Shown piece after piece: positions 1-64,000 of a DNA stretch of 64,000 bases (position 1 is its first letter; every line of letters starts with the position of its first letter). The position numbers and the translations under genes are program-made. Source of the stretch: Paracyclopina nana (taxonomy: Eukaryota > Arthropoda > Copepoda > Cyclopoida > Cyclopettidae); assembly GCA_019096065.1 (NCBI GenBank), contig JAGUCH010000004.1, forward strand, positions 744,001-808,000, given 5' to 3'. The notes beneath the pieces were generated by a model. The model had not been told where the DNA came from, made no database searches, and saw nothing but the letters and a program-made list of their open reading frames with translations.

Positions 1-393
1 TATGGGGTCTGCTTACTGTTTCCTATAAGCTATAGACAAAATGCTATGAGCCATTGTGCTATGAGACATTGACTATGGGACAATTTGCTATGAGACAATA
101 TGCAATGAGACAATAAGCTATGTGACAATAAACTATGAGACTATTTTCTATGTGACAATTTGCAAGGGGCCATTGTTTTATGTGACAATATGCTATGTGA
201 CAATTGCCTTTGTGACAATTTGCTTTCTTTAGTAAAAACAATATAGCCATGTTACCTCATTGGCTATGGAACAATCTAATATGTTCAAAAGGGATTTGTC
301 ACATAGCATATTGTCACATAGCATATTGTCACATAGCATATTATCACATAGCATATTAACACATAGCACAGCAAATTGTTCAATAGCAAATGT

Positions 394-1125
394 ATATTGT
401 CACACAGCTTATAGTAGTATAGCATATTGTCTCATAGCATTTTGTCTCATTGCATACCCATTGAGCCATGAGAAACAGTATGCGCTGGCTGCACTGTTGC
501 ACTAAATAAACCAGCCAAATTGGCCAAAGTGCTTACCCGGTTTTGATGACTCAATCAGTATAGCATATGGTTTCATAGCATATTGTCTCATTACTAATTA
601 TCATGCTATGTAACAAGATCGGGAAGCCAGAATAGGATGGATCTACCAGGACATACTGTGCTAGAAACGAATGTACTGTTCAAATCCGTGTCCGCAAAAA
701 TCCGTGCAGCCGTTCCGTGATAATCAGCCCCGCAAATCTCCGGTAATCCTCAAATAAAATAAATATTGTCACACAGCTTATAGTAGTATAGCATATTGTC
801 TCATAGCATTTTGTCTCATTGCATACCCATTGAGCCATGAGAAACAGTATGCGCTGGCTGCACTGTTGCACTAAATAAACCAGCCAAATTGGCCAAAGTG
901 CTTACCCGGTTTTGATGACTCAATCAGTATAGCATATGGTTTCATAGCATATTGTCTCATTACTAATTATCATGCTATGTAACAAGATCGGGAAGCCAGA
1001 ATAGGATGGATCTACCAGGACATACTGTGCTAGAAACGAATGTACTGTTCAAATCCGTGTCCGCAAAAATCCGTGCAGCCGTTCCGTGATAATCAGCCCC
1101 GCAAATCTCCGGTAATCCTCAAATA
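394..1125. repeat. 363-bp tandem direct duplication
   Basis: 394-756 and 763-1125 look identical where compared, separated by 6 bp, with a period of 369. Each copy has an AT-rich repeat part and a CCGTG/TCCGCAAAA-rich end. A shorter, diverged relative of that end lies near 21172-21240 (shared GTACTGTTCAAAT followed by TCCGCAAAA), so the module is dispersed. The near identity means a very recent duplication or an assembly artefact. Confidence 0.85.
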
Positions 1126-1663
1126 CGTACATATGGATAGTATTTTTCTTTAGAAGGTTTGGTGAGTTCAATTTTAAAAGTTGCTACAGTGATTGCGCAT
1201 CAGCAATCATCAAAAGATGCGCACACAACAGCATAACTCTTTTGTTGTCATGCTTCTGGAAAAAAGGCTGGACAAACAAGATGGTTTGTCTCTTTCTGGG
1301 TTCCAACATGCACTTACAGGGAGGCTAGGATTTTAAGCCCCTCTAACCAGTCAATTCAACCACTTCAGGTACAAAGGCCTTGCATTAATTCATTGACAGC
1401 AAGCACTCATGATTTTAGCACTGCTCTTCATAGCAGCCAAGTTCTATCCAAAAATTCTAGTAAAATCCAGAAAAATCAAGATTTGACATTCATGGATGAA
1501 ACAAATATTATTTCTACTATAAGGCAAAGTTGATTAAAATACATTGAATGGTTTTTAATTGAGATGATTTTGATTGAACGGATTTTCACGGAACGGATTT
1601 TTACGGAACAGAATATAACGGAACAGAATATAACGGCACGTATTTCAACAGATATACCCTAGA

Positions 1664-2490
1664 AACTACTGTGACGGTACCGGAGTAGAATCTACACCAA
1701 GACAGAGTGGAATAGGAACTACTGTGACAATACTTGAATAGAATCTACTCAATGACGAGCAGGAATAGGAACTACTGAGACAGTACAGGAATAGAAACTT
1801 TTGGGACAGACCAGGAACAGCAATTTTAACCAGACTAGGAATGTAAACTGTTGCCAATACATACCTTACTAGAATTTAGACCGACCAAATACTTTGAATT
1901 TGTTGAAACTATAAGTGAAATGCAATTGACTTCACAACCTAGCTGATACTTCAGGACTTAGACAATGCACCAAGATTTGGCCTAAACTTTAATACTTGGC
2001 TGAAACTTTGGGACTTGCCTCAAACTTCAGGACTTGCCTTTAACTTCAGGACTTGGCCAAAACTTCTGGACTTGCCTCAAACTTTAAGACTTGCCTCAAT
2101 CTTCAGGACTTGCCTATTTTAGGCTATGACTTTTTAAGCCACAGTACTCAAATGACTAAAAAACATGTCCAAGACTTAGAGGACTTGTTGCATACTTCAG
2201 TATATCTTATTTGTCATGACCTTAATTACTTAGCTGAATTATCTACCTGATGCATTTACTAACTTTGCTGGCCTAATTTCAGTCTCGTAAGTTCTATTCC
2301 TGTTCTGTCTTTGTAGTACGTAAGTAAAGGTCTGTTGTAGATGCTATTCCTGTTATGTTACTCAGTAGATCCTATTCCGGTTCTGTCACAGTAGTTTCTA
2401 TTCCTGGTATGTTGTGGCAGTAGATTACGGGTCCGTAGTAGATGCTAGTCTGGGTCCGTCACAGTAGTTTCTAGTCCAGGTCCGTAGTAG
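1664..2490. repeat. Inverted arms of ~25-bp units
   Basis: Left arm 1664-1860 repeats a unit near GGAATAGGAACTACTGTGAC. Right arm ~2290-2490 carries the inverse (CACAGTAGTTTCTATTCC). The arms are imperfect and enclose the ACTTCAGGACTTGCC repeat core. Confidence 0.65.
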
Positions 2491-2914
2491 ATCCTAAGGT
2501 AGGAGCCCACAAGATCCTATGAGACAACTTGTTATGGAACAGTACTATATATACTATGAGACCATTTGCAATAGAGCAATATGGTATTTGATAAATTGCT
2601 ATGAAAAAAATTGCTGTGTGAAAAATGGCTATGAGACAAATTCCTATGGAGACAAATTCTTAAGGAGACAAATTGCTATGAAACAATATGCTATGTGACA
2701 AATGGCTATGAGACAAATTCCTATGTGACAAATTCCTATGTGACAATATGCTATTGGATAATTTGCAATGGGCCATTGTGCTATGTGACAATAGGATATA
2801 GGATAATTTGCAATGGGCAATAAGTAAATATAATATGGCTACGGCACGTTTTTATGTCCCAAAAAATTAATATATTTATATTAATTTGCAATTTTTTGTG
2901 AAACTGGACTCATG

Positions 2915-3370
2915 GGCTTGCTAAAAATTCAGCTTATTTCTCCCAGGCTTATTGGCAATATGACTAATAAACAAAAAGTATCCAAATAGAGCCACCCTAA
3001 AAAGTTACTTAGCGCAAAAATAACACTAAAAAAAGTTGTGGGGAATGTAAAATTAGGACCACACTAAAAAATTCAGCTCATTTGGTTGAGGCCTGTAGGA
3101 GATTGCACAAAAATAGGCAAAACGCTTATAAACAAGTCCCATTTGAAGTTTGAATTTGGAAAAAAGTCATTAATAAAAGTTGTAGTCCTTGCAAAATGAG
3201 AGTCACACACAAAAATTCAGCTCATTTGATCATCAGGGAGCGGAGAAAAATGGAAGTCTGTCATTTGGCGGAAAATCAAAAAGTGCCGCTAATAAACATT
3301 ATGCGCGATGAGGAGAGGAATGCTCATGCCAAATTTCACGTTGATAGCTCAAACTATATGCACAGGGCTC
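2915..3370. repeat. Three diverged ~148-bp tandem units
   Basis: The landmark AAAAATTCAGCT(C/T)ATT recurs near 2922, 3070 and 3216, spaced about 148 bp, each preceded by a similar A-rich stretch ending in AGTTGT-like sequence. The copies are well diverged and contain no plausible gene. Confidence 0.6.
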
Positions 3371-3980
3371 CCAAATAACCCTACTGCTGAGAATATACTC
3401 ATCCCCTTTTTATGTTATTGGAAGCTATAGGCCAGGATTTTTATTTTATCACCAAATGAACCCTTGGGACATAAGCTTTCAGAAAATATATAATTTTTGG
3501 GTGTTGTAAGTAGTTTGGGTTAGGTCCTTTGCCAAGTCAATGTGTCAAGAGGTCCACTTATAGATCATAAACACTGATTGTGATCTAAATATGAATCTCT
3601 GCTTTCTCTAAAAAGAAGATGTCCATAAATAGATCAGCTTTGCTTGCGGGTCTACCGCTGTGATCTATACCGTCTGACCGTTCAAAATTGGACGGTGCGG
3701 GAATCAAAAGTTTGTGTTATAATTTCATGAACTTTGAGGCTTAATGGGTATCGTTGGAAAGCTTGAACCTTTGGACATCTTTTTTGTTTTCTGACAAAAT
3801 AAAGAATATTACTATTAGCTGAGACGGCTGAGCAGTACATAAGCTCCGACCATATAATTTCCATGATTTTTCATTGTTGTTTGATGTAGAGGAGGATAAT
3901 GAACATTATGCATCTACAAGTGGATAATGATCATTATGCCTCACTTGATCCTTGCGCCATCTATCATAGAAAAAAAGGAA

Positions 3981-4050
3981 GGTGGCAGTAAGAATCGAAC
4001 CCCAGTCACCTGGGTAGCGCGCTGACGCTCTACCTCTGAGCCATCAATTT
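3981..4050 (-). repeat. tRNA-like block (possible SINE head)
   Basis: On the minus strand there is an A-box-like TGGCTCAGAGG with GTAGAGC, and 28 bp later a B-box-like GGTTCGATTC. The acceptor arms do not pair and the anticodon arm does not fold properly, so it is not a working tRNA gene. A tRNA-derived SINE or a decayed tRNA fits better. Confidence 0.5.
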
Positions 4051-4596
4051 GATTGTGAAAGTTGCTTATGAGCAAGCCAGATGAGCAAGCCAGATGGGCC
4101 GGCGCGGCATGGCCGCAAGACGCAACGGCAACAGGCCACAGTGGCTCAAAATGCCTTCTGGACGCGCACGGGAAAAAAACTCGCGAAAAGTTTGATTTAG
4201 AAGTCAAATTTGAATATGTATCTGTCAATTCCACCAATTTTTGAATCTTTTCATTGCCTAGAAGTCAACCCAATTAAAATGAAAATTGGTGGTTAAATGA
4301 GAATTCGGGCGATTTGGCGCATTTTCTCGTGCTTGTGAAAACGGCTTTTTGACCCACTGTGCAGGCGCATGGGGAAGGCTAGACTGCTGGGTCAGCTTTG
4401 ATGAGCTCATGCTCGCTGTGCGCAGCGGCCACTAGCTAGCGCGGCCGGTGCAAGCTAGACCGCTGGGTCAACTTTGATGAGCTGTCTGCAATAAAGCGAA
4501 CCCCAAAATTTAAGGGATATCTTGCAAAAAAATGAGCAAGAAAAGCACTTCTTAATTGACTTTCAGGCATTGCTTGAAATGTTGGGGTAGCTAATA

Positions 4597-4755
4597 GTAA
4601 TAGGATTATACACCTCTAGGCTGTCGGATAACACTCATTATATTTTAGTGTCGCGTTACAATCACTCGTTCGCTCCGCTCACTCGTGATCTGTCACTTGA
4701 CACTAAAATATAATTCGTGTTATCCTCCAGCCTAGAGGCGTATAATCCTATATTA
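4597..4755. mobile_element. Palindromic MITE-like hairpin
   Basis: Two ~55-bp arms are near-perfect inverse copies: the left reads AGGATTATACACCTCTAGGC and on to a TATATTTTAGTGTC end, and the right returns GACACTAAAATATA to GCCTAGAGGCGTATAATCCT. About 45 bp lie between them. It sits inside the larger inverted-repeat element. Confidence 0.75.
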
Positions 4756-5180
4756 TTGTGAATTCCGCGTGACAGCAAAAAATAAATGATGCATCAGTTT
4801 TTTCGTGACAATTTTCTGGGTTGCCTTGGGAAAATTGAATTTTCCCGGTTTTTTCCTCTTTCAATTGATTTTTTCTACTTTTACAAAAAAGATGGAAAAA
4901 GGCTCAATCTTACCAACGATATCATTTAAAAGTCCTGTATTTCTTGAATATGTGACAAAAAGTTTAGATTCCCGTACCGTCCAATTTTGAACGGTCAGAC
5001 TGTATATTAACAAAAAAGTCTATTGATAGATCACAAAGATCAGTGATCTTTACTATCTTTATGATCTTTGTGATCAATATATCAATAGAGCGCTTTAAAT
5101 GATCATATATTAATCATATTTTAAAATTATCATACTTTAAAATAATCATATCTTAAAATAGTCATGTATTTTGATTACAA

Positions 5181-5572
5181 ATCATGAAAGTTCAATGAAA
5201 ATCATCAGATCTCAATGAAAATCATCAGATCTCAATTAAAATCATCAGATTTAAATGAAAATCATCAGATCTCAATGAAAATCATCAGATCTCAATGAAA
5301 ATCATCAGATTTCAATGAAAATCATCAGATCTCAATGAAAATCATCAGATTTCAATGAAAATCATCAGATCTCAATGAAAATCATCAGATCTCAATGAAA
5401 ATCATCAGATCTCAATTAAAATCATCAGATTTAAATGAAAATCATCAGATCTCAATTAAAATCATCAGATTTAAATGAAAATCATCAGATCTCAATGAAA
5501 ATCATCAGATCTCAATTGAAAATCATCAGATCTCGATGAAAATCATCAGATCTCGATGAAAATCATCAGATT
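5181..5572. repeat. 20-bp minisatellite, ~19 copies
   Basis: The unit AAAATCATCAGATCTCAATG recurs at a strict 20-bp period with few substitutions (CTC/TTT, AATG/AATT) and a single inserted base near 5519. It ends ~50 bp from the DIP2 exon 5 donor. Confidence 0.95.
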
Positions 5573-5624
5573 TATAATCTATGAACTTGAAATATCTTCA
5601 AAGGTTAAAGAAATGTGGACTTAC

Positions 5625-8600
5625 TTGAAACACAGAAAGGAATTGATCACAGGATGAGAGGGACCAGGGGTTGGCTCCGTCGGCGACTGTCAGCATGCGC
5701 AGCGAGGACAAGTTGAGCTCTCGGTGGTCCTTGGTGGCGAGGAGGCCCCAATGCAGATCCCTGGATTTGCACACCGCCACAGTGGCCCGATGCTTGGTGA
5801 CCATTTGCATCCAGGATGCAGGGTTGACCTTCATGAGCGCATAAGGGATGAAGATCACGTGCATCCCGTTGAACACGGAGGCCAGCATGGAGTGCCAGAG
5901 TCCAACCTCGCGCTTAAAGTCCAGGACGCAAACCATGATCTCGCCCTCCGTGTAGTTGCACGCCAGGGTGAGCGTGCGTGCATGCGCCAGCATGGCCGAC
6001 CTCGACACGGTCACACCGAGCACAGATCCATCGTGCTGCGTGGTGTACTCAAGGTAGGCAGGTGTGTCATCGGTGAGCCTGGGCGGGGGCAGCCAATCCT
6101 TGGGCGGCTTTGGCAGGTGCTCCGTGAGGAACCAGTGCATCTTGGGCCAGCCTTTGAAGGAGGCAATGTCACCGGTGGTCGTCTTGGGCAGGCCCTTGTA
6201 GCACATCTCCGACGTGAGGGCCACTGTCACGGAGCAGGAGCCGAGTAGGAATCCGATCTGGTGCGCACCTGCGTCCCTCCGCGTGATGGGCACCTCGATG
6301 GGCACCGGAACCACTCCGGCCATGGTGCACCCATAGAAGGCGCACATGAAGCCCAGAGGGTCGTTGTTGGGGTAGACGAGGGCCACGCGGTCTCCGGGCT
6401 TCACGCTGACGTCCGGCATCGTCGTCGCGGCCTTGAAGCCGATCCGGTTGAGGAGAGCGTAGGCAATTTTGTGCGACCTCGAGAGCAGCTTGCCGTAGGT
6501 GAGCGTGATGCTCATTTTGCCATTGGGATCGAGCACGGTGGCCGCGGGGGCTTTGTAGGTGGCCGAGCCGTAGCGCTGAATGGCGGCCTCCAGGTTCCTG
6601 GGCAGGCCGGCCGGAATGACAAGTTGGGGCCCGACGGCCGGGCTCATGGTGCTGCCCTCGGGCGAGGGCGCGTTCGGGTCCTTGGGGTTGGCGGCCATTT
6701 CAAGCTCGATGTCGTCGTCCTCGTAGAACTCCTCGAGGTGTCTCTTCTTGGGCTTCTTCAGCGTGTTCAAGAGCTGCTGGATTTTGGCTGACACCTTCCA
6801 CCTGGCCACCGTTCCGCCCTCTAAGAGTGAATCAAAATTAGAGCTAATTACTTTTCTAATAGCACGTTCTCATAAAACTCAGTAAGGCAGGCGGTAAGCA
6901 AAGCAAGGCACTTTGGAAGCTTATAACTCAGTAAGTATTGAGCCGATTGGAACCAAATTTGGAGGGATTCATAAGAGCGTATTGAAGATTCTTCAGGCCA
7001 ATTTTCATCCGGATTGGAGGTCTCTAAGGAGGTGGCTGATTTTTCTCCTTTGATTAACTGATTTGCCCCACTTTCAGTAAGGCGGCCTTAGCGTCCTCCA
7101 ATCCGGATGAAAATTGGCATGAAGATTCTTCAATACGTCCTTATAAATTCCTCCAAATTTGGTTCCAGTCGGACGAGTAGATGCTGAGATACAAGCGTGC
7201 AAAGTGCCTTGCTTACCTTATAGAAATGTTTATGAGAACAAGCTATTAGTTAAGCAAAGCTCTTTGATATTAAGCAAGGGTCTTTGGAAGCAAATGCCTC
7301 ACGTATTAATGAGCCGATTGGAACCAAACTTGGTAGGATTCTTCAGTGAGGCTATCCACAGCTGTGTACCAAATTTGGTTGTGATCCGAGGCCCCCAACT
7401 GGAGGCCGTTTAAAATGTGAGCAAGGCAGCTTTTATAGCGGGAAAAATGGCCTCCACTAATCAGCCTTCAATCCGGATGAATTTTGGCATGAACAATTAT
7501 TAGGGTCTACTGACGAATCCTACCAAGTTTGGTGCCGATCGGCTCAGTAGTGGTTGAGATATGCGCCTCCAAAGAGCCTTGCTTAACATTATAGGAGCCT
7601 AGCTAGAAAAATGTGAGAACGGGCTAATGATGGCGTTCAGCTTACGGCTGTCGAGGTCGGATGATCCGGTGGAGCTGATGTTGGAGTGCCGCACTGAAGT
7701 GACCTGCGATGATCTCGGAGGCTGCTGCTGCGGCTGGCCATGATATGAGGATCGATATTGCGCGGAGGAGTTGTGCGTGCCACCACCACTCGTGGCTTGC
7801 ATGCGATGCGAGATCATTTGGCTCTGCAATGCCACATCTGGTGTGCTGATTTGAGATTGTCGTTGCTGCTGCTGCTGCTGTTGCAACTGTTGTTGTTGTT
7901 GTGCCTGACTCAGGAACAAGACGTCATCTGAAAAAAAAAACCAATCATTTACCATTTGAGCGGAGAAACGCGAGCCTTTTGATTTTTTTTGCAGTGACTC
8001 CAAAAAGTATTAAGTTGAGAAAAAAATATATAATTTCAGCAATCCGCTCAAATAATCCGAGACGCCGAAGCACTACTTTGGACATCTAGTATAAATGATT
8101 GCAAAATATTGGTAACGCTCACATGGTTCCAAATTCAGTTCAGTGGTTTGAGGCTCATGTTGAGAAAGAGGCCGTTCAGCCTCGCCGCGGCCTCGCTGAG
8201 GCCGCTCACGACTGCGCTGCTGCCTGGCAGCAATCTTGGTGCTCACTGCATATTCGGACTCGTGAGGAACGGAGCTGTCACGGTCGTGTCGAGATCGCTG
8301 AGTCGAGCCTCGAGAACTGCGAGGTCCGGAATGATGCTCCCGATCGCGTTCCCGTCGCTGTTCTCGTTTCACGCGAGCAGCTTCCCTTTGTGGATCGGGA
8401 GTCGAAGTGAACTCTGGAGCTCCACCCTCACTAGACCTGCAAATATGAAAAAAGTAGTAGTAAAAATGCAGCGTGATTTATACACACATGCGGATATATC
8501 ATCAATTTTGCATGGCAATATACAAAGTGCCAAAAATTGGATCTTCCAGCGCAGAAGTTCTATACATATGTAAAAAGAACTTGGCACACTGGGCGGATAT

Positions 8601-11177
8601 GGTCGATTTCAGCAAGTGGATCCGTAATTACTCGAAAAACTCAATAATTACCAACAAACAAATAATTGGTGGAGCCCTTAAAAATAAACCTCACAATCTT
8701 GGCAATTAATTCCCAATGCAATGATGGAAGCGTATTTTTTTCAACTTCTTCAAGAATCAAATGTTTACACTCTGTATTCAAAAGAAAAATTGCTTGAAGG
8801 AGAGAATAAGTAGAATAAGGCGAGAAGTGGCGTTGGCCCATAAATAAAGCACGTTTTATAGCCTTATCATGCACGCGAGAATGAAACTCTATAAAAGCTT
8901 CTGACATTTAGAATTATTACAGCCCAGTGTGTGTGTGTGTACATGTGAATGGCAGCATAAAAACTTTTTTGTATTTGTTTTAATCGCGGCCAATCTATTT
9001 CCACAGTAAAAGAGCGTTGAAGGGTAAAATTGGCAGTTGTCATGATATTTTTTTTGGAAAAAAATGCACCAAAAAAGTAATAGCAAGAGCATTATTTATC
9101 AGATTGCAAAGCACCTGGCAAGCGGAGCCGAAATTAAAAGCTGCAAGTAAGGAAAACCTTGACTTCGCAACAACATCTCTACCTGCTTTACAAATGTGCC
9201 ATTGTCACACAAATTTCCACAAATATTGGCATTCGTGACTAAATCATTCCCAGCTTAGCTATAATATTGAAATCACAGCGAAAAAGGGAACCTTTTAGCA
9301 GCTAGCTGGCAAATTTGCAGTAAACGCTCCAAAGGAGAGGAAAAAGCCAATTATGCGTCTCAGAAGCTGAAACTAGGTCGTGTCACAACTAATTCACCCC
9401 GGTATACAACGTTGGTGTAGCTCGCTAAAATTGCATGCTATGATAGCAAAAAAGAATGCACTTACAAATATCGACGTGAAAATTAATTGTCATTTTCCGG
9501 GAAACTGATGACAGCCACGCAAAATAAAAGCCTTTAAAAAACAGACTGAATACGCACCTTGAATTTTGCCTGCTCGGTGAGGTCAATGGTGGTCTGGTTG
9601 GCGGTGAGACAACCGCAGAAGCGTTCCTTGAGGGCAACGGAGGCGTTTCTTGGCTGCCACTGACCACGTGGTTTGTGCTCGTGTTTCGGGCCAAGGAATT
9701 ATTGCTGCTCGTGTCACTCATGCCAAGCACGACATTTCGCACACTCTCCGCGGTGACATCCCCTCCCTCGGCACCTTGAGGCCTCTCCGCATCCTCATCC
9801 TCATCATGTTCATCTTCCTCAGATCCGGATGAAGATTCCTCGTCCTCGTCATTGCCATTACTTTTGGTCATCACCGAGCTCCGCTTCGAGGCCATGGGCA
9901 CAGCTTTGGAGCTATTAATTGCTGCCAACGCTTGCTGGACAGCCTCTTGTCTCACCTCTGAGTGATAGCGTTTCTCACTGTGAGTGTAGCGTTTTTGCCT
10001 ATGCCTCGACCGAGGCTTTTTTGCCTTGACAGCTACGGCAGCAGCTTGAGGCTGAGCTTCTTCTTCTTCCTGTTTATCATTAGCAGGAGTGGTGTTCAAG
10101 GTCGGATCGAGGCTGTCAGGCTCGATTGCACCTTCGTCTTCGGCTATGATTTCGGCCGAGGAGTCCAGTGTGACAGGCGTGGCCGCAACGAGTCCTTGGT
10201 CATTGGCATCGTTTTGGGCGATGGCAGGCTCTGCGCTTTGCACAGCAATGAAAGAGGGAGTCTTGAGATCATCCTTGGAACATTTGGGAGGCGTCGGCTC
10301 TTTTGGCTTAGGCTTTTGCATGTAGGGAGCCAAGAGCTTGGATCGCTTCTTGTCGTAGCCCTTTTGCGTAATATCCCCTGCAAACGAAGTAATATGAGAA
10401 ATAAGCTCAAGATCCAGTTTGACCGCATATAAGTTTCACCCCGAGCTACGCTGCTACGATTTTGTAATCACCGGGAAACAATCACACATTCAAAACAGGA
10501 TTGGCCCTCAATTATCGATAGTTTTCAAACAATTATAATTGCTTGGCGTGTCACGTCCTGTCATCCTGTTATGGTCATATGCAAAATTAAAGCGAATGCG
10601 TTACATCTTCTTTGAATGTGGCAGCAGCAAAAAATCTGAATACGTAATGTGGCCAAGGTTTTCTAGGTGTGGTAAGATGACTTGTTATCTGGTGTCCAAA
10701 ACGGCCATAAATTCTTCACCTGCACAGGTGACTCATTTAATGGACAAAATGGAAAACCTTTTCCTATAGCTGTCATTCATGTTTAATATCATGACCCAGA
10801 AAATGAATGGTTTTTTGCAGCCATTTCTATTACAAATGGGAGCAACTATTGATCCATATGTACAGCACAAAAAGTGCGAGTTGTCGGAACCGGCTTTCTT
10901 TGCTTATCAATGGGGCACTTTTACTCCTATATTGATTAAGCCTTATCTCTCCATTTCCTTAGCAATAGCGATATTTGCACAACAAGCAAGGCCAAATAAA
11001 ACATAAAAACATAAGCAGCATCTTTTCACCTTCAGACAACTCCAGATCCAGCTCAGCCAAAGCATCAATCACTTCTTGGGGCAAAATGGTGACCATGGGC
11101 TCCTCGTCCTCCATGACCTGAAGGCCACCACCGCTGCCTTGTCCGGCCTCTGGAGAGGCCATGAGAGCAGTCGCCAT
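5625..11177 (-). CDS. DIP2: Disco-interacting protein 2, N-terminal part
   Basis: DIP2 proteins carry an N-terminal DMAP1-binding domain and two adenylate-forming (AMP-binding) domains. They are linked to diacylglycerol metabolism and, in flies, to neuronal branching. Exons by splice signals: 11177-11030, 10377-9558, 8436-8123, 7927-7646 and 6820-5625, summing to exactly 920 codons. The DMAP1-binding start reads LAELDLELSEG then DITQKGYDKKRSKLL across intron 1. Exons 2-4 encode low-complexity linker: acidic, an Arg/Glu/Ser-rich stretch and a poly-Gln tract near 7870-7912. Exon 5 starts in WKVSAKIQQLLNTLK and covers the first AMP-binding domain as far as CDQFLSVFQ. The start is the ATG at 11177. 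The second half lies beyond the left edge. The product is firm; the linker exons rest on splice phase alone. Confidence 0.93.
6856..7249. mobile_element. Inverted-repeat MITE in DIP2 intron 4 (copy 1)
   Basis: Terminal CTAATAGC followed two bases later by GTTCTCATAAA occurs inversely at both ends. The arms (~160 bp each) share GAGCCGATTGGAACCAAATT and CCAATCCGGATGAAAATTGG in opposite orientation around a ~60-bp centre. There is no coding capacity and no clear target duplication. Confidence 0.8.
7250..7631. mobile_element. Inverted-repeat MITE in DIP2 intron 4 (copy 2)
   Basis: This is a diverged relative of the adjacent element. Its left arm carries GAGCCGATTGGAACCAAACT, the right arm carries the inverse (AGTTTGGTGCCGATCGGCTC), and the right end is a CATTAGCCCGTTCTCA-like terminus. 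It abuts copy 1 and ends about 14 bp from the exon 4 splice donor. Confidence 0.7.
8437..9557 (-). other. DIP2 intron 3
   Basis: A 1.1-kb intron between a GTGCGT donor and a TTTGCAG acceptor. It contains a short (GT)n microsatellite at about 8925-8942. I see no other repeat or gene in it. Confidence 0.8.
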
Positions 11178-11883
11178 TGCTGATTTTGGTGATGTCAGTT
11201 GTCACATGTCAATTAAGATGTTCACAAAGAACAAAGGGCGTGACCTCCGGGCGGCTTCTCACTTCATAGCAGCACTTTTTTCCCACAACTGCGAAGGTCG
11301 ACCTCGACTGAGATCCGAGAGAGAGAGAGAGGCTTTCTGAGGCTGCCGAGGAAAACTAACAAGGCTGATGATGCAGCAGAGCAAGGAGAGCGAGGCTGAT
11401 TTGTCCGTCTGCTGCAGCAGCAGTTGCTACTTACTCACTACTGTGCGAGCTGTTGACTTGAGGACGCGGCGGCCCAACCAACTGAATCCACTGATCGAAC
11501 ACGATTCGTGCCGTGAACCGAGCTTCCTCATCTAAGGCAGTCCGTTTCATTTCAATCGCTCAATCTTCCAACACTTTGACATTGCCATCAAGGAAATAAC
11601 ATTATTTTCGCTATACGTAATTCAAATCGCAAGTTTCATTTGTTTTTTTGCCCAGTATCTTCTAAAACTATTTGGAACTATTTATGTGAACTTATAGATT
11701 GAGGCTAAATATGATCGGGCTTTTGGAGCAAATTCGGACACAAACAAGCGGAAAAAGCCGGAAAGTATCGAAAAATGCCAACTTTCATGGTTGAGTTTAA
11801 GTAAGTGTCTGGCCACGTTTTTGACGCGTCAGATTTTGTCAACATTGAGTTTCTCTTAATTCTAATTTTTGTTATCTGTCAAA
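11178..11883. promoter_or_regulatory. Divergent DIP2/SRPRB promoter region
   Basis: 706 bp separate the two start codons on opposite strands. It holds a (GA)n run at about 11318-11332, which in arthropods can bind GAGA-type factors (inference), and a strong GTAAGT donor at 11801 that could end a 5' UTR exon of SRPRB. No TATA box is clear. Confidence 0.5.
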
Positions 11884-12822
11884 ATGTCGTCAAAGCAGAG
11901 TGGGAAAAACTCTGGGGAGCAATCGACGCTCACATTTTCATTTGAAGCTATTCAAAAGGCGAGAGCATATTTTTATGACACTTTTCACCGAAATTGACTA
12001 GTTTTTTGGCAGGACCCACATTTCCCCATGTATGTGGCACTTGCTATAGGAGCAGTCACACTTTTCATCATTTTGTTTACACTTTGGGCGAGGAGAGCCA
12101 AAAAGGGACAGTCAATTTTAATATGTGGACCAAGTGATGCTGGCAAAACGATTTTGTTTGGACAACTGGCCTACAAACAGCCAGTAAGAAACAAATCAAC
12201 TGTTAGTAAGCTTTTTATTACCTATTCCTTTCTCCTAAGGTAAAAACATACACTTCTATGCAAGAAAATGTAGGAATTGTATGCCCCCCAGGAAAAGCTA
12301 CTGTGAACCTTATGGACTTACCAGGCCATGACAGGCTGAGGTACAACTACTTGGCCAAGCACAAGAAACATGCTAAAGGGATAATTTACGTTCTTGATGC
12401 ATCAACCATCACAAAAGGAATCAGGGACGCCACCGAGTTTCTTTTCAAAGTTCTCAGTGACCCAACTTTACACTCGAATAGAGTACCTATTCTCATTGCT
12501 TGCAACAAGCAAGATTTGGCTCAGTCCAAAGGATCATCCGTGATTGAACGAGAGTTGGCAAAGGAAATAGGTCTTTTGAGGGAGACTCACTCACGTTCCT
12601 TGCAAGGCACTGACGGTTCTGCATCTTCTAATCACACATTCCTTGGCAAACGGGGCAAAGATTTTGCCTTTTCAGACATCCCTGCAAAGGTAAATGACAG
12701 TTTGACTTGTGTGATACATCAGTTTTAAGCTCTGTCTCTTTTAGGTCGACTTTTGCGAAATCTCGGCTCTACAAGATGAAAACATTGACAAAGTGAACGC
12801 ATGGGTTGCAAACAATGCATAG
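11884..12822 (+). CDS. SRPRB: Signal recognition particle receptor subunit beta
   Basis: The membrane-anchored small GTPase holds the SRP receptor alpha subunit on the ER during co-translational targeting. Exons 11884-11958, 12013-12183, 12240-12689 and 12745-12822 give 257 residues (human about 270). A transmembrane segment (MYVALAIGAVTLFIILF) precedes the P-loop GPSDAGKT, the switch-II DLPGHDRLR, and the base-recognition NKQD. Intron 1 would begin GC rather than GT (AAG|GCGAGA). That model keeps phase 0 and restores an N-terminus (FEAIQKDP) resembling the family. The alternative is a non-coding first exon ending at 11800 with the start at ATG 12028. The other introns are GT-AG. Confidence 0.92.
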
Positions 12823-13542
12823 ATGTCACATGATATTCGTAGAAGTAATATCACGTTTCCTTGATGACTCCATTCATTCGTGAAGCACTTGCCTACAAGT
12901 TACTTGTTTCTCCATTATCTGCTTCATCATGTGAACTCGAGTGGAAGAAATGTTTCTGCAAACTTAGTTTCTGCCTCTATATGTTTTCTCTAAATATTGC
13001 CCTTGACCTGCTATCAAGTTATGACATTGGTTTTCATAGAAACATTATAGTATTATGTCCTTTTTTAGAGACAATCACGCATGTCTTCAAAAACGGCAGA
13101 ACTGGAAAAAGAAAAGAACACTATACAATATTTTTCATTGATAAAGTAGTAGAGAAGAAGCATTGATTCAACTGATAGGAGATACGCCGTTTTTCAAACA
13201 ACAGGCCATTATTTATCCATGACTTGCTTAAGAAAAAGCAACCCTGAGTTTGAAAAATATTGATACTAAAAGTTAGAAAAGATGTCTGCCAAAAACTTGT
13301 TCTTTTTCTTACTCTTTGAACAGTTTTCCGAAAAGAAACCTTGGGCAAGCTGATAACCGAATTTTTTCGATGTTGAGGAAAATCACTATCAAAATGAAGA
13401 TGAAAAAGAAATGTGAAAAGCTACACTAGTTCTATAATAGAGGCGTTTCTCACTATCAGCGTTACTTGGTTCTATATGCTTCTTTACTGTAACGTTTTCA
13501 AAACAAAACAAAAATCCGTCAAATCGCAGGAATTCCGCTAAA
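12823..13542. other. Gap between SRPRB and PPIL4
   Basis: 720 bp of AT-rich sequence with SRPRB 3' UTR and the PPIL4 promoter. I see no gene, repeat or RNA in it. Confidence 0.6.
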
Positions 13543-14940
13543 ATGTCGGTGGTTATCGAAACAACAAAGGGCGCCTTCACGGTGGACCTTTACGTGGAGC
13601 AAAGGCCGAAAAGTGAGCATTTTATCCATTTTCTCCGAGCGAATGGCTAACTTTTCCCCGTTTCAGTATGCAAGAATTTCCTCAAGCTGTGCAAGGTGAA
13701 GTTCTACAATTTGAACTTGTTCCACTCGGTGCAGACGAATTTCATCGCTCAATCCGGGAGCGGAGTTGGTGCCAATGACACAGATGTGACTGCGAAATCC
13801 GGAGAGTCCATTTACCGCAGTTTATACGGCGACCAAGCCACGTTTTTCGAGGGCGATTTGGCACCCAAAATCAAGCACACCAAAGCCGGGCAACTTTCCA
13901 TGGTCACCGTGGGCGACAACATGTTTGGCTCGCAGTTTTTCGTCACGCTCGAGGAAAACTTGGACTATCTCGATGGCCAAGGCCACTGTGTCTTTGGCGA
14001 AATCGTGGAAGGATCCGAAGACATCATTCTAGCTTTCAATGAGACGATTTGCGATGGCGACCAAAGACCCTATCAGGACATCCGAATCACACATATGGTC
14101 ATTTTGGAGGATCCCTTTGAGGATCCGCCAGGATTGGAGATTCCGCCCAGTTCTCCGGAACCGACCAAAGAACTGTTGGCTTCTTCTCGCATTGGAGCCG
14201 ATGAGGATTTGAACGACTATGAAGGTCTGGACGAGGAGCAAATTGCCGAGTTGCATGCGGAGAAAGAGGCCAAAGCTCAAGCCACGATTCTGGAGATGAT
14301 TGGCGACCTTCCCGATGCTGACTGTGCTCCGCCTGAAAACGTGCTGTTCGTGTGCAAATTGAACCCCGTGACAACTGACGACGATCTCGAGATCATTTTT
14401 TCACGGTTTGGCAAAGTTGTGAGCTGCGAGGTGATTCGTGATCACAAGACTGGTGACAGCTTGCAGTATGCCTTTGTCGAGTTTGAAGATCAGAAATCCT
14501 GCGAAGCTGCCTACTTTAAAATGGACAACGTTTTGATCGACGACCGTCGCATCCACGTGGACTTTTCGCAAAGTGTGTCCAAGTATCGGTGGAAAGGAAA
14601 GGGGCGTTTGGAAATCGTGAATGACAACAGTGACAAAAAAGGCAATCACCGGCCCATAGGGAAGGATAGGCACGAGCAGAAACGACCTCGATCTCGGGAT
14701 CGAAACGTCCGAGCAAAACGTTCCAGATCTGGAGATCGAAAAGTGCCAGTGAAACGATCCAGATCCAGAGACGACAAGCGTTCAAGATCAAGAGACTACC
14801 ATAGTAGAAGGAGATCCAGATCAACAGATAAAAGCAGGAGGAGATCCAGATCAACAGATCGAAACAGAAGAAGGAGATCCAGATCGAGAGATAGAAATAA
14901 TAGAGACAAGCATCACCATTCGAGGCCTCACAGACGATAA
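13543..14940 (+). CDS. PPIL4: Peptidyl-prolyl isomerase-like 4 (cyclophilin-RRM protein)
   Basis: PPIL4 is a nuclear cyclophilin associated with spliceosomes. Exons 13543-13612 and 13667-14940 join in phase 1 to 447 residues (human 492). The cyclophilin domain fills about residues 1-165 (KNFLKLCK, GSQFFVT, LDYLDGQGHCVFGE). An acidic hinge (ADEDLNDYEGLDEEQ) leads to an RRM at about 240-320 (NVLFVCKLNPVTT, YAFVEFED) ending in IHVDFSQSV. The C-terminus is an Arg/Ser/Asp-rich tail with repeated RSRSRD-like units, as in splicing factors. The stop lies only 53 bp before the TMEM230 start, with no AATAAA between them. Confidence 0.95.
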
Positions 14941-14993
14941 AGAAATCAACTTCTGTATATGTACTCTTTTCAGGGCATTTGTCTCAATTTGAA
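14941..14993 (+). promoter_or_regulatory. PPIL4-TMEM230 spacer with 3' splice site
   Basis: The whole intergenic space is 53 bp. It contains a pyrimidine-rich tract ending in TTTTCAG (AG at 14972-14973), 20 bp before the TMEM230 ATG, and lacks a poly(A) signal and any room for a normal promoter. This is the layout of an operon whose downstream gene is trans-spliced. The alternative is a 5' UTR intron of TMEM230 starting inside PPIL4. Confidence 0.6.
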
Positions 14994-17900
14994 ATGTCAA
15001 GGCAACGGAATAAGACTAGATATGACAGACTAGAAACTGACGAAGACATCAATGAGTGGAGTGGTAGCAGTGAGTCCAATCCCGATTCCGTCCAAGTCGT
15101 CCACAAAAAGACTCCATTGGCACAATTTCTCCCTGAGCAGTTCTACCTGAAAGAAAGACCCATTCCTTGGAAGGCCATTGGTTATGCTGCCACGCTGTTC
15201 ATTTCTGGCACCATTTTACTCCTCTGTGGATGCCTCATTCACACAGGACACGTAGATAATGATGTAAGCTGCCTAACTTCGTACATTACCTAAGACTACT
15301 TTGCATTCTAAAAGTGTGACATTTCCATAATGAGGGTCAGCCTTTGCCTCTGGATCTTAATCCTCATAGGTCAATTGGAAAGGCTGGCATTTCATATTTA
15401 TGAATGCCAAGAGCTGTGGCCTTTACTTTTATAATCGGATCCCTTTGTTTGAAAATCAGTGGAACACTTTATGTACTTTTTGTACCTTATAGTCAAGGTA
15501 TTTATTTATTAACAGCGCGGGATCATAAAATCGGGCTGTTTTCAAAAATAACTGAGAGAGAATATTATAGTAGTTATTTATTTCGAGCTGGGGCACATAA
15601 AGTAGGGTCATTAAATAGCTGAGCGAGGATTTTAAAATGGGAAAACTCGAGTACAGATTTACTAGCCCGAGCCTGCGAGGGCTGTAATTGTACGAGTGTT
15701 TTTCCATTTTAAAATCCTCGCTCAGCTATTTAATGACCCTACTTTATGTGCCCCAGCTCGGAATATACAATTTTATATTCTGTAATACGATCTTTGAGTG
15801 TTTTAATGAAGTTACCGGGCTGCCCCGTGTCCTAGAAAATACTGCTCGGTTTTTAGTTGCTATGTGAATATCACTGGCTCTCATTAGCTAGCATCCAGTG
15901 GGTTGGGAGCAATTAAGTAGACTTTTAAAATCCATTTCTTCAGATGTGTTCCTATGGCACAATGGTTAGAGCGCTAGGCTCTTGATTCAGGAGTCTAGGG
16001 TTCAAACCCCAGTCATTCCTCAACTAATTTTTTTTCTTTATCTGGCTAAAATTATGGTTAAAGTCCATTATAATAGAAGAGGCATATTCAGGCTGGTGGT
16101 GAGAGGCATAAATTTTGGTTGGTCGCGCTCTGCCGTGCGTTGGGAGGCAGTAACTAAAAGTGTTCATAATCTCTGTTCTGCTTTAATGCTGAATTGGTTT
16201 CACAGAAGAAACAGACACCACTCACTATTTTAAGCTTTTCACTTATATTGAACACCTATTTTTCACCATCTAGAATCAAAGATTTTGCCAATTTTTGCAA
16301 GAACTATTTGCAACATTGCTACTTTAAGGCTTGCTTTTTCCCAGTTTTTCCGTGCCAGTACAACAACTACAGCATGGCAATCATGAGTACCAGAAAATTC
16401 TGTTTCCTCAACTTATTACAAGTAATGGCTAATTTGCTGAAAAATTGGCCATTTTTATTGAACCCACACCAGATGAACTTTTTTGTTTTGAACTCACACA
16501 GAGCAGAGCTACAAAAAGTAAGGCTATTTATTCTGATTTGATCCATCACGCTCAGGTCTGGATATGATGTGACTCATGATCCTAAATTCCTTGACTTTTA
16601 TGAATCTTACTCAAAATGGTACCAATCTGTTCCTTGAATCAATTGTACTATTACAAGCTCAAAATGAGCACTTTCTTTGCAATTTTGTTCCCAACAATTC
16701 CAAAAAACGTTTTGTTTACTTTTAGTCAGAAGCGCTATTTTTACGCAATTGCTACGCACGCCTAAGGAACCAAAATTCCGCACCATCTATTGCATTTTGT
16801 TTGTCTTTTGTTCCCTATACATAGCATGCAATTTTCATGATGTTTCCATAGCTCAGTGCTTAGAGCATTGGGATGCTAATCCAACTGTCTGAGGTTCGAA
16901 TCTTGGATGATCCTCTCTTTTTTCAAACTTCTTTGGAATTTGCATTACTTCCATGGAATATGATGGGCATTAAATTACTTAAAATCCCTCAAATTTGATT
17001 CAAGGGCTGTTAAGTATTTAATATCCCCCAAATTGCCTAGAAAGAACTGTGATATAAAAGAGCTGAGTCGGATCGGTAAACTGAATTATAACACGAGGAA
17101 ATCGTATTACAGTATATAAAATGGAAAAAACCATCCGAGCTTGCGAGGGCGGTAATTTCACGAGATTATCAGATTGTATAGCTCGGACAAATCTTTAGTA
17201 ATCCCAAGAATGTATTCATGGGTGAAAATAACTTTTTTGCTAAAAATGCTCATGGGCTTTTCCATTTGCTGTGTTCTGAAAGTGTACTTCATTGACATTA
17301 AAGTGTTGCATCACTTTTTGCAAAAATTCAGAAAAAGTGGCTTTTGTCTTTTTCCCCATAACCTTAAAGATTGTTTGTTTTAATGTTTATTATTCAATAC
17401 AGTCTGTAATCCCCCTTGGAAAAAATGGCTATTTTTTGAAAGCTCAAGTCCCAAGGTTTCATTTTGAAGTAATTTTAAAATTCTGGCCTAGCCCTTCTCA
17501 TGACAAAAAATTTCCAAAAACCTCTATCACCTTTTACTTTAATCTTTGAAAGTATGGAAATCACTTACCAAGCATAGTCTCTAAAATACTCAGCTCTTAC
17601 TTATTATTAGGAAAGCCTTAGCTGAAAGTTGATTTTGGTAGGCTGCATCTCCTTTCCTGTTGGCTCTAGCGATTTTCTTGTGAAGCAATAAAAGTTGGAT
17701 CTTTTGATTTTGGAGGGGGTCAATTTTATGCTTAATGACAGAAAAACTAACTTACTCTGAGCTACAAATGTTTTTTAAATTTCCTGTTAAGGGTAGCACT
17801 AGGCCAGAATTTTAAAATCACTGCAAAATGAACCCACGGGACATAAAGCTTTCAAAAAATATACTCATTTATAGGGAGCAATTTTGTGTGGGTTAGGCTA

Positions 17901-19094
17901 CTCCTCAGGTTAATGTACGGACACAACCTTTCATGAAATTTTGTTATAGCCTTGATAAAAAACCCGAAAAATTTAGGCCTAACCCATTAGCCAAAAAGCT
18001 GCGTTTACAGCTCTGCGTTTTGCTAAAAAAACATGCTAAAATAGATGAGTGTTGTAAAAAAAAAGACCTTAAAATAACTGAACAGGCTTCAAGTCATCCA
18101 AAATAAAAGCTTAAATTTTCCTAGTTTGAGAATTTGGTGATTTGTTTTTCATGAAGTTTCTTTTTTGGTGGCTTGTCAGCATATTACTGCGTAAAACTTG
18201 GGCGGAATTTTCCCATGTGATCTGTGTGCTTAATTAACTTTTATGACGTCTTCTTTTTACCCAACGATTTTTACGTGGTTTAATTCTCAGTATTTCATTT
18301 GGTTTACTTATCGGAGAATTTTTTTAGATCTCAATCTTTGTTTCGCGGAACTTTTTATCATCATGACTTTGGTAGCAATTTGAAACTCCAAACTGGTTGA
18401 TATTATGAGTATTATTTGTAGTTCTGTTTTCGCCTCTAAATTAAACTAATCTCTTCCATGTGCACTTGTGTGCAAATACTCCCCCACATTTTTGCTCATT
18501 TAAAGTTCATACCTTGGAAGTTGCATAATTGCTCACATTTGCAGCCACTTATCACTTCAAATATCTTACTTTGTGAGGGTGGAGAAGAAGGCGGAAAAGC
18601 TGACAGCAACATGAGACAACAGTGGAAAAAGTCATTTTGGTTAGGAAAATCCCATCAAAATTAGGCTTGAAGAAAATCGTGGTTTCCCCACTTTTTAAAG
18701 AAGAACTTGGCAACAAATCTGAAATCGACAATATTATTGCCATATTAAAAATAGGAATATTGCTTGATATGATTGCTTTTATTAGGAAATATTGCAAGCA
18801 AGATTCCTGTTGATAAGCTAACATGTCACTTACTTTAGTAGCTTATTTTTGCACTCTTCCACTCCGCAGAATTGGTTGCAAAAACCCAAGTGTCATTTCG
18901 CCCACTGCCAGCGTTAAAAAGTAGCTAAAAAAGCTATTTTTGCTCTCTTGCAGAAATATGGGGACAGATTGTGGCCTCTGATCATTTTCGGTGCCCTCAT
19001 GTTCATCCCTGGCTCATACCACGTGTTTATTGCCGTCCAAACATTCCGCGGAGTTCGAGGCTACTCATTTGACGAATTTCCTTCATTCGACTGA
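14994..19094 (+). CDS. TMEM230: Transmembrane protein 230
   Basis: TMEM230 is a small two-pass protein of secretory and recycling vesicles. Exons 14994-15263 and 18954-19094 join in phase 0 to 136 residues (human 120). The first membrane segment follows IPWKAIGYAATLFISGTILL. The second exon gives LWPLIIFGALMFIPGSYH and ends in the family's RGYSFDEFPSFD tail. I chose ATG 14994 because the 3' splice site at 14973 sits just before it; a TTG further upstream is not a credible start. The 3.7-kb intron is unusually long for this window and holds palindromic and tRNA-like repeats. Confidence 0.93.
15584..15760. mobile_element. Palindromic MITE-like hairpin in TMEM230 intron
   Basis: Arms 15584-15653 and 15690-15760 are near-perfect inverse copies (CGAGCTGGGGCACATAAAGT against its complement). 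They enclose a centre with GAGCCTGCGAGGGCTGTAATT. A related centre (GAGCTTGCGAGGGCGGTAATT) lies at ~17137-17160, so a family is present. Confidence 0.8.
15949..16020 (+). repeat. tRNA-like block (possible SINE head)
   Basis: An A-box-like TGGCACAATGGTTAGAGC is followed by a B-box GGTTCAAACCCC. The T-arm is fairly good, but the acceptor strands do not pair and the anticodon loop is abnormal. It shares layout and ends (GTTCCTAT...CCTC) with the block at 16842, suggesting a dispersed tRNA-derived family. Confidence 0.5.
16842..16912 (+). repeat. tRNA-like block (possible SINE head)
   Basis: The A-box TAGCTCAGTGCTTAGAGC and B-box GGTTCGAATC are at tRNA spacing. A plausible anticodon arm (TTGGG/TCCAA) would expose GCT. 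The acceptor arms do not pair and the T-stem is weak. A T6 run at 16917-16923 could end Pol III transcription. Confidence 0.5.
17790..17935. repeat. Dispersed repeat, three copies in window
   Basis: The sequence around AAATGAACCCACGGGACATAAAGC and a later GTGGGTTAGG resembles 3420-3560 (AAATGAACCCTTGGGACATAAGC then GGGTTAGG). A poorer copy lies at 20195-20290. The element was not delimited. Confidence 0.5.
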
Positions 19095-19213
19095 TGATAC
19101 ACGAAAAAGAGTAAAATACCAATCCCAACTCTTTCTACCACCCAAAATTGTATATATTTTTATGCCATACATGGTTTTTTCCCTTCATTTAAAACTTCTA
19201 TATAGGGCTGATG

Positions 19214-19911
19214 GGGTGTACTGGTTAAAGGCTAATCGGCAAAAGGCTAATTGGTTAGATGCTAATTGGTAAAAGGCCAATTGGGCAAAGGCTACATTGG
19301 TAAAAGGCTATATTTAAAAGGCCAATAGCAGATGTTTTTGAGTTATAGTGTTTGATTGGTTCACAAGTGACATATCACTATCATTTCGTTTTCCTTGTTA
19401 ATTCTTAGTTTCATTATTTTTTGTGACAAAAATTGCTTTTTTGGGCTTAGCTTAGGAATTCATAAATAGACTTGGATCTGTACAGAGGAAAATTTTACAA
19501 ACAAGAATTACTTGCCTTGACTTGACTGACCAAGCTGATTTAGCTTATTGAGAATAAGCAAGACTTGATTCTGTTGTCACCGAGGAAAATAACTTTATTC
19601 AAGACACTAGGCCTTTCTCATGTTGCCAGACGTAGCTAAGCTAAGCAAACCCGTAATATTTTTAAAAGCAAAGCAGCTGCTTTTTTTGATTGAGGAAAAT
19701 TAGGCAATGAAAACCAGTTATTTTGGAACTTCAATGATCAAAATAGATGTCATTAAATGATTTGAACTCTTGTATCGTTATCAATTTAGCCTTTTTTTGT
19801 AGCCATTCTCCAATCTAGCCTTTGGCCAATTGGCCTTTCACCATTTCGCCTTTTACCAATTAGCCTTACGCCAAATAGCCTTTTACCGATTAGCCTTTAA
19901 CCAGTAGAGCC
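19214..19911. mobile_element. 698-bp foldback MITE with 8-bp target duplication
   Basis: Left arm 19214-~19330 repeats units like AAAGGCTAATTGGT. The right arm (~19795-19911) is the inverse (ACCAATTAGCCTTTT). The terminal 26 bp (GG.T.TACTGGTTAAAGGCTAATCGG form) differ at only two positions between ends. GGCTGATG stands directly outside both ends (19206-19213 and 19912-19919). There is no coding frame, so it is non-autonomous. An 8-bp duplication fits hAT- or P-type transposases. Confidence 0.88.
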
Positions 19912-20507
19912 GGCTGATGCTGGCTTTTGTACATTGATGGCAAAGTAGAACATCTAATTTATCAAAAATCAAGATTAGGTAAAAATCAGCGTACAAGTAA
20001 CCGAGTATATCATTTACTTATATTAATAAGGTTGATTATCTCAGTTAGAGTGCATTTCAGAGGCTTAAGTATGAAGTCAAAAAAGTGAGATAAATCATTT
20101 CTAGAGTGGGCCATTGTTATGCACCATCCTGAAAAAGTGAAAGGTGAAGGAGCTAGAAGCATTTGAAAAAAAGTGCAATATGAATGGATAGACCAGAATT
20201 TGGAAATAGCAACCCAAAAACCCACACCTATAGTTAACTATCAGAAAAATATATTCATTTGGTGGTAGGAAGGATTTGGTTTGGTTCTCATTGTGATCCT
20301 GCTCATAGTTTTTGGTTCCTTCATGAGCTTTTAGTTTTTATCTGTGAAAATGATTTTTGAATAAAGCCATAATTAAAAGTGTGCTCCTCCACTTCAAGAC
20401 TATGATAAAATATTAGAATATATATACATGCTTTATTTTCCCTCTTGACAATCAAGGATTTATAAGTTACATCAACATTTGAGTTATGTGCAGGTTAAAT
20501 ATTCGGA

Positions 20508-20908
20508 TTATGGCCTATTTCTGGACGGCTGTGCCGAAAAGTGGACTGAGTAAGGCAAGAAAAGGCTGCCTTTCAAATGCCTGGCCTTGCTCAACTTCCG
20601 GATGTAATTCAGGGGATGTTTGCTTGCATGGTTCGAGGCCAACAAGTCCATAAACAGCTTGATGCATAGGGAATTGCACTGTCCATCCTGGAACAAAGAA
20701 AAACAAGTTAAATCAATATTTCAATAAGTTAAATCAATTTTCTCACCCGGAGGAGCCTTGTGAAAATTCTGACTTGATGCTTGATGAGAACTTGCAGGAC
20801 TTTGTCTTCCTTTTCTCCAGACTGAGATGGTGATGTTGATGGCATGGCCAAAATGGTTGGCACCAAGGCGAGAGCAATGATCAAGATTGGAGGGTGTTGT
20901 CCTAGCAT
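20508..20908 (-). CDS. Secreted small protein, two-gene family, copy B
   Basis: I do not recognise this gene. Exons 20908-20747 and 20687-20508 join in phase 0 (CGG|GTGAGA; TTCCAG|GAT) to 113 residues. MLGQHPPILIIALALVPTILA is a clear signal peptide. The mature part includes KHQVRIFTRLLRDGQC, CIKLFMDLLASN, a HP pair, KARHLKGSLFLPY, and only two cysteines. An AATAAA lies ~70 bp past the stop. It is paralogous to the gene at 22175-22569, with the same length, intron site and two-Cys motif. A distant tie to arthropod chemosensory proteins (LLDEGKC motif, similar size) is possible but weak. Confidence 0.75.
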
Positions 20909-22174
20909 GTTGAGCAGACTTGCAACGACTGTGGGGAAAGCAAGGACAACGCACTCCATAAGTACTGGGTATTCTCCTCTCAACTCCTACTCAAAGATAT
21001 TCTGAATATTTTCCTTGGCGCCTCCAAATGAGGACGAGGCCAAGAGAAGCCTTCTCGAGGGAAACAACTCCTATATGTACAACTTTTTTTCAATTATTTA
21101 TCTATTTCAACTTTTCAGCCATTTGGAAGCGGTCAATGAAAACCCATGGGAATTTTACAGGCTTTTAGGACTGTACTGTTCAAATGCGAATCCGCAAAAG
21201 TCCGAAAAGGCAGAACTACGAAAGGGAAATCTGCGATCAGTTAATCTCACCACTAAACTAAACTACTGAAGGTAAATGAAATCTTGAGGGAATTTAATTG
21301 TATTGTAAATGAAATCATAAGGTAATTTAATTGATTGGTAAATGAAATCATAAGGGATTTTTCTTATTTAGGAAATGAAAACTTAAGGGATTTAGCTTAT
21401 TTAGGAAATGAAGTCTTAGGGGATTTAGCTTATTTAGTAAATGACATCTTAAGATAATTTACTTATTCAGTAAATGAATAATTAAGGGATTTTACTTATG
21501 TAGGAAATGAAATATTAATGAATTTTACTTGATTACAAGATGGAATCTTAAGGATTTTACTTATATAGGAAATGAAATATTAAGGTAATTTAATTGTTTA
21601 GTAAATGAAAGCATGAGGGAATTTACTTATTTAGTAAATGAAATCTTAAGGGAGTCGTATGGGTTGGCACTTATGGAGTTTGAGTAAATGATAGTATCTT
21701 AAGGGAATTTACTTATATAGTAAATGAAATCATATGGGAATTTTTTTATTTTGTGAATGTAGTCGTAAGAGTTGCAAGTACTTATGGAGTTTGAGTTAAT
21801 GAAATCTAAAGGGAATTTACTTATTAAGTAAATCAATTATTAAGGGAATTTACTTATTAAGTAAATGAAATCATAAGGGAATTTACTTTTTTTTAGCATA
21901 ACACCTAAATTAGGTGGTATTGTTCTTTTTGCAAGTTGTATTGGCTATAAGCTGATATCCATGTTTATGGAGGTGTAACCTTATTGGTATCCACTAATAT
22001 GGCTATTGATGTCTTAATTTTACTTCTGCCAATATGCAAGAATGTAAAACCTATGCTTGGCCGCTTCTTTCAATACCAGTTTACACCAGGGCAATTGCCC
22101 TGACTTTTATTATTCTCTTGGCAACATGAGTACACAAATTTGAAGGAATTTCCATCATTTCCATGATGTGTCTT
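20909..22174. other. Spacer between the two secreted-protein genes
   Basis: It contains the upstream region of copy B, a fragment related to the 394-1125 repeat near 21172-21240, a minisatellite at 21275-21890, and 3' sequence of copy A with an AATAAA about 65 bp after its stop. I see no other gene. Confidence 0.6.
21275..21890. repeat. ~33-bp diverged minisatellite
   Basis: Units of about 33 bp on the pattern GTAAATGAAATCTTAAGGGA followed by TTTACTTATTTA are repeated with substitutions and a few longer spacers, roughly 15 to 18 times. Confidence 0.85.
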
Positions 22175-22569
22175 TCAAGCCATTGTGGATGGTTCAGAGT
22201 TGATGAGAATGCCATAGGGCAAATAGAGGTTTCCTTTCAAGTTCCTTGCAGTGGACAACTTGGCCCATTGATGGATTGGATGAGCATTGGCATTATGACT
22301 TGACAGGAAATCCAGGAAGAGCTTGATGCAATCCGGATCACATTTGCCATCCTAGTACAAAAATGAGTAAACACCTGACTTTCTCTGCAGTAATTTCAAG
22401 TCACCTCTAAAAGCCTGGTGAAGATCCGGATTTGGTGCTTGAAGAGTACTCCAAGTATTTCGCCCTCGTTTTCTGGTGGCCTGAAGGGTGATCTGGCCTC
22501 GGTAGCGAAAATGCTTGCTAAGAGCATAATTGCACATGCCAAGGTGAAGCTGTGCGATTTTGGCAGCAT
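22175..22569 (-). CDS. Secreted small protein, two-gene family, copy A
   Basis: I do not recognise this gene. Exons 22569-22405 and 22351-22175 join in phase 0 (GAG|GTGACT; TACTAG|GAT) to 113 residues. A signal peptide (MLPKSHSFTLACAIMLLASI) ends near FATEA. The mature part has KHQIRIFTRLLEDGKC, CIKLFLDFLSSH, HPIHQWAKL and ARNLKGNLYLPYG. A TTTCAG lies 16 bp before the ATG (22588-22586). The match to copy B through the whole mature region, with conserved intron site and length but different signal peptides, indicates an old tandem duplication with both copies still coding. Function unknown. Confidence 0.75.
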
Positions 22570-23750
22570 TGTCACCAACTGAAGACTGAAATATCACTCC
22601 TTTTTTTACGTATGTATGTGGGTTTTGCTCTGCTCAAAATCGCTTCTCTCTCTTCAACTACGGCTGAAATGTCACCAATTAGGTGATCACCCAAATAAAC
22701 ATCTATTTTCATACCAGCAGTTTGAGTGTGTGCCCTTGGGAGTTTCATTACTTAGATGCGTAGCACGATGTTGCTAAATACTTAAATACTCTAAAAAGTT
22801 TTTCGAGTCAGTTAGATGTTGCTAAGGTAAGAAAAAATATGTTTTGATATTTGAAGAGCATTCGAAAAGTGCACCCAACTTCAGGGTTTCAACATCTTAC
22901 AAGCATTGTATAAATATGCTACTTGCCTACTTTTCTTCGCCTACTGAACGAATTAAGCGTCCAATGCTTCGATACCTCGGATGATTCGAGTGGAGCGTTA
23001 AAATTAAACATGGACTGAAAAACTATCTGGAAATTATAAAAAGTACAGTGGAGTAATTATAGGAGTTATTATGTGTACCGAGGGGCTAATGGTGCAAAAA
23101 AGCACATGTGCATCAAATAATCTTTTTTAAAAACTCAGAGTGTTAGTAATTATAAGGGTAATTTTGCTCATCCGCATTTCAAATACTCTTTGAAAAGCAC
23201 GGAGGGAGTGACTAGACATTATGCCAATAAAAAAACTGGCAAAATTAATCAAGGTTCGAATTTGATAGCATCTTTGCACGTAGTTTTGAAAATATATAGA
23301 AGCAGAGCAACAAATGTCTTCTTGATGCGAGTTTTTCGAGCTCTTCTGCTCTTAAAAAAAGCCTTTACACAAAACGGCCTTTGATTGTTTGATGCAAGTT
23401 TTTCTAAGATGTCACTCTTACTCTGTGACATTGCACTGAATTTTGGAGCAATTTTCTTACTTGTCTAGCCAAGAATTCTCGCTCCGCTCGAATCGTTCTG
23501 ATTTTTAGCAAAATCTTCGCTCTTCAAACACCTATTCAATGCTTTCGCAGGTTTAAATGCTAAAAAGCAAATAAAGGCTTTAGGGAAATGATTTTTGGTC
23601 ATGTGGCACAAAAATAGTTTTAACTTTTTAATTTAGTGACTGTCTCATATTTGTAACAATGCCAAAATACGAAGGAAACTGAGGCTAAATGAAGAAGCCT
23701 TCCATGTTGTTTTCACTTTTACTTCAGAGCTTTCCTCAATTTCGCCTACT
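22570..23750. other. Gap upstream of secreted-protein copy A
   Basis: 1.2 kb of AT-rich sequence up to the foldback element. I see no gene, RNA or repeat that I can define. Confidence 0.5.
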
Positions 23751-23759
23751 GGATTTGAG
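23751..23759. repeat. 9-bp target duplication of foldback element
   Basis: GGATTTGAG stands here and again at 29223-29231, directly outside the two ends of the inverted-repeat element. Confidence 0.85.
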
Positions 23760-25780
23760 CGGGTTGTCCAAAACCCGCACCGACCCGCACTGACCCGCAC
23801 TGACCCGCACTGACCCGCACCAACCCGCACCGATCCGCACCGACCCGCACTGACCCGCACTAACCCGCACCAAGCCGCACCAACCCGCACTGACCCACAC
23901 AAACCTGCACCATACCTCACAAACCAATAGAAAACAAAAAAAAGCTTAAAAAAGGTTTCTGCCAGCATGAACTTTTAAGCAAAACTTCAAAAGCAATTTC
24001 AAACCCGCACCAAGAAGTAACTTTTTTCAAAGTGGTTACTGCAAAAGTTTGCTGGTAGCATGACCTTTCTGGCACAAGTGGCCTTTTGGCCTTTGCAAGA
24101 AAAGTTACTGCAGTGGCTGGCCAGGAAAGAGCCATTTTTGCTCGCCTAGGTAGCGAAGCAAAACTTCAAGGGCAATTGCAGACCCGCGCCAAGAAGTAAC
24201 TTTTTCAAAGTGGTTTCTGCAAAGTTAGCTGGTAGCATGACCTTTATGGCACAAGTGGCCTTTTTGGCCTTTGCAAGAAAAGTTACTGCAGTGGCTGGCC
24301 AAGAAAGAGCCATTTCTGCTCTCCTATGTAGCGAAGCAAAACTTCAAGTGCAATTTCAAACCCGCGCCAAGTAACTTTTTCAAAGTGGTTTCTGCAAAGT
24401 TAGCTGGTAGCATGACCTTTCTGGCACAAGTGGCCTTTTTGGCCTTTGCAAGAAAAGTTACTGCAGTGGCTGGCCAAGAAAGAGCCATTTCTGCTCTCCT
24501 ATGTAGCGAAGCAAAACTTCAAGTGCAATTTCAAACCCGCGCCAAGAAGTAACTTTTTCAAAGTGGTTTCTGCAAAAGTTAGCTGGTAGCATGACCTTTC
24601 TGGCACAAGTGGCCTTTTTGACCTTTGCAAGAAAAGTTACTGCAGTGGCTGGCCAAGAAAGAGCCATTTCTGCTCTCCTATGTAGCGAAGCAAAACTTCA
24701 AGTGCAATTTCAAACCCGCGCCAAGTAACTTTTTCAAAGTGGTTTCTGCAAAAGTTAGCTGGTAGCATGACCTTTCTGGCACAAGTGGCCTTTTTGGCCT
24801 TTGCAAGAAAAGTTACTGCAGTGGCTGGCCAAGAAAGAGCCATTTCTGCTCTCCTATGTAGCGAAGCAAAACTTCAAGTGCAATTTCAAACCCGTGCCAA
24901 GAAGTAACTTTTTTCAAAGTGGTTTCTGCAAAAGTTAGCTGGTAGCATGACCTTTCTGGCACAAGTGGCCTTTGGCCTTTGCAAGAAAAGTTACTGCAGT
25001 GGCTGGCCTAGAAAGAGCCATTTCTGCTCTCCTATGTAAGCGAAACAAAACTTCAAGGGCAATTTCAAACCCGCGCCAAGAAGTAACTTTTTCAAAGTGG
25101 TTACTGCAAAGTTTGCTGGTAGCATGACCTTTCTGGCACAAGTGGCCTTTTTGGCCTTTGCAAGAAAAGTTACTGCAGTGGCTGGCCAAGAAAGAGCCAT
25201 TTCTTCTCTCCTATGTAGCGAAGCAAAACTTCAAGTGCAATTTCAAACCCGCGCCAGAAGTAACTTTTTCAAAGTGGTTTCTGCAAAAGTTAGCTGGTAG
25301 CATGACCTTTATGGCACAAGTGGCCTTTTTGGCCTTTGCAAGAAAAGTTACTGCAGTGGCTGGCCAAGAAAGAGCCATTTTTGCCCTCCTATGTAGAGAA
25401 GCAAAACTTCAAGTGAAATTTAAAACCCGCCCCAAGAAGTAACTTTTTTTAAAGTGGTTACTGCAAAAGTTTGCTGGAAGCAGTACCTTTCTGGCACAAG
25501 TGGCCTTTTTGACCTTTGCAAGAAACGATACTGCAGTGGCTGGCCAAGACAGAGATATCTATGCTCTCCTACGTAGCTGAGCAAAACTTCAAGTGCATTT
25601 TCAAACCCGCGCCAAGAAGTAACTTTTTTCAAAGTGGTTTCTGCAAAAGTTAGCTGGTAGCATGACCTTTATGGCACAAGTGGCCTTTTTGGCCTTTGCA
25701 AGAAAAGTTACTGCAGTGGCTGGCCAAGAAAGAGCCATTTCTGCTCTCCTATGTAGCGAAGCAAAACTTCAAGTGCGATT
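23760..25780. repeat. Foldback left arm
   Basis: 10-bp units (CCGCACTGAC and variants) at 23776-23900, then about ten ~179-bp units from ~24000 to ~25780. Landmark: GTTACTGCAGTGGCTGGCC once per unit. Unit length varies by 1-4 bp from small indels. Confidence 0.92.
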
Positions 25781-26339
25781 CAATTTCCAAATTTTCTCAG
25801 CTTTTTCTCATACCAGGGTTTATTTTTTCACTGGAAAATAAAGTGTCTCCCGACTCACTATTAAGCTAAAAACGATGCCACTCAATTTACTTAAGAAAAC
25901 TAAGCAACAAAACGGTTGTAGCAGGAACCCGGGACTGTGTTGCTTGGGCGCCTCCACCCGCCTTCCTGGTGGAAGTCACATGTTTAAGATGATCAGTAAA
26001 TACATGGCTATAATCTAGTAAACATCTCTATGCATTATCTCGTAAGAGCGTTGCGTGTCGGGCTAACAGTGTGTTCAAACTCCCACACTTACATAGTACA
26101 GCATCAAGTTTTTAGAATGGGATAGTCTTGAAATTTCAAGCCAACAAGGATTTGCGATTACAGGTAGAGAATAAGACATATTTTACTAAAAAAGAGTTCA
26201 ATCCGTGAGTTTTTTGGCTATTGCCAATTTCAACATATATATCAAGTTTTTTGAGTAAGGACTGGTTCTGGACCCTTTTGGACCCTTTTGGACCTAACAC
26301 ATGAGGTCCAATCAGCAGTTGGGCCTAGAAAAGGTCCTG
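25781..26339. other. Foldback central spacer
   Basis: About 560 bp of single-copy sequence between the arms. It has a short triplication of TTTTGGACC near 26275-26296. No transposase or other gene is visible. Confidence 0.7.
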
Positions 26340-29222
26340 CTTCACAACATAGGTGAGAAGAAATGGCTCTTTCTTGGCCAGCCACTGCAGTAACTTTTCT
26401 TGCAAAGGCCAAAAAGGCCACTTGTGCCAGAAAGGTCATGCTACCAGCTAACTTTTGCAGTAACCACTTTGAAAAAAGTTACTTCTTGGTGCGGGTTTGA
26501 AATTGCACTTGAAGTTTTGCTTCGCTACATAGGAGAGCAGAAATGGCTCTTTCTTGGCCAGCCACTGCAGTAACTTTTCTTGCAAAGGCCAAAAAGGCCA
26601 CTTGTGCCAGAAAGGTCATGCTACCAGCTAACTTTTGCAGAAACCACTTTGAAAAAGTTACTTCTTGGCGCGGGTTTGAAATTGCACTTGAAGTTTTGCT
26701 TCGCTACATAGGAGAGCAGAAATGGCTCTTTCTTGGCCAGCCACTGCAGTAACTTTTCTTGCAAAGGCCAAAAAGGCCACTTGTGCCAGAAAGGTCATGC
26801 TACCAGCAAACTTTTGCAGAAACCACTTTGAAAAAGTTACTTCTTAGTGCGGGTTTGAAATTGCACTTGAAGTTTTGCTTCACTACATAGGAGAGCAGAA
26901 ATGGCTCTTTCTTGGCCAGCCACTGCAGTAACTTTTCTTGCAAAGGTCAAAAAGGCCACTTGTGCCGGAAAGGTCATGCTACCAGCTAACTTTTGCAGTA
27001 ACCACTTTGAAAAAGTTACTTCTTGGCGCGGGTTTGAAATTGCACTTGAAGTTTTGCTTCGCTACATAGGAGAGCAAAAATGGCTCTTTCTTGGCCAGCC
27101 ACTGCAGTAACTTTTCTTGCAAAGGCCAAAAAGGCCACTTGTGCCATAAAGGTCATGCTACCAGCAAACTTTGCAGTAACCACTTTGAAAAAAGTTACTT
27201 CTTGGCGCGGGTTTGAAATTGCCCTTGAAGTTTTGCTTCGCTACATAGGAGAGCAGAAATGGCTCTTTCTTGGCCAGCCACTGCAGTAACTTTTCTTGCA
27301 AAGGCCAAAAAGGCCACTTGTGCCAGAAAGGTCATGCTACCAGCTAACTTTGCAGAAACCACTTTGAAAAAAGTTACTTCTTGGCGCGGGTTTGAAATTG
27401 CACTTGAAGTTTTGCTTCGCTACATAGGAGAGCAGAAATGGCTCTTTCTGTGCCAGCCACTGCAGTAACTTTTCTTGCAAAGGCCAAAAGGCCACTTGTG
27501 CCAGAAAGGTCATGCTACCAGCTAACTTTTGCAGAAACCACTTTGAAAAAGTTACTTCTTGGCGCGGGTTTGAAATTGCACTTGAAGTTTTGCTTCGCTA
27601 CATAGGAGAGCAGAAATGGCTCTTTCTTGGCCAGCCACTGCAGTAACTTTTCTTGCAAAGGCCAAAAAGGCCACTTGTGCCAGAAAGGTCATGCTACCAG
27701 CTAACTTTTGCAGAAACCACTTTGAAAAAGTTACTTCTTGGCGCGGGTTTGAAATTGCACTTGAAGTTTTGCTTCGCTACATAGGAGAGCAGAAATGGCT
27801 CTTTCTTGGCCAGCCACTGCAGTAACTTTTCTTGCAAAGGCCAAAAAGGCCACTTGTGCCAGAAAGGTCATGCTACCAGCAAACTTTTGCAGAAACCACT
27901 TTGAAAAAAGTTACTTCTTGGCGCGGGTTTGAAATTGCACTTGAAGTTTTGCTTCGCTACATAGGAGAGCAGAAATGGCTCTTTCTTGGCCAGCCACTGC
28001 AGTAACTTTTCTTGCAAAGGTCAAAAAGGCCACTTGTGCCGGAAAGGTCATGCTACCAGCTAACTTTTGCAGAAACCACTTTGAAAAAAGTTACTTCTTG
28101 GCGGGTTTGAAATTGCACTTGAAGTTTTGCTTCGCTACATAGGAGAGCAGAAATGGCTCTTTCTTGGCCAGCCACTGCAGTAACTTTTCTTGCAAAGGTC
28201 AAAAAGGCCACTTGTGCCAGAAAGGTCATGCTACCAGCTAACATTTGCAGAAACCACTTTGAAAAAGTTACTTCTTGGCGCGGGTTTGAAATTGCACTTG
28301 AAGTTTTGCTTCGCTACATAGGAGAGCAGAAATGGCTCTTTCTTGGCCAGCCACTGCAGTAACTTTTCTTGCAAAGGTCAAAAAGGCCACTTGTGCCAGA
28401 AAGGTCATGCTACCAGCTAACATTTGCAGAAACCCCTTTGAAAAAAGTTACTTCTTGGCGCGGGTTTGAAATTGCACTTGAAGTTTTGCTTCGCTACATA
28501 GGAGAGCAGAAATGGCTCTTTCTTGGCCAGCCACTGCAGTGACTTTTCTTGCATAGGCCAAAAAGGCCACTTGTGCCAGAAAGGTCATGCTACCAGCAAA
28601 CTTTTGCAGAAACCACTTTGAAAAACGTTCCTTCTTGGCGCGGGTTTGAAATTGCACTTGAAGTTTTGCTTCGCTACATAGGAGAGCAGAAATGGCTCTT
28701 TCTTGGCCAGCCACTGCAGTAACTTTTCTTGCAAAGGCCAAAACGGCCACTTGTGCCAGAAAGGTCATGCTACCAGCTAACTTTTGCAGTAACCACTTTG
28801 AAAAAAGTTACTTCTTGGCGCGGGTTTGAAATTGCACTTGAAGTTTTGCTTCGCTACAAAGGAGAGCAGAAATGGCTCTTTCTTGGCCAGCCACTGCAGT
28901 AACCACTTTAAAATTTGAAGTTTTAACTTCTTGCTAGCTTGCACCTGACATTTCCACTTGAAGTTATTCTTTTTAGATAGTTTTGATAAACAGCTTTATT
29001 CATGGCCAGTTGTGCCCAAAAGCTTTAGCTTGCTACTGATAAAGTGCATTATCTACTTTTAGTTTGCTTTTTATTGGTTTTTTTTTGGTTTGTGTGGTAT
29101 GGTGCGGGTTGGTGCGGGTTGGTGCGGGTTGGTGCGGGTTGGTGCGGGTTGGTGCGGGTTGGTGCGGGTTGGTGCGGGTCGGCGCGGGTTGGTGCGGGTC
29201 GGCGCAGCTTTTAGACGCAGCC
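26340..29222. repeat. Foldback right arm
   Basis: About fourteen ~179-bp units (landmark GGCCAGCCACTGCAGTAAC) from 26340 to ~28915, a short unique stretch, then GGTGCGGGTT 10-bp units at about 29101-29200 and the terminal 22 bp. It is the inverse of the left arm with four or so extra units. Confidence 0.92.
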
Positions 29223-29231
29223 GGATTTGAG

Positions 29232-29659
29232 GATTGATTATTTTAGCTTCACCTGAATTTGCCATAATTTGTTACTTTCCCAATTCTACGTTGATGGTTT
29301 TCGGGGTTCTCAAGAACTTTGTACGAGTAAATCTTGGCCACTTTTTTAAAACAAGATACGATAGCAGAGTTGGAAAGTTTCATTTTAAGGCTTTCCAAAG
29401 CATTCTAACCCCCCAATTTTAAACATCAAAAATCCCTTTACCAAATTCAAATAAAGTGATCAACTTTAAAATTGTGAACATTTTGGCAATTGACTTGAAA
29501 ATCACATTAAATCAATGAAAGTGGGCGCTTTTATCAGCAAAGATGACTTTCAATATTGTTGTTAATATTTACATTTTTCAATGGACAAATTTATGGGTAA
29601 TTTTTATAGATTTGCAATAAGCTGTGCTGTATTAAGATTAATTGGCAACAAATAGACTT
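29232..29659. other. Gap between foldback element and XYLT
   Basis: 428 bp, presumably including the XYLT 3' UTR. I see nothing else in it. Confidence 0.5.
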
Positions 29660-32104
29660 TTAAAGCTCTGTAACAGAAGATTTTGGATCAGGAGACAAAG
29701 AGCTCCAAGTTGTACTTTGACAAGCTTTCTCTCCATTGCATACTTCATTGGCAGGAAATTTGGCTTGAATCCATTGATCGATTGAAGATTCTTCATGGTG
29801 CTTTTCAGCAATTTTCCTCATTTTCACAGCAGACAAGGCCGCGTTTTCCTTGTCTCCCGAGGAAGCTTCTTCAGCAACGACAGCAGGCTTGTCATGGTGA
29901 CTGCCAACGACCAAAAAGTCAACTTCGTGCATGACATCAAGCATGAGCACCAGAGCAGTCCAAATTCCGCGTGGAATGATTGATTCAGCAGAGGACGGAA
30001 ATGGCAAGAATGTGAAACCAGCCGTAGCATTCATTTTGACGTTTCTGGCAGAAGCAACCAAGTCACCGAGAGGGCTAATCCACAAGACGGACCCTGAGAT
30101 TTCGCCCAAATTGCTTTCTGCATTGAATTCTATCAGTAATTGAGGCTTGTCATGCTGGCCAATGACTGACAATGGATTCCTGAAGGTTTGCTCCTTGATG
30201 TCAAAGCCATTGCTCACAGTGAGCTTGACAGTTGAGCTTTGAGCCCGGCTGACAACGAGATCATGACGACATTCCACAATGCGATCATGGCCAAGCATGA
30301 TGAGAATACTGGCGAGCCTGTCATGCTCATAAAGGGCATGAATTTGAGTCACTTGCAACTCATGCTCCGGAATGCTGAAAGTTTCGAGGCAATGCTTGGC
30401 CAGCAGATTGGCCAAGTGAAAATTGGCACCGCCTTCAACATCATCCAAGTGGTGGAAAATGTTCTCCCAATACTTGTCCCTTGCCTCGTGCTCGTGCTGG
30501 TCACGCTGGCCAAACACCCAATCGTCAATGTCATTGAGGATCGATTGGGACAAGGTGGGATCGAACTTCCTCGCAAAGTAGACGGATCTCGATTTGGAAT
30601 TGAGTATGCGCTTCCAATCAGTCGGCTTGAACACATTGGGGCTGCATCCACACCAATCGACGACAGCCTTGTGCTGGCAACGACAACCGAGCTGACGCTT
30701 CCAGTTGGTCACTCTGAGATTGTTGTTGACATAGCTGGAGCAGAACCGGGAGTTTTTCAGCGTGGTGTGGAAAAACGACTCGGCTGGAAGGAGCGTGTGG
30801 TTGAAGATCTTGAGCAAGGCGTGCAGAAGCTGATCCGGGTCTGAGAGCAAGTAGTCGACAAAGCTCCTCTCGAGGCACACCCAATCGGAGCCTCCGTCCA
30901 GAGTGATGCCATGTGGGAGCCCACGTGGTCCGAGGCGGAACATGTGGTTGTCACACTCGTGAAAGGTCCGGTCCAAGCCTTGCTTCCTGATGAACGTCTC
31001 GATGTCACGCCCGTGAGATTTCACATAATTCCTGCCGTAGCCTTGTACCAGGAACTCCTTGAACTCGGACGGAGGCTTGAGAATGTAGTCGGACTCTGAC
31101 AGGTTGATGAAGTAGTCAAAGTGCCAATTCAGCGCCAGCATTTCCCGCATGCAGCCCATCATCATTTTGAGCAGTGAAGCACCGCCCCAAATCGTTGCCC
31201 ACCTCTTGTCAGTCACTTTGACATTGCCAGCAAAGCGTTCCTCGAGGAGTGTCTTCTTGAGATTCCGATGGAGGTAACCACTGCGTGAGTCCACGTGGAA
31301 GTAGAAATAGTCGGAAGGATTGTAGACTAGTTTGAACAGCCTTAGAATTTGCCTCAGTGACCGGCCGTGCACGACAAACAGGTAGGCAACTCTCACTGAT
31401 GACGTTTTCTTCTTCCCTTCTGAGAGCTTGACAGCTGGCAGAAAGCGAGACTGGTAGACGTTCATGGTTAGGTAGCCGCCGCAAAACGCGTTGACATCAC
31501 CAGGGCAAGGGAGGTTGCATTCCAGCTCATCCAATCTGGATGACGATGTCACGTCGATTCTGGAGTTGCCACAAAAGCACTCGAAGGAATACTGAACTCC
31601 GGCAAAGTCGTAGCCGGACTCGGCGCAATATCGGACACATTCCTTGGGTGAGTTGGTGGCCTTTCGCCGATTGACTGGCCCCTCGAGGAGCCTTTGAGTG
31701 AACGAGTCTTTGAAGCAGCCAACATAGGCATCACGGAGATCTTGATCTCGGATTTGAACTTGGCAAAATGAAGGCACATACTTGGGGTAGATTCCATCAG
31801 CCGTCATGGACTCGCATGCGATTTTCTCCAACTCGTGGCGGCAATTTGGAGACTTGGCACGACTAATGGCACTTTTGGCATCCTTGTGCAGTAGACTCGG
31901 ATCGCAGAAAGCGTCGGAAACGAGGGGCGTATTTTGCTCCCAGCCATTCAAAACAAGTAGGCACAAAAAGTTTGCCAAAATGATGAGCGTCAAAACGAGA
32001 ATGACATTTTGCTTCGGCTCGGCGTCGGCCTTTTTGGGACTGAGCCGGTCATCAAGAAGCCTTTTATCTGAACTTTTGCGAACGGTTCTCCGTCGTGGCT
32101 CCAT
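29660..32104 (-). CDS. XYLT: Peptide O-xylosyltransferase
   Basis: This Golgi enzyme transfers xylose from UDP-xylose to serine of core proteins, the first step of glycosaminoglycan linkage synthesis. A single uninterrupted frame of 814 residues (vertebrate 865-959). It has a basic cytosolic N-terminus and a type II membrane anchor at about 33-52. A WSC domain follows at about 128-222 (YVGCFKD, CVRYCAESGYDFAGVQ, CFCGNS, FCGG). The Branch glycosyltransferase domain (RVAYLFVVHGR, FYFHVDSRS, NLSESDYILK, GSDWVCLER) is at about 240-500, then the xylosyltransferase C-terminal domain. The lack of introns stands out, since most genes here have them. It starts head to head with DNAJC11, 482 bp apart. 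Confidence 0.95.
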   Translation of the reverse strand: MEPRRRTVRKSSDKRLLDDRLSPKKADAEPKQNVILVLTLIILANFLCLLVLNGWEQNTPLVSDAFCDPSLLHKDAKSAISRAKSPNCRHELEKIACESMTADGIYPKYVPSFCQVQIRDQDLRDAYVGCFKDSFTQRLLEGPVNRRKATNSPKECVRYCAESGYDFAGVQYSFECFCGNSRIDVTSSSRLDELECNLPCPGDVNAFCGGYLTMNVYQSRFLPAVKLSEGKKKTSSVRVAYLFVVHGRSLRQILRLFKLVYNPSDYFYFHVDSRSGYLHRNLKKTLLEERFAGNVKVTDKRWATIWGGASLLKMMMGCMREMLALNWHFDYFINLSESDYILKPPSEFKEFLVQGYGRNYVKSHGRDIETFIRKQGLDRTFHECDNHMFRLGPRGLPHGITLDGGSDWVCLERSFVDYLLSDPDQLLHALLKIFNHTLLPAESFFHTTLKNSRFCSSYVNNNLRVTNWKRQLGCRCQHKAVVDWCGCSPNVFKPTDWKRILNSKSRSVYFARKFDPTLSQSILNDIDDWVFGQRDQHEHEARDKYWENIFHHLDDVEGGANFHLANLLAKHCLETFSIPEHELQVTQIHALYEHDRLASILIMLGHDRIVECRHDLVVSRAQSSTVKLTVSNGFDIKEQTFRNPLSVIGQHDKPQLLIEFNAESNLGEISGSVLWISPLGDLVASARNVKMNATAGFTFLPFPSSAESIIPRGIWTALVLMLDVMHEVDFLVVGSHHDKPAVVAEEASSGDKENAALSAVKMRKIAEKHHEESSIDQWIQAKFPANEVCNGEKACQSTTWSSLSPDPKSSVTEL

Positions 32105-32586
32105 TTCATGGGCATTTCTCTGCTCGCGAGAGTTATCACACTTTCGCGATAAAACTATTCAAATTTCAAAATCAGGCAATCAGCTGACTCCCATTAAAAA
32201 CATTGATAGTTTCCCAGATCTATTATGTTTTTCGGAAATACCTTTTTGGCGTTATTCGGCCTATCTTGAGGATTAACATATCAATAGAGCCGCGCACTTT
32301 AAAAATCGAGTTGAGCTGCCAGATTTGTACTTTTAGAGATTCGAGCCGGAATGGCCAAAAATGGTCATAATCAATGTTTTCCTGCGCATAATGTGAAAAT
32401 AACTCTGAGAAAAACTCGGGAAATGACATTTGTAAACAAAGTTACGCGCAGTGAATTTCAAGTCACTTATGCTCCGCAGATGGTATTTTTAGCGAGTTTC
32501 TGGCGATTTCTTCCGCTTCAAGTCTAGATCCTTTATACTATTTTCTGAAATGGACGTAAACAAGAATTGAGAAAAATCACTCTAAA
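32105..32586. promoter_or_regulatory. Divergent XYLT/DNAJC11 promoter region
   Basis: 482 bp between two opposite start codons, presumably holding both promoters. I see no specific motif I would defend. Confidence 0.45.
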
Positions 32587-34946
32587 ATGGCCAGCGACGA
32601 TGAAATGCCTCGCGATCATTTCGGCGAAGATGAAGATGGCGATGACAACCTTAATCCCAAAGAGTTTTCGCCGGAAAACAACACGGAGCTGTACAACTTT
32701 CTGCATGTCTCTCGCACTGCCACTCAAGAGGAGATCACTTCAGCCTACCGAAAATTGTGCAGACTCTACCACCCGGATAAGCACCAGGATGAGGAGAAGA
32801 AGAAGTATGCCGCTGTGATGCAGCAAAAGCTGCAAAATGTCTACGAAGTGCTCAAAGATCCGCATAAACGAGCAGTTTACGACTCCCTGGGTGAAGACGG
32901 GATCCAGGGAAAAGTGTGGGAGGTCATACCCAGGTCCAAGTCTCCGAATGCCATCAGAGAAGAGTTTGAAAGGCTGGAAAAGTAAGGAGGAGCCTTCAAT
33001 TCAAATTGAAATTTGAATTATGGCCTTTTTATTTAGGGATCGAGAGGAGCGCATGCTGGAGCGACGAACGAATCCCTCCTCAACGCTGAAAATGGGCATC
33101 AATGCCACCGACTTGTTTGAGCGGTACATGTACGATGAGATCTATGACGATGTCATCGAGCCTTCCCTGCCATATTTGGAGGTGACGGAAGTTTCCATTG
33201 GCCAGTCCATAGAAGCTCCCCTCTCGATGACTGACAAGCTGGTGCTCTCGGGCCAAGTGAGCTCTTTCAATGGCAAGGGCTCGGGCTCAGTCTCGTGTGC
33301 GTTGAACCGAACGCATTCGCGCAACGGCTGGCACCAATTCGAGGCCGCTTTTGGCAATGGGCCATTTGTTGGTGGGAAGTTCTACCGCAAACTGACCACC
33401 AATTCCTACATCACTTTTTCGGGTAATTGATTCTTTGCAATGCCTCGAAAAATAACCTATTTTGCCTGTCATTAACAGGTGGCATCAATATTTACTCCGG
33501 TGGACTGAGGCCTTCCTACGATGTGAGCTTAGGGCACACGTTGAGCAAAAACCTGAGAGGCTATTTGAGCTATGGTGTCAACTACGACTGTGAAGATGTC
33601 AACGACGCTTTCTACATCACTGAGCAAGGATCGGGCGTGAAAACGATGGTGGTGTACAACACGCCCAGCTTTGACGTCACGTCCCTCTTCCAAATTGGAG
33701 TCCCCTTCTCTTTCATCACTGTGAATATGACGAAAAAGTTCAAGACCACCGATGCCAAGTTGAGGAATACCATCACGGTGGGCACCTTTGGTGCCGTCTT
33801 CAAGTATGGCATTGAACGCAGGATCTCCTCTCAGAGTGTCATCAAAGCCACGATGGAATTTGGCGTTCCATCTGGTGTCACATTGACAATTCGCCTTGAT
33901 CGAGCTTCGCAAGCGTACACATTTCCCCTTCACTTGTCAGACCAGGTAGTACTTTTTAAAATGCCTAAAAATGCTGATAGTTAAAAAGTCTTCCTCCTAC
34001 AACTCAAATTGGAAATTGCTATCTCAGCTAATAATAATAATGACCTTTGAGCATAGTTAATTCTACCCTACGCAAATTACTTTTTAAATTGTTTCTCATT
34101 GTTCTGGGGAAATTTCGAAATAGCTTGCTGATTTTTCTCTTACAGATTCTGTTCCAACCGTTGTTTTATGGTACTGTGACTCCATTACTGGCCTGGTTTG
34201 CTCTGAAGAAACTCATCCTTGATCCGTGGGAGGCGAGAAAGAAGGCCAAAATCCTTGAGGAGGCCAAGGATGAAAAGAACAAAAAGTAGACACAAAGAGC
34301 ATTGAGACGCGAGTCAACGTTCATTTCCCTCTTTTATGTTCCAGATTGTTTGAAGCTAAAAAGGATGCGGCTCACTCAGTGGAACTGATGCGCGAACGCT
34401 ACCACGGAATTTGTGCAGATGAAACTGCCAAGAATGGCCTCATTATCATCGTTGCACTCTATGGAAAATTGTTGAACGGTAAAAAGCAATTTGAATTTGT
34501 CCCTCACGGCCACATTGACATTTCTAATTGCCGAAATGATTACCACATTATTATTAGCATTATGGCTACTCTGGGAAAAACTGTCCTACATTTACTTTTC
34601 TTCAGAGTATAACGAGTTCTTGCCTGATGTGAATGCTGTGATGGAAACCGCAATCTCCACTCCAGAGGCCGTGGAAGTTGGCACCGTTTTGGCCTCCTCG
34701 CATTCAGAAGTCATCGATGTCACAATTGCAGTGCAATGCCTCGTTGAAGAACCGAGTAAACTTGTGCTCTACGAAGGCAGCAAAATCGGCCTGGCTGGCT
34801 TCTTTGATCCATGCTTTGCATCCGAGGACACGAAGCACCTGCTCATACGTTACACGTATCAGGGACGTTTGCATCAAGTGCTCATAGAGGACAAGGAGCA
34901 ATTGAGGTGTCCTCGGTTAGCCCACCAATTGCCAGCCTCAGATTAG
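32587..34946 (+). CDS. DNAJC11: DnaJ homolog C11 (mitochondrial MICOS-associated)
   Basis: DNAJC11 is a J-domain protein of the outer mitochondrial membrane tied to the MIB/MICOS complex and cristae shape. Exons: 32587-32981, 33037-33422, 33479-33945, 34146-34285, 34345-34478 and 34606-34946, with phases agreeing throughout, giving 620 residues (human 559). The J-domain is at about 36-100 (LYNFLHVSRTATQEEI, HPD in LYHPDKHQ, AVYDSLGEDG). A beta-rich central region and the C-terminal DUF3395-type domain (LFEAKKDAAHSVELM, LIRYTYQGRLHQVLIED) follow. The next gene starts only 196 bp downstream on the same strand with no AATAAA between them. Confidence 0.94.
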
Positions 34947-35142
34947 TGGAGCACACTTATTCTACTTAGTGATAAAATTAGCGAAATACAGAGAAGGAAC
35001 AAGTCTTGCATTTCCTCAACACACAAAGTTTGGGCCAAATTATGGAGTAGTTTGAATTTTCGCGCGTCAGCAGCCTTGTTTATTTACTAACAATTTTTCA
35101 CGAGAGTTCTAAGGAAATAGTGAAGAAAATCAAGAAATAGCA

Positions 35143-36452
35143 ATGGCAGCCTATTTTTCAAGACTTCTTTGCAGCCGAACAGCCAATGCTGCTTCCATTT
35201 TGGGTAAAAGTCGATTTTGCATAAATTACGTAATCAATCCTAATTGGAGTTTGTCTTGCAGTGTCAGCCAATGTCGGAGCTTATGGCTTGATGTCCATGC
35301 GAACCTTGTCTGCTGAAGCCGGAGCATTGCCAAAAGTATGCAATTTTTAGACTAATTACGAAGTTTTCACTTTTCAAACTAATGATGTTTTAATTGCATT
35401 AGCATATCAAAAAGATATTGATGCCTTTACAAACGCTCTGTATAAATATAGATGATTTAGATGGCTTACATGATCATCTTTGTCATCTACATTTGTACCG
35501 TTTTCATTGATCCACATGTTCAATATTTCACTTGATTTTTATTCCAAAAAAGTATTTCTAAAAAATTTGGATTCTTTTGCTCCCCTCTCATGCTTCATTT
35601 ATCAGTAATAATTTGGCAAAGTACAATTTTTTGGGAAAAATCCTTATTTTAATTTCCTTAAGTTGGCTTTTATGCAATTTGGTCAATTCGCAATTGGAAT
35701 GTGTTGTAAAAAAAAATTGAGTCTGGCTTAGCATTAGCCTTAAAGTAGCTCAGCATAGCTAATTGCAACCATCTAAATCAATCCAAATATAGATGATGGC
35801 AAAAAATCATCTATATTTATACAACTTGTATGCACAGGAGATTTGTGGTACAAATATAGATGACAAAGATGCTCATCTAAATCATCTGACGCATCTATAT
35901 TTATACAGACCACTTTACAAATGCATAGTGTCTGAAAGTTTTAATTTTTCTCCCCTGCTCGTGATATAGGTATATTTCGACATGTCAGCCGGAGGCGAGA
36001 AACTCGGTCGTATCGTATTTGAACTTCGCGCTGATGTTGTTCCCAAGACTGCCGAGAACTTCCGAGCTTTGTGCACCGGCGAAAAAGGGTTTGGCTACAA
36101 AGGCTCCAGCTTCCATCGTGTCATTCCGCAATTCATGTGCCAAGGTGGAGACTTCACCAACCACAACGGCACCGGTGGCAAATCCATTTATGGCATGAAA
36201 TTCAAGGATGAAAACTTCAGCTTGAAACACACTGGACCGGGCATTCTGAGCATGGCCAACGCAGGGCCGCACACTAATGGATCGCAATTTTTCATTTGTA
36301 CCGTCAAAACGGAGTGGTTGGATGGCAAGCATGTCGTTTTTGGCCAAGTCGTGGAAGGCATGGAGGTTGTGCGCAAAATCGAGTCCTTTGGCAGCCGCAA
36401 TGGAAAAACGTCCAAGAAAATCGTTGTCGACGACTGCGGGGAAGTGGACTAG
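35143..36452 (+). CDS. PPIF: Mitochondrial cyclophilin (cyclophilin D type)
   Basis: A peptidyl-prolyl cis-trans isomerase, probably of the mitochondrial matrix, where cyclophilin D sets the permeability transition threshold. Exons 35143-35203, 35262-35335 and 35970-36452 join to 205 residues. The first 45 residues ([20 protein letters not shown], then [11 protein letters not shown]) are basic and Ser/Ala-rich, as in a transit peptide. The rest is a complete single-domain cyclophilin with [34 protein letters not shown], and [12 protein letters not shown]. Active-site Arg, Phe, Gln, Trp and His are all present. Without the two upstream exons the frame would look like a cytosolic cyclophilin A. 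The 634-bp intron 2 holds a MITE. Confidence 0.92.
35437..35909. mobile_element. ~470-bp MITE in cyclophilin intron 2
   Basis: Terminal inverted repeats start TCTGTATAAATATAGATG and run ~70 bp, sharing GATGATTTAGATG and ATCTTTGTCATCTA. An extra internal inverse copy of TATAAATATAGATGA lies near 35790-35815. No clear target duplication; ends are good to within a few bases. Confidence 0.75.
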
Positions 36453-39256
36453 TAATCAAGGAAAGATATGCAACTGCTTTTATGGTACCTCAACCAAATT
36501 CCGCGAAATGCGCTAACGCTCCGCCTGGTTTGCTTGGACGTGTTGCGAATTGGCGGAAAAAAACTCGCGTCGCGTAATATATTTATTGCATGCTTTTTGT
36601 GCTACAATAAATGGCTACGAGATTTTTTCCATTCTTCACCGTTGCACTCAATCGATAAGCTGGCTGATGGTAATTTTCCAGAGAAATTATAGGATCACAC
36701 CAACAGGAAATAGTATACCTACCTTGTAACCTCACAGTGCAACACAGCCTTATACGGACGTGTGAGAGTTTTGCTCCATTTAGCTTCAAAGGTTTTCACC
36801 TGCAGCTTCTGAATAAGAAGAGTACCCTACTATTTTTAACTGTTTTTTAAATGGATGCTTTGAACAGTTCACAACATCATTGCTTTGTAAAAGTCGCATC
36901 GAAAATTCTCACATATCATCATGCAAGCCATCGGTGAAATGCAGAATACAATGCCTATGTCAGCGCGTAGACAGATGTGTAAATTCGAATTTTCAGTGTC
37001 AGACCACTAGACCACTGCCAAGCTGCTACTCGTGTGGGACACTTAAGGACAAAAATAACATTGCTCAAGATCCAGGAGCTTGACCAGACTATTTCATAAG
37101 AGCAAGGTGCTAGAGATGACGAAAATCTGGATTCATGCGAGCGCATCAAAGACGAAAGTTGAGAAAATCATGTCATCATCATAATCTTCGTCGAATGCTT
37201 AGAGGTCGTCGAGATGCAATATGCTTTTAAGTGCTCAAAGCTTTGCAAAGTAACGGTGCCAAGCTTCTTTTTTCAAGCCTGCATTCGAAATGATGACATT
37301 GAAGCCATGCAATGTGAGATGGCGAGGAAAAAGTGCCAAAGTGACAGGTTCTCGGGCTCGTGGGTGACAAGGTCGAGTTCAACTCAATTGCGATCACAGA
37401 TTCGGTGCCAAGGGTCAACGAAGATGTCCAGGTCAACAGCTAACGAGAGTCAAGGATGATGGTGAATGCTTCAAATACGGTGTCAGTAATATGATGGATG
37501 CAAAAAAGAGAAAATCAATTTTTAGGCCTACAAAAACAACAAATTGTCATAGGTTGCATGACCGCAGCGAATGAAATAATCAAACATTGTAGTGTGAAGA
37601 GGTGAAATTCACCAATGCAATGTTCTAGTAGCTCATTGGCTACAGGCAAAGGTTAATCTAAGTTTTGAGACGGATCCCAATTGTGATGGACCTTGACAGA
37701 TTGCCAAAAGATGATTTATGGCGGCTCTTATTTGCTGACATTTTGCGAGGCCTTAGTTCCTCACAGTGCGCACAAGTGCGTAGCACCAGGACATTTTCCT
37801 CGTCGTCGAACTACATTTTCTTTTCAGCAGGAGCGATGCAGGCACATAGCACGCGCGCGTACATGATACTCGAGCTAAGCGCATGTTCTACAGCTTGCAG
37901 GAGAGAGTCCTCAACTGAAACCAAAGAAAAAGTGCCCCAGTAAACTTGTCCTCGCACCGCTAATGCCATGCCCACACATTTCCATCGTAGTATATGAGTG
38001 ATTAATATTTCATATGGCTCCATTTGGAATTTTCCGCGAAACGCTATTATCTACAGGCGGAATTGGGCCTATGCCCCGCTCATTTGGCGGAAACCCGATG
38101 CTTTGTTTATTGTGGTGATTTCAACGCGCGCACGCTACTTTTTCCGCGCTATTGCGAGCCGCATTCTGTGGTATATACGTACCGCAATACCAAATACACG
38201 TACGTGCGGCAAATTTCGCAGGACCTGAATCCTGTCGAGTTTGTCAGGCCATGATGGCTGCACGGTCGGCAGACGACTGATAAACCATTGCCAGTCGTGA
38301 ACGAGATCCAAGCGGGACCGGATCAGAGTGCGCATGAGAGGCTTAACATCACATCCTTTGAGCCTCCTCAGACGATGAGAGCTCGAATTAACCGGTCATG
38401 ATGATGCAATGACCTACAGTGCAGTGCTCTTCTTGACAGACCGGTTAACCACCCTCGTTTGCTATTGAGGCTGCTCGGGTATATGTGTATGAAGAATAAG
38501 GGCTTCTTTGTACGTAGTGATCCTGAAAGGTCATCCTTTGTGAGCAAAGAAGAAGAAGGAGCTTTGACCTCATTTTTTGGGAGCTCACTTTGTCTCAGTG
38601 TACGTAGTACGTGTGTTGTGGTACAGTGTGAGTGCACATATAGGAAAGTGAAACTCTTTTATTTTTGGCCGGGCCACGACCCAAAGTGCAAAACGCGATA
38701 TGGTTCCCTATCTAAAAAGGAATCTTCTTCTGCTGCTAAATGAGCGGCTTTGAGTCTGCCCCAAATACGGGCCACTGTCAGGCAAGATTTCTTTACTTTT
38801 ACGGCTTGCAATATAGTAGTGGTAAAACTCTTGGCTGATCATCAAACAGTTTCCCTCGCAATTAATTTCACAAAAAGCCAATTAGAATCGAGCAAGTCAT
38901 TTGTCAGCCTTGCGGTGCAAATGAATTGAAATCAAGTAAAACCATGCATATAGGGTTATACTATTATTTAATGGCATGTTTGCCTTTAATAATTACAAGC
39001 AAGATCATGTTCCGCTTCAAAGTTCAGGCTTTTCTCCAATAAATTGCATCATAGACGACGAAGCTAGCCATTAAAAATACGTAGGAAATCATCAGCATCA
39101 ATCACTGTACCACAACGACGCAGCCTTTATAGTCCAGAAAAAGCAGAGCAAACTTTCACTCATGGGGGTGAAAAAGGAGAAACTGGACCAAAACTTCTAG
39201 TCAGAAAAAAAACTCAAATTCATTATTGTGGCGTTCAAGTCACCCAAGATTTCAGC
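36453..39256. other. 2.8-kb gene-poor interval
   Basis: It begins with the cyclophilin 3' UTR (AATAAA near 36605) and ends at the protease promoter. Open frames here are short and unlike any family I know. A 10-bp inverted pair (TTAACCGGTC/GACCGGTTAA) lies near 38388-38450. No RNA gene recognised. Confidence 0.5.
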
Positions 39257-42200
39257 ATGAAGAGAATCCTTTGTCTTCTATTCTTCATTGGCACATTTTC
39301 TCAGACGATTCTCTGCGATAAGGCACAAATCAGCAAATCAACAACGACAACAGCAAGTGAAGTCGGAGGGAAAACGGAAATATCTCCAGTCTTCAGACGA
39401 AAGCCAATAAAATTACCTAAAGCAACGACGACCGCTTTACCCGACATAGTACGTGAGAATGTCAACAGCAGCGAAGAAGATGACAATGGCAAGGAGGAAT
39501 ATCGGGTAGGAGTGGAGCATTATCTGGATGTGGGGACAGAAAACGACAAGGACATCCTCGAGGATTTGGAGGAGATCAGTACAAACAATCATTCGAGTGA
39601 GCTCGAGGAGAAGAACGTGGAGGAAGAGGAGCCTTTTTACGATAATGATGATTATTACTACGAAGAAGAGTACGACGAGAAAGAAGAGGAATATTACAGA
39701 AGAAAACAGGAGGAGGAACAACAGCATCAGCAACAACGCATCAAGGAATTGGGACAACGAAGGAGGCAATGGCTGCAGAAGCAGAGGCAAAGATACTACG
39801 AATCTTTGTCCAGGTGGAGGAGGCCAGCGAGTGCCAAAGTGGTGATTCCGGATCGGCCACCAAGGCTACTGCATCCGCATCAGAGGCCACCAATCCCACA
39901 ACAGCACCACACCACTGAGAATCGGAGGCATTACGAAGCAATCCGGAGTCGTGATCACCGTGACAACGGAGAGTCCACCAGCTTGATGCGATCCCTTCTG
40001 GGCGTGGATCCCTTTTGCATCCACGATGACGCTCAATTTAGTTGCACTTTCACACCTCTTTGTTGGATGCAAGGGGGCGTGGCCATGGGCGGCTGTGATT
40101 CCATGCTTTATTCGTGCTGTGTTTCCCACACTATCGCCAGACGAAAGGTAAATATCATATTCTCATTATGAGACCTTTCAAAAAGCACGAAATTCGACAA
40201 AAGATCAAAATTTTGATGCAAAATGAGTATTTATAGGTATTTTATGTTAGTAATTTGCTTGATTTTTGCATGATTTGGGCTCAATAATAATGATTTTCAA
40301 ACATTTCATGATGGGGTTGAATTTGTGAATTACTGTTAGTGGAAATGTGACCTTAGGAATATAATTATGCATTTTTCTGCAGGCAAAAACATTCCGTTTT
40401 TCAAAATCCAGCTTGGAGCCCCAAGTCAAGTTGAAATAGCTCCGTGACGAATGGCTCCAAATTAAATTCATTTCACTCACAGTAGCATATACACACAATA
40501 ATAGAGGTGGAAGTGAAGCAGGAGCAACGAATTGAGTTTGGGGTCAACTCTCACTTTTGCAAACGAGCGAGCTATACTTGTTGCCTTAACGCTATTATAC
40601 CAGAGCACAGTGGGACTTTCACCTCGGAAATTACCATTACATATAGATAGGAAAGTGCGTCAAACTTTTTGCCAGATGGTCTTTATAGCTTTTAAGCCAG
40701 CTGCTGCAAAATGTACGCATTTTATATAGCATTGAACTATCTATATCTATACAGGAAAATTAGGAATTGTTATGCATGCAAAATCAACAACAGGCCAAAA
40801 ATAAAAAAAGTCCAATTTCCAATTTCTATTTTCTTCGCCAAATTCCAATCAAAGAAATCACTATTACATAGGCTGAAAAGTGATGCACAATCAGCCATTT
40901 CCCAGATATCAACTTTCACAATTAGAAGCTAGGGAATTGCCTAATTTAAGGGCAATTAATTAGGAGGATGGCCATAAATCCAATTGGTCCACAATGCAGC
41001 ATCTGAATTTTCCACTGTGCATTGATCTGTTGCGATCACCATTTGGCAATTTTGCAAGGTCGACATTCCCTTTTATATGGTTTCAATTATTCCATGGAAA
41101 AACGGGAGTTTTTTCTCGCTTGGCCTTGCGGTTTCTGCTGAATTTAATGGATTATTATTTTATTTATTATTTTTGCAGGACACTTTTGTTGAAACTGGCC
41201 GCGCTCAAAAGAGAAGACACAAAGAAATTCTGCACAACGAGCCAGAATGCGGAGTGACGAAGCATCGCCAATTTGCCAAACGCATCATAGGTGGGCAGAA
41301 GGCAAAATTTGCAGAGCTGCCTTGGCAGGTAAGCAAAAATTCTCGATGCAATTTCATGTCGAAATAATTTAGATGTCATGCATGCAAAACTCGAGTTTTT
41401 TTCTCAAAACAAAGCAGACTTGAAAAATTAATTAATTATTGTATTTATTATTGATGGCGGTGAAAGTAGTTTTCAATATTTTGTGCGTTAAAAGGCAATG
41501 ATTAAGTGGAAAAATGCATCAAAATGTCAAGGGGGCAAAATTGCATCACTAGAAATCATGACAATTTTACCACATCTTTTTTGCGCCAAAAAGCTAGATG
41601 AAATATTGTCAAATTGTCATAGCAGAAAAAAGAACTTTTTGTTGGCTCAACGCAACACTAGTTTTTCATGTGCATAGTACAAACTTTAACTTTCTCCACA
41701 ATTGACAAAAGTGGCAATCATGCAATCCAATTCCGGCTAATTAGTAAACCTCTCATCTGGCAACACTGCAACCAGTTTGGTAAAAACAAATTGGCCTGGA
41801 TTGAGTTCCAGATGACCCCGAAATTGCTTAAGGATGAAAACTTTCATCTTTTTTTTGCTCTCAGGTGGGCAAAAGAGATTTCACAAGCAGGAAATCAGTT
41901 TGCATGTCAAGTAAAGAAAACGATGTAATGTTATGTTTTTCATTCCAAAATGAACTGAGTGAGTATATAATAATTGGAACTGGAGGATTTTCTCTGGTGA
42001 TTTAAAAATGAGGAGCCAACTTTCACCAAGAACTGGCTTGGTGAACTTTGTAGCTGTAGGATAAAAAAACCTGATGTAGTAATCGTGATGCACTTGACCC
42101 AAGCTTTAAAAACGCGTTTTTTCAGCCTACCAAATTAGTCTGTACAGCAATGGCAGTTTCTCTCTACAGCTCAAATTAAGTTTCATATTTTTGGCTCCGC

Positions 42201-43660
42201 AGGCAATTTTTGTGAAATCTTGTGATGACAGAAGAATGATTTGCGCCATGTTTAGTGCAGCACGAATTTGCATTTTGCCTGTGTGAAACGTACTACAACT
42301 TCTCACGAATTCAAAGCTAGTTCCAAACCAATCCGCAAGATGGCGTTGCCATTTGTTTTCGCGGAATTGGCCATATAAACCAAACTATTTCCCCCCATTT
42401 GTTTGCCAAAAATGCCACAAAACATAAACAGCACAAAAATCCACTTCTGGCATTTGAAAAAATATATAATAAAAAATATATTAATAAGCTATTTTTAAGC
42501 ATTTTGCTTACAAAGAGAACAGGTATATGGCGCCCCTCCAATTAAGCCACATTTAGCCTTGAAGAGTAATTAACTGATGTCAGATAACCTCGGCCAATTT
42601 TCTAATGGGATGAGAGTAATTTTTTGGAGGTGCCCAGTGGTTGAGCAACTTGGGCTGAAGGGGATATTTCGAAATAAGCCAGACTGATGCCTGACCCAAC
42701 TTTCAAGTTTCCTAATGTGATCATGATCTGTATTACAAAAAAAGTTTCACTCCCATTATATTCTGAGACTATCTTCTATTGAAAGAAATTGGTATAGGCA
42801 GAAAATTTCTCAATGCCACTGTGATTCATCAGGTGAAAAAAGAGGATACAGCAAACAATGACATGACATTAAAAAACTTGTTATATTCATTTCAGGTCCA
42901 CATAAGAATTTCCAGTTACCAATGTGGGGGAGTTTTGCTCAATCACCAATATGTGGCCACAGCAGCTCACTGTGTACACCAGGCCAAGTTGTCCCAGATC
43001 ACAGTTCACCTTGGTGAATATGACACCAAAAACACCAAACAGGTACTGTTATGCACATCTACAATCATGAGGGGAGACATTTTCATTTTCCATTTTCAGA
43101 ATGCTGAGCCTTTGGATTCAGAATCTTTCAGGGTTGACCACATCACTCTTCATCCAGACTTCAGGTACATGCTCACTCAGCCAGATAGGTATGATGTGGC
43201 AGTGCTCAAGCTGGACAGACCTGTGGAGTACCATGACAACATTTTGCCCATCTGCCTCCCAACTGCTGACACAGATCTGGTGGGCAAAATTGGAGTTGTA
43301 GCTGGCTGGGGCAAGACTGACAACTCCTTTGGCAAGACTGGCACCAATGTGCTCCACAAGGTCCTGGTGCCAATCATTGACAACCAGAGATGCAGAGCTT
43401 GGCACAGAGACAAAGCCATTGCTGTCCAACTCCATGATGAGATGTTCTGTGCAGGACACAAGGAGGGCAAGCAAGATGCTTGTCTTGGTGATAGTGGTGG
43501 GCCTTTGGTCATCAATTTTGATGGCAAATGGACCCTGATTGGCATCACCTCAGCTGGCTTTGGATGTGCTGTGGAAAAGCAGCCAGGAATCTACCATAAA
43601 GTGAGCAAGACTGCAAAGTGGTTGTCAACTATCATCAACAAGGACAGTCCAAGGAGGTGA
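39257..43660 (+). CDS. Secreted trypsin-like serine protease with acidic prodomain
   Basis: A secreted S1 protease zymogen, probably of an extracellular cascade; its substrate is unknown. Exons 39257-40147, 41179-41328, 42896-43042 and 43100-43660, all phase 0, give 582 residues. Signal peptide MKRILCLLFFIGTFSQTILC is followed by a long Glu/Asp/Tyr- and then Gln/Arg-rich prodomain. A six-cysteine block at 254-288 has spacing C-x8-C-x5-C-x10-C-x6-CC, a knot type seen in arthropod S1 proteases and homologues. Activation is likely at KR|IIGG (residue 333). The triad is His372, Asp428 and Ser528, and Asp522 at the pocket base gives trypsin-like specificity. A TTTCAG ends one base before the ATG. 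Introns 1 and 2 (1.0 and 1.6 kb) hold nothing I can name. Confidence 0.9.
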
Positions 43661-43807
43661 TCCAGCCAGTTCCCTCATGAAGATCATACTTTCAGATTGT
43701 ATACAGTGAAACAAGCCATCACGCTCAATAAGTGTCATATGTATTCGTATTATGTCCCCTAATACTAACTAGTATGAGATGGTTTTTCAGTGATGAAAAA
43801 AAAAAGT

Positions 43808-45601
43808 TTATTTATTTTTGTGGCACAATTGTGGAACCATGTCCAGGAGCAAGCGTCTTTGTATTTTGCCTTGGGGATTTTTGGGCAACTTATCAGTGAA
43901 AATCACCCCTCCTCTCAATCTTTTTGCATCATCGACATTTGCATTGACAAGCTCAATTATGTCAGCGTCAGTGACTAATGATCCTGGAGCCTTGACGACT
44001 ATGGCTGTCACAAGCTCTTGAACCAAAGGTTCAGGTTTACCAAAAACTGCGCACTCAAGCACATCAGGGTGCGAGTTGATGATTGTTTCCAACTCCAAAG
44101 GATACAAATGGCAATTTTTGTACTTGATCAACTCTTTCAATCTGCCATCAAAGTATAGTATGCCATTTGCGTCATAGTGAGCCAAATCTCCTGTGCGTGC
44201 AAACCCATCCGGAGCAAAAAAATTTTGATCCTCCTCCGGTCTGTTCAAGTATCCTTTCATAAATGTTCCTCTTAAAATTCTGACCTGCAATTCTCCAACT
44301 TCATTTGCTCCACACAAATGTCCAGTATCAGGATCAACAATTTTTATGCAGACATCCTTAGACACGGAGCCTAAAGCCTTGGCATCTATCGACTGGGTGA
44401 CACATGCCCCAATTTCAGTCATTCCAAAAATGGTATAAACATACAGAAGATTGGGAAAATTGGGCTTGAGATCTTCAAACAATGTATGTGGAATGGTACT
44501 ACCCATTGGCATGACAACCAAGACTGAGCTCAAATCCAAATCTCTCTTCTTTGGCGTAGCAAGGCTGAGAAGCACAAGATGATGAGAGCCACAAATCATC
44601 ATGATGGGCCTATATTGGTCAACTTGTTTGTACAGAATTTCTGCTGTCTCATCATCATCCATATCAGAAGCATGGCTGAACACATAGCCAAAAGGTTTCA
44701 CCATGCCCTCAAGTGGAGTGAAAAATCCACCAATGTGAAAATAGCAAGTTGTGAGAAGCACCTTCTCCCTAGGATTGCTTAATCTTTTTCGCTCTTCAAC
44801 CCCCTTAAAGAAGTGCTGGAAGTACTTGGTGCTATGCTGAATGCCTTTTGGTGCTCCGGTAGTCCCAGATGACCAAAATATGATCACTGTATCATGAGGA
44901 TCAATTGACCGAGCTTTGAAATCATGCAGGGGCAAATTCTCTGTTTCTTGAATGATATCTAAGTAAATGTGAAAGGTTTTAGACAATAATGCTAAGGACA
45001 CAGATGAGAACTCAGAACCTTTGTAAAAATGAAATCCATTCTCAGTTGTTGGCAAATCTTGTCCAGAATTGGGGCAAGCAAGTTCCATGCAAATGACCAA
45101 GTTTTTTCCAAGTCTTTGAAGGTCTTTCAATACATCATGTACAACATGCCTTGAGCCGTCATAGCAAATAATCATTTTTGCATTTGTGTCTTCCAGCTGA
45201 GACTTGAGGACCCTAAAAGATAAGCCTGGATCTCCTAGACTCAAAATGCCTCCACAAAGCCAGACTGCCAGAGCTATAATGTGGATTTCAGTTGAATTTG
45301 GTATTGCCAAGTGGACTACATCTCCCTTGCTTAATCCATGGTGACAGAATGCCATTGCAAGCCTTTTTGATTCAGTTTCAATTTGGGAGGCTTTTTTCAC
45401 CCTATGTCCAATAGTAGAGGTTTTGCTGAACATATCAAAAGGAGCATTGATGAGCCAATCATAGTCTCCATGTTCTTTTAAAGTTTCATTGAATCCTTTT
45501 AATATATATTCACCCAAATTGAGTCCAATGTCAGGGTATTCAAGGTCTTTTTCTGTCAACCTTTCTAGGCTAAAAAGAATATTGTCTTTGATTACAGACA
45601 T
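43808..45601 (-). CDS. Acyl-CoA synthetase / luciferase-like enzyme, copy 1 (ACS-A)
   Basis: An adenylate-forming enzyme of the 4-coumarate-CoA ligase/firefly luciferase-like group, joining a carboxylic acid to CoA through an acyl-AMP. Exons 45601-45019 and 44958-43808 give 577 residues. P-loop SSGTTGAPKGIQH, FGMTEIGA, TGDLAHYD and the catalytic-lysine motif KNPQGKIQRR are intact. The C-terminus is not a peroxisomal SKL type, so location and substrate are open. The 60-bp intron (45018-44959) is a multiple of three and stop-free, so an unspliced form would also be open. The exon break matches the paralogue exactly (exon 1 is 583 bp in both). The stop overlaps an AATAAA. Confidence 0.9.
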   Translation of the reverse strand: MSVIKDNILFSLERLTEKDLEYPDIGLNLGEYILKGFNETLKEHGDYDWLINAPFDMFSKTSTIGHRVKKASQIETESKRLAMAFCHHGLSKGDVVHLAIPNSTEIHIIALAVWLCGGILSLGDPGLSFRVLKSQLEDTNAKMIICYDGSRHVVHDVLKDLQRLGKNLVICMELACPNSGQDLPTTENGFHFYKGSEFSSVSLALLSKTFHIYLDIIQETENLPLHDFKARSIDPHDTVIIFWSSGTTGAPKGIQHSTKYFQHFFKGVEERKRLSNPREKVLLTTCYFHIGGFFTPLEGMVKPFGYVFSHASDMDDDETAEILYKQVDQYRPIMMICGSHHLVLLSLATPKKRDLDLSSVLVVMPMGSTIPHTLFEDLKPNFPNLLYVYTIFGMTEIGACVTQSIDAKALGSVSKDVCIKIVDPDTGHLCGANEVGELQVRILRGTFMKGYLNRPEEDQNFFAPDGFARTGDLAHYDANGILYFDGRLKELIKYKNCHLYPLELETIINSHPDVLECAVFGKPEPLVQELVTAIVVKAPGSLVTDADIIELVNANVDDAKRLRGGVIFTDKLPKNPQGKIQRRLLLDMVPQLCHKNK

Positions 45602-45828
45602 CCTTCAGACTTGAACCTTCATTTGAACTAAAAGCAGCACTAGATAGTTGTTTGGCTAATTACCTTCTTCTTCTAAATAAATGGTGGGATATGACAGCAC
45701 AAGTGTTCCAATATAATTATTACATAAGAACATCTGTCAGACATGCATAATAAAGGTCAGCTTTTTTATTCAATCAGTATTGAATGACGAAGAGAAAATT
45801 GGAGATTGAATAAGGAGTAATTTTAGAA

Positions 45829-47606
45829 TTACTTAATGAGCTCCAACAATTGCTTTCTTTGAATTTTGCCTTGAGGATTTTTGGGCAACTTTTCAACAAA
45901 AATCACTCCACCTCTCAACTGTTTAGCATCATCCACATTCTTGCTAACCAAGCTTTTTATGTCATGTTCAGTGACCGAAGATCCAGAAACCTTGACAACT
46001 GCAGCTGTCACCATTTCTTGCACGGTTGGATCAGGTTTTCCAAAGACTGCAGACTCAACAACATCAGGGTGCATGTTGATAACATTTTCAATTTCAATTG
46101 GATACATGTGGCAATTCTTGTACTTGATCAATTCTTTGAATCGGCCATCAAAGAACAGTATGCCCTCCGAGTTGTAATGAGCCAAATCCCCAGTGTGAAC
46201 AAACCCATCGGGAGCAAAGAATTTCTTGTCCTCTTCTGGTCTGTTCAGGTATCCTTTAGTAACTGTTCCTCTCAGAACTTTTACCAAGATTTCGCCAACT
46301 TCATTTGGGCCACACAAATGCCCACTTTCAGGATCCACAAGTTTGACAATGACATCTTTTGATACGACCCCCAGGCATCGAGGATCTGTGGATCTTGCCA
46401 CAGTAGCTCCAATCTCAGACATTCCATAGCCAAGGTAAACAGATTGTAAAGAAGGAAAATGGGGTTTCAGGCAATCAAAAAGGTTGTGAGGAACGGTGCT
46501 TCCCATGGGAGACACAATTCGAACTGAGTTCATATCCAGATCCTTTTGGACAGGAGGGTTTTGGCTCATCAGAACAAGGTGATGAGACCCACAAATCATC
46601 ATCAAGGGCTTGAAGTGGTCAACTTCTTTATACAAAATTTCCATGCTTGAGAAACATGGATTGTCATCCAAGTCATGGGCTTGGTTGAACACATAAGTAG
46701 AAGGTTTCACCATACCCTCCAAAGGCATGATGAAGCCACCAACATGAAAGTAGCAAGTTGTTTGGAGCATCTTGGTTCTTGGTGGGAGCGTTGCTCTGGA
46801 TTCTTTGAGGCTCTTAACAAAATGCTGAATATACTTAAGCTTATGCTGAATGCCTTTGGGAACACCAGTTGTGCCAGATGACCAAAAGATGACCACTACA
46901 GCATCTGGATCAACAGTTCCATCAACCAATTTGGGAGGCTGTCTAGCATCCTCAGAGAGTTTTAAGAAATCTGCATGTTTTTCAGGAGTCAGTAATTCAT
47001 ACTTTTAACAAACCATAATATACCTGGGAAAAAGTGAAATCCTTCCTCAGTTGTTGGCTTATCCTGGCCAGGCTTTGGGCATGCAAGAGGAAAGACAAAT
47101 ACTTTGATCTTTCCCAATTGGTCCATTTGCCTCAGCGCCTCCCAAACTGCAGCCCTTGAGCCTTCAAAGCAAACAACCATTTTTGCTTTGGTATCACTGA
47201 GCTGAGTTTTGAGAACATTGACAGACAGGCCTGGGTCTCCAAGACTCACAGTGGCCTCACAAAGCCAAGCTCCAAATGCAATACAATGATTCTCAGTTGA
47301 GTTAGGAATTGCCAAATGCACCACATCTCCTTTGCGCAATCCATGATTGTAGAAAGCTGCAGCAATTTTTCTTGCATAGGGCTCAACTTCAGAGGCTTTG
47401 GTCACCTTTGATCCAATCCCAGAGGTGTAGTTGAACAACTCATAAGGGGCATTGATGAGCCAGTCAAAGTCACCATGCTCTTTGACCACCTCAGCAAAGC
47501 AGTTAAGAATCAAGTCTCCAAGATTTCTGTCTAGTTGGATGTAGTCAAAGTCTTGATCAGTCAATTCCTCTTTGGAATAAAGAACTTTATCCTTAATAAG
47601 TGCCAT
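45829..47606 (-). CDS. Acyl-CoA synthetase / luciferase-like enzyme, copy 2 (ACS-B)
   Basis: Tandem paralogue of the neighbouring enzyme in the same orientation, 227 bp upstream of it. Exons 47606-47024 and 46970-45829 join in phase 1 to 574 residues. It carries SSGTTGVPKGIQH, YGMSEIGA, TGDLAHYN and KNPQGKIQRK. The 53-bp intron sits at the same codon as in ACS-A. A GTTGTTGCAG ends two bases before the ATG. It starts head to head with RMND5. No peroxisomal tail (ends LELIK). Substrate unknown; light-emitting activity should not be assumed. Confidence 0.9.
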
Positions 47607-48002
47607 ATCTGCAACAACTCCTCAGCAACAGTGTACACTGTGGTTGCTGAACAAAAGATAAGATAAAAAGTTTTTGCAAACAAGATCCTTGCAATAATTC
47701 TTGTCAGAGATAAATATCTGATTTATTTTTAAGCATAAATTATTTTTCACATAATCTCAAATAAATAATTGCATTAATTTTTATAAATTGCAATTATTTT
47801 AAATAGATATATCAGAGTAGTGCTGTTCTACATAGCACATTTGATTCTGTGGCTATTTATGTAAATGTTGATTTTTGAGAGATATCTGGTAGCTCTGAAG
47901 AATCAGCTGTTCCCACTGCTGTCAAAACAAGAGGAGCAGAAAGCTTTTCTTGCTGCATAAAGGAGACAAAGGCAACTCAATAGGACTCTTTCAAATGCAA
48001 CA
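47607..48002. promoter_or_regulatory. Divergent ACS-B/RMND5 promoter region
   Basis: 396 bp, very AT-rich near 47700-47840, between two opposite start codons. No defined motif. Confidence 0.4.
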
Positions 48003-49318
48003 ATGGAGGTTTGTGATGTAGCTCTGGTTGAAAAAGAAGTGAACAAAATCATAGACAAGTTCCACAAGCTGGAGAGCTCAAGCAGCCTGAAAATAAATGA
48101 AGCTCTTCAGTTAGTGAGAGCAGCAAAGAATGAGATACAAAATGGTAACCTTGCACTATACCTTCATAAAACATCCTAGTAGCAGTAAGCATCATTTTCT
48201 TTAAAGGCTCAGTCTCAAATGGGAGCCAAAAGATGATCACTCCAGCTCAGACCTTGATGTTGATCCAGGCTCTTCACCAAATCAAGGACACAGCCACAAA
48301 TGTGGGCTCTGATCATAGGGACCTGCATGCTGCTGTGTCCAGGGTTGGCAAGACCATAGACAGGTGCTTTGTGGCTGACTATGACTCCACTTCCAGGGAA
48401 GATGTGTTCACGTCACCAGAGCAACAAGCTCTGCTCAACAAGGTCATTTTGGAGCACTTTGGCAGGCAAGGCTTGGTTGGCATCAGTGATGATCTCATCA
48501 GAGAAGCAAAGTTCCCTCTTGAGGAGGATCCAATGCAGTCCAAAGCTTCATTTCAGGAGCTCAATTTCATCCAGGAAGCTTTCGAAAGGCGAGACTTGGC
48601 ACCAGCCCTTGATTGGGTGAGCAGACATAGGAACGACTTGCAGTCTTCATCGAGTCTTGAATTGAAACTGCACAAATTGCGCTACATTGAATTGCTCTGC
48701 CAAAATCAAGTGGATGCTGTCAGCTATGCACGTGCCCATTTTGCCAAATTCATCCATGGCAATGAGAGGGAAATCCAGGTAAAAAGCACAAATTGAAAAT
48801 CGTCCTCAGATTTTGTTAAAGCTGCTCTTGTTCAGTCACTTATGGGTGCTCTCATCTATGCTGGACCCAACAAGCTGGCCAATTCTCCATATGCTCATCT
48901 TCTGGATGACGCATTGTGGCATGACACGTGTGGAGCCTTTCTCAAGGAATCCTGTGGACTGATGGGCCTATCCACCGAGTCAGCTTTGTCCATTGTTGTC
49001 AATGCTGGATGTACAGCCCTGCCAGCTCTGCTGAACATCAAGCAAGTCATGCAGCAAAGACAAGTGGCTCGAGTGTGGAATGCTAAGGACGAGCTGCCAA
49101 TCGAGATTGATGTTGGCCCTGAGGCCAGATATCACTCCATTTTTGCTTGTCCCATCTTGAGACAGCAAACGACTGACATCAATCCGCCGATGAGACTAAC
49201 TTGTGGCCATTGCATATCAAGAGATGCTCTGGCCAAGCTGTCCATGGGGCACAAGTTGAAGTGCCCATATTGCCCAGCTGAGCAGAATCCCAATGATGCC
49301 AGGCAGATCACTTTTTGA
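48003..49318 (+). CDS. RMND5A: E3 ubiquitin ligase RMND5 (GID/CTLH complex)
   Basis: RMND5/Gid2 is one of the two RING-type subunits of the GID/CTLH ubiquitin ligase. Exons 48003-48144, 48207-48778 and 48836-49318 give 398 residues (human RMND5A 391). A helical N-terminus leads to LisH/CTLH-CRA sequence ([39 protein letters not shown]). The C-terminal RING-like block reads [33 protein letters not shown], ending ARQITF. The 3' end of the gene has been copied several times just downstream. Confidence 0.95.
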
Positions 49319-49460
49319 CACTTTATTACATCATATAATATATTGTAAAAAATACGGTGAACCAATTTTTTAAAAGCGATCATCAGAGCTATTCTTCTTA
49401 ATCATTGAGTGATATTAGGGAAACGTTCTTTTTGCTTACCTCATTTTGAGGGGGCAAGCA

Positions 49461-50262
49461 ATCAACATCGACCCTCTAATGAGACTTACATTCTGCCTTA
49501 AGTTGCATAAGGCACAAGTTGAAATGCCCTTTAAGCTCGGCTTAGCAGAATTTCAGTGATGCTAGGTAAATCACTTTTTGACACTTCATTGCTAGAAAAT
49601 GCAATATTTTTCAAATTGTGCTCCATTTTTCTGAGATAGCAACAAGTCTTATCAATAAGATTAATTCATGGCCATTGGGTAACAAGAGATGCTCTGGCCA
49701 AGCTGTCCATGGGTCACAAGTTGAAATGCCTTTTTTGCCCAGCTGAGAAGAATCCCAGTGATGCCAGGCAAATCACTTTTTGACACTTTGTTACCCCATA
49801 ATATATTGTAAGTTATAAGGTAAACCATTTTTAAGCAATCATCAGAGCTATTCTTCTTTCAAATCGTTGAGTGATATTATGGAAAAGGTTTTTTTGCTTA
49901 CCTCATTTTGAGGGGGCAAGCAATCACCATCGATCCTCTAATGAGACTTACACTCTGCCTTAAGTTGCATAAGGCACAAGTTGAAATGCCCTTTAAGCTC
50001 GGCTTAGCAGAATTGCAATGATGCCAGGTAAATCACTTTTCGACACTTTATTTTTAGGAAATGCAATATTTTTCAAAATGTGCTCCATTTTTCTGGGATG
50101 GCAACAAGTCTCATCAATAAGACTAATTCATGGCCATTGGATAGCAAGAGATGCTCTGGCCACGCAAGCTGTCCATGGGTCACAAGTTGAAATCCCTTTT
50201 TGCTCAACTGAGCAGAATCCCAGAGATGCCAGACATCACTTTTTGATACTTTGTTACACCAT
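49461..50262 (+). pseudogene. Decayed tandem copies of the RMND5 3' end
   Basis: Four partial copies of the last RMND5 exon lie at about 49461-49590, 49619-49800, 49920-50055 and 50080-50262. All keep versions of CACAAGTTGAAATGCC, AGCAGAAT..C and ATCACTTTTTGACAC. Copies 1 and 3 lack the middle; copies 2 and 4 retain the GGCCATTG part. The set forms two ~463-bp tandem units, each starting with CATCAGAGCTATTCTTCTT. Shifts and missing segments rule out RING function. Confidence 0.88.
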
Positions 50263-50290
50263 AATATATTTAAGGAAATACGGTACCTTT

Positions 50291-53200
50291 TCATAGACGA
50301 TCATCGATGCGGTTCTTCTTGATGATGGAGTGGCCATGTTCATTTCTTGATACCTTGAAAAAGTGGTCCACTTGGTCCACTCTGCCGAGGAAATCCAAAA
50401 GGTCAACGTCGTGCGTAATGACAATTAGCTGAAAGTTGGAATTGGCCCTATTGGCCACCAAATCGCTGAGGGCATGAGCTAGAGACTCGATATTCTCCCT
50501 GTCCAAATTTGTCGTAGGTTCATCTAAACTGAAAAAAAAAACCATCACAGTTAAAAAAGCTCCCAAGAAAAGTATGGAAGTTAACTCACGCGATGATGCC
50601 GCAATTTGTGGAAAATGTTTCAGCCAAGGCCAGCCTGATGATCAAGGATGCCAAGACCTTTTGACCAGCAGAGCAACGACCTCTCATTTCCAGTTCAGTG
50701 TCATTTTTGACCATGACAACTCGGTAGTTGTAGCTGCGCCTACGATCAGCACCCGCATTGACGTCCACGTCATCGGTCTTGATTTCAATGTAGTCAATGT
50801 CGTTGCCCTTGTACGTGGCTTTCCACAAGTCCTTGGCAATGCGATTGATGACCTTCATGCGCTCCTTGTGGAATCGCAAAATGGCCCACTCCAGGGCAGT
50901 GTAATAGGTGTTCAAGTCCTTGGCCACTTTCTCACGAGCCACCTTCTGCACGAGCTTCTTCCGGAACCGCTCTCCGGCCAGCTTGATCCGGTCCTGGTCC
51001 AGCTCCTTGAGCAAGTCGGAAATATGGTCTTCAAGGCCGGCCAAACGGCCTTTGTTGGTGCTCGACTCACGATCCAGCTGCTCAATTTGCTCAATGAGCA
51101 ATTGCTTCTTTTCGTTGAAGGACTCATAGTTGAGTGATTTCAGTTGGGCCTTCAAAGCCTTCACTTGGTCCACGTATCGGGTCTCGTCGGCCAAATGTCG
51201 ATTGAGCTTGATGTTGTCTTCCAAATGCCGTTTCCTCAATGCCTGAGAGTTGATCAGCTTGTCCACTTTGAGGAGTTTCCCATTCAAATCCTCTTCCTTG
51301 GACTTGATATCGCTCAAATCTTGACGCAATTTGCCTACTTCACGGTCATACTCGACCACTTTCTCCTCGTTGCCAGACTTGTCATACTTGTCAACACTGT
51401 TGTGAGCATTCTCAACCTCTTTCTGCTTGTCTCGAATGTGAGTGATTTTGCCCTCGAGTTTCCTCAGTGAAGATTCTTTGCCTCCGATCGTTTTCTCCTT
51501 GGCCTGGCGAGCTTGGAAAATCTCCCCATCCAGAGGCTTGAGCTCCTCAATCAGCTTGGCCATTTCCTGGTTGTCATTGGCAATTTGGCCTTCCAATGCT
51601 GACCTCTTCTCCTCCATGTTGGACCTCTCTTGCTGCTGCTTCTCCAATTGGAGCTTGTTGTTGAAGAGTGCATTTTTCTCGCTCTGCAACCGATTGACAA
51701 GTCCATCATAATTGACCTTGGTCGACCTCAGCTCCTCAAGATCATCACGGATCCGATCCAGATCTTGAGATTTGACCTCTTCCTCAGCCTTGACATCGTC
51801 GTAGCTCCTGGCGGCCAAGCCATGCTGGCCAAGCCTTTTTTCCAGCTCATCAACGGAGCCTTGCAGTGCTTTGACCTCCCTGCTCAAGTTGTCCATTTGG
51901 AGCACTTGCTCCCGAATGGTGTTACATGTGCGGACGCTCTCGTCCACACTTTCCAAGTCGCGCTCAATTTGGGCGCAATCAGTCTTCATTTGGCCAATGG
52001 AGTGCTGCAACTGCTCCAAACGTTTGCTTTTGTCCTCAAGGTCATCACGGAGGCCAAGACACATTGTCTTCTCAGGCAGTTTGTCCTCCAGGTCTTTCTG
52101 CAATTTCAACGCTTCCTCCAGCCTGGATTGGCTGTACTTGACTCTCTCTGGCACACTCTCAATTTCAGCCTTTAAGAATGCAATGACTTCTTGGCACTCC
52201 TCAGAGGAGTCGAACACTCTTGAGCAAGTCGGGCAGATCTCAGAGTTGCCCAGTTTCTCAACAAACTCCTTGAACGTGTGCTTGTTGGCCTCTTTCACCT
52301 GCAGCTCCGCCCTGCATTTTTCCACCTTGGCCTTGGCACTCTCCAAGCACGCGTCAAACGCGTCAATGGTGCACAGTGGCCCCAGCTCCTGTTGGAACTG
52401 TTTGATTCTCAATTCACCAGATTTGACGTCATCACTCGTACGGTTGAGGTTGGCACTCTCGTGGTCGATTTTCGACCTCAACTGCAGCCTCTTCTGCACC
52501 AGATCGGCCTTTTTCTGCGCAGAAGCTTTGTCCACCTTGATGAACTCCTCTTTCAGGTCATGCAAAGCCGGCACTTGTTTCTGGAACAAAGACTCCAGGT
52601 CATGATTGCACCTGTGACGGATCTTCTTCAGAGACGCACTTTTGCACTCCAAGTCCTTCTTCTTGAGCTCGATTTGTGCAGTCATTTCGCGGTCTTTGGA
52701 CAACGCTGACATCTCTTGTCTCAAGGCGCGCAACTCCTTGTCCAAAGCTTGAACCCGTTCAGATTTCTCCTGTATTTCTCTTGCTACTTGAACAGGGTCC
52801 AGGGATGACTCGACTTTGGACAATTCCTGCTCCTTGGCCTCCAACTGTTGCCTCAAATTGGCCAATTTCGTCGAATAGCCATCCAACTCCGAAAGTTGTC
52901 GTTTGAGCAGAGCGAGCTCTTTGTTGCGCTGTATCTTCGATTGCATCAATGATTCCTTCCTCTGGTCGACTTGAGCCTTTTGGATCTCCAGTTTTCCAAT
53001 GTGGGCCTGGTGCTGCTCAAGAGCTGACTCGAAGGCCCTCTGCTCCTTGGCCTTTTCTTCTTCGAAATGCGCTCTTGTGGCCTCGATGTTATCCAGGGCT
53101 TCCCTCAAATTCCTCTCCTCAAAAATGGCCTCATTGCTGAGGTCCCAGTCCAAATATGCACCAATGTCGCGTAAACGCTTCTTCAACTCCTCCTTGTTAC

Positions 53201-54390
53201 GTACATTGAGCTTTTGGTACGTTTTGCACTCTTCCAGTTTGGTTTGGATGGAATCGATCAATTTCTGCGATCGTTGGGCTTGGCCTCGAACTTGGTGCAG
53301 CTCAGAGGTCAACTCGCGCTTTTCCTCAATGAAGGACTTTTCCTCATCAAACATCTGGTCTTTCAGCATCTCGAGGCTTTCAAGTGTTTCACCACTCATC
53401 TCGTTATGGCCGAGGTGGGCTTTCAGGTCCCTGATTTCGCTTTTGCAGTGCTTTATGCTCGTTTCGGCCTTGGTCAATTTCTCGTAGATCCCGGAGCAAT
53501 TTCTTTCCACCTCGTGGATCTTTTTCAGCTCCAGGTTCAGCGGCTCCATTTGCTCCTTGATACCAGCCATGTAGGCTTCAATGTCCTCTTTTGTCTTGTA
53601 CTTGCTCCTCAAGTCTTTCTTCTTCTCCTTGGCTATTTTCATGTCATCCTCATAGATTTGTAGGTCTTTGGTGTCGTTCTTGATTTCGGCCAGTTTCACG
53701 CTTCGCACCTCCTTGATTTGCTTGAGCAAGTCATTGTATCGATTGGCAGCAAAGATGTCGTCGAATTTCTGCTTCACCTTCGAGCCTTCGTCCAAGGGCC
53801 AGTTGGAGTCTTCTTGATGGCAAAAAATGACATTGCTCAAAATTGCCTGAGAAACACCCAACCTTAGAAGCATGCCTTCATTGATGTTGAAGCATTTACT
53901 GCTCAAGGACACACTTTTGCCATCCATGCCTTTTGTTGTCAAAGTACTATCCAAAGTCTTGATTGAGACCTTCTTGGCCTTTTGGGACGCCTCAACTGAC
54001 CTTGAAATTATGTAGCGCTTGTTGTCATTGCCCACAAACTGGAGCTTAACGTTGGCATACACATTGGTTTCTCCATACATTTTCGGATCATGCACGAAAT
54101 TGCTGCCACTGTGCGAGCCTGGTGGGAAGTCACCAGTTGTCACATACCTGAGACACCTGAAAGTAAAATGCCATTTGATGAATCCTTTACAAACTCGTGA
54201 AATAAATCGCCTACTCGATAATTGTGGTTTTCCCGCATCCATTCTGGCCCAAAATTAGCGTCAATGGCGAGACAATGTTGCCAGAGCCTCCTGATCGGCG
54301 GAGAAACTCGATCTTTTGAACGCCAGGATTGTTCTCATCGGGACTGAAGCTCCTGAAGCCTTGAATTTGCAACTTCTCAATTCGCGACAT
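50291..54390 (-). CDS. RAD50: DNA double-strand-break repair ATPase RAD50
   Basis: RAD50 is the SMC-like ATPase of the MRE11-RAD50-NBS1 complex that detects and tethers DNA ends. Exons 54390-54215, 54156-50590 and 50528-50291 give 1,326 residues (human 1,312). The first exon ([15 protein letters not shown]) carries the Walker [10 protein letters not shown], before [18 protein letters not shown]. Then Q-loop ([14 protein letters not shown]), long coiled coil, zinc hook CPTC near residue 700, second coil, signature [13 protein letters not shown], Walker B and D-loop [14 protein letters not shown] split by the last intron, and the ITHD His-switch. The large internal frame has a misleading start inside intron 1. 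A CTGCTGCAG lies 9 bp before the ATG. Complete and apparently functional. Confidence 0.97.
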
Positions 54391-55007
54391 TTTTAAACAC
54401 TGCAGCAGCCAGCAGGGTGACCAGATAATTTGAGCGGGATGTAGCCAGATTATTCGCTAAAATAGCCAAGTTTGGCTATCTCATAAAAAAAGACTCTTAA
54501 ATAGGCATAATTAGCGATGATGACTTCAAAAGGTTTATTAAGTCAGCCATTTTTGCAAATTTAATTTCCCCCCCTACTTTTTGAAGATTTTCAAGCGATA
54601 ATATAAAATCCATTTCATTCGTCCACTGAAATCCGCCACGCATGATGAGGTCTGATATAGTCCACACTCTTTGCAATGTCAATTGTGGTACAATTTTAGC
54701 CGTCACATGACTTGGCTGCCATCAATGCCTTGATGAGGACTAAAGAGGAGAAAAAGTCAAACGTTGGCAAGCATCTATTGACTGATGACCAAGCTGGAGA
54801 AGGATGAGAATGCTACTGGTCAAATCAATACCAAGTTGGGCTTGGTCATTGGTGACCGTGTAACAACACACTCACAATGATAATCATTGTTATTTTGTGC
54901 ATTATTGATTCATTGACAAGATAGTGTGCTATTAATCACTATTACAAGAATAATATCTATATCTACGCATGTGTGCGAGAAGTTGACTGATTGGTTGTTG
55001 CTTTTAT
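54391..55007. other. Gap between RAD50 and the Sld2-like gene
   Basis: 617 bp, holding the RAD50 promoter and the Sld2-like 3' UTR, which is short because an AATAAA overlaps its stop. I see no further gene; in particular no helicase exon. Confidence 0.6.
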
Positions 55008-56285
55008 TCATCTTTTGGAACTGAACTTGCCTTGAACCTTGCGTTTCCACTCCATACGCTTGTATTTTGCGCCTGTCAAATGCTTTGAGCCTCTCACATA
55101 ATTCTTCTTTTTGAGATCGATCTTGACAAAATTTGACGATACCAGGCCATTGGTCAGCTTCTTGGGATTCTTCCGCTTTCGCCTGTCCTCCTTTTTTTCC
55201 TTGGATTCATCTTGATAATCAGCCTTGGGATCGTATGGCAATAGATCAGCAGTGTTGTTGGTATCCACATTTTCATTGTTGTCCAGATCATCATCGTCAT
55301 CTGCAAACATGTCTTCATCGCTGTCGCAATCAGAGAGCTTTTGCTTTTTTGACTCATTAGAGCTTTCATCATGGTGAACATTGTCTTCGTTTTTACGTTT
55401 CTCGGACTGCTTTTTGGGAAACAGGCCACTGAAGCTAAGGGGAATTTCTTCGTTGTTCAGCTCAAAGTTGCGACTGCGAGCTTGCACATTGTCTTTGCCG
55501 GTCACTGAGGTCAAAAAGCTCATGGACTTTCCTTCTGATTTCACCTGTTGGTGCAGCCTTAGGCTTTGAGCTCCAGACACAAACCCGATTTCGCAGTCCT
55601 CGTCGTTGACTTCTTCCTGATTTTGGCCGTGCTGAGAGAGCCCATCAACAGACAATTCTGGATGAAACCTCACCAGAGGATCAACCTTTTCTTCACTTTT
55701 TGGAGGGGACTCAGGGCCTGCGTTTGTCATGGTGACCTCGGCCGCATCAATCAGGCCCAAAAGAGTCGATTCATCGCCAAGAGTCTCGAAAAAGGAGCTT
55801 CTTGATGATTTCCTCCTTTTGCTCAGGCTTTTCCGGGTGCTCTTTGACACATCCTCTTGAACCAAAGCCGACAAGGTTCCTGAATATGAAGTTGTCCTGC
55901 TTAAATCTATCTTTTGCTTGTCTGTTGAACTGTTGGTTATGTCTGAAATTGACCGGTTTAAATGAGCTCCCCAAATCTTGGAGGATTTCTTCTCTTTGGC
56001 AGCTTTTGCTTGAGGTTTGATGTCGGTTTGTTGTTCTAATTTCTTTTCTTCAGCTGTTACATCTGGGCCAACTGCTTTCTTGGCCAAGTGAGCCTTGATC
56101 CTTTTGCAATTCTTGATGCAAACTCGGACATATTCTGGTGCACTCGCCAGATCAGCACCATGTGGCTGCCGACCATTTTGAGCTTGAAATGCATCCACAA
56201 ACTTTTTCACAGTCGCCTTGGATTTCTTGAATAATTCTAGCAATTTCTCGGGATCGTGTTCCTTTGTTCTAGTTGACCCATTCAT
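55008..56285 (-). CDS. Sld2-like protein (RecQ4 N-terminus without helicase)
   Basis: Sld2/RecQ4-N domains act in loading the CMG helicase at replication origins. The protein is 425 residues in one exon. Residues 13-68 form the Sld2 N-terminal helices (LLELFKKSKATVKKFVDAFQ). WGAHLNR at 105-111 matches the conserved WG.HLNR of RecQ4. The basic C-terminus (NFVKIDLKKKNYVRG, 385-399) matches the RecQ4 NYVRLNMK..HYVRG block just before its zinc knuckle and helicase. Acidic and Ser-rich linkers lie between. Here it ends in SSKR, with TGAATAAA joining stop and poly(A) signal, so no helicase follows. Worms have a stand-alone SLD-2; insects have the fused RecQ4. Confidence 0.85.
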   Translation of the reverse strand: MNGSTRTKEHDPEKLLELFKKSKATVKKFVDAFQAQNGRQPHGADLASAPEYVRVCIKNCKRIKAHLAKKAVGPDVTAEEKKLEQQTDIKPQAKAAKEKKSSKIWGAHLNRSISDITNSSTDKQKIDLSRTTSYSGTLSALVQEDVSKSTRKSLSKRRKSSRSSFFETLGDESTLLGLIDAAEVTMTNAGPESPPKSEEKVDPLVRFHPELSVDGLSQHGQNQEEVNDEDCEIGFVSGAQSLRLHQQVKSEGKSMSFLTSVTGKDNVQARSRNFELNNEEIPLSFSGLFPKKQSEKRKNEDNVHHDESSNESKKQKLSDCDSDEDMFADDDDDLDNNENVDTNNTADLLPYDPKADYQDESKEKKEDRRKRKNPKKLTNGLVSSNFVKIDLKKKNYVRGSKHLTGAKYKRMEWKRKVQGKFSSKR

Positions 56286-56530
56286 TTTCTGACAAAGTTT
56301 GACTTCAAATAGCTACCTTTACTCTCAAAAAACCTCACTCATGGGCTAGTTTCAAACGGCTTTTTTGACAGTTTGTTTCAGCTGTGCTCCAACAATGAAA
56401 GGAGCTTAACAACAATCGAGTCCCGCCACGAAAATAAAAAAGTAAACAAAAAATTACGCGGAACTTTTATTACGCTTTTCACACCTCGCGCAACCTTCAC
56501 GGAAATTAATATCTTATTTTAGCTCGTAAT

Positions 56531-56999
56531 TCAACCCCAAGCTTGCGTTTTTGAGTAGTGCAGCACGATTTTGCCGTCACTTCCGAAGCAATCCACCAAA
56601 TTGCCCATGGTTTGCTCAGGTGAAGGTGAAAACGCTTGGTTGACATAGACAAACTGAAAAAATGGGAAAATATCGCATGTCCAGTTATTTAAAGATATTA
56701 ATCCTTACTAAACTGTCGGAGTCTTCGAGCTTCAAGTACTTGCGAATAAATGCGATGATTGACTCTAGCTTCTTCTCTGCTTCAACATGGTATTTCTTTT
56801 GCTTCATAATGGGAGCATCCCCTGTTGCCATTAGGGTTACTTCAACTATAATGAAAGCAAGGAATTGACATTTTTCAAAAGAAAGTCAAAATGAAGCAGT
56901 CATTCCTTCTCTTCATAGAAAACTCTAGCTCACAATGAAAGTTGTGTTTAAGGGAAAATTGCTATCCATAAAATGATGACATTTACCTTTGGTAGCCAT
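56531..56999 (-). CDS. ATG12: Ubiquitin-like autophagy protein ATG12
   Basis: ATG12 is joined through its C-terminal glycine to ATG5 by ATG7 and ATG10; the conjugate with ATG16 promotes ATG8 lipidation. Exons 56999-56987 (13 bp only), 56845-56709 and 56653-56531 give 90 residues. The fold begins [15 protein letters not shown] and runs through [13 protein letters not shown] to [14 protein letters not shown] and [17 protein letters not shown], ending TQAWG with the needed Gly. The N-terminal extension of vertebrate ATG12 is nearly absent (MATK). An ATTTTCCAG ends one base before the ATG, making a leader splice at the start codon likely. Confidence 0.95.
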
Positions 57000-57464
57000 A
57001 CTGGAAAATATGACAGCTATGTATCACAGCAAGTTCTCTGCTATAAATTACGTCTACATAAGTCAAAAAGTTGAAGCAAGAAAAGCTCTTATATTATTAG
57101 TATTTGTAAGTATTTGTTGACAACCTCAGTCACTCCGAGAGCTGTGAACCTTTCAGCTGAAGCTTGGAGAGTTGCTGCAGTTGCTGAAGGGTGTTACCAG
57201 ATACTTGCGAGGTATTCTCACCAGCTGTTAGAGGAAAAAATGTACGATACCCTCTTGAAAAGGTTTAATAGATGCCCTTTGTGCGGTCCAATCCAATTAA
57301 ATTGCTACTTACTAAATTCATACTTGGAAGTGTTTCTAAGCAGAGTTACTCTTCTTTTCATAACAAGCAAGTTCAATAAGAAACCACATAAGAATTGAAT
57401 GGGAAAAAGTAATGCAAGCCATCTAAAATACTACTCATATCACACAATCACACAATTTCAATTG
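57000..57464. other. Gap between ATG12 and MESD
   Basis: 465 bp including the MESD 3' UTR and ATG12 upstream region. Nothing recognised. Confidence 0.5.
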
Positions 57465-58326
57465 TTACAGCTCCTCTTTCTTCTTCTTTTTGCCATTAGA
57501 GTCTTTCTTAGTTTTGCTCTTTGACTCCTCTTTCTTCTTTTTCTTTCCTTTGCTTTTCTTCTCAGCAGCCTTCAACTTTGCTTCCCTCTCAGCCTTTTCC
57601 TTCTTCCCTTCTTCACTATGGTAACCATGATATGTCTTTTGCTCAAGTTGCACATCAGCACATCTTTCTTGCTCTAGCAAATAATCTTTGCTTTCCCAAG
57701 CCATTTCTCCGTCCTTGAAATCAAGTCTCAAATCACTTATGCTTAACATTATTGATCACAAAATCATGCAGTACCTTGAACAGGAAAATAGCTCTGTCAT
57801 CTTCAATCATGAACCTATCAACTTGAACATGATTATTGTACAGCCCTGTTTGCCAAATACCAGATATTTCTTCTGCCTCTGCTCTCGTGGGATTTCCATT
57901 CACCTTGATAAAAAGGGCTGGTCAATTGGTTGCTAATAATTAACTACATCATATTCTACTCACCCTGACAAACATCATCACTTGTTGGCCTTTTTTGGAG
58001 GCTCTCAAAAAGTCCTCTGGCTCTTTGTATTTCTTCATGTCACTCAGATCAATGCCAGGCCTCGGTTTTTTGGGATCCCAATCAGGTAACTCATCAACAG
58101 GAATGGGCTCATCCCCTTCCTCCCATTGGTCATACAGCTTTTGCAAATCAGCCTCACTACATCAAATTTGTTGTAACTGAATATAGCGATTAGATGAGAG
58201 AACTCACTTGAAATCCCGAATATCTTTCTTCTTCCAAGCATCTTTCTTCTGAGCATCGTTGTCATCACCCAGAATCAAACCGGTGAAACACGAGAGGAGC
58301 ACCAAAGTTGAAGTGTTCACAATCAT
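57465..58326 (-). CDS. MESD: LRP chaperone MESD (Boca)
   Basis: MESD/Boca is an ER chaperone that folds the beta-propeller/EGF modules of LDL-receptor family proteins, including the Wnt co-receptor LRP5/6. Exons 58326-58208, 58156-57964, 57903-57775 and 57713-57465 give 229 residues (human 234). A signal peptide (MIVNTSTLVLLSCFTGLILG) precedes KKKDIRDFNEADLQKLYDQW. The core has SKKGQQVMMFVRVNGNPT, EEISGIWQTGLYNN and RFMIEDDRAIFLFK. A lysine-rich tail ends KEEL, an ER-retention signal of the KDEL class (human REDL). Complete; divergent from COA1. Confidence 0.95.
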
Positions 58327-58747
58327 TGCGGAAGTCGATTTCAATTTCTATTCCCACAGAGAAAGGCTGTTTTAAGGCCACTTGGCATAAATTGAGGTGG
58401 CTCAAAATCAACCAATAATGGCCATGCACGTCCAAGTTTTAAAAACTCGAATGAAAATTGCTTGACAACCAAAACAAAGCGGATCGGAAAAGTGACACGT
58501 TCTGATGATCAAATGAAAAAAAAACTACCAAAAAGACGAAAAACAAAACAATTGTAGTTAATCGAGGGTGAACATATTTTTAATAACGCTTTTTAAAACT
58601 GTTTTTTCATTTTAAAAAATCGGCATTAAGTTCAATATAGTAAATGAAATTCAAAGTAAAGGCCTTAAATAAGGTAGTAAAATACACTCAATTCGCAGAC
58701 GAATTAGTAAATAAGCCTTTAAAAAGGCGAAGGCCGGATTTTCAGAA
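58327..58747. promoter_or_regulatory. Divergent MESD/COA1 promoter region
   Basis: 421 bp between opposite starts, ending in TTTTCAG two bases before the COA1 ATG. No other motif. Confidence 0.45.
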
Positions 58748-59289
58748 ATGTCATTTATCAACAAAATACCTGTCAATGTGCTTGCCAATGTTTCTGTGGC
58801 AGGTGGAATTGTGGCCGTTGTTTTCGCTTCACTTGTAAAGCGAAATTTCGCTCAAAAATATGAACAGCAACCATTTTGCCGAGAGCCCATCAAAATGTTG
58901 CGAAATCACGAGGGTGCAAACCACATTTTGGGCGAAGGCTTCCAAGTCAAAGTAAGCTTCATAGTTTGCCTCTTTTACCTCTTTTTTCATGTGATTTTTC
59001 CTAAAAGGCTCTTAAAGAGGAGAGTTTTAAAAAGAAAAACGTGTCAGAAGAGAAAGCCACATTGATCTTCCCAGTCAAAGGTCCCAATGGCGAGGGCACT
59101 TTTACTATTCGAGCCAAGTGTGAAAATGCTGAAAATAGCAGAACGTGCTTAGTGCATCAGTGCGATTTGGCAGTGAGCAATACCTCTGTTTTAGCCGCAG
59201 AGCAATACGAGGGCAAGGTGCTTGTCATCTACAACCGCGAAAAACATGGACCTCTTGCTTACGAAACTAGTGCCAAAAAGGAGGAGTAG
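58748..59289 (+). CDS. COA1: Cytochrome c oxidase assembly factor 1-like
   Basis: COA1 is a small inner-membrane protein helping COX1 assembly and complex I build-up. Exons 58748-58951 and 59008-59289 join in phase 0 to 161 residues (human 146). A single membrane segment is at about 11-30 (VLANVSVAGGIVAVVFASLV). It is followed by KRNFAQKYEQQPFCREPIKM and a helix ending HILGEGFQVKALKEE, the ..LG.P(V/I).. site of the family. A C-terminal beta-rich domain (IFPVKGPNGEGTFTIRAKCE) closes it. Similarity is moderate; TIM21-like proteins share the fold. Its stop is 12 bp from the CDK20 stop on the other strand. Confidence 0.75.
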
Positions 59290-59301
59290 CCAATTTTTTA
59301 C

Positions 59302-61736
59302 TTACAGTGAAGCCAATTCAAAGAGATCAGCAAACATTTCATTGAAACTGATTTCAGTGTAGTTTTCATCCTTGCTGGATGATTGATTGCTTCGTTTTTC
59401 TCTCGGCTTGGGCATCTCGTCCAGGCTTGCTCCTAAGGGAGGAGTAGAAAAGTAGGCGTGACTTAGTCCAGACTTGGCAGTGATACGCTTATGGCTGTCG
59501 TATTTCACGAATTCTTTGAATAAATCCACAGCCACGTCTGGAGCATCAGGCACAATTGATTGCAAGTCGGTTGGCGTTGTGTCAGGAAAAGTGATTTTCG
59601 AGTAGTCAGGCAATTCTTGAACACCTGGCCAAATCCGTTCGTTCGGAGATCCCAGGATTCTGATGACAATGCCAAGTTGGTCAATGTCATTTTCTCCGGG
59701 GAAAATGGGTGAATTATTGAGGAGTTCGCCGAAAATACACCCGACTGACCACAAGTCCACTGCTTCAGAGTAATTTCTGGCACCATACAGCAACTCAGGG
59801 GCTCTATAAAGAAACCATGAAACCATCGAATTCATCGCATGCTGCCAAGATCATACCTATACCATCTGGTAGCCACTTGATGAGAATACTGCCTACCATC
59901 GTTTGTGAACACTCGACTTAGCCCCAAATCTGCGATTTTCAAGTCTCCCTTGGTGCTGAAACAATGCAAAAGTAAGCAGATAGTTTGTCTAGTGCATGTT
60001 TCAGCCTACCTCAGTAATAAATTGGCTGGTTTAAGGTCCCTGTGCATGATGCTTTGCTCATGCAAATATGCGACTCCCCTAAGAAGCATTTGCATGTAGC
60101 TCTTTACCTGAAAGCCATTAATTAATCGATGCTTATGACAAATATGTTGAGCTCACTTGGCTTTCCTTCAAAGGGTTGTCAACATTGTGTATCATCTCAG
60201 ACAAGTCAGAAATCATGTACTCAAAGACCAAAACGAATCCCAGGCCTTGAGCAAAGACGTCCAACAGCCTCACAACATATTCACTCTCTAGAACCTGAAA
60301 TGAGGTTGTTGATGAGATCAATTCGAAATTAAATTGTTATCAACTCATAATAAATAAATCGAGAGAGTATTTTTGTCATGCATAAATCAACATCTCATGT
60401 TTCTCTATTTAAAACCATGTTTAATAGCAGCACAAATGGGATGCGAATAGAAAATTTGGCATTGTGACTGAAGTGCTTGAGTAGCCAGCTCATCCAGAGC
60501 TAGTTTGCCTGGCCCACTCAACTTGATCATCATTGATTCTTTCCTCGGTCTGATTCCATTAGAGCTTTAAAAAAATGGTAAGTTTATAATGATAAAAAAT
60601 AGTTATAAATGTGTGATACTTACTCATAGTATAATTTGACATGCATTATGAGGCCGCCACTGTCAGCATCATTATCGTTGATTGTTAAGGCAAATTTGAT
60701 AGATGTCAAATCATGGTTATAACCTATGTCAAAGACTTCGTCTTCGCTGAACTCGTCAGGTATGCTTGCCAACTGGTCGAATCGGGACAAATAAGCGTTC
60801 AAATGCTCCTGCACAGACTTGACAAACATGTCAATCTTGGGCAAATGTTCGTTGGCTAATTTTTGTAGTGGCAAAACAAGAGACTTCTTCTTGTCAAATG
60901 TTGTGTATTCGATTGGGTCTAGACTTTGTGGTTTGGGCATGATTGCCGAGAGTAGCTCCAATTTCCCCGAGTCTGGCCTTGACAGCTTGACAAGGTAAGA
61001 GTCTGGAAGCAGCTGGCCTCTTTCAATCGCCACAAATTGAAACGAAATGGAGGAACTTGTTCTGTCGCATATTGTGACGCCATGGCAAATTTTGAATATT
61101 TCCAACTCCTCTTGATGCAGAAAGCCAGTCAAGTCTTGCGGATCTTTCCTCTCAATGGCCATGGGCACAGCCGCATTGATATCTTCTAAAGTCATCATCT
61201 TCTCGCCACTTTTCTTCAGAATTTCATGCGTCAAAACGTCCACTCGTTTTTGGTAGCATTCTATCAATTTTCGTTTCATGGCGATTTCCTTCTTCAAGTT
61301 CTCCTCGTTGATCTTTTTGGCTTCGTCTTCGAAGAATTTGAGCAGGATTTCGCCTGAATCGGGCGCAAATCGCGATGAAGTCGTCAAATCCGATGACAGA
61401 AGCGGGTGCGTCATTTTGGCGAACTTTCCCCACTTTGTTTTGACTTACGAAAAATTTGACGGAAAAGTCGCGCGGAATTCAAATTGAGCAGCGTTACCAG
61501 CAAATGAAAAAGCTAGTTTACCACACTTATTTGAGTTTTAACAAATGACGAAAATTGAACGTGTTTACCTGGAGTGCTTTTATTTCACGTAGGGCGGTTT
61601 CAGGTAAGCCATCTTCCAATCTTTTCAACGAGACTTTCTTCAAGGCCACCACAATGCCTGACTTTCTGTGACGTCCCTTCATGACAATGCCGTGGGCTCC
61701 TTCTCCAATTCTGCCCAAAATCGTGTAATCTTCCAT
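59302..61736 (-). CDS. CDK20: Cyclin-dependent kinase 20 (CCRK)
   Basis: CDK20 is a CDK-activating-like kinase with roles in cell cycle and ciliary signalling. Exons 61736-61569, 60294-60157, 60107-60010, 59955-59857 and 59803-59302 give 334 residues (human 346). Gly-loop [15 protein letters not shown]-type VALKKVSL, catalytic [12 protein letters not shown] in place of DFG, activation loop [19 protein letters not shown], and [13 protein letters not shown] are in order. The Asp of the DLG motif is present, so activity is not excluded. The terminal stop overlaps a strong GTAAGT donor, so an alternative last exon is possible. Intron 1 (1.27 kb) contains a whole gene on the same strand. Confidence 0.94.
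60405..61414 (-). CDS. CENPO: CENP-O-like kinetochore protein, nested in CDK20 intron 1
   Basis: CENP-O (yeast Mcm21) belongs to the inner-kinetochore CCAN and recruits Polo kinase with CENP-P/Q/U. Exons 61414-60624 and 60564-60405 join in phase 2 to 316 residues (human 300). Residues 25-70 are coiled-coil. DSYLVKL (138-144), [17 protein letters not shown] and [12 protein letters not shown] (204-215) line up in order and spacing with the CENP-O tandem-RWD region. [11 protein letters not shown] and [13 protein letters not shown] match its last strands. The splice restores the end of the second RWD domain and ends in GFK. The call is from remembered family sequence, so moderately sure. It lies wholly inside a CDK20 intron in the same direction. 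Confidence 0.7.
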
Positions 61737-62116
61737 CTTTGCACCTAAGCAAATTAATCACCAAACAAAAAAAAGCAAACAATGCCCTACCTAAAGAGTC
61801 TCTTTAGCCCTACCTGGATGGCTTTCACTATTCGCTTCACTTTTAATGAGCACGAAGTAACCAGAATCAACTTTTTTTAAAGTCACGGGTTATCATACAT
61901 TGGCCTTTCAGCCAGAAAATCAGAATTATTCTTTGCGTACTTCCCAGATAATGCAACTTTTTAGCGATTCAACAAATGATTTTTTTATGGGCCATTTTTG
62001 GAAAATTGTAAAATTTGGACTGAAAACCAGACTGGTAACGCTGAATTGGTTCGAACGAAAATAAGATAAGTAAACAAAAACAGAAACGTTCCTGAGGAAA
62101 GTGAAATTCTTCAGAA
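61737..62116. promoter_or_regulatory. Divergent CDK20/PRPF6 promoter region
   Basis: 380 bp between opposite starts. An acceptor-like TTGCTTAG lies 8 bp before the CDK20 ATG and TTCTTCAG two bases before the PRPF6 ATG. Confidence 0.45.
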
Positions 62117-64000
62117 ATGTCGAATATTCCGAGTGCAGCAGTGATCAATGCACAGCATGCAGCCAAAAAGCATTTTATGGGCGTGCCAGCACCTTTGGGG
62201 TACGTGGCAGGTGTGGGTAGAGGTGCCACTGGCTTCACAACTCGTTCTGACATAGGACCGGCAAGGGAAGCCACTGATGTCTCTGATGAAAGGCATCCCC
62301 AGCCTGCTAAAAAGGTAGTAAAAAACAACCGTGAGAAATCTCGCGAAATGTGGCGGAATTTTTATATTATTTTATTTTATTAATGGAAAACTCGTTAAAT
62401 GGCAGTCGGTAAATGCTGTTGTTTTTTTCAGGCTAAAAAAGATGACGAGGACGAAGAGGAAGATTTGAACGAGTCCAATTATGACGAATTTGCGGGGTAT
62501 GGAGGATCTTTGTTTGGAAAAGATCCGTACGAGAAAGATGACGAGGAGGCTGATGCCATTTACGCTGCAATTGACGATCGCATGGACGAAAAGAGGAAAC
62601 AGTACAGAGAGGAGCGTATCAAAAAGGAGGTGGAAAAGTACCGCCAAGAGAGGCCTAAGATTCAGCAGCAATTCTCAGACTTGAAACGCGAATTGCGTAA
62701 TGTCTCGGCCGAAGAATGGAGCTCAATTCCAGAGGTGGGAGACGCAAGAAATCGCAAACAAAGGACGGCCGGCCTTCGTGAAAAATACACCCCTATTTCC
62801 GACTCACTTTTGGCCAAGAGTCTTGGTGGTGATCAGGTGTCGGCGCTTGATCCAACTTCATCATTGGCTTCAGTCATTCCTGGTACAGCCACTGGACTGT
62901 TGACTCCGTCTGGCGATTTGGACTTGCGTAAAATCGGGCAAGCTCGCAACACTTTGATGGACCTGAAGCTCAAGCAGAGTTCCGATTCTGTCTCTGGTCA
63001 GACCGTGGTCGACCCCAAAGGCTACTTGACTGACATGAACTCCATGATTCCTTCCTATGGAGGAGACATCAATGATGTGAAGAAAGCGCGTCTGCTTCTG
63101 AAATCAATTCGTGAAACGAACCCCAATCATCCTCCCGCGTGGATTGCATCTGCCAGATTGGAAGAAATCACTGGTAGAGTCCAATCCGCGAGAAACCTCA
63201 TCACCAAAGGTATGTGACATTTTCTATCGTCACTTTGAAAGGATACATTGTTTTAACTAATAGGAACTGAGGTGTGCCCTCGTTCTGAGGATGTATGGCT
63301 TGAAGCTGCTCGGCTGCAGCCTCCAGAAATCGCCAAGCACGTGGTAGCAAAAGCTGTCACTGAAGTTCCCAATGCGGTCAAATTGTGGATCAAAGCGGCT
63401 GACTTGGAAACCGAAGCCAAGGCCAAAAAACGAGTGTTTCGCAAGGCTCTTGAGCAGATTCCAAACTCGGTGCGTTTGTGGAAGTTGGCAGTGGAGCTGG
63501 AAGATCCAGAAGATGCAAGGATTATGCTTGCTCGTGCAGTCGAGTGTTGTCCCACTTCCACCGAGTTGTGGCTAGCCTTGGCCAGACTGGAGACCTACGA
63601 AAACGCCCGGAAGGTGCTGAACAAAGCTCGCGAACACGTGCCCACTGACAGACTCATTTGGATCACTGCTGCCAAGCTGGAAGAGGCTCAGGGCAACAGT
63701 GTCATGGTGACCAAGATCATTGATCGTGGCATCAGCTCCCTTTCAGCCAACGGAGTCGAAATCAACAAAGAGTTGTGGATGAAGGATGCGATGGACTCTG
63801 AAAAGGCCGGGTCCATCCAGACATGCCAAGCTGTTGTCAAGGCTGTCATTGGTGTGGGCGTCGATGAAGAGGATCGCAAAGACACTTGGTTGGAAGATGC
63901 GGAAACGTGCATCACATCTGGAGCATATGAGTGCGCAAGAGCTATATTTGCCCATGCCCTGTCAGTGTTTCCCAAGAAGAAGTCCATTTGGTTGCGGGCA
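62117..64000 (+). CDS. PRPF6: Pre-mRNA-processing factor 6, 5' part
   Basis: PRPF6 (yeast Prp6) bridges U5 and U4/U6 in the tri-snRNP. Exons 62117-62314, 62432-63209 and 63264 to the window end encode the first ~571 of ~940 residues. The PRP1 N-terminal domain is plain: [59 protein letters not shown] repeats follow from about residue 270 ([53 protein letters not shown]). The gene runs off the right edge in an open frame. Start at the first ATG, two bases after TTCTTCAG. Confidence 0.96.

Follow-up and report, generated by a model that had tools for sequence, protein, structure and literature searches.

A foldback transposon family with long tandem-repeat arms in the copepod Paracyclopina nana, probably mobilised in trans by a MULE-type transposase

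The window, a 64,000-nucleotide stretch of Paracyclopina nana contig JAGUCH010000004.1, contains xylosyltransferase and trypsin-like genes, a foldback element at 19214-19911 flanked by an 8-bp duplication, and the longer, well-preserved foldback element described here (Table 1). The sequence-only reading had estimated the inverted arms of the latter at ~2.0 and ~2.9 kb of 10-bp and ~179-bp repeats, flanked by an exact duplication, and measurement of the arms and flanks confirms this organization. The 179-bp arrays of the two arms are inverted copies of each other (91-99% identity in the 25 longest pairs listed). In the family, the ends are CGGGTTGTCTAAAAC and GGCCGCGTCTAAAAG, the left one also written CGGGTTGTCTAAAACC. 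The right terminal motif is conserved, yet unlike the left one: the 22-bp ends of the window element align without gaps, as had been proposed, but with only 13 of 22 positions identical, and the commonest family ends agree at 14 of 22 and share a GTCTAAAA core. A comparison of the loop with five MULE proteins from the same genome gave no match, and an Rfam scan of the window returned nothing at the gathering score.

Table 1. Features of the foldback element, in window coordinates
Feature	Position	Strand	Details
Complete foldback element	23760..29222	.	5,463 bp; same edges in other copies; identical 9-mers on either side
Left 9-bp target site duplication	23751..23759	+	GGATTTGAG
Right 9-bp target site duplication	29223..29231	+	GGATTTGAG
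Left terminal motif, family form	23760..23781	+	CGGGTTGTCYAAAACCYGCACC; 35 genome places with up to 3 mismatches, 23 exact
Right terminal motif, inward-reading family form	29201..29222	-	GGCYGCGTCTAAAAGCTGCGCC; 33 genome places with up to 3 mismatches, 24 exact
Left arm	23760..25780		2,021 bp
Subterminal 10-bp array, left	23773..23911	+	ACCCGCACCG; 13.9 copies (TRF)
Left-arm 179-bp-unit array	23977..25780	+	period 178 bp; 10.1 copies (TRF)
Loop	25781..26337	+	557 bp
Right arm	26338..29222		2,885 bp
Right-arm 179-bp-unit array	26338..28903	-	14.3 copies (TRF and inverted repeats)
Subterminal 10-bp array, right, inverted	29100..29199	-	10.0 copies (TRF)

Both end patterns were sought genome-wide with up to 3 mismatches, giving 35 left and 33 right matches. 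The patterns read backwards gave 5 and 23 matches, respectively, the right-hand control saying little because the backward pattern almost coincides, one base off, with the reverse complement and, by inspection, probably falls on the same places. The matches form 29 convergent left/right pairs spread over contigs C1, C2, C3, C4, C6, C7, and C9, and 6 of the 35 left and 4 of the 33 right ends are solo. Identical 9-mers lie outside both ends in 21 of the 29 pairs, an identical 10-mer in one, and neither in seven; among 870 mismatched end pairs taken as a control, the single 9/9 match is one flank entered twice, which leaves no real match. Edges equivalent to 23760/29222 therefore recur in genome copies, and perfect 9-bp target duplications accompany most of them; edges placed elsewhere in other copies, which would have refuted the sequence-only reading, are not what was seen. 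In about 30 copies a 10-bp array lies inward of each end, followed in most copies read by an inverted 179-bp array, and total length varies from 0.5 to 15.5 kb despite the conserved ends. Matches of at least 273 bp to the loop, in which no gene was recognised, were found in at least 14 of 30 elements, the window copy included, among the best 40 of 90 candidates scored, and the loop is inverted relative to the ends in one of 14 copies; longer loops of 777-1,033 bp occupy most other copies read. The long inverted tandem-repeat arms and the dispersed, fixed-edge copies with duplications (22/29) place the family in the foldback structural class, so that the original call of a foldback transposon stands.

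A single query looked for empty sites of three copies, with 40 of 258 candidates scored. The joined flanks of the copy at C6:828258 align across the site of insertion with four places in tandem on C5, one on C4, and one on C9, with only 14-22 bases right of the junction in each case, and in one C9 relative 14 extra bases sit precisely at the junction. Among the three, this copy alone gave uninterrupted relatives, which are short related empty sites.

A palindromic 179-bp satellite, of which the "element" would be a rearranged block with edges produced by chance, would accommodate single arrays of up to 48.5 head-to-tail units, such as the one that fills 8.7 kb of an 8.9-kb stretch (L091) in the member at C3:2242700-2258187, as well as the homogenization of units inside arms. 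The fixed edges bearing target duplications, the related empty sites, the paired copies on seven contigs, and the lack of a clear unit surplus outside elements speak against it, and this barely credible reading is already contradicted. Specifically, the genome contains 746 unit anchors: 389 were read inside elements and up to ~392 are expected in the elements' unread parts, so that by this indirect count the elements can explain the total, and free 179-bp satellite was not seen in the assembly. Among 100 unit-anchor places listed, 98 fall within elements and the other 2 adjoin a solo left end. A unit occurring mainly as plain satellite, which would have spoken against the sequence-only reading, is not what the indirect count indicates.

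The number of full units per arm ranges from zero to 55. For ~142 of 381 units the most similar unit is in the same arm, where chance would give 18, and some arms show multi-unit duplications. In a block-spacing test applied to arms with at least 10 units read, and without correction for eleven tests, the best spacing of seven of eleven arms was matched by fewer than 50 of 1000 shuffles and four arms have no block signal; the signal is weak in the arms of the window element, for which 38 and 192 of 1000 shuffles are as high. The earlier proposal that unequal unit numbers reflect ongoing expansion holds insofar as numbers differ between arms and copies, but nothing dates the growth to the present. 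The 179-bp unit does carry, as had been noticed, a version of the 10-bp motif, which is only slightly better conserved than the remainder of the unit (0.968 vs 0.958). A tentative and rather doubtful suggestion is that the 179-bp array forms a second tier of putative transposase-binding sites, with one ACCCGCRCC-like end-array motif per unit. If so, an arm with tens of units would attract the transposase or titrate it, and longer arms would be favoured for helping a non-coding element to compete for the enzyme.

The autonomous partner was sought with PF10551, two MULE proteins, and the 378-aa frame of one member (L081). All candidates were scored for PF10551 and the first MULE protein, and 101 of 106 for the second, and these three genome searches, all with MULE queries, revealed no recognised transposase, NOF-like or other, between family ends. 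The sole MULE match within a family element, at C9:4283875, was rejected as a partner gene: the fragment sits in a ~680-bp dispersed repeat that is nested in the loop and also present, whole or partial, at four other places read. The 7.7-kb interior of L081 (C1:10001507-10010406) was likewise rejected, being read by judgement as a nested repeat-armed element with its own arms of a ~24-bp unit; a scan around it gave no exact duplication of at least 8 bases, and a doubtful 7-of-9 match was seen by eye. No Pfam match was obtained for the loop-borne pair of frames in L081 or for its 378-aa frame, which has relatives elsewhere that are only partial. The long members, of up to 15.5 kb, were suspected of carrying a gene, but in C3:2242700-2258187, the most fully read of them (others were read in part), the stretch L091 proved to be mostly array.

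Since no MULE transposase was found between these ends, the length of the duplications and the sister elements are the basis for the assignment to MULEs. A gene-bearing member may exist outside the assembly. Target duplications of 8-10 bp, usually 9, are a feature of the Phantom/Muta MULEs and occur in this family. PF10551 was found at five genome places, three of which (L044-L046, read on both sides with 10 kb around) have inverted repeat arms; TRF reports these as tandem on either side of L044 but on a single side of L045 and of L046. Their flanking repeats are GATATACCT (L044), CATCAGTAT (L046), and the 8-mer GCTGCTAG (L045), chosen by a scan without shuffled control that in L046 ranked another 9-mer first, CATCAGTAT being picked for its position beside the arms. 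At the fourth place (L042, read on one side only), the end GGCTCTACTGGTYAAAGGCTAA of the window's 19214-19911 element recurs upstream of the MULE gene, and at the fifth (L043, 3.3 kb covered) no inverted repeat of at least 20 bases was detected. These three repeat-armed MULE carriers with 8-9-bp flanking repeats and the end shared with a fourth weigh against mobilization by a non-MULE transposase, either P-type as in Galileo or of another kind, that would produce the same anatomy and arm growth. The 7-bp duplications described for Galileo in the consulted part of PMC3573991 also differ from those observed here, which measure 9 bp in 21 and 10 bp in one of 29 pairs. Such an enzyme, though unlikely, has points in its favour: several superfamilies have given rise to foldback arms (PMC3169594 and PMC3573991, in part), a transposase was not found between these ends, and the 378-aa frame without Pfam match in the nested repeat-armed element of L081 indicates that a recognised MULE is not universal among the repeat-armed gene carriers of this genome.

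The best explanation, to which we assign a probability of about 0.78, is a non-autonomous foldback family that depends for its movement on a trans-acting MULE-type transposase, Phantom/Muta-like in kind, and whose arms grow by multi-unit duplication. The transposase, produced elsewhere, would recognise the end motif and the subterminal repeats, excise the element, and reinsert it through a staggered 9-bp cut. The similarities among units suggest that the arms may gain or lose length by unequal exchange or replication slippage that copies blocks of units, whereby arm lengths would drift in each copy and units would become most alike within one arm.

Among the papers listed in a literature search, none dealt with the present family by title or start of abstract. 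Drosophila FB/NOF elements combine 9-bp duplications with inverted arms that are made of short tandem repeats. FB is cited among the elements with composite repeat arms in PMC3169594. Repeat arms with 9-bp duplications, which the sequence-only reading took as the definition of FB, are not exclusive to it, as they also occur in Tm1 (PMC3169594) and Muta1 (PMC5225508), and Galileo has repeat arms together with a P-type transposase and 7-bp duplications (PMC3573991), as far as the consulted portions of these sources go. Full membership in the FB/NOF (Rehavkus) lineage, rather than in the Phantom/Muta-type MULEs, is even less probable than a non-MULE enzyme: 9-bp duplications and repeat-rich termini suit both lineages, and the table entry for Rehavkus gives 9-bp duplications and a minisatellite, but its transposase has a PHD finger (PMC6446971, in part) that was not seen in the proteins scanned here, two of three MULE frames scanned against Pfam ending instead in a RING-type stretch (one above the cut-off, one just below). 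No NOF-type gene was found in the present family with the PF10551 and MULE protein queries, and FB was compared by description only.

Among the systems compared in the available parts of their descriptions, Tetris of Drosophila virilis is likewise a foldback element without coding capacity: a flanking domain is followed in each arm by ~220-bp units in array, the middle is variable, unit numbers vary among copies, and no autonomous partner was found (PMC4079207). Differently from Tetris, the present unit measures 179 bp and is accompanied by an outer 10-bp array, copies with both ends number 29 against three structurally complete Tetris, and no unit surplus was seen outside elements; 395 of 610 Tetris units lay in unit-only contigs, though fibre-FISH saw no unit-only array (PMC4079207). 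Tm1 of root-knot nematodes resembles the family in its composite repeat arms of varying length, unlike end motifs, and 8-10-bp, mostly 9-bp, duplications (45 of 53 Tm1), and one of its member classes carries a MULE/Phantom transposase; it differs in its ~14-bp repeats, with no mention of a long-unit array in the consulted text (PMC3169594), and in that no gene-bearing member was found here. Muta1 and Muta5 of Aedes aegypti are MULEs that produce 8-9-bp duplications and have, next to a short motif at the end, a subterminal tandem array of 12- or 15-bp units, Muta1 being termed a type 2 Foldback element and active in yeast; they differ in their 145-151-bp arms and transposase gene, and the part consulted mentions no long-unit array (PMC5225508). 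Lastly, Galileo of Drosophila has long arms, with ~210-bp tandem units in its F subfamily and unit numbers that differ between the arms of one copy, and is set apart by its P-type transposase and by 7-bp duplications (PMC3573991), against 9 bp in most pairs here. On the best reading, the family resembles Drosophila FB, Tetris, and nematode Tm1 and is new within a known kind, identity with FB itself not being established.

The family presents a satellite-like repeat that is seemingly still confined to a transposon. With arms of none to 55 full units in one genome and no clear surplus outside elements, the transition from foldback arm to satellite that has been argued for Tetris becomes open to stepwise testing, and copies with arms of differing length offer natural material for examining an effect of that length on mobility. 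Such arms are also hazardous for assembly and for inversions, as in the one loop of 14 that is flipped relative to its ends.

The genome comprises 92 Mb in 10 contigs (C-numbers name contigs, L-numbers individual stretches), and the window corresponds to C4:744001-808000. The 5,463-bp element at 23760-29222 is a transposon with inverted arms of 2,021 bp (left) and 2,885 bp (right) and with GGATTTGAG directly outside both ends; the coordinates proposed from the sequence alone are correct to the base.

Layout of the foldback element within the window
Feature	Position	Arrangement
Left end motif	starts 23760	followed by 10-bp array
Left 10-bp array	23773-23911	followed by spacer
Left 179-bp array	23977-25780	adjoins loop
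Loop	25781-26337	between the two 179-bp arrays
Right 179-bp array	26338-28903	inverted order relative to left arm; followed by spacer
Right 10-bp array	29100-29199	inverted order relative to left arm
Right end motif	ends 29222	outside right 10-bp array

Genome-wide, with up to 3 mismatches, the left end pattern occurs at 35 places and the right at 33; the backward-pattern controls give 5 (left) and 23 (right), the latter being of little use because the right end nearly equals its own complement, reversed. These ends form 29 convergent elements, and since every pair joins one left and one right type, the two motifs are not interchangeable. A 30th element (C2:2994639-2999983) has no recognisable right end. 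Flanks were compared for all 29 pairs: 21 carry identical 9-mers, C6:1272068-1286331 carries an identical 10-mer, and the other seven match at 7, 1, 4, 5, 7, 3, and 1 of 9 bases. Among mismatched left/right flank pairs, used as a control, a 9/9 match arises once in 870, from one flank entered twice.

The 30 elements range from 509 to 15,488 bp (median 5,404), and the parts covered hold from none to 55 full units (>=165 bp) per arm, counts that are lower bounds for many elements because these are covered in part. Specifically, one arm of C3:2242700-2258187 has a 48.5-copy array inside the stretch L091, and among the small members covered, L084 and L086 form palindromes without a loop, while the units of L082 and L083 lie essentially in one orientation. 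With 40 of 90 candidates scored, at least 14 of the 30 elements, the window included, carry the window-type loop (match of at least 273 bp). In 13 of these 14 the loop faces the same way with respect to the end motifs; C2:9986482-10001080 has it flipped and nevertheless keeps a perfect target duplication. The flip would be the expected product of recombination between inverted arms.

Occurrence of the 179-bp unit mainly as a plain satellite would have spoken against a transposon arm. A 27-base anchor of the unit has 746 genome matches (<=3 mismatches; control 0), and in 29 scanned loci, selected around elements, all 389 anchors fall inside elements. The remaining 70 kb of elements have room for up to about 392 more, an upper bound that supposes array throughout, and therefore no clear surplus is left for free arrays, although some anchors could lie outside elements. 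Among the 100 matches listed (from C1 and the beginning of C2), elements contain 98, and the other two lie next to a solo left end at C2:2670968. A rarer variant is inside elements at 6/6 places. Arrays could also be hidden in collapsed or missing heterochromatin. As the sequence-only reading had it, the unit includes a relative of the 10-bp unit, CAAACCCGCGCCAAG, whose conservation (0.968 vs 0.958 overall, lowest within the motif at CpG positions) is compatible with a putative binding site without in itself pointing to one.

When each of the 381 extracted units is assigned its nearest neighbour, ties being shared out, about 142 find it within their own arm against 18 expected, 20 in the other arm of their element against 11, and 219 in a different element against 351. 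Inside arms, identity is highest at distances of several units; the 55-unit arm has its maximum at spacing 9, a value that 0 of 1000 shuffles reached. In seven of the 11 arms with at least 10 covered units, fewer than 50 of 1000 shuffles equal the peak; the other four lie outside this limit (window arms: left 38, right 192). These patterns suggest that blocks of units duplicate locally, through unequal exchange or slippage, and that exchange from one arm to the other is weak. Of the ongoing expansion first proposed, the unit-block similarities thus uphold a past phase, and present-day growth is not borne out by the same data.

Joining the flanks of C6:828258-833231 gives a sequence that aligns through the junction to relatives without an interruption, four in tandem on C5 and one each on C4 and C9 (75-84 bp, 82-85% identity, with just 14-22 bases of each alignment right of the junction). 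There the 9-mer is present in one copy and matches at 9/9 (C4), 8/9 (C5), and 7/9 (C9) bases. Since these places represent divergent members of a small target repeat, they count as related empty sites and not as empty alleles. A further C9 place (L098:38-140) is identical to the C6 site over 21 right-hand bases and has 14 additional bases exactly at the insertion point, either old sequence or an excision scar. With 40 of 258 candidates scored, no uninterrupted relative was found for the joined flanks of the window's own copy or of the C2:12008349 copy.

The MULE transposase profile PF10551 matches five places in the genome, and each of the three loci covered with 10 kb around it has arms of inverted repeats, which TRF finds to be tandem on both sides of L044 and on a single side of L045 and of L046. 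The repeats that flank them are GATATACCT in L044, the 8-mer GCTGCTAG in L045, and CATCAGTAT in L046, the last being part of an exact 10-mer and picked by position, the scan having put another 9-mer first. In L039/L044 a frame of 537 aa is open and contains MULE and RING-type domains. Moreover, a second foldback element in the window (19214-19911, 698 bp; 19206-19919 with its 8-bp duplication GGCTGATG) has inverted arms of ~15-bp repeats (TGGTAAAAGGCTAAT) and an end, GGCTCTACTGGTTAAAGGCTAA, of which a version with a single difference lies upstream of the MULE gene of L042 (C1:17718 kb; 3.3 kb covered). Given the repeat-armed loci and this shared end, repeat-armed non-coding elements here can be tied to MULEs. 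The family of the 5,463-bp element has target duplications of MULE length; no MULE gene in the genome was found enclosed by its ends, so that its assignment is by analogy. Against the MULE link stands L081 (C1:10001407-10010506), in which ~619-8289 (7.7 kb, inverted arms of ~24-bp units), enclosed by the arms of a family member, is read as a nested element; its frames of 378 and 118 aa have no Pfam match and are not recognised as MULE. A dispersed repeat of ~680 bp carries a fragment of a MULE transposase gene; it occurs within one member of the family and at four further places (L089:1463-2130, L092, L093 in part, L094, L095).

Set beside known systems as their sources describe them, the family is closest in architecture to Tetris, whose arms have 220-bp units (PMC4079207), and in ends and duplications to Tm1 (PMC3169594) and Muta1 (PMC5225508); Galileo has tandem units but 7-bp duplications (PMC3573991). 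The Mutator and Rehavkus characters used for comparison are those given in PMC6446971 (see also PMC13359780). On this comparison it is classed as a new family of foldback elements that operates in a MULE-like way and probably belongs to Phantom.

Other repeats were also noted. In the window, 15-bp repeats (TGCTATGTGACAAT) in opposed orientation at 25-1125 and 2593-2791 are possibly another foldback element; 394-1125 is a perfect 369-bp tandem duplication, and 1660-2496 holds tandem blocks of ~26-bp units (CAGGAA... / GTAGATCCTATTCCTG), a similar motif lying near the end of L046. A 462-bp tandem repeat (49193-50320, 2.4 copies) reaches into the end of a frame coding for CTLH and RING-type domains and is perhaps a partial duplication of a gene end. 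Long ~16-bp arrays (AAAGTCCCCAAGGGCA) in L093:20-628 and L095:1086-2217, with a large inverted pair in L095, possibly represent a further foldback family.
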